Source: Pogonophryne albipinna (lineage: Eukaryota > Chordata > Actinopteri > Perciformes > Artedidraconidae). From it: a stretch of 64,000 nucleotides of DNA. The stretch covers positions 9,182,946-9,246,945 of the forward strand of contig CM053247.1 of NCBI GenBank assembly GCA_028583405.1, read 5' to 3'. Within the stretch, counting starts at the first letter, position 1. Each line of letters starts with the position of its first letter. Shown here piece after piece: positions 1 through 64,000 of the stretch. A model generated the notes under the pieces. It made no database searches. It saw only the letters and a list, made by a program, of their open reading frames with translations, and was not told the DNA's origin. Made by a program: the position numbers and the translations under genes.

Positions 1-100
1 CACGTTCTTGCTTGATTTGCGGGACCAGCGTTACAGTCGGGAAGAAAAGCAATGTGGAAAGTAATCTAAACATTTGAAAAAAAGAAATAGTGCCACCTAC

Positions 101-2465
101 GATCTGGAAGAGGATGAAGGAGAAGATGCTGGCGAGGAAGCACATGAGGGGAACCCGCATGATGACTTTGAGGATGTGATGTTTGTAGACGGTTAGGTTC
201 TCTGAGATCTGAATCTGCTCGTTCAACAGGAAGGGGCGGCTGAAGGCGTACACCACAATCACCGACTAGGGAAACAAAGCATGAAGAAATATGGGATTTC
301 ACTGATTTCAGTAGATCCACCACAAAAATACAGCAAACATAACGCAACAATCAACTGAATCTGTATATACTGTATATAGGTGTTTTAACTTAAGACATCC
401 ATTTTGGATATTGGTGGACTTAAAAGAGAAAATAATTATTTCACTATAATAAATGGCTCACCTGTATGACACCCATCACCATCACACAACCACAAAAGAG
501 TAAAATCCCGAGGATGTTCTCAGGGAAGGTGGCCATCAGAGAGAACTGCAAAATATGACATGCCGTAATGTTACTGAGCAAAAAGTATTGGTGCAAATAG
601 TGTGATGGATTTAACGACCATTAAGCAGTGTCTCATACTCACTGTGTACGGTAGAAAGGTTATCAGCATCATGCAGGCCTGAAATAAAACCCAAAGGAAA
701 TATGAGCAAAAAGTCAAATACTTTTAGGTATAACACTAAAAGATTACTTTTTTGTTGAGAATTCATTATTATGCACTTTCTTTTTATAGCAAATTAGTTA
801 ATATGCCCAAACCAACTGTAATATCTCTGTAGAATCAGCCCTTAAATCTTTTTTAAATAGGATTTGTACTAATTGGACAAGCGTTCACAACTCCCTCTGG
901 AGGGAACATTGAGATTGTATCCTTTGCAGACCATTTACATGTACACAAACCTATATAACACACTACAGGAAATGGAATACCCTAAAAAGCATAATAGGGC
1001 CTCTTTAATTAAATATCCAAAAGTATTATGAAGATATACTTCAATTAATCTATCACAAGAGGTTAATTAAAGGTTAGATAGCATACAGTGACTTTGTACT
1101 TACAAGGTTCAGCAGTGCAAGGCAATCATCAATGCGTACAATTACTTGAAACAATCTGTGAAATTCAGCACAAAAATAGGCAAGTGATAAATATAAACCT
1201 CAAAACTGCTCCTATACTTAGTACTTCATCAAATATTACTTCTATAAATGATAATATACAAATAATACTAATGTACCTGATATGAGCAGCCCATGCAACA
1301 GTCACGATGAGGAATGTCATTAAGTAAACAGCAATCTTTGTTGACAGCAGAAGCTGAACACTCTGCCTCAGCCCCTGTAAGCAGACACATAGATTCATAC
1401 TTTATCTTTTCAGTACAGTCTCACTGCAGAGATTTGCAGACGCAACTACCACTGAAAACACCTTGTTCTAAGGGGGTCGCTTTTATGGAATAAAATAATG
1501 TGTGATTACACGTCTTACCTCGTCATTATCTTGCAACTTTGTATGTGCAACAGGTAAGATCTGTGAATATAAGATGATACATTATGAGAAACATCATATG
1601 TTCAGAGAAAGGCACATGTTGTTGAGAAAATGGATTTCCAACTGACCAGTAAGCATGTTCAGTGTATGTTAAGCGCCCTATTAAGAATAGTATCACGGCT
1701 AATTTCAACCATAAATGAAAGTATCAAGCATGAACACACTTTAAACTCACTGTAGCTGTGTTTTCAAATTCCCTTAAAGTGGCTGACATAATTAGAAACA
1801 TTAGTTATATTTGTCTAGTTGATGATATTGTATGATCTTGTACCATGTACTTACTGAGATTTAATTAAAGTTGAACTTACTCTGTAGGCTATAGCACTGC
1901 TATAATCCCATTATAACTAAAGTAAGCAAGTATCATTCCTACTATGACTCTTAAAATGTCTGACTAACATTAAATACTCATTATATGCCCTACCCAACCT
2001 CTCTCCCATCTTCCCCAATTCAAAAGGAAACTCTGGTTTAAAGGGCATTAAGATTATGCTTGAGTACAAGTAGACATACCACACCATAGATACACTCCAT
2101 ACTCTACTTAGTTACTTGCTTCCCACCTCTGACAGTATGTAAATATTATTATTACTGGACTATTATCCACTGCTCCCCCCCCCCTGCAGCCCTCGGGTTG
2201 GTGGTGTCTGCAGTCGCTCAGCAGCAGCATGTGTTATTGAGATAGAGCTTGGTGTCTTTACCATGACGGTGGCGATGATGGAGATGAGCGCGTCGCTGTA
2301 GGCCAGCAGTCTGTGGGAGGACTGGGTGCCGTTGTGGCCCTCTCTGTCGGACGGAGTGACGCTGCCCGGGAAGCTGGAGGAGGCTGTGCGGCTCCTCGTG
2401 CCTTTCTTCTCCACCTCCTCCTCGACATGGTGCTCTATTATCTCGCTGTTGTCGTTTTCCCCCAT
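101..2465 (-). CDS. tmem175: TMEM175 potassium/proton channel of endosomes and lysosomes, 5' part (7 exons, gene continues off the left edge)
   Basis: TMEM175 is a cation channel of late endosome and lysosome membranes. Seven exons on the minus strand join in phase: 2262-2465, 1519-1560, 1277-1374, 1104-1155, 643-678, 462-545 and 101-265 (681 nt, 227 residues), each flanked by AG and GT. They cover the variable N-terminus and the first six-helix repeat. Recognition rests on close matches to the vertebrate protein: SDALISIIATVM (exon 1), ILPVAHTKL (exon 2), KIAVYLMTFLIVTVAWAAH (exon 3), DDCLALLNL (exon 4), ACMMLITFLPYT (exon 5), FSLMATFPENILGILLF (exon 6). The start is the only in-frame ATG ahead of the conserved block. 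The family RxxxFSD signature reads RLLAYSD (residues 52-58), so Phe is Tyr; the Ile matching human gate residue I46 is kept at 63. Exons 2, 4 and 5 are very short (42, 52 and 36 nt). The second channel repeat lies outside the window. Confidence 0.92.
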
Positions 2466-2645
2466 GGTGGAGGAGCTAGAGGGGCGCAGAGGACGAGGCG
2501 GGGACCATGGACCAGGCGGACGGACTGTTTGCAAACAACGGAGGAACAGCTGACTGAGGGCGGGAAACCGGAAGCAGGTGCCCGTATGTTTTTTCTGTTG
2601 GCAACAAAGATCGTTGATGGCGGAGTAGAGTACCCACGTGGTGAT
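2466..2645 (-). promoter_or_regulatory. tmem175: tmem175 5' UTR and proximal promoter region
   Basis: GC-rich DNA directly upstream of the tmem175 start codon. Visible motifs are an ETS-type CCGGAAGC (2568-2575), GATGGCGG as in YY1 sites (2616-2623), and a palindromic E-box CACGTG (2635-2640). No TATA box is apparent, as is usual for housekeeping genes. The E-box core is the kind bound by MiT/TFE factors that control lysosomal genes, which would suit this gene, but the flanks do not match the full CLEAR consensus. Functional use is inference. Confidence 0.4.
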
Positions 2646-4417
2646 CAAAAACGAAATAATTTTTTCTCTGTGTGTGTGTGTGTTTTTTGGTTAATTATTA
2701 CTCAAGTTTATCTTCGTTTTAGACGATTTTATGGTAGGCTACTCTAGAATCCAGAAATGAAATAAAACTGTTGAAAGACCACGTCTACAGCATGATTTTG
2801 TAAGTAGTTGGTTAACAAGATACTTTAAATTGATAAACAAAAATCGTAGGCAAACAATAGCTGGTTAATTATTGCATTTGGGCCTGTTTACCTTTATGCT
2901 ACTACAATAGCCTGCTCAAACGTGACTGAAAGTAGAGTAACAAAAAGAGAAACTTAGTGCTAAGTGATACCTTGAACCTGCCACTGGGTGACAGTAGTGT
3001 TTTAAATTATTGCCATGGTCATATTAATGTATGTTTAGTTAAAACACTGTATGGTCACCAGCAAGTTGCAACTAAACATTCTTCAACAGATTTACTTTAC
3101 AACGGTAGGCCTACATCTGTATTTCATCAGGCGGGCAAATGCCACACCATGTCTGCATACCACTTGACGAGAATTTGTTTATCATTATGTACATTGTTCA
3201 TCTTTGTATTCCGCTATCCTCTTTTAGTAATTGTGCTGTCAGGATAGAAATTGATCAGCTTGAGTAAAAAACAAACAAACACAGAGTATTCAGTGAATTA
3301 ACTCAAATAAATCCTGAGTGTGAGAGGGATAACAGTAAATTACATATAGTTTGTGTGAATATAAGGAGCTAAACAGAAATAAGAATGAACCCTCCACTTA
3401 ATTCCTGCTTTAAGTGATTAAATAGCTTTCATGTGCAGTTCGCCTACTTAGCATAGCCTGCTTTGTTTCTTTGGGTGGCGTTACGCTTGTTGACAAAAAT
3501 AGGAAAAGATCCTGTATTGGATTCAAATGGACCCTTTCTGCACGGCACACATTTGAGCACACGTGCAATCTGATTGGCTCTTTGCAAAGTAGCATCCTCC
3601 TGTAGATGTATTTCTTCAATAGTAGCATAGAGGTCAACATACATATGTTCATAAACTAAAAATGATATAAACACCACTTGGTTTTACTTTGCGTTTAGTT
3701 AATTGAACACAGCATATTCAGCTTGTGGACGGTAATGACACACCCTGATTTACATTAGAGTTTATATTTCAGTGGTGCAGTAAATGTTCTTGTATATGAC
3801 TTGTCAACAACACAGTAAACATGTGAGGCACTCTTCTGCCTCTAGAGGGAGACATCATACTGTGTCTGGCAAACATTTCAACCTTCTGTCCTGTAACTAT
3901 GCCCATGTTACAATTTGAACAACATAAGTATAGTCCCCAAACATTACTCATTTGTCTCATTACATCTACCATTACCATTATATTGCCAATAACATTATTA
4001 TCCCCCTGCATTGGTTAATTTTTTGAGTTTGAGCTATATTGCTACCATTTCATGTATCCTGTCAGACTTTTTGAAAGATTGTGTACATGTCTAGTTGTGT
4101 CTGTAGACTCCTAAATTCACCAAAGTCTAGCATAAGAGAATGCATAATTCAAATATTTAAACAAACATTTCAGAAAACGTGTAATACAAAAACGGATTTT
4201 GATGAGGTTTTTCCTGAGGGTTCATATATCATTCATAGGCCCATTTATAGAACTGTTGGCAGTATCTTTCTTATTCATGAAGCGTCGAAGGAGATATCTT
4301 CCCTCTCTAAGAACCTTTGACTTTAATAATGTAACCGTCATTTTGAATATGGCTTTATCCAGTGTTAGGATTTCTGTTCAATATATTATTAAATTAACAC
4401 ATATTTTCAATAAGATA
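2646..4417. other. No gene recognised
   Basis: AT-rich sequence upstream of tmem175. Only short unconvincing ORFs occur. No divergent host gene, repeat end or RNA gene could be supported here. Confidence 0.5.
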
Positions 4418-5298
4418 GTGCCTAACAAGGGCGCCGGAAGCGGGAGGGCAATTGCCCCCCCCCACTTTTCAGCCCTGCCCAAGCGGCAAACTCTGGGGAA
4501 CAGCCGTGACGCCAATACGGAAGTGCCACACACTGCAGTTCATACATGGGCCGCTAGGGACTGGCTGCAGAAAGGAGCAATTTCCATAGACCCCCATGTT
4601 AAAATGCCCAACTTTACAGCAGAAAAAAACATGTTTCTACCCATGGATGCAATAAATATTATAATCGATATAGTTAGATTCCACCGTCATGATTATGAAT
4701 CTGTGAGTGAATTGTTTTCTAACACGACCCTTTTATTTATATTAGGTCTTAAAGTTGTTGCATAAATTAGGGCGTGGTCACTTTGATGGACACGTACATG
4801 CCTCACTGTCAGCTAACAGCAACTTGTCCACTCTGCTAGGCTACAACCATAGAGGCTACAACGTTAGTTAGTCATAGTACTGTACTGTGACCCTTTATCT
4901 TTAGCCGTGTTCGTGGTGATTGTGCCTTTTAGGGAATATTGTTACAAATACCAGACAATTAAAATGTCGTGCTGTGCGCTTGAATGTACTAACAGAACTT
5001 CCAAGAAGTCTAAAATGATAATATTATACATGTTAACCCCGTTCGCAGGTGTTTGTGTGCTTGGTAGCTTAGCTTGTTACTTATTAGCCAGCTAAGGACG
5101 TAACCCTTTATGCATACATATTAGGGCTGTCAAGTTAACGCGTTAATAACCTTTTTTTTCCTTGGCCGCCCCGTAGTTTCAGAGCGCATCGAGTTTAAAA
5201 TACCATCTACAAGCTGATGCTGACAGCCCCGCTCCTGCTGCCTGCTTGCGGCAGACCACACTTCCACGCTCACCGGCAGGCACCGACTGGCCATCGGG

Positions 5299-5481
<183 letters not shown>

Positions 5482-5652
5482 CCCGAGCGAGCGAGAGAGA
5501 GACCTTACGTGCATTGTTGTTGTTAGCATCTGGTGCTAGCTAGCTGCGCTAACGGATATAAGGAGCTGTTTAAATGAAAACAGAGGAGCGACATTTCGCC
5601 ACAACTGCGCCGAGCACTTGACTTTATGCAGGAAGCCAGACAGTGGGACATT

Positions 5653-6724
5653 CAGGGTTGGGTTGTAACGGAATACATGTAACGGCGTTACATAATCAGA
5701 ATACAAAAATCAAGTAACTGTATTCAGCTCGCGTTACATTTGAAAAACGAGTAATCTGATTACAGTTACTTTCGTAAACCTGAAGTGAATACATTTTGGA
5801 TTACTTATTGGAATTATTGGTGGAAAGATTTCCTCACAACATTTAATATTCATTACTAAAGGTACAGCCAAATCATCAAAGCGCACAAAACCTATTACCG
5901 CCACAGATGGACCAAAAAAGCGTTTGAAAAAAAATTGCGGGTCCGCTCGCTCAGTGAAACAATAACAACGAAACATGGAGGAACAAAAGTCTGCGTTTAA
6001 ATCGCGCGTGTGTGTGTGGTTAAAACACATCAGCCTGCGGTCGCTCTTTAGCCTTACTAATGATTCTGAAGGTAAACACAGTGAAGGCGGTGCGTGAAAG
6101 GCACTGCGCGCTCCTCTTCTCAGAGGCTGAGTTAACCCTCCCGCTGCCTCCTGGCGCTGCAGAGATTTCATGAAGTGAAGGAGGTTTTCCTTCTATAAAA
6201 CAGCTGCGGGCAGCAGATACTGTGAGAGTCACAGACATGAATTCATAGATCAAGGCAGACTGGTGCACACACTCTCCTGTTTTGCCAATCCGGTGCTTAA
6301 ACAAATATAGCTCTAAACCCCTGGCCGAAATGTCCTTAAAATGAAGTCCGAGTTTGACACTTTAATTCATGTCCTGCCAACACTGGCAGGACAGAAGGCG
6401 ACACGCCCTTTCTAAGCCGTGTCCCTCACTCCTCACATCCCAAGCTGCATCCCCAAAAAGTTTATGTTGTTACATCGTTTCAGATGTTGTGTTTCAGTTG
6501 TGCTCTTGACGCCATTAAAACAGTAAAAACACGTTCAGTTTCCTTTTGCTTTTTGTGTCTCCTGTTCACCAAAACATACCCATCTGTGATGGAAAAAGAA
6601 AGTAATCCAAAAGTAATCTAAAAGTAATCTGATTACGTTACTTTTTTAAGACACGTAACTGTAACTGTATTCGGATTACTTTCAGAGCCATGTAATCAGT
6701 AATCAGTAACTGATCCCAACCGTG
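5653..6724. mobile_element. hAT-type non-autonomous element nested in the 5122-7226 hAT
   Basis: The ends are CAGGGTTGGG and CCCAACCGTG, inverted repeats with one mismatch. A perfect 8-bp duplication GGGACATT flanks them (5645-5652 and 6725-6732). Subterminal DNA holds many GTAATC/GATTAC and GTTAC motifs in both orientations, typical of this fish repeat family. No transposase ORF was found. The precise duplication shows it inserted after the surrounding element was in place. Confidence 0.82.
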
Positions 6725-6841
6725 GGGACATTGCACGAAAAGTCAGCACACTCAGCACGGATAGTGCGCAACATGATTGCAGCGTCCAGGCAGCTCCCGT
6801 TCGAGCATATGCCTTGAGTTGCACATAGCTCCAACGATCCA

Positions 6842-6842
<1 letters not shown>

Positions 6843-6919
<77 letters not shown>
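6843..6919. repeat. (CA)n microsatellite
   Basis: Uninterrupted CA repeat of about 76 bp inside the 5122-7226 hAT. Confidence 0.97.
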
Positions 6920-6921
<2 letters not shown>

Positions 6922-7479
6922 TGTATTGTATTATTGAATGAGAGAGGTTCCAGGTTGAATTGAGGCGAATATTTGTAATGTTCAGAGGTTGTTGTGTCTA
7001 ATATTCATGAGAATATTTGTCATTGTTCAAATGATAATAAACATTAGCATAAAGCATATTTGTTCACTCATATGTTTATAAGAGTATTAAAAACTTGAAA
7101 AATATTCCTCTAAGGTACATTTAGAACAGATCAAAAATGTGCGATTAATTTGCGATTAATCGCGATTAACTATGGACAATCATGCGATTAATCGCGATTA
7201 AATATTTTAATCGACTGACAGCCCTAATACATATACATTTTAGTTTATGATTCAGCCTTGGGTAAGACTTTTATAGTCTATGGCTATGACGCCCATAATG
7301 CTAAACGGGAGCAAATGTTAATAGGGGACCCAATTATCCCAGTGGTGGCCGCCGGAGCTAACGGAGCCGCAGGGGGCTAGCTCCAGCCGGCGTCCCGGAG
7401 CTAGCCCACTGCGTCTCCGTTAGGTCCGGGTGGTGGAGTCCGTCTTTTCTCAACGTGTGAATGACAAGCATTAAGAATA

Positions 7480-7818
7480 ACAAAATATAGCCAATTCTCT
7501 TGCAGATTGTCTCATTTGATTATGAATGTAATGTTTATATAGGGGAACTACACTGTTAGCAGTAACTTGGTATGCATGTATTTCATGTTAGCTTAGCTTC
7601 TTAGCCTGAGCTAGCTCTGTTTACTTCTAGTTCGGAGGCAGCAGGTCCCGCCTCGGCTCCGCCTCTTTGCCCTTATTTTGAGCAGGCGGGATTAGACTCT
7701 GACGTCACAGTCGAGCCGTTAGTGGCCGACTCCGCCGACTAAGGGCTTCACGGCAACTCTGCAGAATCCTATGGGTGACGTCACGGACACTACGTCCATT
7801 TATATATACAGTCTATGG
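7480..7818 (+). repeat. Dispersed repeat, inverted relative to 28893-29150
   Basis: The stretch ending in a TATATA-rich motif and 'AGTCTATGG' has a clear reverse-complement counterpart at 28893-29150. Shared features include the CATAGGATTCTGCAGAG and GTGACGTCAC blocks, GGCGGAGCCGAGGCGGGAC, and an AGCTAGCT/AGCTTAGCTAAC-rich end. No ORF or terminal repeats were defined, so the class is unknown. Confidence 0.6.
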
Positions 7819-7852
7819 CCCTGCCCCACATTTTCGCAGCAGCAGATTTATT

Positions 7853-9400
7853 TTTATTTATTTTCAGTCTTTATTTCGAACAGATTAAAAAATAACAAAT
7901 AAAAAATAACAAATGTGAAAAACAGAATACCGTATTGTTATAATACAGTATTTATCCACATTCATGGTAATATTTGTATATTCAACAAAAAAAAGTCTTC
8001 ATATTAATAATAATAATAATAAATCATATGTGTCCGAAAGGGAGTAGGAGGAAGCAAATGCTTATTAATTCCCACCCCTTACTTGATCAATGATTGTCCT
8101 TTAAATCATTATGCAAGTTATTCCTACTTAGATTTACATTTATATATACAATAATTTCTCATCTTCAATCACCTTTCTTCATTCTCATATTTTTCCAAAA
8201 AAGTGTTTCTGTACATCCTTTTAAACTGAATTATGCTTGTGCTTTGTTTTAACTCCTGCTCCAAACCATTCCATAAAATCACCCCACAGATTGTTAAACT
8301 CATACTTCTCAGAGTTGTTCTGACCTTGAGTTGTTTAAAATGTAGATTTCCTCTCAAATTATACCCACCCTCTCTGTCTATGAACAATGTTTTTAATTTC
8401 CTAGGAAGTAGATTATGTCTGGCTCTGTACATGATTTGTGCCGTTTTAAATTTAACCAGATCAATGAACTTCAATATGTGTGACTTCAAAAATAATACAT
8501 TAGTGTGTTCAAGATATCCAACATTATTGATAACTCTTATAGCCCTTTTTTGTAATGTGCATAACGGCTGTAGGTTGGTTTTGTACGTGTTTCAAATCTC
8601 CACACAGTAAATCAGATATGGCAATATTAGTGTGTTATATAGAGTATGCAATGAGTTATAGTCCAGAATGTGTCTGGCTTTTCCCAATATTGCGATAGTT
8701 TTAGCCAGTTTTGCTTTTACATGAGTGATATGAGGTTTCCAGCTGATTTTGTGGTCTAAAACCACACCAAGGAACTTAATTTCATATACTCTTTCTATGT
8801 GTATGTTATCTAGTAATTGTATCTGTGGATTTGTTTTATGTTTTCCAAATAACATAATCTTTGTTTTGCATATATTTAATGATAATTTGTTTGTGTCAAA
8901 CCAATGTTTTACTTTAATCATTTCTGCTGTTATCACTTCCATTAGCTCTTTCAAATTGTCACCGGAACAAAAAATATTAGTGTCATCTGCAAATAAAATA
9001 AATTTCAATATATTTGATACTCTGCAAATGTCGTTGATGTATATTATGAACAGCTTTGGACCCAACACGGACCCCTGAGGTACTCCACAAGTTATGTTCA
9101 TGTATTCTGATTTATGTTCACCAATTTCAACAAATTGTTGTCTGTTGCTTAAATAATCTCTCACCCAGTTTAATCCCACCCCTCTGATACCGTTCCAGTT
9201 TTATCAGTAAAATATTGTGATCTATGGTGTCAAATGCTTTTTGTAAGTCTATAAATATTCCCACTGCTTGTTTTTTATTGTCCATGCAGTTTGCTATTTC
9301 CTCATTTAATTCCATTAGTGCCATAGATGTTGATCTATCTTTCCTGAATCCATATTGACTGTCGTCCAAAAGCTGATGTGTTTCCATGAAACTGTGCCGC
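7853..9400 (-). mobile_element. 5'-truncated, frameshifted LINE (Jockey/L2-like reverse transcriptase)
   Basis: Minus-strand fragments encode a non-LTR reverse transcriptase. Near 9230-9350 is the segment with QYGFRKDRSTSMAL and GIFIDLQKAFDTIDHNILL. At 8592-9179 come CGVPQGSVLGPKLFIIYIND and the catalytic block FADDT. At 8169-8489 is the C-terminal part with REGGYNLRG. A frameshift near 9180 and a stop between 8592 and 8489 break the frame. The 3' end (low coordinates) finishes in an A/T-rich AAATAAA-type tail near 7853-7900. The endonuclease part is missing and the 5' end abuts the satellite at about 9396. Clade assignment is tentative; that it is a dead LINE is secure. Confidence 0.8.
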
Positions 9401-10854
9401 CGAAAACTGTACAAATCCCGTTTCAATAATTCCCCTCTACTCTAAAGTCGCATCTAAAACGTGATCTGATCTAGCAGTGTATATTTTGTTATTTTTGATT
9501 GTTATATTCAATCTCACTAGCTACAGGCATGTTTGAAGCTTGTAAAGGGAAGATGACAGCTCTCGCCACTCTGCTGTTCCTCAGCGCCGCCCCCCCTCCC
9601 TCCCGCTGAAATTATGAATGTAAGGTGTATAGTAATCATAGATAACACGGCAGGGTCCGTTACAGTTTGTTTTTATCTGATTTTAAATAAGCAAAGTCTT
9701 GGCTTTCAGAATATTAAACTTGTTTCGGCAAATTCAGATGATAAATAGGCCTACAACTTTGAAGCTTGTAACGGCATAATTACAAGCGGAGAACGGAGTA
9801 ATTTAACGTCACAGCAGGCATAACAACAGCTGGTGTTTCTCGTGAGTGTTTTCCCCGGGAAACAAACACAATATACACAAACGCAAAAATACACAAACAC
9901 ACACGTATATACACGCGCCGCCGAAAACTGTACAAATCCCGTTTCAATAATTCCCCTCTACTCTAAAGTCGCATCTAAAACGTGATCTGATCTAGCAGTG
10001 TATATTTTGTTATTTTTGATTGTTATATTCAATCTCACTAGCTACAGGCATGTTTGAAGCTTGTAAAGGGAAGATGACAGCTCTCGCCACTCTGCTGTTC
10101 CTCAGCGCCGCCCCCCCTCCCTCCCGCTGAAATTATGAATGTAAGGTGTATAGTAATCATAGATAACACGGCAGGGTCCGTTACAGTTTGTTTTTATCTG
10201 ATTTTAAATAAGCAAAGTCTTGGCTTTCAGAATATTAAACTTGTTTCGGCAAATTCAGATGATAAATAGGCCTACAACTTTGAAGCTTGTAACGGCATAA
10301 TTACAAGCGGAGAACGGAGTAATTTAACGTCACAGCAGGCATAACAACAGCTGGTGTTTCTCGTGAGTGTTTTCCCCGGGAAACAAACACAATATACACA
10401 AACGCAAAAATACACAAACACACACGTATATACACGCGGCGCGGAACACTGTACAAATCCCGTTTCAATAATTCCCTTCTACTCTAAAGTCGCATCTAAA
10501 ACGCGATCTGATCTAGCTGTGTATATTTTTTTATTTTTGATTGTTATATATTCAATCTCATTTGCTACACGCATTTTTTAAGCTTGTAAAGGGAAGACCA
10601 CAGCTCGCCTCTCACTGGCCACTCTGCTCTTCCGCAGCGCCGCTCCCCCTCCCTCCGGCTGAAATTATGAATGTAAGGCGTGAAGTAAAGATAACACGGC
10701 AGGGTCCGTTACAGTTTGTTTTCATCTGATTTCAAATAAACAAAGTCTTGGCTTTCAGAATATTAAACTTGTTTCGGCAAATTCAGATGATAAATACAGC
10801 TTTGAAGCTTCGGCATAATTACAAGCGGAGAATGGAGTAATTTAACGTCACAGC
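9396..10854. repeat. Tandem satellite of about 521 bp, three copies
   Basis: The unit starts near CCGCCGAAAACTGTACAAAT. Copy 1 (about 9399-9919) and copy 2 (about 9920-10440) are almost identical. Copy 3 (from about 10441) is more diverged and is split by the hAT at 10855-12493, after which the unit resumes at 12494-12534. Each unit includes a TCAGCGCCGCCCCCCCTCCC block and an ACACAAACACACACGTATATAC end. No convincing coding content. Confidence 0.9.
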
Positions 10855-12048
10855 CAGGGGCGCCGTAAGGGGGTGAAAAGTTAGGACGATTCTAAGGGCC
10901 CGTGACTGACAGGGGCCCCAAAATGTTCAGAATATTAAGAAAAAAAATGTAAGTAACCTTTCATCAATCCTCAATAATTAACATTAATAGAACGTTATAT
11001 TGATAAATTACTCACTAAACTTACGATTCATTTAACTTATTTTCTTCCAAAAGTTAATTACCCAAAGCCTCTGTACACCCCCTTCTATTTACATGTAATG
11101 GTTTGGTCCTGCCTCCAAACGCGGTGCGACACCGGCACTTGCAAAGAGTGAAAGCAATGCATGTGAGGAGGGATGCTAGTACTTAGCCTACATACGTGTG
11201 CTGTACCATGTTTCATTGACCAACAAAGTCAGGCTCTAAGAAAAGAAGAGAAAGGAGAGAAAGACAAGAGAGAGGGACTAAAGGGCGACAGTATGTCACC
11301 CAGTTTTTTACAAGAAAAGGTGGGTGTGGTCCATGAGTGGTGGAAATTAGTCTGTTAGCTAATGTTTTTTTGTTTACTAAGCTGGCATTAAGTACTGTTA
11401 ATATCTTTACAGAAAATTCAGAGGTCTTTAATTTCACTGCTCTTTTAGCTGATATTTAAAGGTATGGTAGGTAATTCACTTCAGAAACACTTGTTGTTAT
11501 ATTCCATGGAATGCTCTTAACATCCCGATAGCAATGAATATAAATGCTTTGACAATAAATACATACAAAAATGTCCTCTGTGGAAGCCGTGGCGCTGTAA
11601 AAAGCACGACCAATCATCTGAGCTGGCCCGGCAAAAATGACTGGATGGCCTACCTGCCTGTCAGCCTTCCATCTGTGCACAAGCTTATCTCGTGCCCTCA
11701 TTGGTCATGTGCGCGTTCGTGTGTGTTGGAGGAGGGGCTCTGTAAGGAACTCTGAAGGAAGGGGCAGATTTTTTCCGGTTGTGTACTTTCAAATTCTAGC
11801 GCACTCGAGCTGGTTTCTCCATTCTTACCTACCTACCTTTAATAAATGCAGGCACATTTTTAGCACCTATTCATACTAAATCAGTTGTCCCTCCCCTTGG
11901 TGCCAGGTCCAACAGATCCATCTTTAGGCTCAGCAGCCCTGTCCCCCCATAAGGCTGAACCTGAACCAGCTTTTCTCCCAACTGAAGGAGGTGAGCAGCA
12001 TTGTGTTGAATGACATGCCACTTAACATATCTGAAGGGAGACTGGAAT

Positions 12049-12051
<3 letters not shown>

Positions 12052-12132
<81 letters not shown>
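12052..12132. repeat. (TA)n microsatellite
   Basis: About 80 bp of uninterrupted TA repeat. Confidence 0.97.
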
Positions 12133-12133
<1 letters not shown>

Positions 12134-12336
12134 CAAAAAGCTAACATCTAATTTAAATTATACATTTCAAACACAGTATTTTCCCACATAGCCAATGATC
12201 TATATAAAACAAAAAACTGCATTTAGTCTATTTAGGATGATGGACAGTTTGAAGCATTGAGTGATCAGTCTGTAAACAAAATGTTAATCACAAACATTTT
12301 GGTTATGATATTAATACTAATGTTATTATATTAAAG

Positions 12337-12424
12337 CAGGGGTGGGGAACCTCCGGCCCCCGGGCCGTATACGGACCGCTAGACCATTTGGTACGGCCCT
12401 CGAGGTAATTTATAAACAAAGTGG
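12337..12424 (+). mobile_element. End fragment of a CAGGGGTGGGGAACC-type hAT
   Basis: The sequence begins CAGGGGTGGGGAACCTCCGG and continues through a GGGCCGTATACGG block and CCTCGAGGTAATTTATAAAC. The same end is found, complete and paired, at 29647 and 34365. Only one end is present here, so this is a fragment. Confidence 0.65.
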
Positions 12425-13026
12425 CCTGTGCCTGGTGGTGGGGGCCAATGTGATATATTTTCATGGGGCCCAAAATCCCTGGCGGCGCCCCTGGTCACAG
12501 CAGGCATAACAACAGCCGGTGTTTCTCGTGAGTGCAGTAATCCAAACGAAAATATCTTCCCTCCGTAGTATTTTGTTCATTTGCTCCGCTAATAATCAAT
12601 CATGATGATTGATGATGAGAAATGATGGATTCCAGAGAAGAGAAAACTTTAAAGGCCTTTTTCTCAAAATGATGACTCTGTAACAGTCATTATATAATGT
12701 GACATATTTTGCTTAATATTTGGAGTACAAAAACAATCCTGATATCATTAGAAAGCTAGGAATCAAAATGTCTTCGGGTCAATGCGACTGATTTCGATGG
12801 AGCAGGTCACTTTGCATTAGGTAAAATAAAGCAGGCAGACATAACAGGAAGAATATGTACATTTTAACCCAATCAAATAGGACATTGTCACACCATTCAA
12901 ATGTATCCATGTACATTACAACCAATAAAAAAGCTTAGATTTGTTTATATTTTACGTTGTTTACTTTATTTGTTACGTTGTTCTGTGTCAGCCGTTAACC
13001 TAGAAATAATATATACACTTGCAAAC

Positions 13027-13404
13027 ATGTCAGAAGAACCAGCGCAGAAGAAAACTAAATACAGTCAATCTAAACTTAAATTTAACAACTGGAAGGTCAC
13101 ATCCCTGACATCCACATCTCCGGAGCCTGGACCTTCATCAAACAGCGAAGAACCAGCGAAGCCAGATGAACCCAAAAGCAGCACCTCTGCGGCCGCAGAA
13201 ACTGTCAAAACCGCCGCCGCCCCCACCGCCGTCGTCGTTGAACCGAAACAGGCTGGTTCCGACTGCATGGAGGTTTGTTGTCGGGACATTGAGGCGGGTA
13301 AAGCTGTACAGCTAACTGTCGGAAAAAAGGAGACCGCTAGTAGATTATTTGAGCAAAGAGAAGGTACTTCAACGCAGAATGGTACAAAAACAGAGAGTGG
13401 TTAA
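13027..13404 (+). CDS. Short ORF, possible N-terminal remnant of a hAT transposase
   Basis: The ORF from ATG 13027 begins MSEEPAQKKTKYSQSKLKF and is rich in Ser, Pro, Glu and Ala, then stops at 13404. Its position inside the outer hAT (4426-13940), near one end, and the basic 'KLKFNNWK' stretch fit a transposase leader cut off before any zinc finger or catalytic core. No domain can be named with certainty. A longer in-frame start at 12901 exists but reads through a low-quality region. Confidence 0.3.
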   Translation: MSEEPAQKKTKYSQSKLKFNNWKVTSLTSTSPEPGPSSNSEEPAKPDEPKSSTSAAAETVKTAAAPTAVVVEPKQAGSDCMEVCCRDIEAGKAVQLTVGKKETASRLFEQREGTSTQNGTKTESG

Positions 13405-13948
13405 TTCTTTGCAAAACCACTAAACGATAAACTGCAATGTTAACAACCTCATGATAACCTCATATTTTTTAAATTTAGGATCATACCTGTGTTTAGTCTA
13501 GAAAAAGGTAAATGTGTGCATTTTATTATAAAGTTGTGTATATTTACACACTATTGCAAAAACTAAGAAGCTTATAAACATCAGGTTTAAAACTAAAAGA
13601 GCTTTACAAAAAAGTAACACAATTAAAGATGTTTGGAGTTTTATTTGAGTTATTCATTTACATTTTTTGTCAAAGAGATGCTGATTTGAAACCGTTGTTA
13701 GGCCTAGCCTACATACAGTTACGGCATTTCCTGTTTCTGCCGGAGAGAGGGGAGGCCGTCCCAAAGCTTGCTGCTGTATTTACTCCCTCCATCTGACAGG
13801 AGGGAGCCTCATGTGTCACTCCACGGAGTTCACTCCGTCACGGAGGGGGAGTGTGTAGGTGTAGGGCGTGGTTTGGGATTGGGCCATACACACGCACTTT
13901 TTTTGGCCCCCCCACTTCTAAAATGAATCCGGCGCGCCTGGTGCCTAA

Positions 13949-14921
13949 TTCAACTTAAGTGGGAAATGTTCCTGTGACACTGGCATGTTTGCAGAGAGGT
14001 AAGATGTTAATATATAATCTTATATAATCTTTAATACCCATGGCAGGGCTTTTCCTACTCACTTAATTGTGTTGACCCTCTGCTGCTGGCGCTAGTGCCT
14101 CTGGCCGAACTTTGGGCTAATGATGTCTCTGCATCCTGGGGTCCTCCTCCCAGAACCCCTCTCATGTAGATGAGTGCTCCTTCTCTCCACTGAATTACCA
14201 ATTGAACTAGGACGCCATTTTATAAGGGCAATACGAATTTAGCAGCAAGGGGTTGATTCCTGCTAATGCTTGAGTTAAGCATTGATCAACGATGCTGAGT
14301 TAGGGAGTTTTGAGAATCCACTCATACTACCATTAGATACAGAAGCATTAATACATCAACAATAAAAACAAATTATACAGGGAGGGAATAAAACAAAAAC
14401 GGACTGCTTAAAGCGGAGTTAAGGTATTTCTTGGCACAAACAATACTGACAATACCCCTTTATTATAACCATATTTGCACACTCAGCAGACACGGTGTAA
14501 TATAAGTCCAACATTCACTCTCTTGTTAGATTTCATTTTTCACTGAGTACTGAAACATAGCTGCTAAATGCTCCGTATTGACCAGGTAATCAGCTATTGA
14601 CGTAGCTGAGCTAAATGTAGCAACGTTATCATTTGCTGTAGAAAAACATTACAGACTGCTCAATTCACCCAATAAAATGAACAATATATAACTATTATTT
14701 TATACTGCTTTGTTCATCGCGCCAACCACAATTGTATCTGTTCCCCGACTCCCGTTATTTAACCAAGTCGGCACAATCGTTGCTTGTGAGAAGTGTCAAG
14801 CATTCCACAGCGATCTATATTAAACTTTTTGGTTGCTGTCGGTCCATCATCCGGTTACCTGTACTACTCTGCATTTCACTTTGAATTGCATGTATGCACT
14901 CAAAATAGCAAATATACTGAA
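13949..14921. other. No gene recognised
   Basis: Mixed-composition sequence right of the composite hAT. Short ORFs only. No repeat ends were found. Confidence 0.45.
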
Positions 14922-14929
14922 CAGAAGTA

Positions 14930-15331
14930 CAGATGTGGGAGAAGTACTCAGATCTTGTACTTGAGTAAAAGTTGAAGTACCAGAGTGTCGGAATACAAGT
15001 CCTGCAATCAAAATGTTACTTAATTAAATTACAAAAGAAAAGCATCAAAATAGACTTAAAGTACCGAAGATAAAAGTACTCATTAAGAAAATTGGCCCAT
15101 TTCAGAATAATATGATATGTTTTATAATTATTAATGCATTAAAGTGTCTAAGCTAGTAAAGGTGTCGCTAGTTTTAATGACTTTGTATACTGCAGGGTAG
15201 CTTGTGAATTTACTCCAGGTGAAACTAAAGTCTTATTTAAGTGTTGAATATAATTAAAATAATTGAAAAGTATCTAAAGGTATTAAATAAATGAGGTGGA
15301 GTAAAAGTATACCATTTGCTTAACACCACTG
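14930..15331. mobile_element. Short hAT-type MITE ('AGAAGTACTCAGATC' fish repeat)
   Basis: It begins CAGATGTGGGAGAAGTACTC and ends TTAACACCACTG. The 8-bp flanks are CAGAAGTA (14922-14929) and CAGAAGAA (15332-15339), with one mismatch. The interior is full of AAGTA/TACTT motifs, a very common teleost repeat style. It has no coding capacity. Confidence 0.7.
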
Positions 15332-15339
15332 CAGAAGAA

Positions 15340-15678
15340 CACAACATTGGTCGTTACATAGCAATCACTACTAAATATTTGGTCAGAAGGAGTTTTGACC
15401 ATTGTATGAACCCCAGATATGTATGTTTATACAAAAGTGACGCCCCAGTTGGCTTACAATCCACAAGAACAACAGAAATGGCCAGTCCCAAAATATTGCC
15501 AGAAAGAGAAAAACGCCCATAAAAGGAAACGAACCAATAGTATCGTTGGTTATAACCAAAAACAACCAATATCTTCTTCAAAACATTAGATATCACCAAA
15601 CTCTCCCAACACTTCTGACCCTCCCACAAAAAGACAATGAATACAGTAGTAGTCGACCAGAAGGTGACTCAAGCAACC
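15340..15678. other. No gene recognised
   Basis: Spacer between two hAT-type elements. No feature could be supported. Confidence 0.45.
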
Positions 15679-15686
15679 CCCTAAAG

Positions 15687-16264
15687 CAGGGGTGTCAAAC
15701 TCAAGGCCCGGAGGCCAAATCCGGCCCGTGACTTCATTTCATGTGGCCCACAAGAGCTTGCAAAGAATATAATATGTTTATTATACGGTTACATGCCGAT
15801 TTACAGAAGCACGTTGCCCATAAACTACATGTCCAACAATGCATCTCAAATTTGACTTGTTTCTCAGAATTTGAATTTCTTTCTTCAAAATATTCCTATG
15901 TTCTTAGAATTTGCCTTTTTCTCAGAATCTGACTTTTTTTTCAAAATGTCACTTATTTATTTTTTGGATTTTGACTTTTTCTCTCCAGAATGTGGCTTTT
16001 CTTTTTAAATCATTTTGTGACATTCTCACTGAAGAGACTTGCAATTATTTGCCCTAGACTTCTGCTTTCAGACGTAGTTAATTATGAAGTTATTACCCTA
16101 TCCGATAATAATCCAATGCAGAGGCAGTCATGTAATATAATACATTATTTTATATATATAAAATATTTATATATGTATTTTTATATAGTAAAAAAAACGG
16201 CCCTTTGAGTGCTTTGAGTGCAACCATGATGCTAATGTGGCCCAAATTGAGTTTGACACCCCTG
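15687..16264. mobile_element. hAT-type non-autonomous element (578 bp)
   Basis: The ends CAGGGGTGTCAAACTCAAGG and the complement of CAGGGGTGTCAAACTCAA are inverted. A perfect 8-bp duplication CCCTAAAG flanks them (15679-15686 and 16265-16272). The terminal GGCCCGGAGGCCAAATCCGG block is typical of this widespread hAT family. No ORF for a transposase. Confidence 0.88.
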
Positions 16265-16272
16265 CCCTAAAG

Positions 16273-16918
16273 ACATTGGAGAACCCCAAAGTTTAGGAGA
16301 GGACCAAAACAAATGAAAGCTCAAACATTACAGCCCACCGACAAGCCACTCAAGTCCTCTTAATCCTTGGATACAAAATATAAAAAGGACACTGAAATGC
16401 AACACACGCATTGACATCACCACATGAAAAGTAGTAGTAGGGATATCCTGGCCTTCTATCATTTTCTCAGTTTTTGACATCACATCAAAAGCTATTTCCC
16501 TGGAGATACCCCCAGGTGGAAGCCCATCTGTTGAGGCCTGATCTCTGTGATAGCACATCACTCTTCGTTTAATTTCCCCCTCCTCGTCCCCTTCTACTGA
16601 CCCATTTCCCTCATTTCCTGTCCTCCTCCAGCCATCATCTGAGCGTTCACATCCCATTATTGAGACGTTACAGAGTCTGGGATATTGTAGTCAGACTGTT
16701 GACTGCCACCCCCCCTTCCCACAGCCCAGCCTCCCTTCCCCAGACATGAGCCCTGATACCTTAATCACTTTTGACAGCAGAAGTGGCTGCCATCACATCC
16801 CCTGCTGTCTGGGTCTGCAGCTCATCACCTTGACTTAATAAAGTCTGTCAGATGAAACGGGCCTGCTGACAGTGGTCCCTTTCCTCAAATCCCTGTTCTG
16901 GCCACAGTTTATTACATA
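16273..16918. other. No gene recognised
   Basis: Pre-insertion DNA left of the LTR element. Only weak ORFs; no known repeat seen. Confidence 0.45.
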
Positions 16919-16923
16919 CTAAA

Positions 16924-17326
16924 TGTTGCGACCTGGCTCAAAAGGCCACAACAAAAAGGAGACACAACATGTCAACGGGTAGTTAAAGGTGTTTATTTAG
17001 GACAAACAAGTCACAACCAGTAAAGTATGAGGTGTGGAAGTCAGTGGTATCAGTAATGTAAAGGCAGGGTGAGGATTGTATGGACATGTATGTGTGTGAG
17101 AGTGTTGAAGTGCACAAAGTAAAGCAACTGAATAAACTCCTATCATACTCAACAAAACCAGTGTGCCTGCAGGGAGAAGCAGAGAGAGAACAGAGAGGAG
17201 CAGAGAGGTGTTAAATAGCTGCAGGACACCAGACCCAGGTGCCCTGAGTTACTGCAATCACCAATCACCACAGCACAGACAGGACAGCCACCTCCTCTCT
17301 ACTGATGAACCCACAGGGGCATCACA
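16924..17326 (-). repeat. 3' LTR of the Gag-SSRP1 element
   Basis: 403 bp, identical by eye to the copy at 20043-20445. On the minus strand it starts TGTGATGCCCC and ends GGTCGCAACA. It contains an AATAAA on the minus strand near 16995. The ORF of the element runs into this LTR and stops at 17299. Confidence 0.93.
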
Positions 17327-19479
17327 GCCCCCCCCTTAAGACGGGGCCCCAAAGGGATCCACGATAACCCAATATCCTCCTTCTTAACTCCAGCTTTTTT
17401 AATTTCCTTCTTAGGACTGGAGGACGCTCCTCCTCCGCCGCTGTCCCACTCCTCCTTGGGTTGGCTGGCGTTGATCCACAGCATGTAGGCGCTCATCGGC
17501 CTCTTGGGCGCGCCGACCTCGTTCGGCCTCCTTTTGTTCGGTCTCCTCTTGTTCGGCCTCCTCTTCTTCGCTTTGCAGGGTTTCCTCTCTTTCTTCTCCT
17601 TCTTCTTTGTCTCGATCTCAAAGTCCAAGGACCGTGCTGGACCACATTTTCCAGACTCCGAAACAGGTAGGTCAGTCGACATCCTACGGCTCTGCGCACG
17701 CGTAACAGTATAAACTGGAGACACACTTGGAAATTGCAAACCGCTCTCATCTGGCTCTACAGATGCCAACGGCCTGGAAATCACCACAGGCGGTGGCACA
17801 CCCGCCCACACAGCACTACCAGCTAGATCGTTGCCCAAAATCATCTGTACCCCATCAAGTGGCAACGCGGGACGCACGCCGATAGACACAACTCCCCGTA
17901 CCAGCTCACAATCCAGCACTACTGTATGACGTTGCACAGGAATCAAGCCCATCTCCATGCCCCTCATCAGCACAAAATCCCCTGTTTCTGTCTCTGACGA
18001 AAAAGGCAACACTGACTCAACAATAAATGAGTATCTAGCTGCTGTGTCACGCAACACCTTAATCGGAACATACTTGTCACTACCGACCATTGATACAACG
18101 GCTTCCGTTATGAACGGCTCAAAAACAGAACCCACCTCCAAGTCGGCACAAACCAGCTTCTTAACAGGCACCATGCCCGATCTTACACCCTGCGGCTTTT
18201 TAACCAAAACGGCAGAACAACACATGGCTGGAGCATGTGATGAAGAACGAGGCTTCCCCTCAGGTTCCAGCAACGGACACCGCTCCTTCCAATGACCCTC
18301 TTCTCGGCAATAATGACATTGGCCCACTCTGGCGCCCTCGGATCGCCCTGGACCTACAAATCTACGGGAGGAGCCTGGTGAAAACTTTGCACCACCGCGG
18401 GCATAGCCATTGTCTTCTCCACGTTTCCAATCACCCCTAGAATACTTCTCAGTAAAACTGCCCTTATGTGTCAACACAAAATCGTCCGCTAATTCAGCAG
18501 CTCTAAACGCGGTGGAAGGCTTCTGTTCATTCACATAAGTGGCCACACGCTGAGGGAGAATGTCTTTAAATTGTTCCAAGACAATGAGCTCACAAAGACC
18601 GTCAAAACTTGCAACCTTTGCTGCCGCGCACCACCGCTGAAAATGAGAAGTTAAATCACGGATAAACTCCACATGTGTCTGTTTATCTCCCTTGACCCAA
18701 CTTCTGAACCTTTGACGATACGCTTCAGGAACCAGTTCGTAAGACTTCAACACCGCTGATTTTACTCTATCATAGTCCAAAGCATTTTCGCCACAAACAG
18801 CTGAATAGGCTTCCTGTGCTCGCCCAGTGAGTACACACTGAAGTAACAGCACTCTGTCCGAATCTGACCAGTTTCTTGCCTCTGCTATGCGTTCAAATAG
18901 AGTGAAAAAAATGTCCGGGTCACGCTCATTGAACTTTGGCACTAATCGCAAGTAAGAAATGATATCGCCACTGCCTGATGCCGACCTATCACCACCATCC
19001 TCCCCTGGAGAAAACTTGCCCTCTCCCATCAGCCGTAATCTAGCATGTTCCACTTCACATTTCATCTTTTCCACCTCCAGCACCTTCTCCACCTCTAAAC
19101 GCTTCTCTACCTCCTGCTGCTGACCCCTCATCTCCAACTGCTCCAACCTCAACTTCTCCTGCTCCAACTTCAACTCCAACCGCAATCTCTCCTGATCAAA
19201 CTGCATGGCCAAAAGCTCCTTTTGCTGCTCGAACGTTAAACCAGCTGTCTGAACCACTACCGGCACGAACCCTGCTGCACCAGACTCACTCTTCTGCAAC
19301 ACCCCCTGCTCAAACAAAGATGACACAATGACAGTTTTAATGTCATGTTTCCGCTTGCTCCCCACAACAGCAATGTTATAGTGCTCTGCTATTTCGACCA
19401 ACTGCGCCTTCTGGCAATCATCTAAGAAAGACACTGAGGGCGCATCCACAAACGCTGACAAAGAAGTCATAATAACCAA
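17299..19479 (-). CDS. Gag-protease polyprotein with in-frame SSRP1 HMG-box fragment (726 aa)
   Basis: Residues about 84-150 form a Glu/Arg/Leu-rich coiled coil. About 250-340 is a SCAN-like capsid segment with ELIVLEQFKDILPQ. Residues 388-401 are a CCHC zinc knuckle (C-x2-C-x4-H-x4-C). About 450-560 is a retropepsin-like domain: its active-site block is LRDTAA (476-481), where the family has D-T/S-G, and ILGNDL follows at 547-552. No RT follows. From residue 625 a basic tract KKKEKKERKP leads into three RRPNK-type repeats and then GAPKRPMSAYMLWINAS (654-670), KEEWD and GGGASSSPKKE. These match the linker, HMG-box helix 1, helix-3 start and tail of SSRP1, a FACT histone-chaperone subunit. About 30 box residues are missing. 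The last residues are read from 3' polypurine-tract and LTR sequence. M1 or M4 may be the start. The SSRP1 origin is inferred from motif identity. Confidence 0.88.
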   Translation of the reverse strand: MVIMTSLSAFVDAPSVSFLDDCQKAQLVEIAEHYNIAVVGSKRKHDIKTVIVSSLFEQGVLQKSESGAAGFVPVVVQTAGLTFEQQKELLAMQFDQERLRLELKLEQEKLRLEQLEMRGQQQEVEKRLEVEKVLEVEKMKCEVEHARLRLMGEGKFSPGEDGGDRSASGSGDIISYLRLVPKFNERDPDIFFTLFERIAEARNWSDSDRVLLLQCVLTGRAQEAYSAVCGENALDYDRVKSAVLKSYELVPEAYRQRFRSWVKGDKQTHVEFIRDLTSHFQRWCAAAKVASFDGLCELIVLEQFKDILPQRVATYVNEQKPSTAFRAAELADDFVLTHKGSFTEKYSRGDWKRGEDNGYARGGAKFSPGSSRRFVGPGRSEGARVGQCHYCREEGHWKERCPLLEPEGKPRSSSHAPAMCCSAVLVKKPQGVRSGMVPVKKLVCADLEVGSVFEPFITEAVVSMVGSDKYVPIKVLRDTAARYSFIVESVLPFSSETETGDFVLMRGMEMGLIPVQRHTVVLDCELVRGVVSIGVRPALPLDGVQMILGNDLAGSAVWAGVPPPVVISRPLASVEPDESGLQFPSVSPVYTVTRAQSRRMSTDLPVSESGKCGPARSLDFEIETKKKEKKERKPCKAKKRRPNKRRPNKRRPNEVGAPKRPMSAYMLWINASQPKEEWDSGGGGASSSPKKEIKKAGVKKEDIGLSWIPLGPRLKGGAVMPLWVHQ
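17327..17340 (-). other. Polypurine tract of the Gag-SSRP1 element
   Basis: The minus strand reads CTTAAGGGGGGGGC directly next to the 3' LTR, the expected plus-strand priming site for reverse transcription. Confidence 0.75.
17374..17607 (-). other. Captured SSRP1-derived segment inside the retroelement ORF
   Basis: This is the part of the ORF that does not look like retroelement DNA. It encodes a Lys-rich linker, the start of an HMG box (APKRPMSAYMLW) and, after an internal deletion, KEEWD plus a Gly/Ser/Lys tail, all in SSRP1 order. It has no introns, so capture from a spliced transcript is likely. It lies where pol would be expected, between the protease and the polypurine tract. Confidence 0.8.
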
Positions 19480-20022
19480 TCAGAAAGCAAAGTATTAAAC
19501 TGCCAACACGCATGGGCATAAGATTAACCCAACAGAGAATTTCCCCCTAACTGCCTAAACAAAATCTTCCTAATCTCACCTAGTCTTCATGTGGCTTGCG
19601 GTGGGTAATTACGCACTGGAACCCGGCGGAGTTATGGAGCAACCTGCACGCATGTAACACCAAGAACTCACGCGGACGTGCCCCCGAGACAGCTGTCCGA
19701 AAACAGCTGACACTAACCACGTTGCCACAACACTATGAAAAAAAACAACAAAAAACAGACGCAACCCAAGGGGAAACGCCACTTAAGCCTAGCGGGGAAA
19801 ATCTCTTTTACAAAAGCGTAACAAACAGCAACATCTTACCTTCTGATTGGCAGACAAAACCTGACGACATGTCAAACACTACAGCCTCCTAAAACCCAAA
19901 AGACATGATGTGTCCCCCAAATAGCAGCGACAAGCCAGCACACAGCTGGACCACAACAATGAATCAGCTGCTCAATGACACCATGTGCTCTGAGCACTAC
20001 ACAAACTTTTTAAACAAATAAC
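19480..20022 (-). other. Untranslated leader of the Gag-SSRP1 element
   Basis: Between primer site and Gag start on the minus strand. No conserved ORF. Presumed leader with packaging signals; none can be pinpointed. Confidence 0.5.
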
Positions 20023-20040
20023 CCGTTGGACGAGCCCCCA
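20023..20040 (-). other. Primer binding site, tRNA-Pro type
   Basis: On the minus strand, two bases after the 5' LTR, the sequence is TGGGGGCTCGTCCAACGG. Its first 13 bases match the known tRNA-Pro primer site (TGGGGGCTCGTCC...), and the rest differs. Confidence 0.75.
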
Positions 20041-20042
20041 TT

Positions 20043-20445
20043 TGTTGCGACCTGGCTCAAAAGGCCACAACAAAAAGGAGACACAACATGTCAACGGGTA
20101 GTTAAAGGTGTTTATTTAGGACAAACAAGTCACAACCAGTAAAGTATGAGGTGTGGAAGTCAGTGGTATCAGTAATGTAAAGGCAGGGTGAGGATTGTAT
20201 GGACATGTATGTGTGTGAGAGTGTTGAAGTGCACAAAGTAAAGCAACTGAATAAACTCCTATCATACTCAACAAAACCAGTGTGCCTGCAGGGAGAAGCA
20301 GAGAGAGAACAGAGAGGAGCAGAGAGGTGTTAAATAGCTGCAGGACACCAGACCCAGGTGCCCTGAGTTACTGCAATCACCAATCACCACAGCACAGACA
20401 GGACAGCCACCTCCTCTCTACTGATGAACCCACAGGGGCATCACA
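20043..20445 (-). repeat. 5' LTR of the Gag-SSRP1 element
   Basis: 403 bp, identical by eye to 16924-17326. A TATTTAA-like motif on the minus strand near 20330 could serve as TATA box. The element promoter should lie here. Confidence 0.93.
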
Positions 20446-20450
20446 CTAAA

Positions 20451-20899
20451 GGTTAAAAACACAGGGTTAGTGTAGGCCATGTCCACCCTGAAGTGGATGC
20501 ATTTAAAATTGTCGGGATTTGACAAACTCACAGATCAACGCTATAGTTTTCAGGGTACTTTCTGAGAAATTGCAGTCCATATTGAAACTCTGAAAGAATA
20601 TCCATGGATCATCTGTACTGATGTTCCTGTTTAGAGCTGTAGCCAATCCCAGAATGCATTTGGTGATACACACTAGACAGTTAAATGGATTCATCTTAAC
20701 AAATGGATTATCGTTCTGTATTATTTGTCAGTTAAATCATACTTTTAAGCCACTATGCCAGTGTTTTACAAGGCCAATTTGAGCCCACAGGTCCAAACTC
20801 AGTTGCTCAATCCACCTGCTCCTTACTCTTACCTGGTCGCATAGTACCTCAGTAACAGTGAAACACAACTGGCTATGGTTAATAGCTCTAATAACTTGT
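20451..20899. other. No gene recognised
   Basis: Spacer between the LTR element and the next hAT. No feature could be supported. Confidence 0.45.
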
Positions 20900-20907
20900 G
20901 GTACAAT

Positions 20908-21934
20908 TAGGGCTGTCAAACGATTAAATTTTTTAATCAGATTAATCACAGTTTAAAAATTAATTAATCATGATTAATCACCATTCGAACTATGTCCAAA
21001 ATATGCCATTTATTTATGTATATTGTTGTGGGAATGGAAAGATAAATGAAAGAAGGCGGATATATCCATTTAACATACAGTATCTATGTTTATTATAACA
21101 TTTTTCTGCGTGTCAAAATGAAAGACAGCACACACACCTATCAATCATCAAACCGTGGGGTCTTAATTCATTACGTGTTGATTTCTATCAACGGGGGGGT
21201 ACTTCAGGAAAGTCGACGGGGGGGTTAGTGGAGTACTTGTGACCACAGAGTGCGAACGTTGTGATCAGCTGTTTTAGCGCAGTTCTCCAGTGAAGGGGGG
21301 GAAGTCTCCCTCCGCAGCCGGTTGGCGTAGTTTTGGCACAATGCCGTTGTACAGACCGACGTTAACAGCAGCCCTGTCTGTGCACACGGAGACCGACTCT
21401 GTCGTCCGGTGATCTAACCGCCTTCTGGAAAAGCTTCACAAGTACGCCGGTACGCAAATGCGCTTTGTGACACAAGTTTCAGATTACGCACATAACCGGC
21501 GTACCAGTTATGTGCACCCCTGTACTACAGCAAAAGTATTCTCCGTCGGGACTTCCTGCAACAACACCGACATTATCAAAGATGTTCTATTGAGAAGACG
21601 ATCACTACGTGACAAAAGTTTTCAAAACCGTTTCTGGTCTTCGGTATTTCCAGACAAGTGGCTGCTGAAATCAATCTTACTAACTGCTGTCTGTGCAATT
21701 TACTCCGCACGAGTTGGCGGACTTTATTTTGCTTACTTTAACATCATTTTTCATGGTGGGGCTAAGCCATTTCTCGGTATGGGTGTAGCCTACCCCAGCC
21801 ATACCCTGGCGCTGCCACTGGTGGCACGTATGGGGCGGGCCATTCTGCACATGCGTTAAATGCGTTAAATATTTTAACGCAATTAATTCAAAAAATTAAT
21901 TACCGCCGTTAACGCGATAATTTTGACAGCACTA
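20908..21934. mobile_element. Non-autonomous hAT element
   Basis: It starts TAGGGCTGTCAAA and ends TTTGACAGCACTA, with flanks GGTACAAT (20900-20907) and GTTACAAT (21935-21942), 7 of 8 matching. Subterminal regions carry AATTAATTAATC and TTAACGCGATAA motifs. About 21440-21515 resembles the right end of the hAT at 48866-50865, so part of its interior derives from that family. No transposase ORF. Confidence 0.8.
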
Positions 21935-22160
21935 GTTACAATCTATCAAATTAAATGTGGTCATGCTGAATTCCCAGGCAAGTTGGCATGGATTTCCTGG
22001 ATTATCATCAACCACCTGACCAGAACACAGCGATAGAAAATTAGTTTTTGTGTCTTTGCCTTGGACACACAACTTCTCATGGCCATTGAGATGTTATTCT
22101 GGTAGCTAAGCAGCACCACTTAAGGCAATGCTTGGAGGTTGGGAAACACTTGTTATACTA

Positions 22161-23763
22161 CACTGAACAAAAATATAAATGCAACACTTTTGTTTTTGCT
22201 CCCATTTTTCATGAGATGAACTCAAAGATCTAAAACATTTTCTATATACACAAAATAACCATTTCTCTCAAATATTGTTCACAAATCTGAAAAAATCTGT
22301 GATAGTGAGCACTTCTCCTTTGCCGAGATAATCCATCCCACCTCACAGGTGTGGCATATCAAGATGCTGATTAGACAGCATGATTATTGCACAGGTGTGC
22401 CTTAGGCTGGCCACAATAAAAGGCCACTCTGAAACGTGCAGTTTTGCTTTATTGGGGGGGTCTGGGGGGGTCCGAAAACCAGTCAGTATCTGGTGTGACC
22501 ACCATTTGCCTCACGCAGTGCAACACATCTCCTTCGCATAGAGTTGATCAGGTTGTTGATTGTGGCCTGTGGAATGTTGGTCCACTCCTCTTCAATGGCT
22601 GTGCCAAGTTGCTGGATATTGGCAGGAACTGGAACACGCTGTCGTATACGCCGATCCAGAGCATCCCAAACATGCTCAATGGGTGACATGTCCGGTGAGT
22701 ATGCTGGCCATGCAAGAACTGGGATGTTTTCAGCCTCCAGGAATTGTGTACAGATCCTTGCAACATGGGGCCGTGCATTATCATGCTGCAACATGAGGTG
22801 ATGGTCGTGGATGAATGGCACAACAATGGGCCTCAGTATCTCGTCACGGTATCTCTGTGCATTCACAATGCCATCAATAAAATGCACCTGTGTTCGTCGT
22901 CCATAACATACGCCTGCCCATACCATAACCCCACCACCACCATGGGCCACTCGATTCACAACATTGACATCAGAAAACCGCTCACCCACACGACGCCACA
23001 CACGCTGTCTGCCATCTGCCCTGAACAGTGAAAACCGGGATTCATCCGTGAAGAGAACACCTCTCCAACGTGCCAGACGCCATCGAATGTGAGCATTTGC
23101 CCACTCAAGTCGGTTACGACGACGAACCGGAGTCAGGTCGAGACCCCGATGAGGACGACGAGCATGCAGATGAGCTTCCCTGAGACGGTTTCTGACAGTT
23201 TGTGCAGAAATTCTTTGGTTATGCAAACCGATTGTTGCAGCAGCTGTCCGAGTGGCTGGTCTCAGACGATCTTGGAGGTGAACATGTTGGATGTGGAGGT
23301 CCTGGGCTGGTGTGGCTACACGTGGTCTGCGGTTGTGAGGCCGGTTGGATGTACTGCCAAATTCTCTGAGACGGCTTATGGTAGAGAAATGAACATTCAA
23401 TTCACGGGCAACAGCTCTGGTGGACATTCCTGCTGTCAGCATGCCAATTGCACGCTCCCTCAAAACTTGCGACATCTGTGGCATTGTGCTGTGTGATAAA
23501 ACTGAACATTTTAGAGTGGCCTTTTATTGTGGCCAGCCTAAGGCACACCTGTGCAATAATCATGCTGTCTAATCAGCATCTTGATATGCCACACCTGTGA
23601 GGTGGGATGGATTATCTCGGCACAGGAGAAGTGCTCACTATTTGTGAACAATATTTGAGAGAAATGGTTATTTTGTGCATATAGAAAATGTTTTAGATCT
23701 TTGAGTTCATCTCATGAATAATAGGAGCAAAAACAAAAGTGTTGCATTTATATTTTTGTTCAG
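22161..23763 (-). mobile_element. Tc1-like transposon with intact transposase
   Basis: A TA dinucleotide flanks each side (22159-22160 and 23764-23765). The inverted repeats are long (about 260-280 bp) and begin CACTGAACAAAAATATAAA on the left; the right end lacks the two outermost bases. The right repeat also lacks a short stretch present in the left one. One uninterrupted transposase ORF lies between them on the minus strand. Related Tc1 elements are known from many fishes and from lampreys, where horizontal transfer has been proposed. A folded-back relative lies at 26781-27297. Confidence 0.93.
22483..23484 (-). CDS. Tc1-like DDE transposase, apparently full length (333 aa)
   Basis: Cuts and pastes the surrounding Tc1 element by binding the inverted repeats and integrating at TA. 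Residues 5-45 form the first helix-turn-helix (MSTRAVARELNVHFSTISRL). RRPR at 52-55 is the AT-hook-like linker, and a second HTH spans about 60-110. The catalytic triad is complete: D147 (LFTDESRFS), D235 (LQHDNARPH) and E270 (SPDMSPIEHVWD), giving the DD34E spacing of the Tc1 group. The Gly-rich HGGGGVMVW box is at 181-189. Length matches the family (about 340 aa). No frameshift or stop is visible, so it may encode active protein; loss of two terminal bases at one end could limit mobility of this copy. Confidence 0.95.
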   Translation of the reverse strand: MPQMSQVLRERAIGMLTAGMSTRAVARELNVHFSTISRLREFGSTSNRPHNRRPRVATPAQDLHIQHVHLQDRLRPATRTAAATIGLHNQRISAQTVRNRLREAHLHARRPHRGLDLTPVRRRNRLEWANAHIRWRLARWRGVLFTDESRFSLFRADGRQRVWRRVGERFSDVNVVNRVAHGGGGVMVWAGVCYGRRTQVHFIDGIVNAQRYRDEILRPIVVPFIHDHHLMLQHDNARPHVARICTQFLEAENIPVLAWPAYSPDMSPIEHVWDALDRRIRQRVPVPANIQQLGTAIEEEWTNIPQATINNLINSMRRRCVALREANGGHTRY

Positions 23764-23765
23764 TA

Positions 23766-25006
23766 AGAAGCTCTGTGGTTTAGTGACAGTATCTCCATGA
23801 GTCAAATGACTGCTTTTACATTTTTCCGTCATCATTTTAAAAAATCGAAAAATTAATGAAAGTATTCATTTAGCGCAACCTCTACACCAGACACATTTGG
23901 GAAAATAAGAATGAATGACTGTCATTGTAGCCTTTACAATGGTACAGGTCATGACATACTGTATGTATCTAGAAATGCGGCCACCAAACAGGCAGGGCTT
24001 TGGATTGAGGTAGGAAACCTTTAACAGAGGAACAAGTTCCTTCTATGATGAACTGAGTCACTCAAAAGCAACACATATGGTTGGTGAGGAAAAAATGATA
24101 TTAAACATGTGTACACAGAAGTGAGGCTAATATCAAACAGAAAGCCAGTATGAAAATCTTTAAAGCAGCAGTTAGGGGTTCTTAAGGAAACTTGGACATT
24201 CTCTGTTGAGATCTTAAGTTCATGGACAAGAAAAAGGAAACTAAAGTAGACCTTTTAACTACGTAAATAATACATTAGATTGCTATTGTGACAGAAATCC
24301 CATACAAACTTTTCAAAGGTCATTTAAGGAGTTTGAGGCCTCCAGTTGACCTGCTGGCAGGTGATGAAATGAAACCTGACACATACTAATACAGATATAT
24401 TACTCAAGCTACTGTCACCATTAGCAACAGAAGTGACTGAAGTGATGATGAACTGAATTGTAACTTTGGAAATTACAGCATCATATCCCTCTGGTGCCAC
24501 ATTTTTACTTTCTAACAAACCCTTTTAAAAACAGTTCAGAATGAACAGCCTCAAGGGTCTGTTTTCATCACCTGTTTTATCTCCCAACCCAGTCTCTGAA
24601 TCACAAAGCAGCAAATATAACTTCATGCATATAACCCTGCAGAAGAATGATTGGTTGCGTGTTTTGAAAAATTGTTCGTCACTTTTTTAAACTTGGTTAA
24701 TGAGCCTTCTGAGCATCATTGTAATATAGCAGTACATTCATTGTAGTGAACAAGCTTGGTGTTAAATGTTCAATTCCCAGGCAGTAAAATAAGTCTAAAT
24801 GAAATTGAAAAATATAGATTATTATCAAAGTTTATCAGAGGTTGCTAGTTGTTATCCAGGCAGGATAAAAAAGGATAAAATAATTGTCAATGTAAAATCT
24901 AAGAAATTAAAGTTGCTGAAAGTACCATATTTAGCTCTAGAGACCGAAAGGGTTTAAAATACATAAACAAATACAAAACCATTATAAACTGAGAATATAA
25001 TTAGGC
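23766..25006. other. No gene recognised
   Basis: AT-rich DNA without recognisable coding or repeat structure. Confidence 0.45.
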
Positions 25007-25011
25007 CTATA

Positions 25012-25860
25012 TGTTGTGTCTCGTCAGATTTGTTAGTATTATTTCCCTGTTTAGTTATTATCGTCAAGTCTGCGTCTGCTAACCCTTTTTGTTGTCTGTC
25101 ATTTCCTGTTTTACTTTGATATCTCCTCTCTCATTTCAGGTAGTTCGACTCCTACCCATGGGTGTTTCTCAATGTCGAGTAAAGCTGCTCCAGAGCCACT
25201 ATTTCAAGCATACTACGTCATCGAGTGCCGCCGAAGTACTGTTCCAATGTCCATACTTGGAAATCTACCGAGCCTGGCGTACTTCGTTTGGTGAAATTTC
25301 GAGGCTGCACATGTGTAGACTCCGCGGTCTTAAAATCCCCACAATGCTTTCCGCAGGGACCAATTTCCCCAAATCTGTGGCGGAAAATGTAATATGACGC
25401 ACACCTGCACACTTGCTCGCCTGTTCCACTCTTCGTTTTCCGAATGCCAGGAAGTATTCTTGCCTCGCTTCTGAAGCAAGTGACTCGGAAGACATCTGCT
25501 ACCAAGCAAGCATCCTCGAGATTGAGAAACACCCCATGTGTGTTCACTGACCTGATTACCTGCCCCGCCCTTATTGTTTGCACCTGTAGAGCCCCTTGTG
25601 TTTGTATTTATTCTGTGTTTTCTCTGTGCCCAGTGCCAGGTCGTTTCGAGCCTTTGATACTGCAGCCAGTTGCTATGTGAGCTACAGTGTATTTAAGTTT
25701 CGTTATTTAGTAGAGTCATTTTTTGGAGTCCTTGTGTAACTTGAGTATTTGTATTGCCTTGCAAATTACTATTAAAAAGTAAATTCCATTTTTGAACCAT
25801 CTTTTGTCTGGAGTCGTGCATTTGGGTCCTATCATTTTTGTGTGTGCCCCAGTCGTAACA
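25012..25860. mobile_element. Solo LTR with a nested MITE
   Basis: The sequence begins TGTTGTGTCTCGTC and ends CCAGTCGTAACA, the TG...CA form of an LTR. A perfect 5-bp duplication CTATA flanks it (25007-25011 and 25861-25865). The 3' part (TCTGGAGTCGTGCATTTGGG) is typical of fish Ty3-like LTRs. No internal region is next to it, so it arose by LTR-LTR recombination. The MITE at 25161-25533 sits inside. Confidence 0.78.
25161..25533. mobile_element. MITE with GGTGTTTCTCAAT ends
   Basis: Inverted ends GGTGTTTCTCAATGTCGAG and the complement of GGTGTTTCTCAATCTCGAG, flanked by CCATG on both sides (25156-25160 and 25534-25538). It is inserted in the solo LTR. The superfamily cannot be decided from a 5-bp duplication alone. 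Confidence 0.7.
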
Positions 25861-25998
25861 CTATAGAAGGCAACACAACATACGTAAGTATATTATACGA
25901 CAGCAACACCTACAATAACACATTCGGGGACATAGTGTATATCATGTGTCATGGTCTGTTTCTGTTTAGCTTAAAAAATAATAATTTATTACCTCTTT

Positions 25999-26400
25999 GG
26001 CCGTGTCTCAATTCAGGGGCTCCATCCTTCGGAGGACCCAGCCTACGCGGTGGACGCAGGATGCGGCCGACGTAGACCGCGTAGGCTGGAGCGAGCGGTC
26101 TGCGAAATGAGACGGTCTAGTCTACGTGTTTACGTCACCAACAGTTCCCGCCCCTACATCTTGCCGCCTCTGTCGCCTCGCAACCAGTTCTTTTAAAGAC
26201 TGAATTATTTTGAAGTTCTTTTGAAGACAGAATTAAGAAAAGATGGATAACGAACTTGCGAACAAACTCATTTTGCTGCTAATTGTTTTGTTCTTGGAAC
26301 ATGTGGTTCCAAGAAGAAGCTACAGGCGGGTCCTGTACTTCAGGCTAAGAGAAGACCATTTCCAGGTAAGAAAAAGATAGCTTAAGCCCTGTACTTTATT
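25999..26400 (+). mobile_element. End of a GGCCGTGTCTCAATTCAGG element
   Basis: It begins GGCCGTGTCTCAATTCAGGG and continues with a GC-rich subterminal palindrome (GGATGCGGCCGACG..., GAAATGAGACGGTCTAG). The same arm closes the element at 30354-34037, on the opposite strand. Only one end is found here. A possible coding exon lies 240 bp inside (26243-26365). The right limit is arbitrary. Confidence 0.6.
26243..26365 (+). CDS. Possible first coding exon of the GGCCGTGTCTC element
   Basis: An ATG opens a 41-codon stretch (MDNELANKLILLLIVLFLEH..., ending REDHFQ) that stops at a good splice donor, CAG|GTAAGA. It has a hydrophobic N-terminal segment followed by Arg/Tyr-rich sequence. A short first exon just inside the end of a transposon would suit a spliced transposase, as in PIF/Harbinger elements, but no diagnostic motif is present and no following exon was found before the Tc1 piece at 26781. 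Confidence 0.3.
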
Positions 26401-26780
26401 GTTAATATTGGCTACAGAAAACTACAGTCAAGTATGCTAACTGTAGTTCATATGGCTAAACCCATTTCATTTTGACAATATAATACATGTTTAAAATGCG
26501 ATTAATAAGATTCATAAGGTGGAATAACCTCAGCTATGTATCTAATATATTATATATAATGTGGAACTAACCGACCAAAATACATGATTGCTCCCATCTC
26601 ACCATGTACAAATCACATATGAAAACTCCACTCTTCATAACTGCTTTATTGTCAATAAAGTTGTGTTTTATGTATTTAAAGTGGGTTGCTTTCATGATGT
26701 CTTATGCATTTTGACTCTTTAAAGTGTTGAGTATCTTAAAGCACTAGACAAATAATATGTATTATTTTAGATATAACATA

Positions 26781-27297
26781 CACTGAACAAAAATATAAAC
26801 GCAACACTTTTGTTTTTGCTCCCATTTTTCATGAGATGAATTCAAAGATCTAAAACATTTTTTATATACACAAAATAACCATTTCTCTCAAATATTGTTC
26901 ACAAATCTGAAAAAATCTGTGATAGTGAGCACTTCTCCTTTGCCGAGATAATCCATCCCACCTCACAGGTGTGGCATATCAAGATGCTGATTAGACAGCA
27001 TGATTATTGCACAGGTGTGCCTTAGGCTGGCCACAATAAAAGGCCACTCTGAAACGTGCATTTTTGCTTTATTGGGGGGGTCTGGGGGGGTCCGAAAACC
27101 AGTCAGTATCTGGTGTGAGGGGTAGGGTTAGGGTTAGGGTAATGTTGTGAATCGAGTGGCCTGTGTTCGTCGTCCATACCATACGCCTGCCCATACCATA
27201 ACCCCACCACCACCATGGGCCACTCGATTCACAACATTACCCTAACCCTACCCCTCACACCAGATACTGACTGGTTTTCTGACCCCCCCCAGACCCC
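26781..27297. mobile_element. Folded-back Tc1 derivative with telomere-like repeats
   Basis: The left 310 bp match the left end of the Tc1 at 22161, starting after TA. After a break the sequence forms a long hairpin: arm 27077-27161 pairs with 27218-27297 around a 56-bp loop. The loop and part of the arms come from the middle of the transposase gene (matching 22893-22965). Each arm also carries tandem TAGGGT units, three in the left arm and two in the right. The other Tc1 end and most of the ORF are missing. Confidence 0.82.
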
Positions 27298-28154
27298 AGC
27301 ACATCAGGACAATCCTACTTTGCGCCACAGCTACGAGAATCGTATACCTTGTACATTCCACCGTACCGCTGTTCGTGAGCCAGAATCAGAAGAGTCTGAT
27401 TTCGACACTACAATATAATCCATGTGAATCAAGCGTACCCTCCTCTTATGCTTATTATATTGGAGTCTGTCCTCCACAAAAACAGCCAGTTTTCTATGAT
27501 ATATTTGTGATGTGTTTACTTAAACCAGCGATGGAGTGTATTCATTGATGTGTTATATCAGTCTGTCCTGTCATTTGTTTTATTTTCATGATTGATCAAG
27601 TATGATCAAAAGGGGGGAATGTAGTGGACATTTCTTATGTTACCTTATATGTCTTATGTTACCTTATATGCTAAAACCAAATGCTTCTAAAAGCATTGTC
27701 TAACACTGTACCATTTTCAATGCTATGTGCTGTTTTCTCTGCATACTCTAATAAGGGTTTTTATTCCCAAGCGCTTCAAGGCCACAGAGCTGATTTGGCA
27801 GACTATGTTGAGACTACTCCTCTTCACACAAAGTCACACAAGAACTTCAATATTCTGAGAACCGTTATACTATCTACAGCTCAAGGACAGGTGTCTAATA
27901 ACAATATGAGACCGTGTGAAAGCAGATTTCTGAGCAAACTCTGTCGGCCCGCCCTTTCCTGTATATAAGCTTTGCTATTTTATTACTATTGCGCACACTC
28001 CTGCAGACTATCCTATACTCTGTGAGACCTGTGTCTTTGAATATATTCAAATAAATAACCAGAAAGACAACTCTGTTTGTTTCACCATTTATTGTTTGAT
28101 CATTCTGACTCGTGTATCTCCACAGTATTGACTAGGTCTAAGATTTCCATAACA
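27298..28154 (+). mobile_element. 3' end of an LTR retroelement with its LTR
   Basis: The LTR spans 27620-28154 (TGTAGTGGACATTTC to TTCCATAACA) and is preceded by a polypurine tract AAAAGGGGGGAA (27608-27619). It holds a TATA-like TGTATATAAGC (near 27960) and an AATAAA near 28050, so transcription is on the plus strand. Upstream, an open frame ends at 27418 with the acidic tail EPESEESDFDTTI, probably the end of the polyprotein. Everything further upstream is lost at the Tc1 fold-back. The right target duplication could not be paired. Confidence 0.65.
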
Positions 28155-28191
28155 CTGCATCGGGGCCGGTGACATCATGGCCCCGATGCAG
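28155..28191. repeat. Perfect 13-bp hairpin next to the LTR end
   Basis: CTGCATCGGGGCC (28155-28167) is exactly complementary to GGCCCCGATGCAG (28179-28191), with an 11-base spacer. It abuts the last base of the LTR. Function unknown. Confidence 0.85.
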
Positions 28192-28224
28192 ATATTGTTG
28201 AGGACGTGGCGGAGGATGAGGGGG

Positions 28225-28560
28225 AGGATAATAATAATAACTTGGATTTATATAGCGCCTTTCATGAGACCCAAGGTCACTTTACAAAGAAGAACAGGAG
28301 TAGAAACAAACATAACAAAAACAAAAGGTAGTCAGACAAACAGTTAGACAGACAAAACAACAAATAGATTAGGGGCCAAAGGCCTTGGCAAACAGATGGG
28401 ACTTGAGGGCCCTTTTTGAAGGCGTCAAGCGTGGGGATGTTGCGGATCTCCGCAGGGAGAGCGTTCCAGAGGGTGAGGGCTGCCATACTGAAGGCTCTGT
28501 CCCCGAAGGTTCGCAGGTTCCGGGGTGGGGCATGTGGGAGGAACAGCGAGCCAGCTAGCA
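28225..28560 (-). mobile_element. Fragment of a LINE-like repeat (C-terminal coding remnant)
   Basis: The minus strand encodes MAALTLWNALPAEIRNIP and a following Asp/Phe/Lys segment. This resembles the C-terminus of many non-LTR retrotransposon proteins (LWNSLP...IR). Next to it is the widespread TTTATATAGCGCCTTTCA repeat motif. Short and damaged. Confidence 0.45.
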
Positions 28561-28892
28561 GCTAGCACCATTAGCCTGGTAGAAACCAGACCTCGAACCT
28601 CAGCAGCGGTGATGGAAAACAGCCCCGTTGAGATGGCAGGACTGAGGGAGGGTTCGTGGATAGTCCAGGGAGCGTGGCAGAGAGGAGCCCAGTCGGGGTA
28701 TTCCGGAGCGGGGATTCCACGGATAGCAGAGCACGACGGTGAGCTCGTTTTGCTAATGGCAGGACGCCAGAGGCTAGGAGCTAAACAGCAGCCAAACATA
28801 TTCGGCCGAGCAACGGAGATGGCTGAAACACAAAACCAGAGCAGAACAATCTTTTCGCTGTGTATGTGAAAAAAATTGACGGCAGGGAGTGA

Positions 28893-29150
28893 TAGACCAT
28901 AGATTGTATATATAAATGGACGTAGGGTCCGTGACGTCACCCATAGGATTCTGCAGAGTTGCCGAGAAGCCCTTAGTAGGCGGAGTCGGCCACTAACGGC
29001 TCGCCAGTGACGTCAGAGTTCAAGTCCCGCCTACTCCAAATAAGGACAAAGAGGCGGAGCCGAGGCGGGACCTCCTGCCACCGAGCTGAAAGTTCCAGAG
29101 CTAGCTGAAGCTACCAAGCTAAGCTAACATGCTCCCCGTCTGCACACTGC
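28893..29150 (-). repeat. Dispersed repeat, inverted copy of 7480-7818
   Basis: Begins with the complement of the AGTCTATGG/TATATA end and continues with GTGACGTCACCCATAGGATT, CTGCAGAGTTGCC and GGCGGAGCCGAGGCGGGAC, all found in reverse order at 7480-7818. No ORF. Confidence 0.6.
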
Positions 29151-29160
29151 CGTCGCATTT

Positions 29161-29638
29161 TACGTTTCTAAGGTAAGCGGACATGAAACTATTCAGCAAA
29201 ACTATAAATAATAATCTAAGTTATTGAGTTTTTAGCATAATACTTCAGCATCTTAAAATCCCTTAACGTTTGTATGCAATTGTGCTAAATTCAACACTGG
29301 AATCAAGCAAATATTAATGTTTGCATGACATTAGTTATTTATCACTTAATTATACGTTTAATACATTTAAGTCAAGCTAAGGTACATGTGATGGTAGCTA
29401 GTTAGTGCTCTTACCTGTGAGGCCTCCTCCAAACAGCAAAATAACCAGACTGTATCATTACAACTAAGTACCAGTTCTAGATCCTTGACTTTAGACAAAC
29501 AATTCAAAAGACAAAATGTATTTAAAGACCAATCTTTATTTGAATGTGCCTCTTAACCTGAGATATTAGTTATACAGTAATAGTATTGACAATCTAAAAA
29601 AACTGAGCAATTCAACAGTCAACTTTATATTTCTTATT
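29161..29638. other. No gene recognised
   Basis: AT-rich spacer before the nested hAT block. Confidence 0.45.
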
Positions 29639-31423
29639 GTCTAAAGCAGGGGTGGGGAACCTTTTTCCTCTCAAGGGCCATTTCAATTTTTACAATATCC
29701 TCCGAGGGCCGTATACAAGTTATTGACCTTTGCTTAAAAATACTAAAATCACAGATTCATTTCGCCTTTCTTTCATGCTGTGCAAAGAAAAAGCAACCTC
29801 TTAATCCAGATATTTTACCATGACTCGCGCATGCATGCACGTGCACGGTTGTGGCATGACCACCAAAACAGAAAGATATGGACACAAGGTGTGTGCAAAA
29901 GTATTTAGTTTCCTATCCATGTGGACATGATTTAAGTGGGGGGGGGGATTTTTTATTTTTTTTTAAATGTTGTAGTTAAAAGCATCAATCTGGTGCACTT
30001 TGAGAGCAACATTAAGAGATCTATGGAAACATCTCTCAACACCCATATGAAACAGAACTGTAAGCAGATTTATTTTTCTTTATGGATATTTTACAAATCA
30101 CTCCCCTTTCAAACTGTATTCTTGTTTATTAATAACATTTTTTTTTTACTATCATATAGTATTTTATACCTGTTTACTTTATTCTCTTATTTTTTTATAA
30201 TGATCATATAAAGATGTGCCTTTACCTCACTGGTTGTCGAAAAAGCTTCTTATATTCGTTAGCATAGCTAGCTAACCAGATGCTAATAACAACAAAGTTA
30301 TTGACTGTATGACAGGTGAACAGATCGCCACTGGGCTTTCAACTAAAGACACAGGCTGTGTCTCAATTCAGGTGCATTCGTAGACCGCACACGTCACTTC
30401 CGCCGAAAGAAGGCTGTCCCAATTCAAAAAAAAGACGAGAGTCCTCTGAATGCGGCCCACGAATGCAGCCTACTTTTCCCCAATTTGAAGGATACATCTG
30501 ATGTACACTCCGTGGCCTACCATATCCCAGGGTGCAATGCGCGCAGGGAAGAGGGAGTTTTTTTCAAATGAAATGGCTTCCGGTCTCCCCAGCAGAGTGG
30601 ATTTAAAAGCAGCCGCGAGCGGAGGAATCACTAATAAATGTGAGTATTGGGTTTTAACTTACTTTAAATTAACTAACGTCACACACGTCAAACCCAAGGG
30701 GCATTACAACGTACATTTTCGTTAAATAATACGAATAAATATGTGACGCTAACTAGCTAGCTGGATGTACTGCACTGTTGTTTACACTTATTTTTTAATT
30801 CAATTCAGAAGTTTATTAAAGTCATACAGAGATCTTGGCTCTGTTATAGATAAGTTATACTTTATATTACATAAATAGACCAAAGTGAAAACATTTAGAC
30901 CGATATAGCCTACAGTACGGTTGGATTTATAAAACGCTACCCTGACGTGTAGCTGCTGTTAGCTTTATTTATTTCTCTGACATGTTCCAATGTTTTACTG
31001 TTTATTAGACTTTTGGACAAAATTACAACCTTTTTATTCAGCTCATGCTGCTTTGAGGTAGAGCAAAAAAAGAGCCTATTTTCAATATTTCCACCAGATT
31101 TGATCATCTTTTATTTAGGTTAAAGTGTATTTAATTTATCCTAATCCCATAATAATAAGACAATCACAAATAGACAGCAGCCTTTTGCTTGATGTTAGTT
31201 TGTGCTGTCAAAGGGATGCACGTGTGACTGTCATTTCATCTCTTTAGTTTAAAAAACCCCAGAACAGCACATCTTTTTAAATGATCCCTTAAGGATTGTT
31301 TGTCTGAAATGCTTAGAGTTACATTTTGCAATAATACTTTTGAAACCCTGTGTTTAATATGATTAATTCACTTTTTTCTTTTTCTCTTGTTTTTCTCTGT
31401 AATTAGGACAATTCTGGAGAAAT

Positions 31424-32078
31424 GGATCTGCTGGAGAAGGACCCCTAATCTGAAAAGTGCACAGGGGATCATCAGGACAGAGCTGCATCCAGCTGGACCC
31501 CCGAGGTGCTGGAGAAGGACCCCTAACCCCAGCGGATCATCAGGACAGAGCTGCCATCCACCTTGACCCCCGAGGCGCTAGAGAAGGACCCCTAACCACA
31601 GCGGATCATCAGGACAGAGCTGCATCCAGCTGGACCCCCCGAGGTGCTGGAGAAGGACCTCTAACCCCAGCGGATCATCAGGACAGAGCTGCCATCCACC
31701 TGGACCCCCGAGGTGCTGGAGAAGGACCCCTAACCCCAGCGGATCATCAGGACAGAGCTGCATCCACCTGGACCCCCCGAGGTGCTGGAGAAGGACCCCT
31801 AACCCCAGCGGATCATCAGGACAGAGCTGCATCCACCTGGACCCCCCGAGGTGCTGGAGAAGGACCCCTAACCCCAGCGGATCATCAGGACAGAGCTGCC
31901 ATCCACCTGGACCCCCGAGGTGCTGGAGAAGGACCCCTAACCCCAGCGGATCATCAGGACAGAGCTGCATCCACCTGGACCCCCCGAGGTGCTGGTGAAG
32001 GACCCCTAACCCCAGCGGATCATCAGGACAGAGCTGCCAGCCACCTGGACACCCCGAGGTGCTGGAGAAAGCAAAACA
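31424..32078 (+). repeat. 69-bp minisatellite, about nine units
   Basis: The unit runs GGTGCTGGAGAAGGACCCCT through GATCATCAGGACAGAGCTGC to CCACCTGGACCCCCGA. Starts fall near 31505, 31574, 31643, 31712, 31781, 31850, 31919, 31988 and 32057, with a partial unit before. Because 69 is divisible by three, it stays open: 248 codons on the plus strand (31457-32203, unit EGPLTPADHQDRAA... of 23 residues) and 173 on the minus (31578-32099). A pyrimidine-rich AG acceptor-like site lies just upstream (TCTGTAATTAG, near 31407). Whether it is translated is unknown. Confidence 0.9.
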
Positions 32079-32709
32079 GCGATCAGGAGCATCCTCCACC
32101 CAGACCTCTGCTTACTGCCGTCCTACAGACTTGTGTCTTACTTTCAGAATTAGATTTTGTATGTGTCCTTTCTTTTAATAGATATCTAACGATTATAGCT
32201 TGAGTCTGTCTGATACCCCAAACAGCTGCTTCTATATACTTGCTGCACATATAATACAAATAAACAACTCCATAAACACACTTTTGCTGATATTTGTGTT
32301 ACTGCTGGTGATGTTAAATAACATGATTGATTTCCTCTGTCTCAATTATGAAAGTTATAATAACAGAAGACATGAAGCTGCAGAGAGAGGATGGATATAT
32401 TCTTACCTCTACTTTGTGATAAGATGAAAATACAATATTAAATTGTAATTGTTAAACACATTGTTTATTTCATTTACTGAGGTTTTAAACAAAATGTAGC
32501 AGTGGAATAATAGGATATCTCTAGGTCATTAAACTGTCTTCAGTTTAATGTAATTAATTCAATAAATAGGTTATAGAAAATATTTAATTGTGTATTTCAG
32601 CAGAGCGGGTGGTCACGGTGCTGCTGGACCTGGAGGTGCTGACCTGGGGTCAGTGGGACATCATCTGGGTTAGGGTTAGGGGAAGAAGGAGAATATAAAC
32701 TGTTATAAT

Positions 32710-33527
32710 TAGGGATGTCCCGATCACATTTTTTTGCTCCCGATCCGATTCCGATCATTTGATTTTGACAATCTGCCGATACCGATTTTTCCCGATCCGA
32801 TCTTTATGCAATGCATTAAGAGAAAAAAAAGGTAACAGATAACGGCTGGTCATCCAACGCGATGAGTTCAGCTATCTTGGCTGTTATTTGTTTGGCCTTT
32901 TCACTGTTCTTGGGCAGTTTCTCTTTCCTTTTAAAAGTCTCTGAAAGTGTCGGTTGTTTCAGTGCCGTTACCTGAGTGGCCGCTGTGTACTCGTCCTGTT
33001 GTTGTTGGTGTTTGTTTCTCAGGTGGCGTATTAGATTGGTCGTGTTGAACGTAGCTCTGTTCTTTCCACCACGCGGAACCTCCGCCTTGCAAACATTGCA
33101 TCTGGCTGTTACACTGCCTTCGCTTTCAATTTTATAATACTTCCAAACTCCTGACATTTTCTCTGTCCCGAGTCCCGAGTCACCAGCTGAACGTAGCCTC
33201 TCGTTAGCTTACTGCTAGACACTGCGCCCTGCCCACTCTGTTGCCAGCTTTGAGAGAACTAAGCAATCAGGTCTGAAAACAAGCCCAAAAGAAGCAACAC
33301 ATACATGATGTTGTGTCATTTCAAACCAAAACTAAGGCCTCAGGATGACTTTAAGACGTGAACATGGTCATTTTTGTTTTGTAACATTAAATAAATAAAA
33401 TAAAAAATATTAAAAAAAAAAAAAAAAAAATCCCGATCCCCGATTTTTTTTCTCCCGATCCCGATCTTTTGAAAATCACGTGATCGGCTCCGATCCCCGA
33501 TCACGTGATCGGATCGGGACATCTCTA
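32710..33527 (-). mobile_element. hAT element with BED-finger remnant, innermost of the nest
   Basis: It starts TAGGGATGTCCCGATC and ends GATCGGGACATCTCTA. A perfect 8-bp duplication GTTATAAT flanks it (32702-32709 and 33528-33535). Subterminal DNA is made of CCGATC/GATCGG motifs on both sides. It encodes the first part of a hAT transposase on the minus strand and lacks the catalytic region. Confidence 0.92.
32816..33157 (-). CDS. BED zinc-finger N-terminus of a hAT transposase (truncated, 113 aa)
   Basis: DNA-binding leader of a ZBED-like hAT transposase. It starts MSGVWKYYKIESEGSV, then a BED finger with C-x2-C (CNVC) and a later H-x4-H (HLRNKH) at about residues 20-50. A Gln/Thr-rich linker follows, and then 'IAELIALDDQPLSV', which in intact family members leads into the RNase H-like domain. 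Here the frame ends in Phe-rich sequence just before the element's subterminal repeats, so dimerisation and catalysis are impossible. It could still act as a DNA-binding competitor if expressed (inference). Confidence 0.85.
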   Translation of the reverse strand: MSGVWKYYKIESEGSVTARCNVCKAEVPRGGKNRATFNTTNLIRHLRNKHQQQQDEYTAATQVTALKQPTLSETFKRKEKLPKNSEKAKQITAKIAELIALDDQPLSVTFFFS

Positions 33528-34373
33528 GTTATAATCACAGCTATTAAGATTAGAACACTAATATTGTTAACAATCAATCTATACAACATGCTTTTGTTCC
33601 TTTAAAAAAACATATTGTTTTATTAGTACAGAAAAATTAAGACTTATTTTAAATATATGAAATAATATGATTAAATTACATCAGCTATATATAATTTGTT
33701 TGTTAACTTACTAATGTAACATTACTGGGGGCTAAAGGAACAGCTTCATCGTATTTACCTGGCCATGGTTCTCTTTATTTAATCTCCGACGGTGATCTCC
33801 AAAAAATGTAAAAGTAACGTTTCTGGATCCTTTTCAGCTAATTTGCTAGCAGGCCGCTGGATCAACGCAACCGAACAGCGCGTATCACGTGACGTAAATA
33901 CGAAGCGCTCCGTAGGCTAGACCGTCTCATTTCGTAGGCCGCTCGGTCCAGCCTACCCGGTCTCGTCGGCCGCATCCTGCGTCGACTGCATAGGCTGCGT
34001 ACCCCGAAGGACACAACCCCTGAATTGAGACACGGCCACAGGCACTCAAAAACTGCAGCATGTCTACGGCTCTTTATGGGTACTGCAATTTCTGGAAGTG
34101 CCGGAATGACGTTCTGGTGCTCTCAGTCAGGACTGCACCCCTGTCAGACGAGACATATACCACGTGATGACACGTTAGGCTCGTGTTGTGTTCAAGGACC
34201 CTGACCTTGGCTAGGAAAAACAGGCACTCGCTTGTTTAATTTTTTTGCGGTCTAGATTTCTCAATTTTTTTCTTTTTTGCTTGTGTTTATAAATTACCTC
34301 GAGGGCCGTACCAAATTGTCTCGCGGGCCGTATACGGCCCGGGGGCCGGAGGTTCCCCACCCCTGGTCTAAAG

Positions 34374-36239
34374 CATTTATTATTGAGACAGCGTGGTGTC
34401 CAGAAAGCTGCAGAGACTTCAGGGAGAAACCTCCGTGTGATGGACGTCCTTGTCTGTTGGTTTGGAGAGGACTGAGGGACTTTCCTCAGCGAGGAGGACC
34501 AGGCCTGATGGAGGAGCCCATGCTGGGCAATGGGCATAGCTGCTACCAACTGCACAGGCCTAGTCTGTCACTTTATTTGACTAAATGTGTTTACTTATAC
34601 ATTTAATAGGTTTACACCTTCTGTCCATATGTGCTTTTTATTTAAAACATTTGATTAACTTTTGGTTCACATTTCAATAAATTGTATTTGCACTCCTTTT
34701 GTCCATTATTCTTACTGAAAATGTTAGATTACACATTCACATCTGACTGAAGATTGGCCCCATTTATTTGTGACGTTACAAACTCTGCGGTACAAGGCAC
34801 AAGTGATGTGAAGCTCATAAAGCGAGGCAAATAGAAATAATCAGCTGATGGAGTGTAGATGTAGAAATAGGTGCATTCGATCAGCTGACTGTGTTTTCAC
34901 AATAAAAGTAGTTTCTTAGTGAATGTCCTGTACTGGTCTTACAATCTCATAACATCAGCTTTTAATGTTCCTCTTGACCCTCAGAGAAGGAGAAAATGTC
35001 GTGTCTTTCAGGCATGTCCTTTCCTTACAAAAATTACAGGAAACATAAAACATATTATTGCAGAACAAGTGTGTTATTTATGAAAGAGGTGTGTTTGTGT
35101 GTTTAGGGGCTGTAGATATAATTATTTTGTAATTGTAATGTTTTTTTTTTATTTAAACAGTGAGCTACAAAGACAATAAGATTATGAATGAACAGTATGA
35201 AGTTCATCAACATTGAAATATATGTTATTATCAAAATAATATTGAACTGTTATCAAAACGTAGTGCAACTGTAGAAGCTTGCTCTGTTGTCTCACTGAAA
35301 GAATAACTTTTACCATGTTTTTACAGACAATATTGAGAGATAAATAGTAGCAGTTCTCACTATGTGTTAAATATCTTTGCCTTCAATACATTAAATTAGA
35401 AAGCTGACAAAATCATATTGCTTGTTAACATCGAAATGTAACTTTTTGCATGGAAAAAACCCTCAACTTAACTGATGTGTAGGTGATCTAGTATTTAGTA
35501 TTGTTTAATGGAATGTATATCAGTGTATTAAAGTCAATACTTCATTCATTTAAACCAATATCTTTCTTGATTCTTTGTACAGTATGAAAAATAGAGTCTT
35601 TGTACCTGAGCTGAAGTTCACTGCTGTGAGGAGTCCAGTTCTGTCTCACACTCTCTGGTCCAACCTGTCTGCATCACCTGGACACCTTAAACAAACAGAT
35701 ATATATGTAAAGTACCATGTGTACAAACAATATAACTGATTCTCTTCTGTTGGACATGTTGGATTGTGTATTGTCCGAGTCAGGGTCCTTTTTATTTTAC
35801 TGTAACTTTGGAAGTTGTGTTACCAATGCTTAATGTTTATTTGATACCCATTTGGTAATGCAATTAATACAAACAACAAGGTTTGGGTTCGTTCTTCAGA
35901 TGACTGTGACGTTAACGTGTAAGCTCAACAATGAACTCCAGCTCAACCAACCATATTGTAATATCTAAGTAATCATCTTGAAATATGACATTAATAATTG
36001 ATATACACACATCTTATTGTGAGGTTGATTTCACATACACTACTTCGACATTAGCTTGTCTACATACTTAGCTTGTCTACATACTTGAGCATAGCCAATT
36101 TAAATTAACCTTAGCGATGCATACAGTTCCTACCTACATAATAAAATATCTCTCTAAGTTACAAGGATGACCTTATTTTATCAACCTCAAACAGAAGCCG
36201 TTTGTTCTACAGTATTATCCCACTTAACACTTGCAAGAT
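34374..36239. other. No gene recognised
   Basis: AT-rich DNA. An AATAAA occurs near 34675 after a short plus-strand ORF (34277-34606) that spans the hAT boundary and so is not a gene. Nothing else could be supported. Confidence 0.45.
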
Positions 36240-38854
36240 CCCCACCCGCTGAGGACAGGTTACACAGGTTTGTAGGACTTATGTGACCTCCTGGTTTGAC
36301 ATACGGGAGAGGGCATCTGCATTCGCGTTACATTGTCCCCTCCGATACTGGATGTCAAAGTGGAATGTAGACAGCCGAGACACCCATCGCTGGCCGGTAG
36401 CATCCAGCTTTGCAGAGGACATCACATATTTGAGGGGGTTGTTATCCGTCTGGACAGAGAATGGACGCCCATAGAGATGGTCGTAAAACTTGTCTGTCAC
36501 TGCCCACTTCAGAGCGAGGAACTCCAGTTTGTGTGCAGGATACCTCCCTCTTAGGAGCTGTCGGGTAAGTTTGCAATCTCGGTCGGGGAAAGGCCTGCCG
36601 CCTCTTTGACTTTCTTCGACAGCCCGCAGTATTGCCTCTAACGCTATAGCATAAGAGCAAGGGGATTCTCCGGATCTCTGGCTACGCTCATAGAAGTCAG
36701 CCAGTGGATCTAGAGAGCCTTGTGTGTCACCGTACTCTGCCCTCAGTTCTTCAAATGCCTTATCAGGGGTTTGATCATGGGGAGGTAGGTTCAGAACCAG
36801 CTTCCTAGCCTCACCACCCAGGTGTCGCACAGCAGTGGAGAAGCGGAGGTGCATGGGAAGCTCTACTGCCTCCAGGAGGTACTGCAGGTCACAAATCCAG
36901 TCCTCTATGAGCATTTTACTGTCAGCATTGCCAGTGAAGACTTGGAAATTCTTCACCTGATGGGTCTGCATGAAGCCACCATAGGCAGGCAGTGGAATGC
37001 TTGGGTGGGTGAGGGCTCTGCCAGGAGTCCTTTGCAGTGGCTCAGATAGACCGGGTTGAGTGTGGTGAGTGGGATATGGAGGTAAGGGCGCGGACTGATG
37101 GAGAAAATGGCGATTACTGCTGACTTGACGGTTTGAAGCAGGCATCCTTGGAGCAGGGGCTTGGGTGTGAGCTGCATAAGTTACATTCAGGGTGTTGGGC
37201 GCTGTCATGTTGGGGCCCCATACACTGGTGACAGAATGTAGCCTCGGGGCTCCTTCACTTTGAATCAGGTCATGTGGATAATGGACAGCAGCTAGTGACA
37301 TATGTGATTAGGGGGTTCGTTCATAATCTGACCATCGGAGGGTCTGCCCAGCAGCAGCGGGGTTATTCATAATGTTAATTGTTTGTGGTGTTTCAAACCT
37401 TGGTGCGGGTACTTGGGGTTCAGGAGCAGGATATGCATAGCTGGTGTAGACATGGGAGTTACGCTGAATGGCCTCGGTTGGATAAGGGGGGTTAATTGGA
37501 GGATTTATGTTGGGCTGCTGCATAGTTTGCATTTCAGGGTAGGCGTTGAGCGGGAAGCTCTGAGGTGGTACAAAAGCTGTGGGTTCATACACACTGACTT
37601 GGGGTGGGGCGGCTGCACCCAGTCTGCCATAATCAGACCTGTCTGGTGACTTGGACCCGGGCTAGGGCTGTTGTCGAAACAGAGCTGAGGTTCCTGTATT
37701 GAAGCTCCAGGGCCTGGAAATGAAGATACATGAGCTGGAGTAACACGGTGATCAGTATAAGGTGAGAGGATTGGGGGTTGTGGGGTATGATGCAAGCCTG
37801 AGTCTGTGGGGTTCCAGCTGATCCGGTGGTCTTCAGTATCAAACTGGAGTGAAGCATTTGCAAACCTGGTGGGCTGGATGGTGAGTTTTGGCCTCACTGA
37901 TAGCTGGTGGTTCGCTGTGCTCGTGTCAGTGGATGCCCCTTCACTAAAGAGGTGTGTGTGTGTTTTAATAGGGGAGTCATAGTTGAGGCTCATTGCAGGC
38001 CCAGGGAGAGGTTGCAGGCCTGATGCCTCAAGCTTTGATCGGGAATATGTACGGGCACTCCACATCTGTTTGTGTGTTAGCTTGTGTTTATGTGGAAATG
38101 TTATTTCTAGTGTATTGTAATGAGTCAAAACAATCAATACAAATTATAATGTCTAGCACAATGTCAGCTCGTAATTGAATTACATCTAGAACACTGCTCA
38201 ATAAGAATATATATGAGATAAATTGGCAACAATAGCTTAATATTCGTTGCAGAGTGGTCTCACACACAATATACTCTTTAACCATTCAAGTAGTGGTGAA
38301 GTTGCTATAATAACAGGAAAAATTCACTAAAGAAAACAGCAAAGTTCACAGCCTTTAAAGGATATATTGGAGAAGGTGAATTTCCTGCCAATAAAGCTTC
38401 ACAGATAATAGCTCAGTCCAACAAGCTGTTCACTCACCAGCCTAGTATATACAGTTCAATACAGTGGCAAAGTGTGGGGGTGGGGGGGTGGGGTGGGGTG
38501 GTGGGTGGTACTGCCATCAGTCTCTCCTTCTTAGCACTCGGAGCACCACAACCCGGGTGACGGCACCAAAGATGTAACCCAAATGTCCCGTAGCCTCTCT
38601 GAACACCCTGGGACTCTGCGTTGTGTTTATTACTGGTGATGGGATGTTATGCAGAGGGAAGGAAGACAGGACACAGTAGATCGGAATGTGATGGAGACGC
38701 TGAGTAGTGATTTATTCATCCCATTGGCAGCTCTTCTGACACACCTTTCGTGGAGTGAATACAAACATTTGCGCATTATGCTAACCAATACAATAACCAA
38801 ATGAACAGACAAAACATAAACATCTAATTCCCAAACATACACAAACAAACTGGC
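36240..38854 (-). mobile_element. Ty3-like element copy A: internally deleted, minus strand
   Basis: Minus-strand relative of the element starting at 54259. Reading from high coordinates: LTR 3' part (38573-38854), primer site, Gag, then an abrupt junction to the RNase H region and the end of homology at 36240. RT, integrase and 3' LTR are absent. The remaining LTR matches copy B only for its last 280 bp; beyond 38854 the sequence is unrelated to copy B. Confidence 0.85.
36279..38137 (-). pseudogene. Gag::RNase H fusion remnant of Ty3-like copy A
   Basis: The upstream open frame (37505-38137) gives the Pro/Thr/Ser-rich N-terminal Gag part. It then shifts frame after a deletion relative to copy B. 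The next frame (37308-37592) ends in a stop where copy B has Gln. The last (36279-37301) holds the Gag core, with FTGNADSKMLIEDWICDLQY at about residues 120-140. At CKLTRQLLRG it passes directly, in frame, into RYPAHKLEFLALKWAV of the RNase H domain, ending MSNQEVT. In copy B these two points are about 2.6 kb apart, so the deletion removed the zinc knuckle, protease and RT while keeping the frame. Confidence 0.85.
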
Positions 38855-39242
38855 TCCTGACTTGTTGGAGAAATACTAAGGCCATAGCCAGAGAATAGGT
38901 CTGGACATGTCCCGTCCTGCACATCAGAGGCCATGCCCAGTTTCCACAAATATGGGTATGGAGGAGGTGTCTTTAGGTTTTTCTGTCCTGTTTTGAGCAT
39001 AAAAACACTGGCTGAGAGAGAGTTTTTCCCCTGGTAGCTCTCTCCCTGGTAAAGCACTCTCCCAAGAGCTGGGTTTTTCCTTGGTAAGGTTCTCTCAAAC
39101 TTGGTAAATATCTCTCGAATTTCTTTGTTGAATGCTGAGTGAATTTCTTTGTTGAATGCTGAGTGAATTGTTTGTTGAATGATTATAACCCAGCCACCTA
39201 TGAGGATGGTCCTCTGAATTCATGCTGGACATAGTTGTGTAT
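38855..39242. other. Unassigned DNA beside Ty3-like copy A
   Basis: Takes the place expected for the first half of the copy A LTR but has no similarity to copy B. It contains a run of CTGGTA/TTGGTAA motifs and a duplicated TTCTTTGTTGAATGCTGAGTGAA stretch (about 39121-39170). It may be a divergent LTR upstream part or another insertion. Confidence 0.35.
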
Positions 39243-39480
39243 CAGGGTTTCCGTTAGCCGGTAATTACCGTTTTTTAGCTGGTAAAATGTATTAAAAACC
39301 GGTAAATTCAAAACCTGCCGGTCAAAATGTCCGGTAATAATTAGGGATGCTCCGATCAATTGGCCACCGATCATTATCGGCCGATATTCACTCTTAATAG
39401 TTTGATTGGTGCTCTCTATAAAGGCCGATCAGGAGAGCTGGATCTGATCGATATGGACAAAAACGCGAGTGAAGTATAAC
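39243..39480 (+). mobile_element. Two adjoining hAT-type end fragments
   Basis: A CAGGGTTTCCGTTAGCCGG end at 39243 is followed at 39342 by TAGGGATGCTCCGATCAATT, an end like that of the 32710 hAT. No matching right ends were found, so these are fragments. The right limit is approximate. Confidence 0.45.
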
Positions 39481-39810
39481 CGGACGCGAGAGAGAAATCA
39501 GAGATCAGCTGCTGAGTCTGATGGAGACCTGCAGCTCTGCATGATCACCTGAAGCTCCGCCCACTGTTTAGCGAGCTGACGGGGCTGTCAGGAGAGAGGG
39601 AGGGAGAGAGGAAAAGAGAGGATCCGTTTATCCCGTGTTATTATCCAAAGTTAATGTAAACTTTTGAATAATGTACTTCATCTACTATAAGTAGTTTGTT
39701 TGAATGTAATAATTATGTTGTTTGTGGAAGCGCATCATTTATTGAAAAATTAATCTGAACTTTTCGATTTTAATGTCACAACTGAATTGGGCAGTTGAAG
39801 TTAGCTTTTA

Positions 39811-40131
39811 CGGCCCCTACACACGGCGGCGTGCGTTGACGCTTCAACGCTTCTGCCCATTCACTTTGAATGGGGTGACGTCACGCTTCGCCAAACTGCA
39901 TTGTGGGAGCAAAGCGTAGCTCGCGTTGCTCGCTTCAAAAGTAGAGCAATGTTCAACTTTTGAAGCTTCAACGGAAGCGTCAGCCAATCGAATCATATGC
40001 CAGTACAAGCTCTAGCCAATCAAACCGCTGCTTGTGTGTCCGGGGCGGGAGATTCAGGTGATTGGTTGTTGGTCTAGCTGCAGACATGCCCGCCGGCAAG
40101 CGTCAACGCACGCCGCCGTGTGTAGGCGCCG
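39811..40131. mobile_element. Harbinger-like MITE with TTA duplication
   Basis: Ends CGGCCCCTACACACGGCGGC and the complement of CGGCGCCTACACACGGCGGC, flanked by TTA on both sides (39808-39810 and 40132-40134). A TWA-type 3-bp target fits PIF/Harbinger. The inner repeat GTGCGTTGACGCTT extends the inverted ends. No ORF. Confidence 0.72.
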
Positions 40132-40187
40132 TTAATGTCACAACTGAAGAGGGCAGTTGAAGTTAGCTTTTAATGTCACAACTGAGA

Positions 40188-40525
40188 CGGCTCGTCCACA
40201 CAGCGGCGTTGGAAGAAGCTTCCAACGCTTCTGCCCATTCACTTTGAATGGGGTGACGTCACTTTTCGCCAAACTGCATTGTGGGAAGCAGAGCGGAGCT
40301 TTCCTGGCGTTTCAGGCTGCAAAAGTTGAGCAATGTTCAACTTTTGAAGCTTCTGAAGCTTTCGGTAGAAGCGTCAGCCAATCAAATCATATGCCAGTAC
40401 AAGCTCTAGCCAATCAAACCGCTGCTTGTGTGTCAGGGGCGGGAGATTCATGTGATTGGTTGTTGGTCAAGCTTCAGACACGCCCAGCTCCAAGCTTTTT
40501 TTGAAGCTGGAGTGTGGACGGGCCG
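40188..40525. mobile_element. Related MITE, second copy
   Basis: Interior largely matches 39811-40131 (CCCATTCACTTTGAATGGGG, GCCAATCAAATCATATGCCA), but the ends are CGGCTCGTCCACAC... and ...GTGTGGACGGGCCG. Flanks share AGA. It is a diverged sister of the first MITE. Confidence 0.65.
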
Positions 40526-40550
40526 AGAGGGCAGTTGAAGTTACACTTTA

Positions 40551-41050
40551 GTATAATAAATGTAAAACTGTGAATTGAGGTTTCATATTAGAAAATGACC
40601 ACAGCATGAAATATTCTGTATGATTGTCATGTTGTAACGAGAGAAGGTAAAACCATGTACAAGTGTGGACCAATTTTTCTTCAAATAAACTGATCCCACC
40701 CTTTGGATTGGGACAACTTAAAATAAATCTGCGCTATCCTCTCCTGCTTGAAAGGTAAGAAATGCACAACTACCACTCTCACACTTAGGTAGGGCCCCAT
40801 CTCATTACTGATACCCAAATCCTTCGGGATCACTTAAACAGATTTAGCGGGTTGACTAAATTGAAACAGCAGTTAATTGAACCTGGTTCTTCAGGAGTTA
40901 ATAGAGGTGAGACCTTGCTGATCGTTGGTGGATCTTAGCCAAGCAGTAAACTTACATAGACTCAATAACCTTTGTTAGGTCAATTAGTAGGTCTGAGTAA
41001 TTTGCCGGAATAAGTTAACAGGCCTCCCGACTCTCACCCCCCCCCCCAAC
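40551..41050. other. No gene recognised
   Basis: Spacer of mixed composition ending in a C-run near 41036. Confidence 0.4.
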
Positions 41051-41310
41051 TGTGTATTGTCTTGTGATTAGTCTTGAATCTGCATAGTCTTGTCTTCCCT
41101 TGTGCTCGTGGTTGTTGCATGTTCCTTTTGGTTTTCCCTGGGCTCCTATACCTCGTGTTCGTGTTTTTTTTCCTGTTTGTGCATGTTCTGTTTTTCCTTG
41201 TTTTCTAGGTTATCGGCCCATTTGTGGATTAAAGCTCGCTTTGCGTTCAAACTACTTGACCTCTTGTTTTGTACTGCGTTTGGGTCCTGCCTCCCAACCA
41301 AACCCTGACA
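41051..41310 (+). mobile_element. Possible LTR remnant
   Basis: The 3' end GCGTTTGGGTCCTGCCTCCC...CCTGACA is like the end of fish Ty3-type LTRs, and an upstream TG could start it. No target duplication was found and the length is short, so this may be a truncated LTR or chance. Confidence 0.3.
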
Positions 41311-43603
41311 TCATGGCTGGAACAGCATTGCATTACAAATATCAAGTTAGCTGTTGACATCGCAATCCTCCTCATAAATGACACAAGTGACTTCTGTAGA
41401 AATTGCCAATATGTATTTCTGTGCAGGTGTTCATTTCCTCAATCATGTTCTGGTCACGTATCGATGACCGGCAGTAGTTTGGCTTGGCAAACCTTTTATA
41501 ACTCATTATGTCACTTTCTAATATGAAATGTCAAAGCTGTCAATGCGTGATTAGGAATCCCTGCCATTAATCTGAGAAAGTGAGAAACATAATGGAAGGC
41601 ACTATCGCAGGAAGAATGGAGCCCAGATGAAGAGTATTCTTCCAAAGGCCTTAATATCCAGTTTAAATTGCTGATTGATATTTTAAGAAAGTTAGCTGGG
41701 CTGTCTGTTCTTTTTGTAATTGTGTAGCCAAGTATAGCTTGAGGACAGGTGAAAATGGTTTAAATAACATTAGAAAATGCACGCTTTCTCATCTGGTAAC
41801 AATGAACCCTCACAACCTTGCTTTCTTCTTTCCGACACTCACGTGTCCACAGCTGTCTCACAGCAACAACTCAACTGACGCAAGGTTTTAGAAGACTTTT
41901 CATTGACCAGCACTTGGTTTCACCGACTAAAACCAAGAACAGATGAACCGGAAGAAAAAAAAAGGTTCTTTCCATAATGTGGCCTGTCAGTGGCGAAAAT
42001 AATAACTTTTACATTGATGTGCGCAATCATCTCTTATTAGTTTCAAGACAACAATGTTATTGAAGCAAGGTGATCATTAACGAAAAACATTATCGTGCTT
42101 ATTACATGGTTACCTACTGAACAAACCAATGACTTGATTCACAATGTTGATTTCAAAATGATCTTTTTGCTCCCCCTAAGAAGAAAATAGTCCGTTCCAC
42201 TGCGTACCAACTGCTGGAACTGGGCGACATTAACGTAACTTAAAATGAAAAGCAGCACTAGTCGAGATTTTCTGTAACCGTCCAAGTCTGTTCACATTTT
42301 CTTTACCTTCTTTTCTTTACAAGCCCATACCGTTTTCCTGTCTGTCTTCTGTTGATTTATCTCGCCACAAATATAAACATTTAAATTCCAAACGTATTCC
42401 ATGGTGTCTACAGCTGAATTTAAATTTACCAGACTTCTTTGATTGATATGACTGCACATACACCCTTAATCCTACTCAGCAACGGTCTGTTCTCCTTAGT
42501 AACGGTCTGTTCTCCTTAGCATTGGTCTGTTAACGCAAATTAACAACCCCTGAAATGTCCAAATTTACCAGCATCAAGTATTCAACTAAGCCATGTAGTA
42601 AAGTTAATTAACTAACATGCTCAGTCAGTATGTAGAAGAAGAACTACAGACATGCCCTTAAAACCCAGCTCCCCCTCCACCAGCACCACTGCTGCTACTA
42701 GCCTACTGACACTAGAAATGTTCAACTTCAACTATTATCCAGTATTTGTATCGATGTAAAGGTCTTCGTTTTTTTGCTCATCCTGCACATATAAAGGAGA
42801 TCTTGAAACAGAGAAAGGCCCGTCCAGCTGCAGCAGCTATACGACCTTTATTTCTGCTGAGTATACAGTTTGTGCTGCATTGGTCCAGTGCGGTGGATTT
42901 TATTGATGTATCTATTTCCGGGAGAGGGTTGGTGGTGCAGGTCAATTCCATTACACCTGGCCTTTGTAGTGTCAACATGCCTCAGCCTGAGGCACACACT
43001 CTGAAAGATTGTTTGGAGTTGAGAGGAGGAAGGCTTGCTTTTTGATCAAACCTCGCTGGGCTGCTGGGAGATTGAGCTAATCGCTTTGACCTGCACACAG
43101 CTTTGTGGAAGCTTGGCACAAATGTAAGGGGAATGTTTGATGTGGCTTGCGGTCGAATTGTCAATTTTGCTGAAAGTTCCTGACTGAGGTAAATGACCCG
43201 GAAGTACCTCAGTGACAGCCATGATAAGAGCTGTTTGAATTCACTACATACTATTCTTCACGAAAGGAAAGGAGAACAAGGTGTCCCACAATGCCTTGTG
43301 GCTACAACATTTAATTTGGCACATTATTCTGCCGTCTAACAGAACAACGACTCGTGAACCAGAACGGGGATCAGATCGTGCTTGATAAGCATTTCATAAC
43401 TTGTGCCATATCTTGATTTCATGTAGTGAACTTTCAATGCCATGTTAAACGCTAATGACTGTAAAAACAAATAAAGTTTCAAACTGTTTGCCGAGTTGTG
43501 TGTAATTTTTTTAAAAACTTTTTTGCAACATGTCTAAATGGTGATATGCAAAGTGATATATGTGTAAGTCTAACCGGTTATATATTGAATAAGGTTTTAT
43601 TTA
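41311..43603. other. No gene recognised
   Basis: About 2.3 kb without convincing coding, RNA or repeat structure. A duplicated GGTCTGTTCTCCTTAG motif occurs near 42483-42520. Confidence 0.45.
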
Positions 43604-43607
43604 TTAA

Positions 43608-44095
43608 AGGTCCCATGTCATGCTTTTCCGGTTATTACCCGTCCCCTTGTGTGTTATGAAGGTTTTTCTGCATGTAAACGGTCTGCAGAGTCACAAACCC
43701 TCAAAGTACACCCTGTAGCGAGTAAAACTCTAACACACACAGATAATACCTGTCTATGCTGCCCCAGAACGCCTCGTTGGAGATTTCTCTTTTCCATTGT
43801 TTTCTTCCTGGGTACAGTGACGTGCCCATACCCAAATGGACCCATTGAGTGAATCCGTTGAGTCGTTACGTTACGACTTCCTCACACACACACTCAATGT
43901 GTAAGCACACACACAAACTCCCAGCCAGGCTGCGGGTGTGTGTTCGGGATGGTTTCGGGCTAGGTTTCGTTGTCTCGCAGACGGCCACTGGTCTCATAGG
44001 GAGGGGGGGGGGGGGCAGGAGCACAATATAAATCTATTCTAGTAGACCTCAACAATGGAATTATGATCAGTAGAAATGGCCATGACATGGGACCT
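43608..44095. mobile_element. piggyBac-like MITE (TTAA target)
   Basis: Inverted ends AGGTCCCATGTCATG and CATGACATGGGACCT are perfect over 15 bp, and TTAA lies on both sides (43604-43607 and 44096-44099). TTAA targets and this layout fit non-autonomous piggyBac elements. No transposase. Confidence 0.75.
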
Positions 44096-44099
44096 TTAA

Positions 44100-45292
44100 A
44101 ATATTTTCATACAATCATACCATTTTGGATTCATTTGGATTATGACGTGTGGACAGGAGGGTGACGGTAACCAGCAACCATTTATTTTTTTGGGTCATAT
44201 TTTTCACTGTTGTCCACCTTTTATAAAGTCAACACCAAAAACACGCACGGGGTGAAGTATATTAATAGATACAGTATTGCTTGATGTATATTGTTTTTAT
44301 ACCTTTTTTTTCAGCTCACGTGAGCCCACACACATCTGGACCAAGTCTGTGTTTCAGAATTTCTCATAAGGCCTTAGTGTGTTTTAGCCCGCTCAGAAGG
44401 AAATGGAGGAGGTAATGAGCCTTTACTTCAAACCCTATTACCCAGCAGTCTTTGCTGAGACCCTTCCCCACCATGCTTGGTTACCATACAGTTTGGTCAA
44501 ATGGAGAATGAAATATCCGATATTCCCCTCTCCCCTCCCTTCCTCCTCTGAAAATGAAAGCAATTAATGTATCAAGAATATGAATGTAATGAGGTAATAT
44601 CTTCAGAATCCTAGAGAGCCTGTTTTATGATCTGTTTTGGGCCGTTGTAGTGTGTTTGCCCCCTGTCAGCCACCTTACCCTACAGACTAAGCTACTGCTG
44701 CTATCCAATTATCCAATTCGACCATGTTTTTGTTCAGAATGGTCCACAATTAAGAGATTATATTATGCAGAAAAAAGAAAATCACAAATAAAAAAGAAAA
44801 GCCTTTCCAAGAAGGATAAAAACAGGAGGAATCTATTGACGTATACAGTCTTAATAGAAATATAGATGCAGTAGAAAAGCAGGAAATTACAAAGTAACAA
44901 AGCAGGAGATTGAGCTGCAGTTTTGAACTAAAAAATGCTGTATGGATTTCTCCCGTCAAAAGACCATCAGAGCATCAACTCCCACACAGCAACATACAGG
45001 CTCTGACAATATAGACTTTTCATAAGTGTTATCTCATAGAAGGTTGCGAGTTAAAGCCGCACAATCCCCACACAAGGTCACACCAATTCTATCTTTATCA
45101 CAAGCATAAAGCCATTCGTGGTGCTCCAGTGACATTAACAGCTAATGCTTCTCTTGCCAGCGCGGACTACACTTTATTACTCATCAAGGGGATGAAATGA
45201 TTGTGCCCATAGGCTGTGAAAGCTTATCGGTGTGTGCACGTGCTTATATGTGATCAACATTAAGTGATTATCAGTGGCCGTCAATCAGTCAC
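44100..45292. other. No gene recognised
   Basis: Mostly AT-rich DNA with no supportable gene or repeat. Confidence 0.45.
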
Positions 45293-45640
45293 AGTGGCGA
45301 GCCGTGACTTTTTTTATATACCTAGGCCCTCTATCGATTAGATTTATGATTAGAAAATAATAAAAGTAGGGTAGACATGTGGATATTATCCGGCTGAACA
45401 CAACGTGCATTTATCTAACAGGTTTGTTCCACAGACCTTATTTCCAGCTATTTTCTAAAATCCTATGGAGAAATCCCATTGCTTTTTTGTCGAGGGAACC
45501 CATGCGCAGCTTACTTACGGGAAAATAAAGCCCACCCATTTAGAGGGAATATATGATTGGTCAATTGTACTGTCATTTGACATTACTCTCTCGTTGAGTT
45601 ACTATAGCGGGCCCTCTGTGAATTCATAGCTGGACCACCA
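45293..45640 (+). mobile_element. Fragment of a CAGTGGCGAGCCGTGAC hAT
   Basis: Begins CAGTGGCGAGCCGTGAC. The block from about 45330 (ATCGATTAGATTTATGATTAG to TTTCCAGCTATTTTC) is closely repeated at 62985-63120 inside the hAT 62433-63711. A right end was not found. Confidence 0.55.
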
Positions 45641-46001
45641 ATCAGCTCCTGTCTTCACAGTAACTCGCAGAGAGGGCCAAAGGAGCTGTTACGAACTTGG
45701 AACCACAAGGATATAATATATCCTATATATAATACATATCAATACAGTTATTATTTTACATTTGGATTTCAAAAGAGGCAGGCCTATGATCACTTAGATT
45801 AAATAATAACTTAATAGAATTGGAGGGATGAAACAATGCCCTCTGACCTGACTGTGGTCATGTGACTCATCAACCACATCCCAAATATGAAACATTCTGC
45901 ATTTCGCTATCCAGATTGACAAAATCATAAATCATACATTTATAAGAAAGGCACACAAATTAACATCCAAACATAAACATTTCTCAGACCGTTACACGGT
46001 G

Positions 46002-47905
46002 CTAGTGCAACACTTGTGCCTGCTTTTGTGAGCAGAGTCTCTTGATGCGTGGGGGGATAGTGGACAGCGCAACGCGGAGGTCCTGCTCCACTGACAGCCG
46101 GGTGCGGGTCTTGTTTTTGACATATGCAAGTGAGGAAAACGCCAGCTCGCACAAGTAGGAGGTTGGAAACTGTAAAAGCACCTTGATGGCACTCTCTGAG
46201 AGGGATGGATACTCGTGTCCCACAAGCAGCCAAAATATATCCAGACGTAGTTCCCCGTGCTTCAGTTTCAGGGAGCGGTCCATAGATAGCTCTGCGAGTT
46301 CATCATGAGCTCTGCTGTTTAAACTTGTGGCTGATATTAATGACAGAGGATTAAACGGATCCCGGAGCCAATCAAAGTCTTCATTCATAGGAGTGGAATA
46401 TGACTCAAACCTCTCCTCCAGCACTCTCAGGTGAGCAGCTACAACTTGTAGAAAAAATGCTGTCTTGTGCGCTGGGTCACTGGATGTCAGCGGAAACATT
46501 TCAATGTTTTTCTTGGCGACTTTATTTTGCCACAGTCTTAACTTGAATCGGAAACCATTGAGTTTGTCTGTGGCTGTCAGGATATTCTCATTCTTCCCTT
46601 GCATTCTGATGTTGAGGTCATTGAGGTGGCAAAAAATATCTGCCAGATATGCAAGCTTAACCCACCACGATTCATCATCCATGTGTTCTTTGTAGGGTAA
46701 GTCGTGCTCATTTGCAAATGCAACAAGTTCGTCGCGGAGCTCGTAGACACGGGACAGCACCTTGCCCCGTGACAGCCAGCGGACCTCCGTGTGCAGTAAA
46801 AGGCCATGGTGCTCAGCCCCCATCTCATTGCACAATGTGCTGAACAACCGCGACTTCAGTGGACGGGACTTGATGTAGTTCACTATTTTCACAACTTGTT
46901 CTAATACTGCAGTGAGGTCTGGTGGCATAGCTTTGGCGACAAGGGCTTCTCGGTGTAACATGCAGTGGGTTATCTGTACATCGGGATTTACCTGTCTCAC
47001 TTTATTTACAAAGCCTTTCACCCTCCCTGTCATTGAGGCAGCCCCGTCGGTGCAAATGCTGTGGCATATCCCCCAGTTTAGACCCTGTTCTGTCAGGTAA
47101 TCAGCTGTGGTCTTGTACATTTCCTCTCCGGTTGCATGTCTGTGTAACTCTTTGCAAAAAAAGAAGTTCTCCTCAATGGATTCTCCGTCAACATATCTCA
47201 CGTTGGCAATGAGTTGACAGTGGCCACTTATGTCTGTTGAATCATCAACTTGCAGAGCGAATTTGCCACTTCTCTGTCTACTGACATGTCATCGATGCGA
47301 CGTTTGATTGTATTGTTGGATAATGGAATTTTATCGATTTCTTTAGTAGCATCTGGCCCTATCATTACCCTGACAATTTCCTTACATGCCGGTAGAATGA
47401 GGTTTTCCGCGATAGTGTGGGCTTTTTTTGCCTTGGCGATTAACTCAGCAACCAAATAGCTGGCCTCTTGTGCTTTGTCAGAGACACGTAGAGACGAAAG
47501 CATATGTTGACTCTGCTTCTCATTTTGTGATTTCAGTCTCTGGAAATACTCAATGTCCTTGGAATTATAAGAAGGATGTTTTGTGCTAAAGTGTCTTGCT
47601 AGTTTACTTGACACCATTCCTTCGTTGGATAATTTTTCTCTGCAGATTAGGCATTCTGGCGTCGGGCAGTCAGCATCCCCAGTCCAGGAGAAACCATACC
47701 GAAGGTAGCTTTCGCTGTACTGTCTGCTTTTAGACTTCTTTTGCACTGCTGTTCCATCATGTTCTGTCATCCCTGCCTGTGTTGTTGAGGGCTGGGGTGC
47801 TTCTTTATTTATTGTCACTAAGTAACGATCCATCTTGTAATTATTTGGCGCGAGGATAAAAAGCTGCTCTGCACACCGTAAACAATGACGGCTGACGTAA
47901 ATCAT
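46002..47905 (-). pseudogene. hAT (Charlie/ZBED-like) transposase, frameshifted
   Basis: Encoded on the minus strand in two frames. The first (47228-47905; likely start MDRYLVTINK at 47833) has a BED finger with C-x2-C (CLIC) and H-x4-H (HFSTKH), then the helical region TIAENLILPACKEIV. The second (46002-47201 and slightly upstream) has FALQVDDSTDISG just ahead of its first Met, then SICTDGAASMTGR, HCMLHREALVAK, LLHTEVRWLSRGKVL, and the C-terminal SYLCELAFSSLAYVKNKTR dimerisation block. This is the order seen in SCAND3/ZBED5-type proteins. The frames break near 47235 because a short stretch between DMSVD and RSGKFALQ is missing, so this copy is dead. A hAT end (complement of CAGTGGTTCCCAACC) lies at 48091-48105; the other end was not found. 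Confidence 0.88.
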
Positions 47906-48177
47906 GAGAATTTAAGCAGTTTAATATTTCTAAATCTGAGCAATATATGTTTTATTAGTTTATGAACTCCATTGTAGGCTACATGTAATAAAATAAAGTG
48001 TATATGAAGTGAAGTTTATTAAGTGAGAAAATTTTTTTTTGCAGCACACTTGGACAGTGCTCGCGGCACCCCAGTGTGCCGCGGCACACCGGTTGGGAAC
48101 CACTGCACTAGGAAAGACAACATAAGAACAACAACACAAAACATGACCGACTCAGCATTTCTGACGGTGCACAACAG

Positions 48178-48340
48178 AGGCCTGTACTACGAAGCTGGAT
48201 TTTCCTAACCTGGATATGTTTGAGTTAGCCGGTTGGCCTAATCCAAAACATACGCGCTGTCGCTAAGCTGTACTACGACGCTGGTTATCAAGTGGATCGC
48301 TCAAGCCAGCCGTATCCTATCTAGTTGTAGACAGTACCCC
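48178..48340 (+). repeat. Terminal fragment of a 'CCTGTACTACGAAGCTGG' DNA transposon
   Basis: The motif GCCTGTACTACGAAGCTGG occurs at the start and a related GCTGTACTACGACGCTGG about 85 bp later. It resembles fish transposon ends; only one side is present. Confidence 0.4.
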
Positions 48341-48534
48341 TCACTGCAGTGCGCAGTACCTCAAGATGGGCGGGAGCTCAACATGGGCGGAGCCTCAATG
48401 CCCCTCCTTCTCAACCTTTGAGGCACGTGACGAGCTTCACAGATGATGCGTTGCATCCTGTTTCCGGGGTAGCAGTTCTGTTCTGTTAATCATAGCGTGA
48501 GAGTATTAACTATTTTAACATATTATATCTTATA

Positions 48535-48540
<6 letters not shown>

Positions 48541-48575
<35 letters not shown>
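48541..48575. repeat. (TA)n microsatellite
   Basis: Short TA repeat in an AT-rich region. Confidence 0.9.
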
Positions 48576-48577
<2 letters not shown>

Positions 48578-48999
48578 GATACCGGTAATATAATGATACC
48601 TTGAGGTCTGTGATGATGGCGAGTGATCTGTCGCCATGGCAAAGGCATTTAAAAATGTAAAACTCAAATTAAACACATTAACAGCCTTCAAATCATATTT
48701 TAATGTCTATTTGCATGTTAATTGCATCAATTATTTCAGTTATGACTTCAAGAAAGGGCCTTCATTTGTTTTTTAACGTACACCTTTTTAATTTTAATTT
48801 AATTTTAATTTCAGAGGCAATATTGTATATTTACTCACTTTTTACTGAAAAATATGTGACATAAACAGAGGTGCACATAACCTTTTTGCCCTGGTTCTCA
48901 AAGGAGCACCTGGAGATGTTGCTTGGTGCTCATCCTTAAACTGAAATAAACCGTAACTTTTGAGGGGCTCTTTATTTGCCAGACACACGGCACTGAACA

Positions 49000-49195
49000 C
49001 ACATGCAGAGGTGAACACAGAACACACACACAGAGGTGAACACAGAACATGCAGAGGTGAACACAGAACACACATGCAGAGGTGAACACAGAACACACAC
49101 ACAGAGGTGAACACAGAACACACACACAGAGGTGAACACAGAACATGCAGAGGTGAACACAGAACACACATGCAGAGGTGAACACAAGACAACAT
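49000..49195. repeat. Minisatellite of GCAGAGGTGAACACAGAACA units
   Basis: Imperfect tandem units of about 20 and 30 bp (AGAGGTGAACACAGAACACACA with or without ATGC). Open frames on the minus strand (CVFCVHLCM...) are repeat translation only. Confidence 0.88.
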
Positions 49196-49221
49196 TAGCA
49201 CGACCAGTAATCCTACAAGCT

Positions 49222-49861
49222 GTCATCACTACCCTCCAGACTGTTCTCCTCTCTGTCTTCCTCAGTGTCTTCCTCTCTGTCTTCCTCACTGTCTTCCTCA
49301 CTGTCTTCCTCTCTGTTCTCCTCCCTGTCTTCCTCTCTGTTCTCCTCTCTGTTCTCCTCTCTGTTCTCCTCCCTGTCTTCCTCTCTGTTCTCGTGACTGT
49401 TCTCCTCTCTGTTCTCCTCTCTGTTCTCCTGACTGTTCTCCTCTCTGTTCTCCTGACTGTTCTCCTCTCTGTTCTCCTCTCTGTTCTCCTGACTGTTCTC
49501 CTGACTGTTCTCCTCTCTGTTCTCCTCTCTGTTCTCCTGACTGTTCTCCTCTCTGTTCTCCTCTCTGTTCTCCTCTCTGTCTTCCTCTCTGTTCTCCTCC
49601 CTGTTCTCCTGACTATTCTCCTCTCTGTTCTCCTCTCTGTTCTCCTCTCTGTTCTCCTCACTGTCTTCCTCTCTGTTCTCCTCTCTGTTCTCCTCTCTGT
49701 TCTCCTCTCTGTTCTCCTCTCTGTTCTCCTCACTGTTCTCCTCTCTGTTCTCCTCTCTGTTCTCCTCACTGTTCTCCTCTCTGTTCTCCTCTCTGTCTTC
49801 CTCTCTGTTCTCCTCTCTGTCTTCCTCTCTGTTCTCCTCTCTGTTCTCCTCTCTGTTCTCT
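49222..49861. repeat. 12-bp minisatellite (CTCTCTGTTCTC), about 53 units
   Basis: About 640 bp built from CTCTCTGTTCTC and the variants CTCTCTGTCTTC, CTGACTGTTCTC and CTCACTGTTCTC. It is purine-only but for scattered bases on one strand, so triplex or slippage-prone structures are possible. Because 12 is divisible by three it stays open on both strands (LLSVLLSV on plus; EENREENR or RRTERRTE on minus). Confidence 0.95.
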
Positions 49862-50214
49862 GTGATTAGCTGCTTGCATCCACAAGTCAACAGCTGGGTT
49901 TGGGTCGAAAGTCTCTGTTATCATCTTAGACAAGTGGATGTAATCAAATAAGTATGTGAACATAACCAATAACCTACCATAGCCAATAACAAATGAATGT
50001 AACTTATTTTATTTGTGTTGTTCATTCATATCTTATTTTACCTTAACATTTATTTATGCATCTTTTTTTTATCTCTCCAGTTTAAAACGATATGTCTGGT
50101 TTACTGTCCTATAGTATACATTGGAATGATTTCAAACCTGTTTATCCCAATAATTATAAAGGAGTGCCTTGGAAATATGTGTTTACATAAATTGTGACCA
50201 AACCGTTTGAACTT

Positions 50215-50694
50215 AGACTAAAGTGAACTATCTAAACACTCAGAGTCCTTTACCTCACTGAGCTGTAGTTATCAGCCTCAGTCTGACTGGAGAGGACTCT
50301 CCCTCCACATTATTGTAGAAACATCTTCTTCTCCCGTTAGAGCAGCTAGCACCAGATTCTAATAACAACAGCGCGTACCGGTGCACCCTCCCTCTCTCCC
50401 TCTCTCACTCGCTCCCACGCTCTTTGGCTGTGAGCTGCGGGTGCCAGATAAGCCAACATCCCCCATTTTCATCACTTACAGCGCCCATCGTACAGGGCGA
50501 ATGAAACGTGTAACCGGGGTGAAAAGGGTGTTACATTTACTTAATTATGAATATTGTTACATCAAGGCCGAACATTAGGATGAGCACCAACGGTCAAAAC
50601 ATTTGTTTTCCTCCCAGAGCTGCCAGCGCAGCGCCTCCACAGATCTGGCGCCCTAGGCGAACATCTATAACGCCAGTGCTACGGGCCGGCCCTG
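50215..50694. mobile_element. Remnant of a CAGGGCCGGCCCG-type hAT
   Basis: The right end reads GGGCCGGCCCTG (50683-50694). The part from 50215 (AAGTGAACTATCTAAACACT, GGAGAGGACTCTCCCTCCAC) is closely related to 57395-57540 in the hAT 56711-58027. The left end was not identified. Confidence 0.55.
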
Positions 50695-51255
50695 AGTTCA
50701 TATCATGGTTCATATGCAACTCGCAAATATCTTTCTCTCTCTCTCCCTTCTCTCTCTCCCTCTCTCAATGTTGGTACGCAAATGCGCTTTGTTTCAAATT
50801 ACCCGGTGCTCTTTTTTTGGCGGAGGTGCGCATGCGCACCTGCGCACCAGTTATGTGCAGCCCTGGATATAAATGAAATCATATAGTACTGTATTTCCTA
50901 CCAGTATTTTAAAAAATATATTAAAAAAGTGCCATCGTATTGAAAAATTGATAGAATTGACAGGATCATATCAATGGTAATATAATACTGTGATCAGAGC
51001 CATTCCGCATACTGTACTTCTACTTTTGATACTTCGAGTACATTTAGCTGATAATACTTATACTCTTTTACTTAAGAAACACTTTGAATTCAGGACTTTC
51101 AATTTTATTGAACACAGAAAGCGACAGACAAGACAGGACACAATAATACACAGACAGATCGTGACAACTAATACATTTTAAGGCATTAGTGAACCTAATA
51201 CAGCTGATTGTAACAGTTCCCCCCCAGCAGCGGTCACTCATGACCCCATCTCAAA

Positions 51256-54147
51256 TTATGGCCTGCTTCTTTTGTGGAACCTCACAACCTCTTCATCCTG
51301 AAATATATTTGACAAAGAGAGGTTAAATGTTTAACACTCACACTGGTTCAAGACTTTATCATTTGTGATTCAACAACTTCTACCTGCATTGCCTTTTCCT
51401 CCCGTCGCCTCTTGCAGTCTTGCGACCTCTCTTGTTCAGACCTTGGTGAATGAAAGACAAACATTAAAAACATTCATTCAAAATGATATAGTCAGGTTAC
51501 AGTGTAACAAATTGTTTCAAGAATGCAAATGTAAATTGTAAAATTAAATAAACATACGGCATGGGAAGGTTTTTGAGGAGAACTAGGCACCACCAGTGCC
51601 TAATTTGCTGCATGTTTGTCTTGGAATATAAAAAGCACACAACCAGATGGGTCTACAACATATGTCCTGAAAAGTCTTGTATCCACAAGTGATATCAATG
51701 AAAAACTGAAATATGAAACCCTTATTTATACATACCTCATTGAAATCAAATTGGGCTCTTGCCACAATGTAACATGTGTAATGTAAATAAAGAAATAGTA
51801 TATTATGTTAGGTTGTTGTGATGCTATGGTGTTCATTGACAAATAATATTCCTCCGTGAATGTTGTTTTGGATATAAATAAATCACAGCATGTCTCAAAC
51901 TATGAGCAATAATGGAGTGCATAGCATGCTGAAAGCATTATACATTTGTATACATTATTATAAACAGAAAAATAGGACTACTATGTGTATACTGTATATC
52001 CAGTATCTTAACATCAAAACAAACACCCCACAGTTGTTCGAGAACCCTTGTCTTGGTAGGCCCTGTAGTGTGAAAATTCAAAAGTGTCAAAAATGACAAT
52101 TACATCATACTCTTCAGAAGAATAATTTTAACAAATCTAACCTGGACATCATCCACACCAAGACTTGCCCAAGGCCCAGGGCACAAGATCTGAGCAAGGT
52201 TTCTGTGAACACAATGCATGTGAAAGTTAAGAATAAGTACAATTTAATTCAACTTTATAAGTACTCGAAAATCATGCAGAAAATCTTTTAACACTGTTGG
52301 AACAGGAACAAACTTGAACTTCCAAAAAAAAAGTCATTAAGGGGTAAAACAGAACAGCCCCGCTGTCAAGTGGCATCTACGGTTCTGTTCAATGCCTTTT
52401 ATTTAATACAATGTATCCCATGTTAGTTCAAATAAAACAGAGCCATAGATTCAAAAAAGATAGACAAGTGGTCTAAAACAGAACTACCTCTGTCCGGATG
52501 TTATGTAACTGTGCGCCAAAAAACCTGAATGGTTTGGTGCGACTATCATCTCTCCAGCCAGTGCCACGGAGGGGATCTAGAAAGAAAATCTCCCTAGCTT
52601 GTGGCCTCAGTATCTGTTAATATCACACGTTCCAATATCAACAGGTATACTTTGACATACAAACGTAATATTATAAAGTTGTAGGAGCTGTATTATACAA
52701 CTAAATGAAGCGTTGAATTGAAAGATAGAAACACTATTTGCGGCATGGCAAACTTCATTGTACAGTAAACAAACAATAGCAAAGACTGAACTACATGTAG
52801 TCACACAGAGTGTCCAGTGTCCAGGTTCCCACACTGGAAGGATAAGCCATTGGAGATTTGCTGAATTTTCCTGGAAAAGCAAAAAACCAGTTGTGTTGAT
52901 GTGACTACAGTAATGAGTTGGTACAAGAATATGGAGCAGCAACATGGATAATCATGATCAAAATACCGGCAGGTGTTGCATCGGATTCAGCGAAGATGGT
53001 GGAAACCAGGCAGCTATAACATGGCTGTTGGCAGCACAACGCCATCTACTCTCTGTAACAGATGTAGTTTCATAATGTAATATCTTATAATTGTTTGGTA
53101 TAATATAGTATGTTTTATACATATATTTACATATTTTAGAACAGCTTCAATACCTTCTCAATAACTGTAAGACAGCTGTTCAGGATCTGACAGAATACAA
53201 ACACACAGTCAGTAAAATACAGAGTACATGAAACATGCCAACAATTAAAACAAAATCAGTTAGAAAAAGTACAAGAAACAAAGAGCGTGATCACTCTGAT
53301 TACCATCTCATCCATGTCATTAGCCAAACCCAAACTCCAAAGATCTGACCGCGTGAGAACCATCTTGTTCACAAAGGCTAGATGTGTGTTTGGACTTTGG
53401 GTCTTGTCCAGAAACTGTGCCAGCTAAAGGAAGAAAAAAGAAAACTGGCATTTTAAGTAATATTTAGCATACATACAATATTTTTGAACTGCTGACTAGT
53501 TCACTTTACTTGTTTTTGTTAACCTCCTGAAGCTCCTGTCCCCAGCAACCTTTGCTTGCCATAACTGTGATGATACTAGTAAAGTCTCCTTGGTCCTTGG
53601 CATCATTCACTTGATAACAAATCAACAACACAAAATGTATGTCTTTGTACAGTATGACTTGTATGAATACAAGTTGTCAATATCAAACAGATAACTTACA
53701 CTCCTGTTGCTCCTGACCATCTCTGTGGTGTTCTGAAAATGCAGTGGCCATCCCAACTTGTGAAGGAGGAGCTGTTGAAATGAAATAATATTAGTTTTTA
53801 GTAGATATCTCCAGATAACCACATAAAAGAACAAGAACATAATGATTCTAAGAAATGCTTCACCTAATGATATCCTCCCATTGACATCAAGCTGTATTTC
53901 CATATCTGCTGGGATGATTTTTCTGTATTTCTCTTTAGCTTTGTTGTTTTTTGTCACATTGTAGTGGTGTAGTATATTTCTTTGCAGAAATATGTGTGTT
54001 GAGGGTGTTGTCATGTTCAAAAAGTAATTGTTTTTCCTCATTCCAGAGAACAGTTGTTCCGCACATTGACTGTTTATGCGCCCCGCCAGCTCTGGCACAA
54101 GCTCTATCCTTCTGAGAACATCCCTTTCATCAGTGTGTGATGTGTTT
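51256..54147 (-). CDS. Multi-exon gene: probable KDZ/Zisupton-like transposase C-terminus joined to a Ulp1-like protease
   Basis: Seven minus-strand exons join with consistent phase and AG/GT borders: 53864-54147, 53700-53771, 53524-53609, 53304-53423, 53154-53186, 52805-52870 and 52488-52613. The first encodes RRIELVPELAGRINSQCAEQ and LFSGMRKNNYFLNM, which resembles the end of the catalytic core of KDZ (Kyakuja-Dileera-Zisupton) transposases. The sixth and seventh give WLILPVWEPGHWTLC and REIFFLDPLRG, matching the His and Asp strands of Ulp1/C48 SUMO-type cysteine proteases. A plausible end lies in 51384-51441 and 51256-51297 (basic KRRREEKAMQ, then DEEVVRFHKRSRP and stop). The join across 51442-52487 is unresolved, and a candidate exon at 52142-52202 is out of phase. 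The protease Cys was not located. Upstream exons must lie beyond the Ty3-like insertion at 54259, so the gene is either split by it in an intron or truncated. The intron pattern favours a real gene; function is inferred. Confidence 0.48.
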
Positions 54148-54258
54148 CTGGACAAAGAAAATAAACACAAACGAAATAATTAGGCAATAGGCAGGAATAA
54201 AATAAGCTGCATATACATTTATTTTGTAAAAATCAAATTGAAATATAGGTTATGCATA

Positions 54259-54792
54259 TGTAAGGTAACAGCCTTGACAGGCCACTAGGTGTTGCTGTTG
54301 TGCAGCAAATTATTGTTTTTTGTCCATTGTGGGACACCGTATTTCTCCTGTTGTTCTGGGTGCGGCCGCCATCTTGGCGCTAATGTTTGTATTCACTCCG
54401 CAAAAGGTGAGCAGTGTTAATGGCGGCAAATAATTGTACACATTATTACGTTAAAAACGTCCAAACATTCCATTTATTTAATTAATGGGTTAGTTTAAAT
54501 GTTTATTTACCAGTTTGTGTATGTTTGGGAGTGAGATGTTTATGTTTTGTCTGTTCATTTGGTTATTGTATTGGTTAGCATGTAGCTAATGGGCTAATAT
54601 TTGTATTCACTCCGCAAAAGGTGTGTCAGAGGAGCTGCCATTGTGAAGAATAAATCACTACTCTGCGTCTCCACCGCAATCCGATCGACTGTGTCCTGTT
54701 TTCCGCCCCTCTGCATAACATCCCATCACCAATAACAAACACAACGCAGAGTCCCAGGGTGTTCAGAGAGGCTACGGGACATTTGGGTTACA
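54259..54792 (+). repeat. 5' LTR of Ty3-like copy B
   Basis: 534 bp, from TGTAAGGTAACAGCC to GGGTTACA. Inside is a duplicated TTTGTATTCACTCCGCAAAA block (near 54387 and 54600). The last 280 bp match copy A at 38573-38854. Confidence 0.8.
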
Positions 54793-54796
54793 TCTT

Positions 54797-54814
54797 TGGT
54801 GCCGTGACCCGGAT
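54797..54814 (+). other. Primer binding site, tRNA-His type
   Basis: TGGTGCCGTGACCCGGAT lies four bases after the LTR. It differs by one base from the complement of the vertebrate tRNA-His 3' end (TGGTGCCGTGACTCGGAT). Copy A has a similar site. Confidence 0.78.
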
Positions 54815-55222
54815 TGTGGTGCTCCGAGACTGCTGAGAAGGAGAGACTGATGGCAGTACCCCCCCCCCCCCCCCCCACCACACACTTTGCCACTGTATTG
54901 AACTGTATGTACTAGGCTGGTGAGTGAACAGCTTGTTGGACTGAGCTATTATCATCTGTGAAGCTGTATTGGCAGGAAATTCACCTTCTCCAATATATCC
55001 TTTAAAGGCTGTGAACTTTGCTGTTTTCTTTAGAGCATTTTTCCTGTTATTATAGCAACTTCACCACTACTTGAATGGTTAAAGAGTATATTGTGTGTGA
55101 GTCCACTCTGCAACGAATATTAAGCTATTGTTGCCAGTTTATCTCATATATATTCTTATTGAGCAGTGTTCTAGATGTAATTTAATTACGAGCTGATATT
55201 GTACTAGACATTATAATTTGTA

Positions 55223-58200
55223 TTGATTGTTTTGACTCATTACAATACACTAGAAATAACATTTCCACATAAACACAAGTTAACACACAAACAGATGTGG
55301 AGTGCCCGTACAGATTCCCCATCAAAGCTTGAGGCATCAGGCCTGCAACCTCTCCCTGGGCCTGCAATGAGCCTCAACTATGACTCCCCTATTAAAACAC
55401 ACACACACCTCTTGAGTGAAGGGGCATCCACTGACACGAGCACAGCGAACCACCAGCTATCAGTGAGGCCAAAACTCACCAACCAGCCCACCAGGTTTGC
55501 AAATGCTTCACTACAGTTTGATACTGAAGACCACCGGATCAGCTGGAACCCCACAGACTCAGGCTTGCATCATACCCCACAACCCCCAATCCTATCACCT
55601 TATACTGATCACCGTGTTACTCCAGCTCATGTATCTTAATTTCCAGGCCCTGGAGCTTCAATACAGGTACCTCAGCTCTGTTTCGACAACAGCCCTAGCC
55701 CGGGTCTAAGTCACCAGACTAACATGTCTGATTATGGCAGACTGGCTGCAGCCGCTTCTCAGCCAGTGGTACAGTCAACGATGGTCCCTGCCCCCCCACC
55801 CCAAGTCAGTGTGTATGAACCCACAGCTATTGTACCACCTCAGAGCTTCCCGCTCAACGCCTACCCTGAAATGCAAACTATGCAGCAGCCCAACATAAAT
55901 CCTCCAATTAACCCCCCTTATGCAACCGAGGCCATTCAGCGTAACCCCCATGTAGTACCCGCACCAAGGTTTGAAACACCACAAACAATTCACATTATGA
56001 ATAACCCCCCTGCTGCTGGGCAGACCCTCCGATGGTCAGATTATGAACGAACCCCCCAATCACATATGTCACAAGCTGCTGTCCATTATCCACATGACCT
56101 GACTCAAAGTGAAGGAGCCCCGAGGCTACATTTTGTCACCAGTGCATGGGGCCCCAACATGGCAGCGCCCAACCCCCTGAATGTAACTTATGCAGCTCAC
56201 ACCCAAGCCCCTGCTCCAAGGATGCCTGCTTCGGACCATCAAGTCAGCAGTAATCGCCATTTTCTACATCAGTCCGCGCCCTTACCTCCATATCCCACTC
56301 ACCACACTCAACCCGGTCTATCTGAGCCACTGCAAAGGACTCCTGGCAGAGCCCTCACCCACCCAAGCATTCCACTGCCTGCCTATGGTGTCTTCATGCA
56401 GACCCATCAGGTGAAGAATGTCCAAGTCTTCACTGGCAATGCTGACAGTAAAATGCTCATAGAGGACTGGATTCGTGACCTGCAGTACCTTCTGGAGACA
56501 GTAGAGCTTCCCATGCACCTCCGCTTCTCCACTGCTGTGCGACACCTGGGTGGTGAGGCTAGGAAGCTGGTTCTGAACCTACCCCCCCATGATCATACCC
56601 CTGAGAAGGCATTTGAAGAACTGAGGGCAGAGTACAGTGACACACAAGGCTCTCTAGATCCACTGGCTGACTTCTATGAGCGTAGCCAGAGGTCCGGAGA
56701 ATCTCCCTGCCAGGGTCGGCTCTAGAACAAATCGAATGGGGGGGGCAATCATTTACCAAGGGGGGGCACACACTGCCGTCAACAACCAACACACAAACAC
56801 CAACGCAACTTCAATTTCAAAAAACATGCTGTAAAGTCTATTGTCTTTCACACACATTGCAGGGATGTAGTGCTATTTTCTAGCGCACCTATGACCTCTG
56901 CATGCATGCACGGTTGTGGCACGACCACCAAAACAGAAACATATGGACATAGGCCACCATATAAAAAGTGTGCAAATGTATTTAGTATCCTATCCATGTA
57001 AACATGTTTTAGGTGGGGGTGGACCTCCTCTAGGAGGGTCTGGGGGCATGCTCCCCCGGGAAGATTATTTTTAAAATATTGAAGTTAAATGCATCAATCT
57101 GGTGCACTTTGAGAGCAAAATGAAGAGATCTATGGATAGCCTACATCTCTCAGCATCCATATGAAACAGAACTGTACACAGATTTACTTTTTCTTTATGG
57201 ATATTTTACTAATCACTCCCCTTTTAAACTGTATTCTTGTGTTACTGTCCTATAGTATTTCATACCCGTTTTTCATTTATTCTCTTATTTTTTTAATAAC
57301 TATAGGCTAATGATCATATAAATGTGTTCCTCGCAAATACTTGTTTACATAAATGGTGACCAAACCGTTTGAGACCCACTGAGATAACTTACACTAAAGT
57401 GAACTATCTAAACACTGAGAGAGTCCTTACCTCGCTGAGCTGAGGTTATACGATCCTCTCAGTCTGACAGGAGAGGACTCTCCTCCACCTTGTTGTAGAA
57501 ACAGCTCTTTATGTCCGTTAGCATAGCTAGCTAACCAGATGCTAACAACAACATTCCACGTTACCGCTCGCGCACTCACAAAATGCGATTGTGCCACACA
57601 CACACAGAGCCGAGCTTGAATGAAACACAGAGACCCAGAATTAGGCTACTTTTACTGTACTGTATATCATATTATTTTCGATGGCTTTACTGTATAATCA
57701 GTGTAACAGATAAACAGATTGCCACCAGCTTTCATCTAAACACACAGCCACGTAATGATAACAAAACAAAGGTCGGGGGTCATTGGTCAAGCAACACACC
57801 AATCAGAGAGCAGCAGTGAGCACACCTCAGGCTGTGTTTTATATTTGTATTCTTTATTTCTGATGTATTTCACACAAAAAACCTTTAGTGGAAACGTTTT
57901 CACTTATATGATTAAAAAAATAAAAAAACGCCAAAGTGGCAAGGCTTGCCCACCCTGCGTTGGGGGGGCACAGTGACTCATTTGGGGGGGCATGGCCCGC
58001 GAATGACCCCCCATGACGCCGACCCTGCTCCCTGCTCTTATGCTATAGCGTTGGAGGCAATACTGTCGGCTGTCGAAGAAAGTCAAAGAGGGGGCAGGCC
58101 TTTCCCTGACCGAGATTGCAAACTTACCCGACAGCTCCTAAGAGGGCTTATTGATGAGGAAGTCTACACGAGGATTTCACCTATAAAGCCCCTGCTTTTC

Positions 58201-58662
58201 AGTTTCCGAGAGCTTCAAACTGAACTCAGAAACCTAGCAAAAGAGTCTAAAAGGTTCCAGTCACAAAACAAGGCAAAGAAAACATACGCCCAGGTGCATG
58301 TTACAACAGAGGGTACTAATGTAAGGGCAGAAAGGTCAAAGAATACCTCAGAGTGGTCAGAGTTGACAGAGATGGTGAAGAGATTGGCTGTTAACCAAGA
58401 GGAGCAGATGGCAAAGTTGTCTCGTCTGGAGTCAAGAGTTGCTGCTTCACCCACGGTTCCTCCATCAAGGGTCCAGCAACCCCCTAGAACTGCAATCCAG
58501 AGTTCAAGTTTTGTATGCTACCGGTGTGGGAAGGAAGGACATACAGCCCGTGTCTGCAGAGCAGTGCTCCCAGATCCCAATCCGGCCTGGGCACGCCAAC
58601 CACAGCCTATGACCCCTGCGTTGGAGAACAGGCCTAACTCAGCTCAGCATTTAAACACTTAG
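55223..58662 (+). pseudogene. Gag of Ty3-like copy B, interrupted
   Basis: A Pro/Thr/Ser-rich N-terminal region opens at 55223, with in-frame Met codons at 55295 and 55367. It meets a TAA near 55637 where copy A has TCA (Ser). The same frame continues with MSDYGRLAAAASQPV (55724) and the Gag core (FTGNADSKMLIEDWIRDLQY, then LRFSTAVRHLGGEARKLVLN) up to SGESPC at 56710, where a hAT is inserted. After the hAT it resumes at 58036 with YAIALEAILSAVEE, a Gln-rich coiled part, and the zinc knuckle C-Y-R-C-x4-H-x4-C (CYRCGKEGHTARVC) near 58518-58560. The stop is at 58660. Not functional as it stands. Confidence 0.88.
56711..58027. mobile_element. Non-autonomous hAT inserted in the gag gene of copy B
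   Basis: Ends CAGGGTCGGC and GCCGACCCTG are perfect inverted repeats. The perfect 8-bp duplication CTCCCTGC (56703-56710 and 58028-58035) is Gag coding sequence. Gly-rich GGGGGGGC tracts lie near both ends. The interior shares blocks with 29820-30350 and 50215-50420. No transposase. Confidence 0.93.
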
Positions 58663-58667
58663 AGCCC

Positions 58668-59255
58668 ATGGTAACCGGGGCAACCATCGGCGGGCAGCAA
58701 GATCCCCCACAGCAAGTAAAAAAATCAATAGGTGGAAAAGAGGGCACCCTCTTAGTAGGCCCACGGAACGAGGGTGAGGTTGAAGTCAATGGAATGAAGT
58801 GCAAAGCTCTCATCGACTCTGGCTCTCAGGTAACCAGTATTACTCACGGATATTGGTGCAACCACCCTGCCCTGCAGAACCAAAAGCTGCAGCCTTCTAA
58901 AGTACCCATAGAGGGTGCAGCAGGTCAACGTGTGTCCTACTATGGTGTCCTGCAAATTGACTTGAAAGTGCTGGGAAAAGAGTTCAAAACTGTGCCTGCT
59001 TTTGTTGTCCCTGATTCTGATTATCGCTCCTCTGTTCCATTGCTTGTGGGAACGAATGTCATTCGGGCTTCGAGGAGTCACCTCCAAGCAACCTACGGCC
59101 AGCAGTTTCTTCACCGAGTCAAGGAAGACCACCCGGAGTGGTACACCGCTCTACTGGAGATTGGCAGCACCGACCGTGAGGCAACAGATGACAAGGTGGG
59201 CCCTGCTGTACCGGGCGCAATATTCGAATTCCCGCAGGAAAAGAGAAGGACTTGA
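58668..59255 (+). CDS. Retropepsin-like protease region of Ty3-like copy B (195 aa)
   Basis: Opens six bases after the Gag stop, in the -1 frame relative to Gag, so the two would normally be joined by frameshifting. The active-site block is ALIDSGSQVTSI (D-S-G) at about residues 48-59, and the flap/second half includes VPLLVGTNVI at about 125-134. It cleaves the polyprotein in the particle. The frame ends at 59255, where RT sequence continues in another frame. An indel of one base between about 59235 and 59250 has separated protease from RT. Confidence 0.85.
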   Translation: MVTGATIGGQQDPPQQVKKSIGGKEGTLLVGPRNEGEVEVNGMKCKALIDSGSQVTSITHGYWCNHPALQNQKLQPSKVPIEGAAGQRVSYYGVLQIDLKVLGKEFKTVPAFVVPDSDYRSSVPLLVGTNVIRASRSHLQATYGQQFLHRVKEDHPEWYTALLEIGSTDREATDDKVGPAVPGAIFEFPQEKRRT

Positions 59256-62200
59256 GGTGTGAGATCAAAACGGGCCCACAGAGAAAGACTTATACTGCCC
59301 TCATTGAAAGCAACTCCTCCTTGCAGCTTCCCCAGGACCTCTTGGTTGCCAAAGTCCTGGCTGATGTAAAGAAAGGCTGTGCCCCGGTCAGAGTGATGAA
59401 CCTGTCCCAACATGCTATTACTATTAAGCCACACACTCACCTGGCCAATGCATTCCTGGTGGACAATGTTGTGGAATTTCCAGGCGAAAAGCTGAGTGGA
59501 TGTCGCAATAATGGGAGTCAGGAAGTCTGCCTGAGTCTGGACCAGGTAGTGGTGAGTTGTGGGGTGGACCTAAGTGAAGCAGCAGTTGAGAATGAACATC
59601 AGCGCTCCCTCCTTAGAGATCTTGTCGAGAGGAACATAGGTGTTTTCTCCAAGCATCCCATGGACTACGGCCACACAAAAACAATGCAGCATGACATTCC
59701 CCTGGTTGATTCCAAGCCCTTCCGGCTCCCGTATCGCAAGATTCCGCCTTCACAGTGGCAAGATGTGCGGAAGTTGTTGATAGAGATGGAGGCGACAGGA
59801 GTCATCAGGCCTAGTAAGAGTCCATATGCGTCCCCAGTGGTGATCGTGACTAAGAAAGATGGGTCATTAAGGTTGTGCATTGACTACAGAAAGCTAAACT
59901 CCTACAGCACGAGATCCGCATTTCCCCTGCCCAGAATAGAAGGGGCCCTGGAGGCTCTGGGGCAAGCAAAGTACTTTTCCACACTTGACCTCACATTTGG
60001 TTCCTGGCAGGTGGAGGTAGCAGAACAAGACAAGCACAAGACAGCATTCAGCACACCCATGGAGCTGTTTGAGGCCAACAGGATGCCCTTCGGACTGCAG
60101 AATGCTCCGTCCACCTTCCAGAGGCTCATGACCTGCTGTTTTGGGGATCTGAACTTCACCCACCTCTTGATGTACCTTGACGACCTCATCATCTTCTCCA
60201 AAACCTTTGATGACCATCTGGAGAGGTTTCAGCTGGTGTTTGATCGGCTTCATGAACATGGCTTGAAGTTAAAGCCTTCCAAGTGCCAGCTTGTGAGAAA
60301 GGAAGTGCAGTACTTGGGTCACTTGGTATCGGCGGAGGGGATCAGGACAGACCCAGAGAAGATCAGCAAGGTCAGGGACTGGGTGAGGCCCACAAACAGT
60401 AAGGAAGTGTTGCAGTTCTTAGGGTTTGCTGGATATTACAGGTGGTACGTTGGTGGCTACTCGAGCATCGCTGCTCCTTTATACCGCCTGACAACTGGTG
60501 ACCCCAGGAAGAAAATAAGAGGAAGGAAGACAAGTTTGGGTCCTGAGCCGCCCTTTTTGTGGACTACAGAGTGTGAAGAAGCCTTTCAGTCCCTGAATCA
60601 AAAGTTGACGACTGCTCCAGTACTGGGTTACCCGGATTACAGCCTACCTTTTGTGCTTCAGACCGATGCGTCGGGACAGGGTCTTGGTGCTGTCTTGGTT
60701 CAAGTCCAGGATGGAGCTGAGAGAGTCATAGCCTATGCGAGCAGAGGCTTGAGCCCGGCCGAGTCGAGGTATCCTGCACACAAACTGGAGTTCCTCGCTC
60801 TGAAGTGGGCAGTGACAGACAAGTTTTACGACCATCTCTATGGGCGTCCATTCTCTGTCCAGACGGATAACAACCCCCTCAAATATGTGATGTCCTCTGC
60901 AAAGCTGGATGCTACCGGTCAGCGAGGGGTGTCTCGGCTGTCTACATTCCACTTTGACATCCAGTATCGGAGGGGACAATGTAACGCAAATGCAGATTCC
61001 CTCTCCCGTATGTCAAACCAGGAGGTCACACAGGTCCTACAAACCTGTCCTCAGCGGGTGGGGATCAATGTGAAAGTGCATGGGGAGACACAGCCCACAC
61101 TAGAACCAGGAGGGCCCCCTGATGAGAACACTGCCGCAGAGAACCCTGACTCACAAGATCGTGGGCCGGGCATGTCAAGTGAGTCCTACAGGGAGGTGGG
61201 GACGGAATCCTTGCCTGCCATGACAAAACAGGAGATCCGTGTGGGGCAGAAGGAGGACCCTGTCATTGGCCCCGTCTTGCACTACAAAAGTTTGAACCGG
61301 AAACCAAGCCGCAGCGAGTGGGTCAATGGTGGTGGGCAGGTGTGCCTTCTTTTAAAAGAGTGGAGGAGGTTAATGGTGAGGGATGGTATCATGTACTGCC
61401 ACATCCACGACGGCCAAAGGAGAATAGTGGAGCAGCTAGTATTGCCAGAGAAACTGCATACAGCAGTAAAGACTGCTCTCCATGATGATTCAGGGCATTC
61501 AGGATTCGAGAGGACGTTGCAAATGATAAGGGAGAGATTCTACTGGCCAAGAATGTTTCAAGAAATAAAGGCTTGGTGTGAGCAGTGTGAAAGATGCTGT
61601 CTCCGGAAGACCCCTACTGCAGGCTCCAGGGCTCCCCTGGTCAGTATCCACAGCAGTGCCCCCATGGAGCTGGTGTGTGTGGACTTTCTGACTCTGGAGA
61701 AGTCCAAAGGTGGCATAGAAAATGTGCTTGTGGTTACAGACCACTTTTCCCGCTACGCCCAGGCCTACCCGACAAAAGACCAAAAGGCCTCTCCAGTGGC
61801 TAAAACACTGTGGAAAAACTTCTTCTGCCAGTTTGGGTTCCCTGCGAAGCTGCATGCGGACCAAGGGCGCAACTTTGAAAGTACAGTTGTGAAGGAGCTG
61901 TGTAAGTGCACTGGCATCACAAAGACTCATACGACCCCTTACCACCCCCAAGGCAACGGGACCACAGAAAGGTTCAACCGGACCCTCGTGAACATGCTGG
62001 GGACCTTGGAGCCACACTTGAAACCCCGCTGGCATGAGCATCTTGACGCAATGACACATGCCTATAACTCCACACAGCACGATTCAACGGGTTACACACC
62101 ATACTACCTGATGTTTGGGAGACATCCTAGGCTCCCAGTGGACCTGATTTTTGGGCTTTCCACCGCAAGTAAGCCACGTGGATACAGTGATTATGTCCAA

Positions 62201-62581
62201 ATTCTGTACGACAGTCTGTCACAGGCATATGCACAGGCTAATCAAACCTCTCGGCATGCTAAGGCTCAACAGAAAAAGCACTATGACAGAAAAGCAAAGG
62301 GTCAAGTCTTCATACCGGGGGATAGAGTCCTTGTCAAAGTATGTCATGTGGAGGGAAGGCAGAAACTGGGAGACAGATGGGAGGCACGTCCATACATTGT
62401 GGTGAAGAAACAACTCAACACACCTGTATATGCAGGGCTCGACATTATAAATGGCCCGCTGGCCCGGAAGCACTATTTAGACACCCCGGGCCAGCATAAC
62501 GTACTTTCCACTTGCCCGCTCGGGCCACTAAAAATATTGTTTAAAAAAAAATGTTTCCTGTGGTATTGGTATTTTGACTAG
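59252..62581 (+). pseudogene. Pol of Ty3-like copy B: reverse transcriptase, RNase H, integrase (about 1,060 retroelement codons, then hAT sequence)
   Basis: Open from a TTG codon because of the upstream frameshift. RT domain about residues 160-370: KSPYASPVVIVTKKDGSLRL, FGLQNAPSTFQRLM and the catalytic YLDD (308-311). The usual TLDLTSGYWQ box reads TLDLTFGSWQ. RNase H-like domain from LQTDASGQGLGAVL (about 469) to NADSLSRM. Integrase: zinc-binding HHCC (HDDSGH at about 743, CEQCERC at about 776), then D811, D870 and E906, a DD35E triad (HADQGRNF, TTERFNR). The true frame reaches TPVY at 62430; the rest to 62581 is translated hAT DNA. The original tail resumes at 63717. Confidence 0.92.
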
Positions 62582-63711
62582 CAATTTTGTTAAATTGTTT
62601 TGTTTATTAACGCTACAACATAGCGTTTCGTGAGTCGCTTGTCGTTGTTGGGTGAAAAGCAAACAGCTGTTTGCTGCGGAGCGCAGCGCGAGCAGGCTCC
62701 CGTGAGCGGGAGCGCAGCGCGAGCAGGCTCCCGTGAGCGGGAGCGCGCTCCTTCACTACAGACTATCGCGCCACCTAACCATTCGCCAAAAATGTTTTTA
62801 ATACCAGCGGTAACCGGCCAAGCGCCGGGCAAAAAACTATCTTCAAATAAAATAAAGTCACCGGAGGAGTTAAAGGAGAGTGACAGGGAGCATGAGAAGA
62901 AGAGGGAGAGAAAGTTTCAGCCAGCTTGATCGATCGATGGAGTTGGCTTCTAGTGGTGCAGTGACGCGTCCTAAAACCCTTTTATAATCTATCGATTAGA
63001 TTTATGATTAGAAAATTATAAAAGTAGGGTAGACATGTGGAGATTATCCGGCTGAACAAAACGTGCATTTATCAAACAGGTTTGTTTTCCACAGACCTTA
63101 TTTCCAGCTATTTTCCAAAACCCTGTGGAGAAATCGCATTGCTTTTTGTGGAGGGAACCAGCAGCTTACTTCCTGGTTTTATGACGCGTCACTGGCTGCA
63201 CCTCTCAATATGATGCCAATATAAACAAGGTCTTCTGTCGGCTCTGTACATCAATGCCGACCTATGCTGACAAGTAAGTGAAGAGTAGAAAAATATAAAG
63301 GTATTGGCTATTGGGAAATGTCCCAGCAGTTTAGGATAATGAAGGATCTAATCTAATCTATAGCCATTACATTTCTAACTCCTAATGACAGGAAGGCAGA
63401 AAGTGCATTATACATAATAATAGCAGACATTTTTTAACAATGACCACAATATCATTATTTTAATAAACCAAATATGAACAATTGAGGAAAATGAGGAAGA
63501 ACTGATTGTTCAAATGTTGTAGTACAAGTAGGCCAGTAATGTAGTTAGTGCATAGATTACTATTACAACAAATGTGTTAATTTTCTTCATTATTAGTCAA
63601 TTTTTTTTGGACGAATGCTCCGGGCCAGTGGTTACAATGGTGGGGCCAGTGACAATACAATTCCACCGGCCCGGAGGGCCAGTGGCTTTTTACCCTTAAT
63701 GTCTAACCCTG
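62433..63711. mobile_element. hAT inserted near the end of pol in copy B
   Basis: Starts CAGGGCTCGACATTA and ends with the complement of CAGGGTTAGACATTA. GGCCCGCTGGCCCGG-like subterminal repeats face each other. ATATG lies on both sides (62428-62432 and 63712-63716), a shortened duplication. Inside, 62792-62929 encodes a short Lys/Glu-rich piece ending KKRERKFQPA that resembles the start of a TTF-finger hAT transposase. A nested block at 62957-63193 has CAGTGACGCGTC ends and shares sequence with 45330-45480. Confidence 0.85.
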
Positions 63712-63716
63712 ATATG

Positions 63717-64000
63717 TGATACGATTAGAGGACAGCGAGAGAGAGAGGGTGGTGCACCGCAACCTCCTCACACAGTGTATGTTCCTTCCAGTGGAACGAA
63801 CCAGTGAAGTGATAGGAGAAGAGGTTGAATCGGATGCAGCAGAGGACTGTGAGATCGATCATACAGAGGAAGTTGAGGAGAATGTGGGACCTGGGACACC
63901 AGTGGTACACGATGAGCCCAAACAAATGGAGGAAGTGGATGTGGATGAAGGAGAAATGGATGAAGGAGATGAGGAAAGTGACACCAAATCACCTGACAAG
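63717..64000 (+). CDS. Acidic C-terminal tail of the Ty3-like polyprotein (resumed after the hAT, open to the window end)
   Basis: Removing the hAT would continue the pol frame here: the first codons encode VIRLEDSERERVVHRNLL, the usual end of the integrase C-terminal region. About 80 residues rich in Glu and Asp follow (for example EEVEENVGPGTPVV, DVDEGEMDEGDEE). The frame is open at the right edge. Acidic tails after integrase occur in several vertebrate Ty3-like families; their role is not established. Confidence 0.75.

What the first reader, a model, noticed from the sequence alone, without database searches (positions are those of the whole stretch)
16924..20445. Recent LTR retroelement that replaced pol with a fragment of the host histone chaperone SSRP1
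Seen: two 403-bp LTRs that look identical, a 5-bp target duplication, tRNA-Pro type primer site, polypurine tract, and one 726-codon ORF. In it Gag and a protease-like domain continue in frame into GAPKRPMSAYMLWINAS, KEEWD and a Gly/Ser/Lys tail. Known: these blocks occur in this order in SSRP1, a FACT subunit. Inference: the element captured a spliced SSRP1 transcript, lost pol, and still moved using proteins of a relative. A Gag carrying part of a chromatin-binding protein could affect nuclear import, RNA binding or target choice, or may be passive cargo.
Basis: partly seen in the sequence, partly recalled or inferred. Interest (0 to 1): 0.88.

Follow-up and report, generated by a model that had tools for sequence, protein, structure and literature searches.

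The report
Jumping element carrying fish chromatin-gene fragment
In an Antarctic plunderfish genome a virus-like jumping element swapped its copying enzymes for a piece of the fish's own SSRP1 messenger RNA, kept its shell-protein gene, and then spread to about 300 places, apparently borrowing enzymes from a rarer relative.

Summary
Three ssrp1a introns (95, 967, 75 bp) are precisely missing, so the source was spliced mRNA. It is a family: a join specific to the chimera occurs at 305 places, against 78 for a join marking its pol-bearing sister, which shares leader, Gag, LTR end and polypurine end. Gymnodraco acuticeps has the fusion too. Ten of 17 measured LTR pairs have no mismatch. Gag-protease is under purifying selection (omega about 0.4); the tail shows none (about 1.0), its HMG box is broken and it is predicted disordered. 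Capture, pol loss and trans-mobilisation hold, the last by inference; a conserved SSRP1 function is not supported. Tails stay open in 50 of 63 copies and 57 keep basic repeat units, so a generic charged-tail role remains possible. New variant of a known kind; maize Bs1 is the precedent.

The parts
20043..20445 (-). 5' LTR (403 bp)
   Evidence: identical to the 3' LTR
16924..17326 (-). 3' LTR (403 bp)
   Evidence: compared with pol-bearing relatives it has about 120 extra nt in its middle
16919..16923 (.). 5-bp target duplication CTAAA, left copy
20446..20450 (.). 5-bp target duplication CTAAA, right copy
20028..20040 (-). primer-binding site, tRNA-Pro type by recall
   Evidence: sequence; tRNA assignment recalled
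19471..20027 (-). 5' leader, 92-99% identical to that of pol-bearing relatives in 9 of 10 loci (one of the 9 in part only)
17299..19470 (-). ORF Gag-protease-SSRP1 tail, 723 codons from the first ATG (open frame begins 19479)
18463..18729 (-). SCAN domain (capsid-type) of Gag
   Evidence: Pfam E 7.7e-19
18274..18321 (-). zinc knuckle (below Pfam cut-off)
   Evidence: E 0.012
17818..18120 (-). retropepsin-like protease domain
   Evidence: model pLDDT above 90 over most of it; best Foldseek matches are retroviral proteases
17605..17634 (-). SSRP1 piece 1, RSLDFEIETK (human SSRP1 386-397)
17569..17604 (-). SSRP1 piece 2, basic linker before the HMG box
   Evidence: 31 of 32 bases in part
17464..17568 (-). 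SSRP1 piece 3, KRRPN repeat units (15 bp) and first part of the HMG box; begins at a missing 95-bp intron
   Evidence: 73 of 77 bases; repeats; intron
17443..17463 (-). rest of HMG box after an 87-nt loss: QPKEEWD; crosses a missing 967-bp intron
17377..17442 (-). SSRP1 piece after the HMG box (Gly/Ser/Lys); crosses a missing 75-bp intron
17327..17338 (-). polypurine tract
   Evidence: 3' terminal stretch 82-91% identical to pol-bearing relatives in 5 loci

Best explanation
This is one of about 300 places holding a non-autonomous Ty3/gypsy (Gmr1-like) LTR retrotransposon family in an Antarctic notothenioid fish. During reverse transcription in a particle, the enzyme switched between the RNA of a gag-pro-IN-RT element and a co-packaged, spliced ssrp1a mRNA. 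This replaced everything after the protease with part of SSRP1, trimmed by further jumps. Shown: the host source, missing introns, joins, number of places, recent insertions, open frames and pol-bearing relatives. Inferred: template switching as the route; copying with reverse transcriptase and integrase from the pol-bearing sister, recognised through the shared leader, LTR end and polypurine end; supply of its own Gag and protease, since those remain under selection. The SSRP1-derived end would be translated as a disordered, basic extension of Gag whose exact residues are not under detectable selection. It is mostly tolerated cargo that may add a generic positive charge.
For: Three ssrp1a introns precisely absent. 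Tail matches own-genome ssrp1a at 73 of 77 and 31 of 32 bases. The KRRPKEVGAPKRP signature is shared with Antarctic-clade SSRP1a (P0121 and the own gene) but absent from Eleginops P0137 and Cottoperca P0154. Chimera-specific join at 305 places, backwards control 0; 78 places for the pol-bearing sister, control 0. LTR pairs of 17 copies: 10 with 0 mismatches (two of these have gap columns), 5 with 1, one with 2, one with 3; 13 exact target duplications. The pol-bearing sister shares leader, LTR end, 3' end and gag-pro; several copies are listed with open frames of 1,500-1,622 codons. Gag-pro pN/pS 0.37-0.45 against 6 of the 10 pol-bearing loci; omega about 0.46 among 21 copies, p 0.004, about 0.41 among 26, p 1.5e-7. 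Tail omega about 1.01 in 63 copies, and 14 nonsynonymous to 5 synonymous in the same 26. IN lies before RT in three pol-bearing homologues.
Against: No expression or mobilisation data were available. No pol-bearing element with the window's LTR type was found among the pol-bearing loci read (L071-L083); LTR nt 1-184 are only 80-86% alike. At the gag/SSRP1 join only a few shared bases are visible, so template switching there is not proven; the clearest microhomology, ACAAAG, is inside the captured piece. The two counting patterns differ in length and permitted mismatches, so 305 against 78 is approximate. In copies where gag-pro and tail can be compared side by side the tail has only 19 events, too few to prove a difference on their own.
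Confidence: 0.86

Rival explanations
1. The SSRP1-derived basic tail is a working addition to Gag: it gives nucleic-acid binding or nuclear delivery and explains why the chimera outnumbers its pol-bearing sister.
For: The basic segment has net charge +12, +13, +17 and +18 in the four tails where it was cut out cleanly, and KRRP-type units run 2-4 in 57 of 63 tails, none counted in 6. Tails are open in 50 of 63. In human SSRP1 the basic loop 520-545, the part kept here, is what gives the HMG domain its dsDNA binding (PMC8639466, passages); the same paper cites work in maize where the basic region next to the HMG box sufficed for nuclear targeting. Frame-broken tail lengths are nearly all single copies.
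Against: Tail amino acids show no constraint, 72 nonsynonymous to 23 synonymous against an expected ratio of 3.10. The human SSRP1 nuclear signal is at 677-687, outside the captured part, and deleting 515-531 did not stop nuclear entry (PMC8639466, passages). A frameshifting 8-nt loss is shared by L051, L055, L086 and L101, so frame-broken copies can also multiply unless it arose several times. In-frame bias is partly explained by 15-bp unit slippage.
Confidence: 0.15
2. The tail is pure passive cargo; the family's success comes from its shorter RNA, its LTR or chance.
For: No constraint on tail substitutions, broken HMG box, disordered prediction.
Against: Basic units persist in most copies read and most tails stay open. 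The LTR difference is not universal: copy L032 has a shorter LTR.
Confidence: 0.55
3. Chimeric Gag interferes with the pol-bearing sister, acting as a parasite or copy-number control.
For: Similar Gag and leader and about 4:1 outnumbering.
Against: No functional data; in 6 of 8 pol-bearing loci checked the frame from gag stays open to the end of the stretch.
Confidence: 0.08
4. The tail comes from another HMG gene or is an assembly artefact.
For: None found beyond the short length of the match.
Against: SSRP1 best by sequence; 305 dispersed places and different target duplications; fusion also in Gymnodraco.
Confidence: 0.01

Closest known systems
Bs1 retroelement of maize
   Same: LTR retroelement that carries fragments of cellular genes in a hybrid ORF (PMC5408686 and PMC13317346, passages; gag content and lack of RT recalled)
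   Different: Bs1 has pieces of three plant genes; here one vertebrate gene, fused to a Gag-protease under selection, at about 300 places
LTR-mediated retroposition of cellular mRNAs in metazoans (Tan et al. 2016, known here only through PMC5408686 passages)
   Same: mRNA sequence taken in between LTRs, explained by template switching at microsimilarity
   Different: those are described as retrocopies of genes; here the product became a replicating family that retains gag and protease
Gmr1-like Ty3/gypsy elements
   Same: SCAN-type Gag (PMC3424704, passage) and IN-before-RT order in the pol-bearing relatives
   Different: no IN, RT or RNase H found in this element
Gag-onc acutely transforming retroviruses such as Abelson virus (recalled)
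   Same: works alike: pol replaced by host cDNA fused to Gag, helper needed
   Different: germline element, one ORF only, no transforming gene
LARD/TRIM-type non-autonomous LTR elements (recalled)
   Same: lack pol and depend on others
   Different: they generally lack coding capacity; this one encodes Gag and protease

Membership tests
Gmr1-like Ty3/gypsy | SCAN-type capsid domain in Gag | tested here: met
   Pfam SCAN E 7.7e-19
Gmr1-like Ty3/gypsy | integrase before reverse transcriptase | tested here: inconclusive
   met in three pol-bearing homologues P0014, P0038, P0053; this element has neither domain
Gmr1-like Ty3/gypsy | 5-bp target duplication | tested here: met
   exact in 13 of 17 measured copies, the window's included
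Gmr1-like Ty3/gypsy | position in an RT phylogeny | not tested
   no RT in the element; no tree built for relatives
Non-autonomous LTR element mobilised in trans | no pol but recent insertions | tested here: met
Non-autonomous LTR element mobilised in trans | partner with shared cis sequences | tested here: met
   leader, LTR end, 3' end shared; LTR nt 1-184 diverged
Non-autonomous LTR element mobilised in trans | copied by the partner's enzymes | not testable with these tools
   needs experiment
Captured host cDNA (Bs1-like, LTR-mediated retroposition) | introns precisely removed | tested here: met
   three introns, 95, 967 and 75 bp
Captured host cDNA (Bs1-like, LTR-mediated retroposition) | microsimilarity at the outer joins | tested here: inconclusive
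   only a few bases at the gag join; 6-nt ACAAAG at an internal join
SSRP1/FACT subunit | complete HMG box and the other SSRP1 domains | tested here: not met
   18 of 69 HMG model positions, below cut-off, and no other SSRP1 domain at E 1; 87 nt of the box missing; tail disordered in the model

The most novel reading that the evidence does not exclude
A vertebrate retrotransposon gained a replicative edge from a stolen piece of the FACT histone chaperone: the basic DNA-binding loop of SSRP1, grafted onto Gag and extended by KRRP repeats, helps the particle core bind nucleic acid or reach chromatin, letting a pol-less element outnumber its sister about four to one.
Probability: 0.13. Interest if true: 0.9.

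Novelty: new variant of a known kind. Interest (0 to 1): 0.74.

Why it matters
It gives a vertebrate case where capture of host mRNA by an LTR element is not a one-off retrocopy but founded a replicating family at about 300 places, with the donor gene, the pol-bearing relatives and many intermediate forms in one genome. Long and short tails, varied repeat numbers and broken frames allow the steps from capture to trimming to spread to be ordered and tested. It also sets a contrast: Gag-protease under selection, captured tail without detectable constraint.

Tried and rejected
Considered and rejected: another HMG gene as donor; capture of genomic DNA (introns absent); a single-assembly accident; an intact HMG box. 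Purifying selection on the tail was looked for and not found. Frame constraint in the tail: in-frame lengths hold 51 of 62 measured copies (13 distinct lengths, against 10 out-of-frame lengths in 11 copies), but 15-bp unit slippage confounds this, so I call it inconclusive; L020 was left out of that count. Dropped before counting: 5 of 48 sequences (L018, L027, L053, L056, L057) lacked an anchor and gave no tail. Copy L032 was read on the wrong strand and without its LTR pair; rechecked (open frame 669 codons; both LTRs of a shorter type; their mismatches not measured). Six paper searches on captured genes, chimeric gag, SSRP1 or template switching showed nothing about an SSRP1-carrying retroelement in the rows listed, which are only the best few of up to 1,202 papers; one search found SSRP1 nowhere in the main text of a 2026 notothenioid genome preprint. 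The source species of P0001 was not identified. Counting LTRs and captures without the HMG-box join was not possible because the genome search stayed busy.
Full report
What is there. The element lies on the minus strand. Its LTRs (20043-20445 and 16924-17326) are identical over all 403 bases and flanked by CTAAA. One frame, 17299-19479, is open for 726 codons, 723 from the first ATG, and ends 28 nt inside the 3' LTR. Pfam finds a SCAN domain (E 7.7e-19), a sub-threshold zinc knuckle and a sub-threshold HMG_box stretch of 18 model positions. A model of residues 435-726 has an all-beta domain with pLDDT above 90 over most of its length; the best Foldseek matches are retroviral proteases, XMRV protease first with E 1.7e-4. 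The SSRP1-derived end has block-mean pLDDT of 64 or less, with one 8-residue helix.

Source of the tail. The tail's best solved-structure matches are human SSRP1 (E 3.7e-6 and 7e-6); the best non-SSRP1 chain, HMG-D, has E 0.0079. In the window's own genome ssrp1a lies at G000:C3 about 26387962-26400473. Its exons match the tail at 73 of 77, 31 of 32 and 35 of 38 bases. Three introns of 95, 967 and 75 bp fall inside the captured stretch and are precisely absent from the element. So the donor was spliced mRNA. The capture starts at RSFDFEIETK (human 386-397), then jumps to the linker at a shared ACAAAG, loses 87 nt of the HMG box as gaps of 20 and 67 nt around a retained AACCC, and ends 22 codons after KEEWD. 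The HMG-box join is present in 63 of 63 tails, but 20 of these were picked by that join, so its universality is untested. Five of 48 sequences gave no tail and were dropped. The SSRP1a of Pseudochaenichthys and of this genome has KRRPKEVGAPKRP; Eleginops and Cottoperca do not. I infer that capture followed the split of Antarctic notothenioids from Eleginops.

Which genome. G000 has 1,073,210,567 bases. Contigs of 59,391,674, 13,606,197 and 41,761,029 bases match the longest scaffold, the smallest chromosome and the N50 given for Pogonophryne albipinna (PMC10716251, passages). The species name is therefore inferred. That paper's passages also mention Iso-seq data and many recent Gypsy copies.

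A family, not a single copy. The query 17327-17700 matched all 40 of the 40 candidates that were scored, at 98-100% (360 passed the first look). A 27-nt pattern over the HMG-box join, which ssrp1a lacks, occurs 157 + 148 = 305 times with up to 2 mismatches; the backwards control gives 0. A 37-nt pattern over the equivalent gag/integrase join of the pol-bearing sister occurs 38 + 40 = 78 times with up to 3 mismatches, control 0. The patterns differ in length and stringency, and pol-bearing variants such as L074, which lacks 9 nt there, can be missed, so the roughly 4:1 ratio is approximate. I read 20 further copies in 5.6-kb stretches, chosen as the nearest relatives of the window's tail and so biased to the youngest subfamily. 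Seventeen of the 21, window included, had both LTRs measured: 10 pairs with 0 mismatches, of which L031 and L042 have 11 and 19 gap columns; 5 with 1, one with 2, one with 3. Thirteen have exact target duplications, 3 more are shifted by one base and one differs at one base. An 18th, L032, has two LTRs of a shorter type whose divergence I did not measure; L034, L045 and L048 show one LTR. Ten of 21 have an ORF of at least 716 codons from a methionine.

Other species. In the protein database (about 5.8 billion sequences; only candidates sharing short words are scored) the fusion appears in P0004 (P. albipinna, 98% over the tail) and in P0005 and P0002 (Gymnodraco acuticeps, contigs of different length), which keep a longer SSRP1 piece. 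These three were the only Gag fusions among the 120 best hits listed in each (137 and 220 passed). P0001, of unknown species, has the Gag, RSLDFEIET and KKRRPK part without the HMG piece.

The pol-bearing sister. A search with P0003 scored 63 of 2668 candidates. Thirty-eight matched P0003 to residue 690 or beyond; several are listed with open frames of 1,500-1,622 codons, and one (C188) with 3,946, which I did not look into. Twenty-five stopped at residues 590-594, where SSRP1 begins in the chimera. In 10 pol-bearing loci, compared with the window element, the 5' leader is 92-99% identical (9 of 10, one in part), the main gag-protease pieces 89-98%, the last 75 nt of the LTR 93-100% (9 of 10) and LTR nt 1-184 80-86% (9 of 10). 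The 3' terminal 34-56 nt are 82-91% identical in the 5 loci that reach it. The window's LTR has about 120 nt in its middle with no match in loci L071-L083; chimera copy L032 matches only LTR nt 1-218 and 330-403, so this stretch is not universal in the family. In 6 of 8 pol-bearing loci checked, the frame from gag stays open to the end of the stretch. Three pol-bearing homologues have integrase before RT, the order I recall for Gmr1-like elements; the SCAN domain is described as derived from Gmr1-like Gag (PMC3424704, passage).

Selection. Against 6 of the 10 pol-bearing loci the window's gag-protease has pN/pS 0.37-0.45. Counting distinct variants among 21 chimera copies, some of them partial, gag-protease shows 24 synonymous, 28 nonsynonymous and 1 stop in 608 codons, omega about 0.46, p 0.004. 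Adding 5 copies from older subfamilies gives 70, 74 and 4, omega about 0.41, p 1.5e-7. The SSRP1 tail in 63 copies shows 23 synonymous, 72 nonsynonymous and 1 stop in 97 codons, omega about 1.01, p 0.56. In the same copies the tail has few events: 4 to 7 in 21, 5 to 14 in 26 (omega about 0.9, p 0.52). So the chimera's own Gag and protease matter for its spread, and no constraint is seen on the tail's residues; the side-by-side comparison alone is too small to prove the contrast. Tails are open in 50 of 63; 57 of 63 keep 2-4 KRRP-type units by my pattern, which scored none in the other 6, one of them (L054) an otherwise open basic tail.

How it probably works. Inference from established LTR biology: chimera RNA, carrying the shared leader and primer site, is packaged by its own Gag; reverse transcriptase and integrase come from the pol-bearing sister. 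The tail rides as a basic extension of Gag. Human SSRP1 needs its basic loop 520-545 for dsDNA binding by the HMG domain, while its nuclear signal is at 677-687 (PMC8639466, passages). The kept piece includes the loop and not the signal, so a charge-based nucleic-acid role is conceivable and a borrowed nuclear signal less so, although the paper cites maize work where the region beside the HMG box sufficed for nuclear targeting.

Comparison with what is known. Maize Bs1 carries fragments of three cellular genes in a hybrid ORF (PMC5408686 and PMC13317346, passages), and LTR-mediated retroposition by template switching at microsimilarity is described for animals, zebrafish among them (PMC5408686, passage). 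By recall, gag-onc retroviruses have the same logic of pol replaced by host cDNA with a helper needed. What differs here is a vertebrate germline family with a selected Gag-protease, about 300 places and visible intermediates. My searches showed no report of an SSRP1-carrying element among the rows listed; the library lacks most subscription journals.

Verdict. The suggestion of a chromatin-protein function is not supported at the level of residues or fold, and a generic basic-tail function is open.

Noticed in passing
window 22483-23523 (-): Open frame of 346 codons with Tc1-type transposase domains (DDE_3, HTH_Tnp_Tc3_2).
   Followed up: partly
window 57916-62581 (+): A second, different gypsy element with zinc knuckle, protease, RT, RNase H and then integrase in overlapping open frames.
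   Followed up: partly
window 36279-37307 (-): A 342-codon frame that resembles the gag part at 55640-56725 by eye and continues directly into an RNase H end: probably an internally deleted relative of the second gypsy element, again one open frame with most of pol missing.
   Followed up: no
window 46002-47911 (-): Two long overlapping frames (428 and 227 codons) that look like a hAT/ZBED-type transposase by eye but match no Pfam family at E 0.001.
   Followed up: no
window 49241-49860: 12-bp tandem array (about 52 units) that resembles 28-44 nt of the element's LTR at 84-93% in many units; probably shared low complexity.
   Followed up: no
window 31462-32069 (+): 69-bp minisatellite of about 9 units lying in a 249-codon open frame.
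   Followed up: no
L051, L055, L086, L101: The same 8-nt loss before the HMG piece occurs in three long-tail copies and one short-tail copy, putting the end of the tail into another frame: recurrent event or exchange between copies.
   Followed up: partly
L071-L080 against the window element; L032: Leader (up to 98.6%) and, in L078 and L079, the first 336 nt of gag (97.9%) are closer to the pol-bearing sister than the rest of gag-protease (about 94%) or LTR nt 1-184 (80-86%); and L032 has a chimera tail with a shorter LTR. Both suggest recombination between the families.
   Followed up: no
G000:C188:51167-52972: One pol-bearing match is listed in an open frame of 3,946 codons, far longer than the others.
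   Followed up: no
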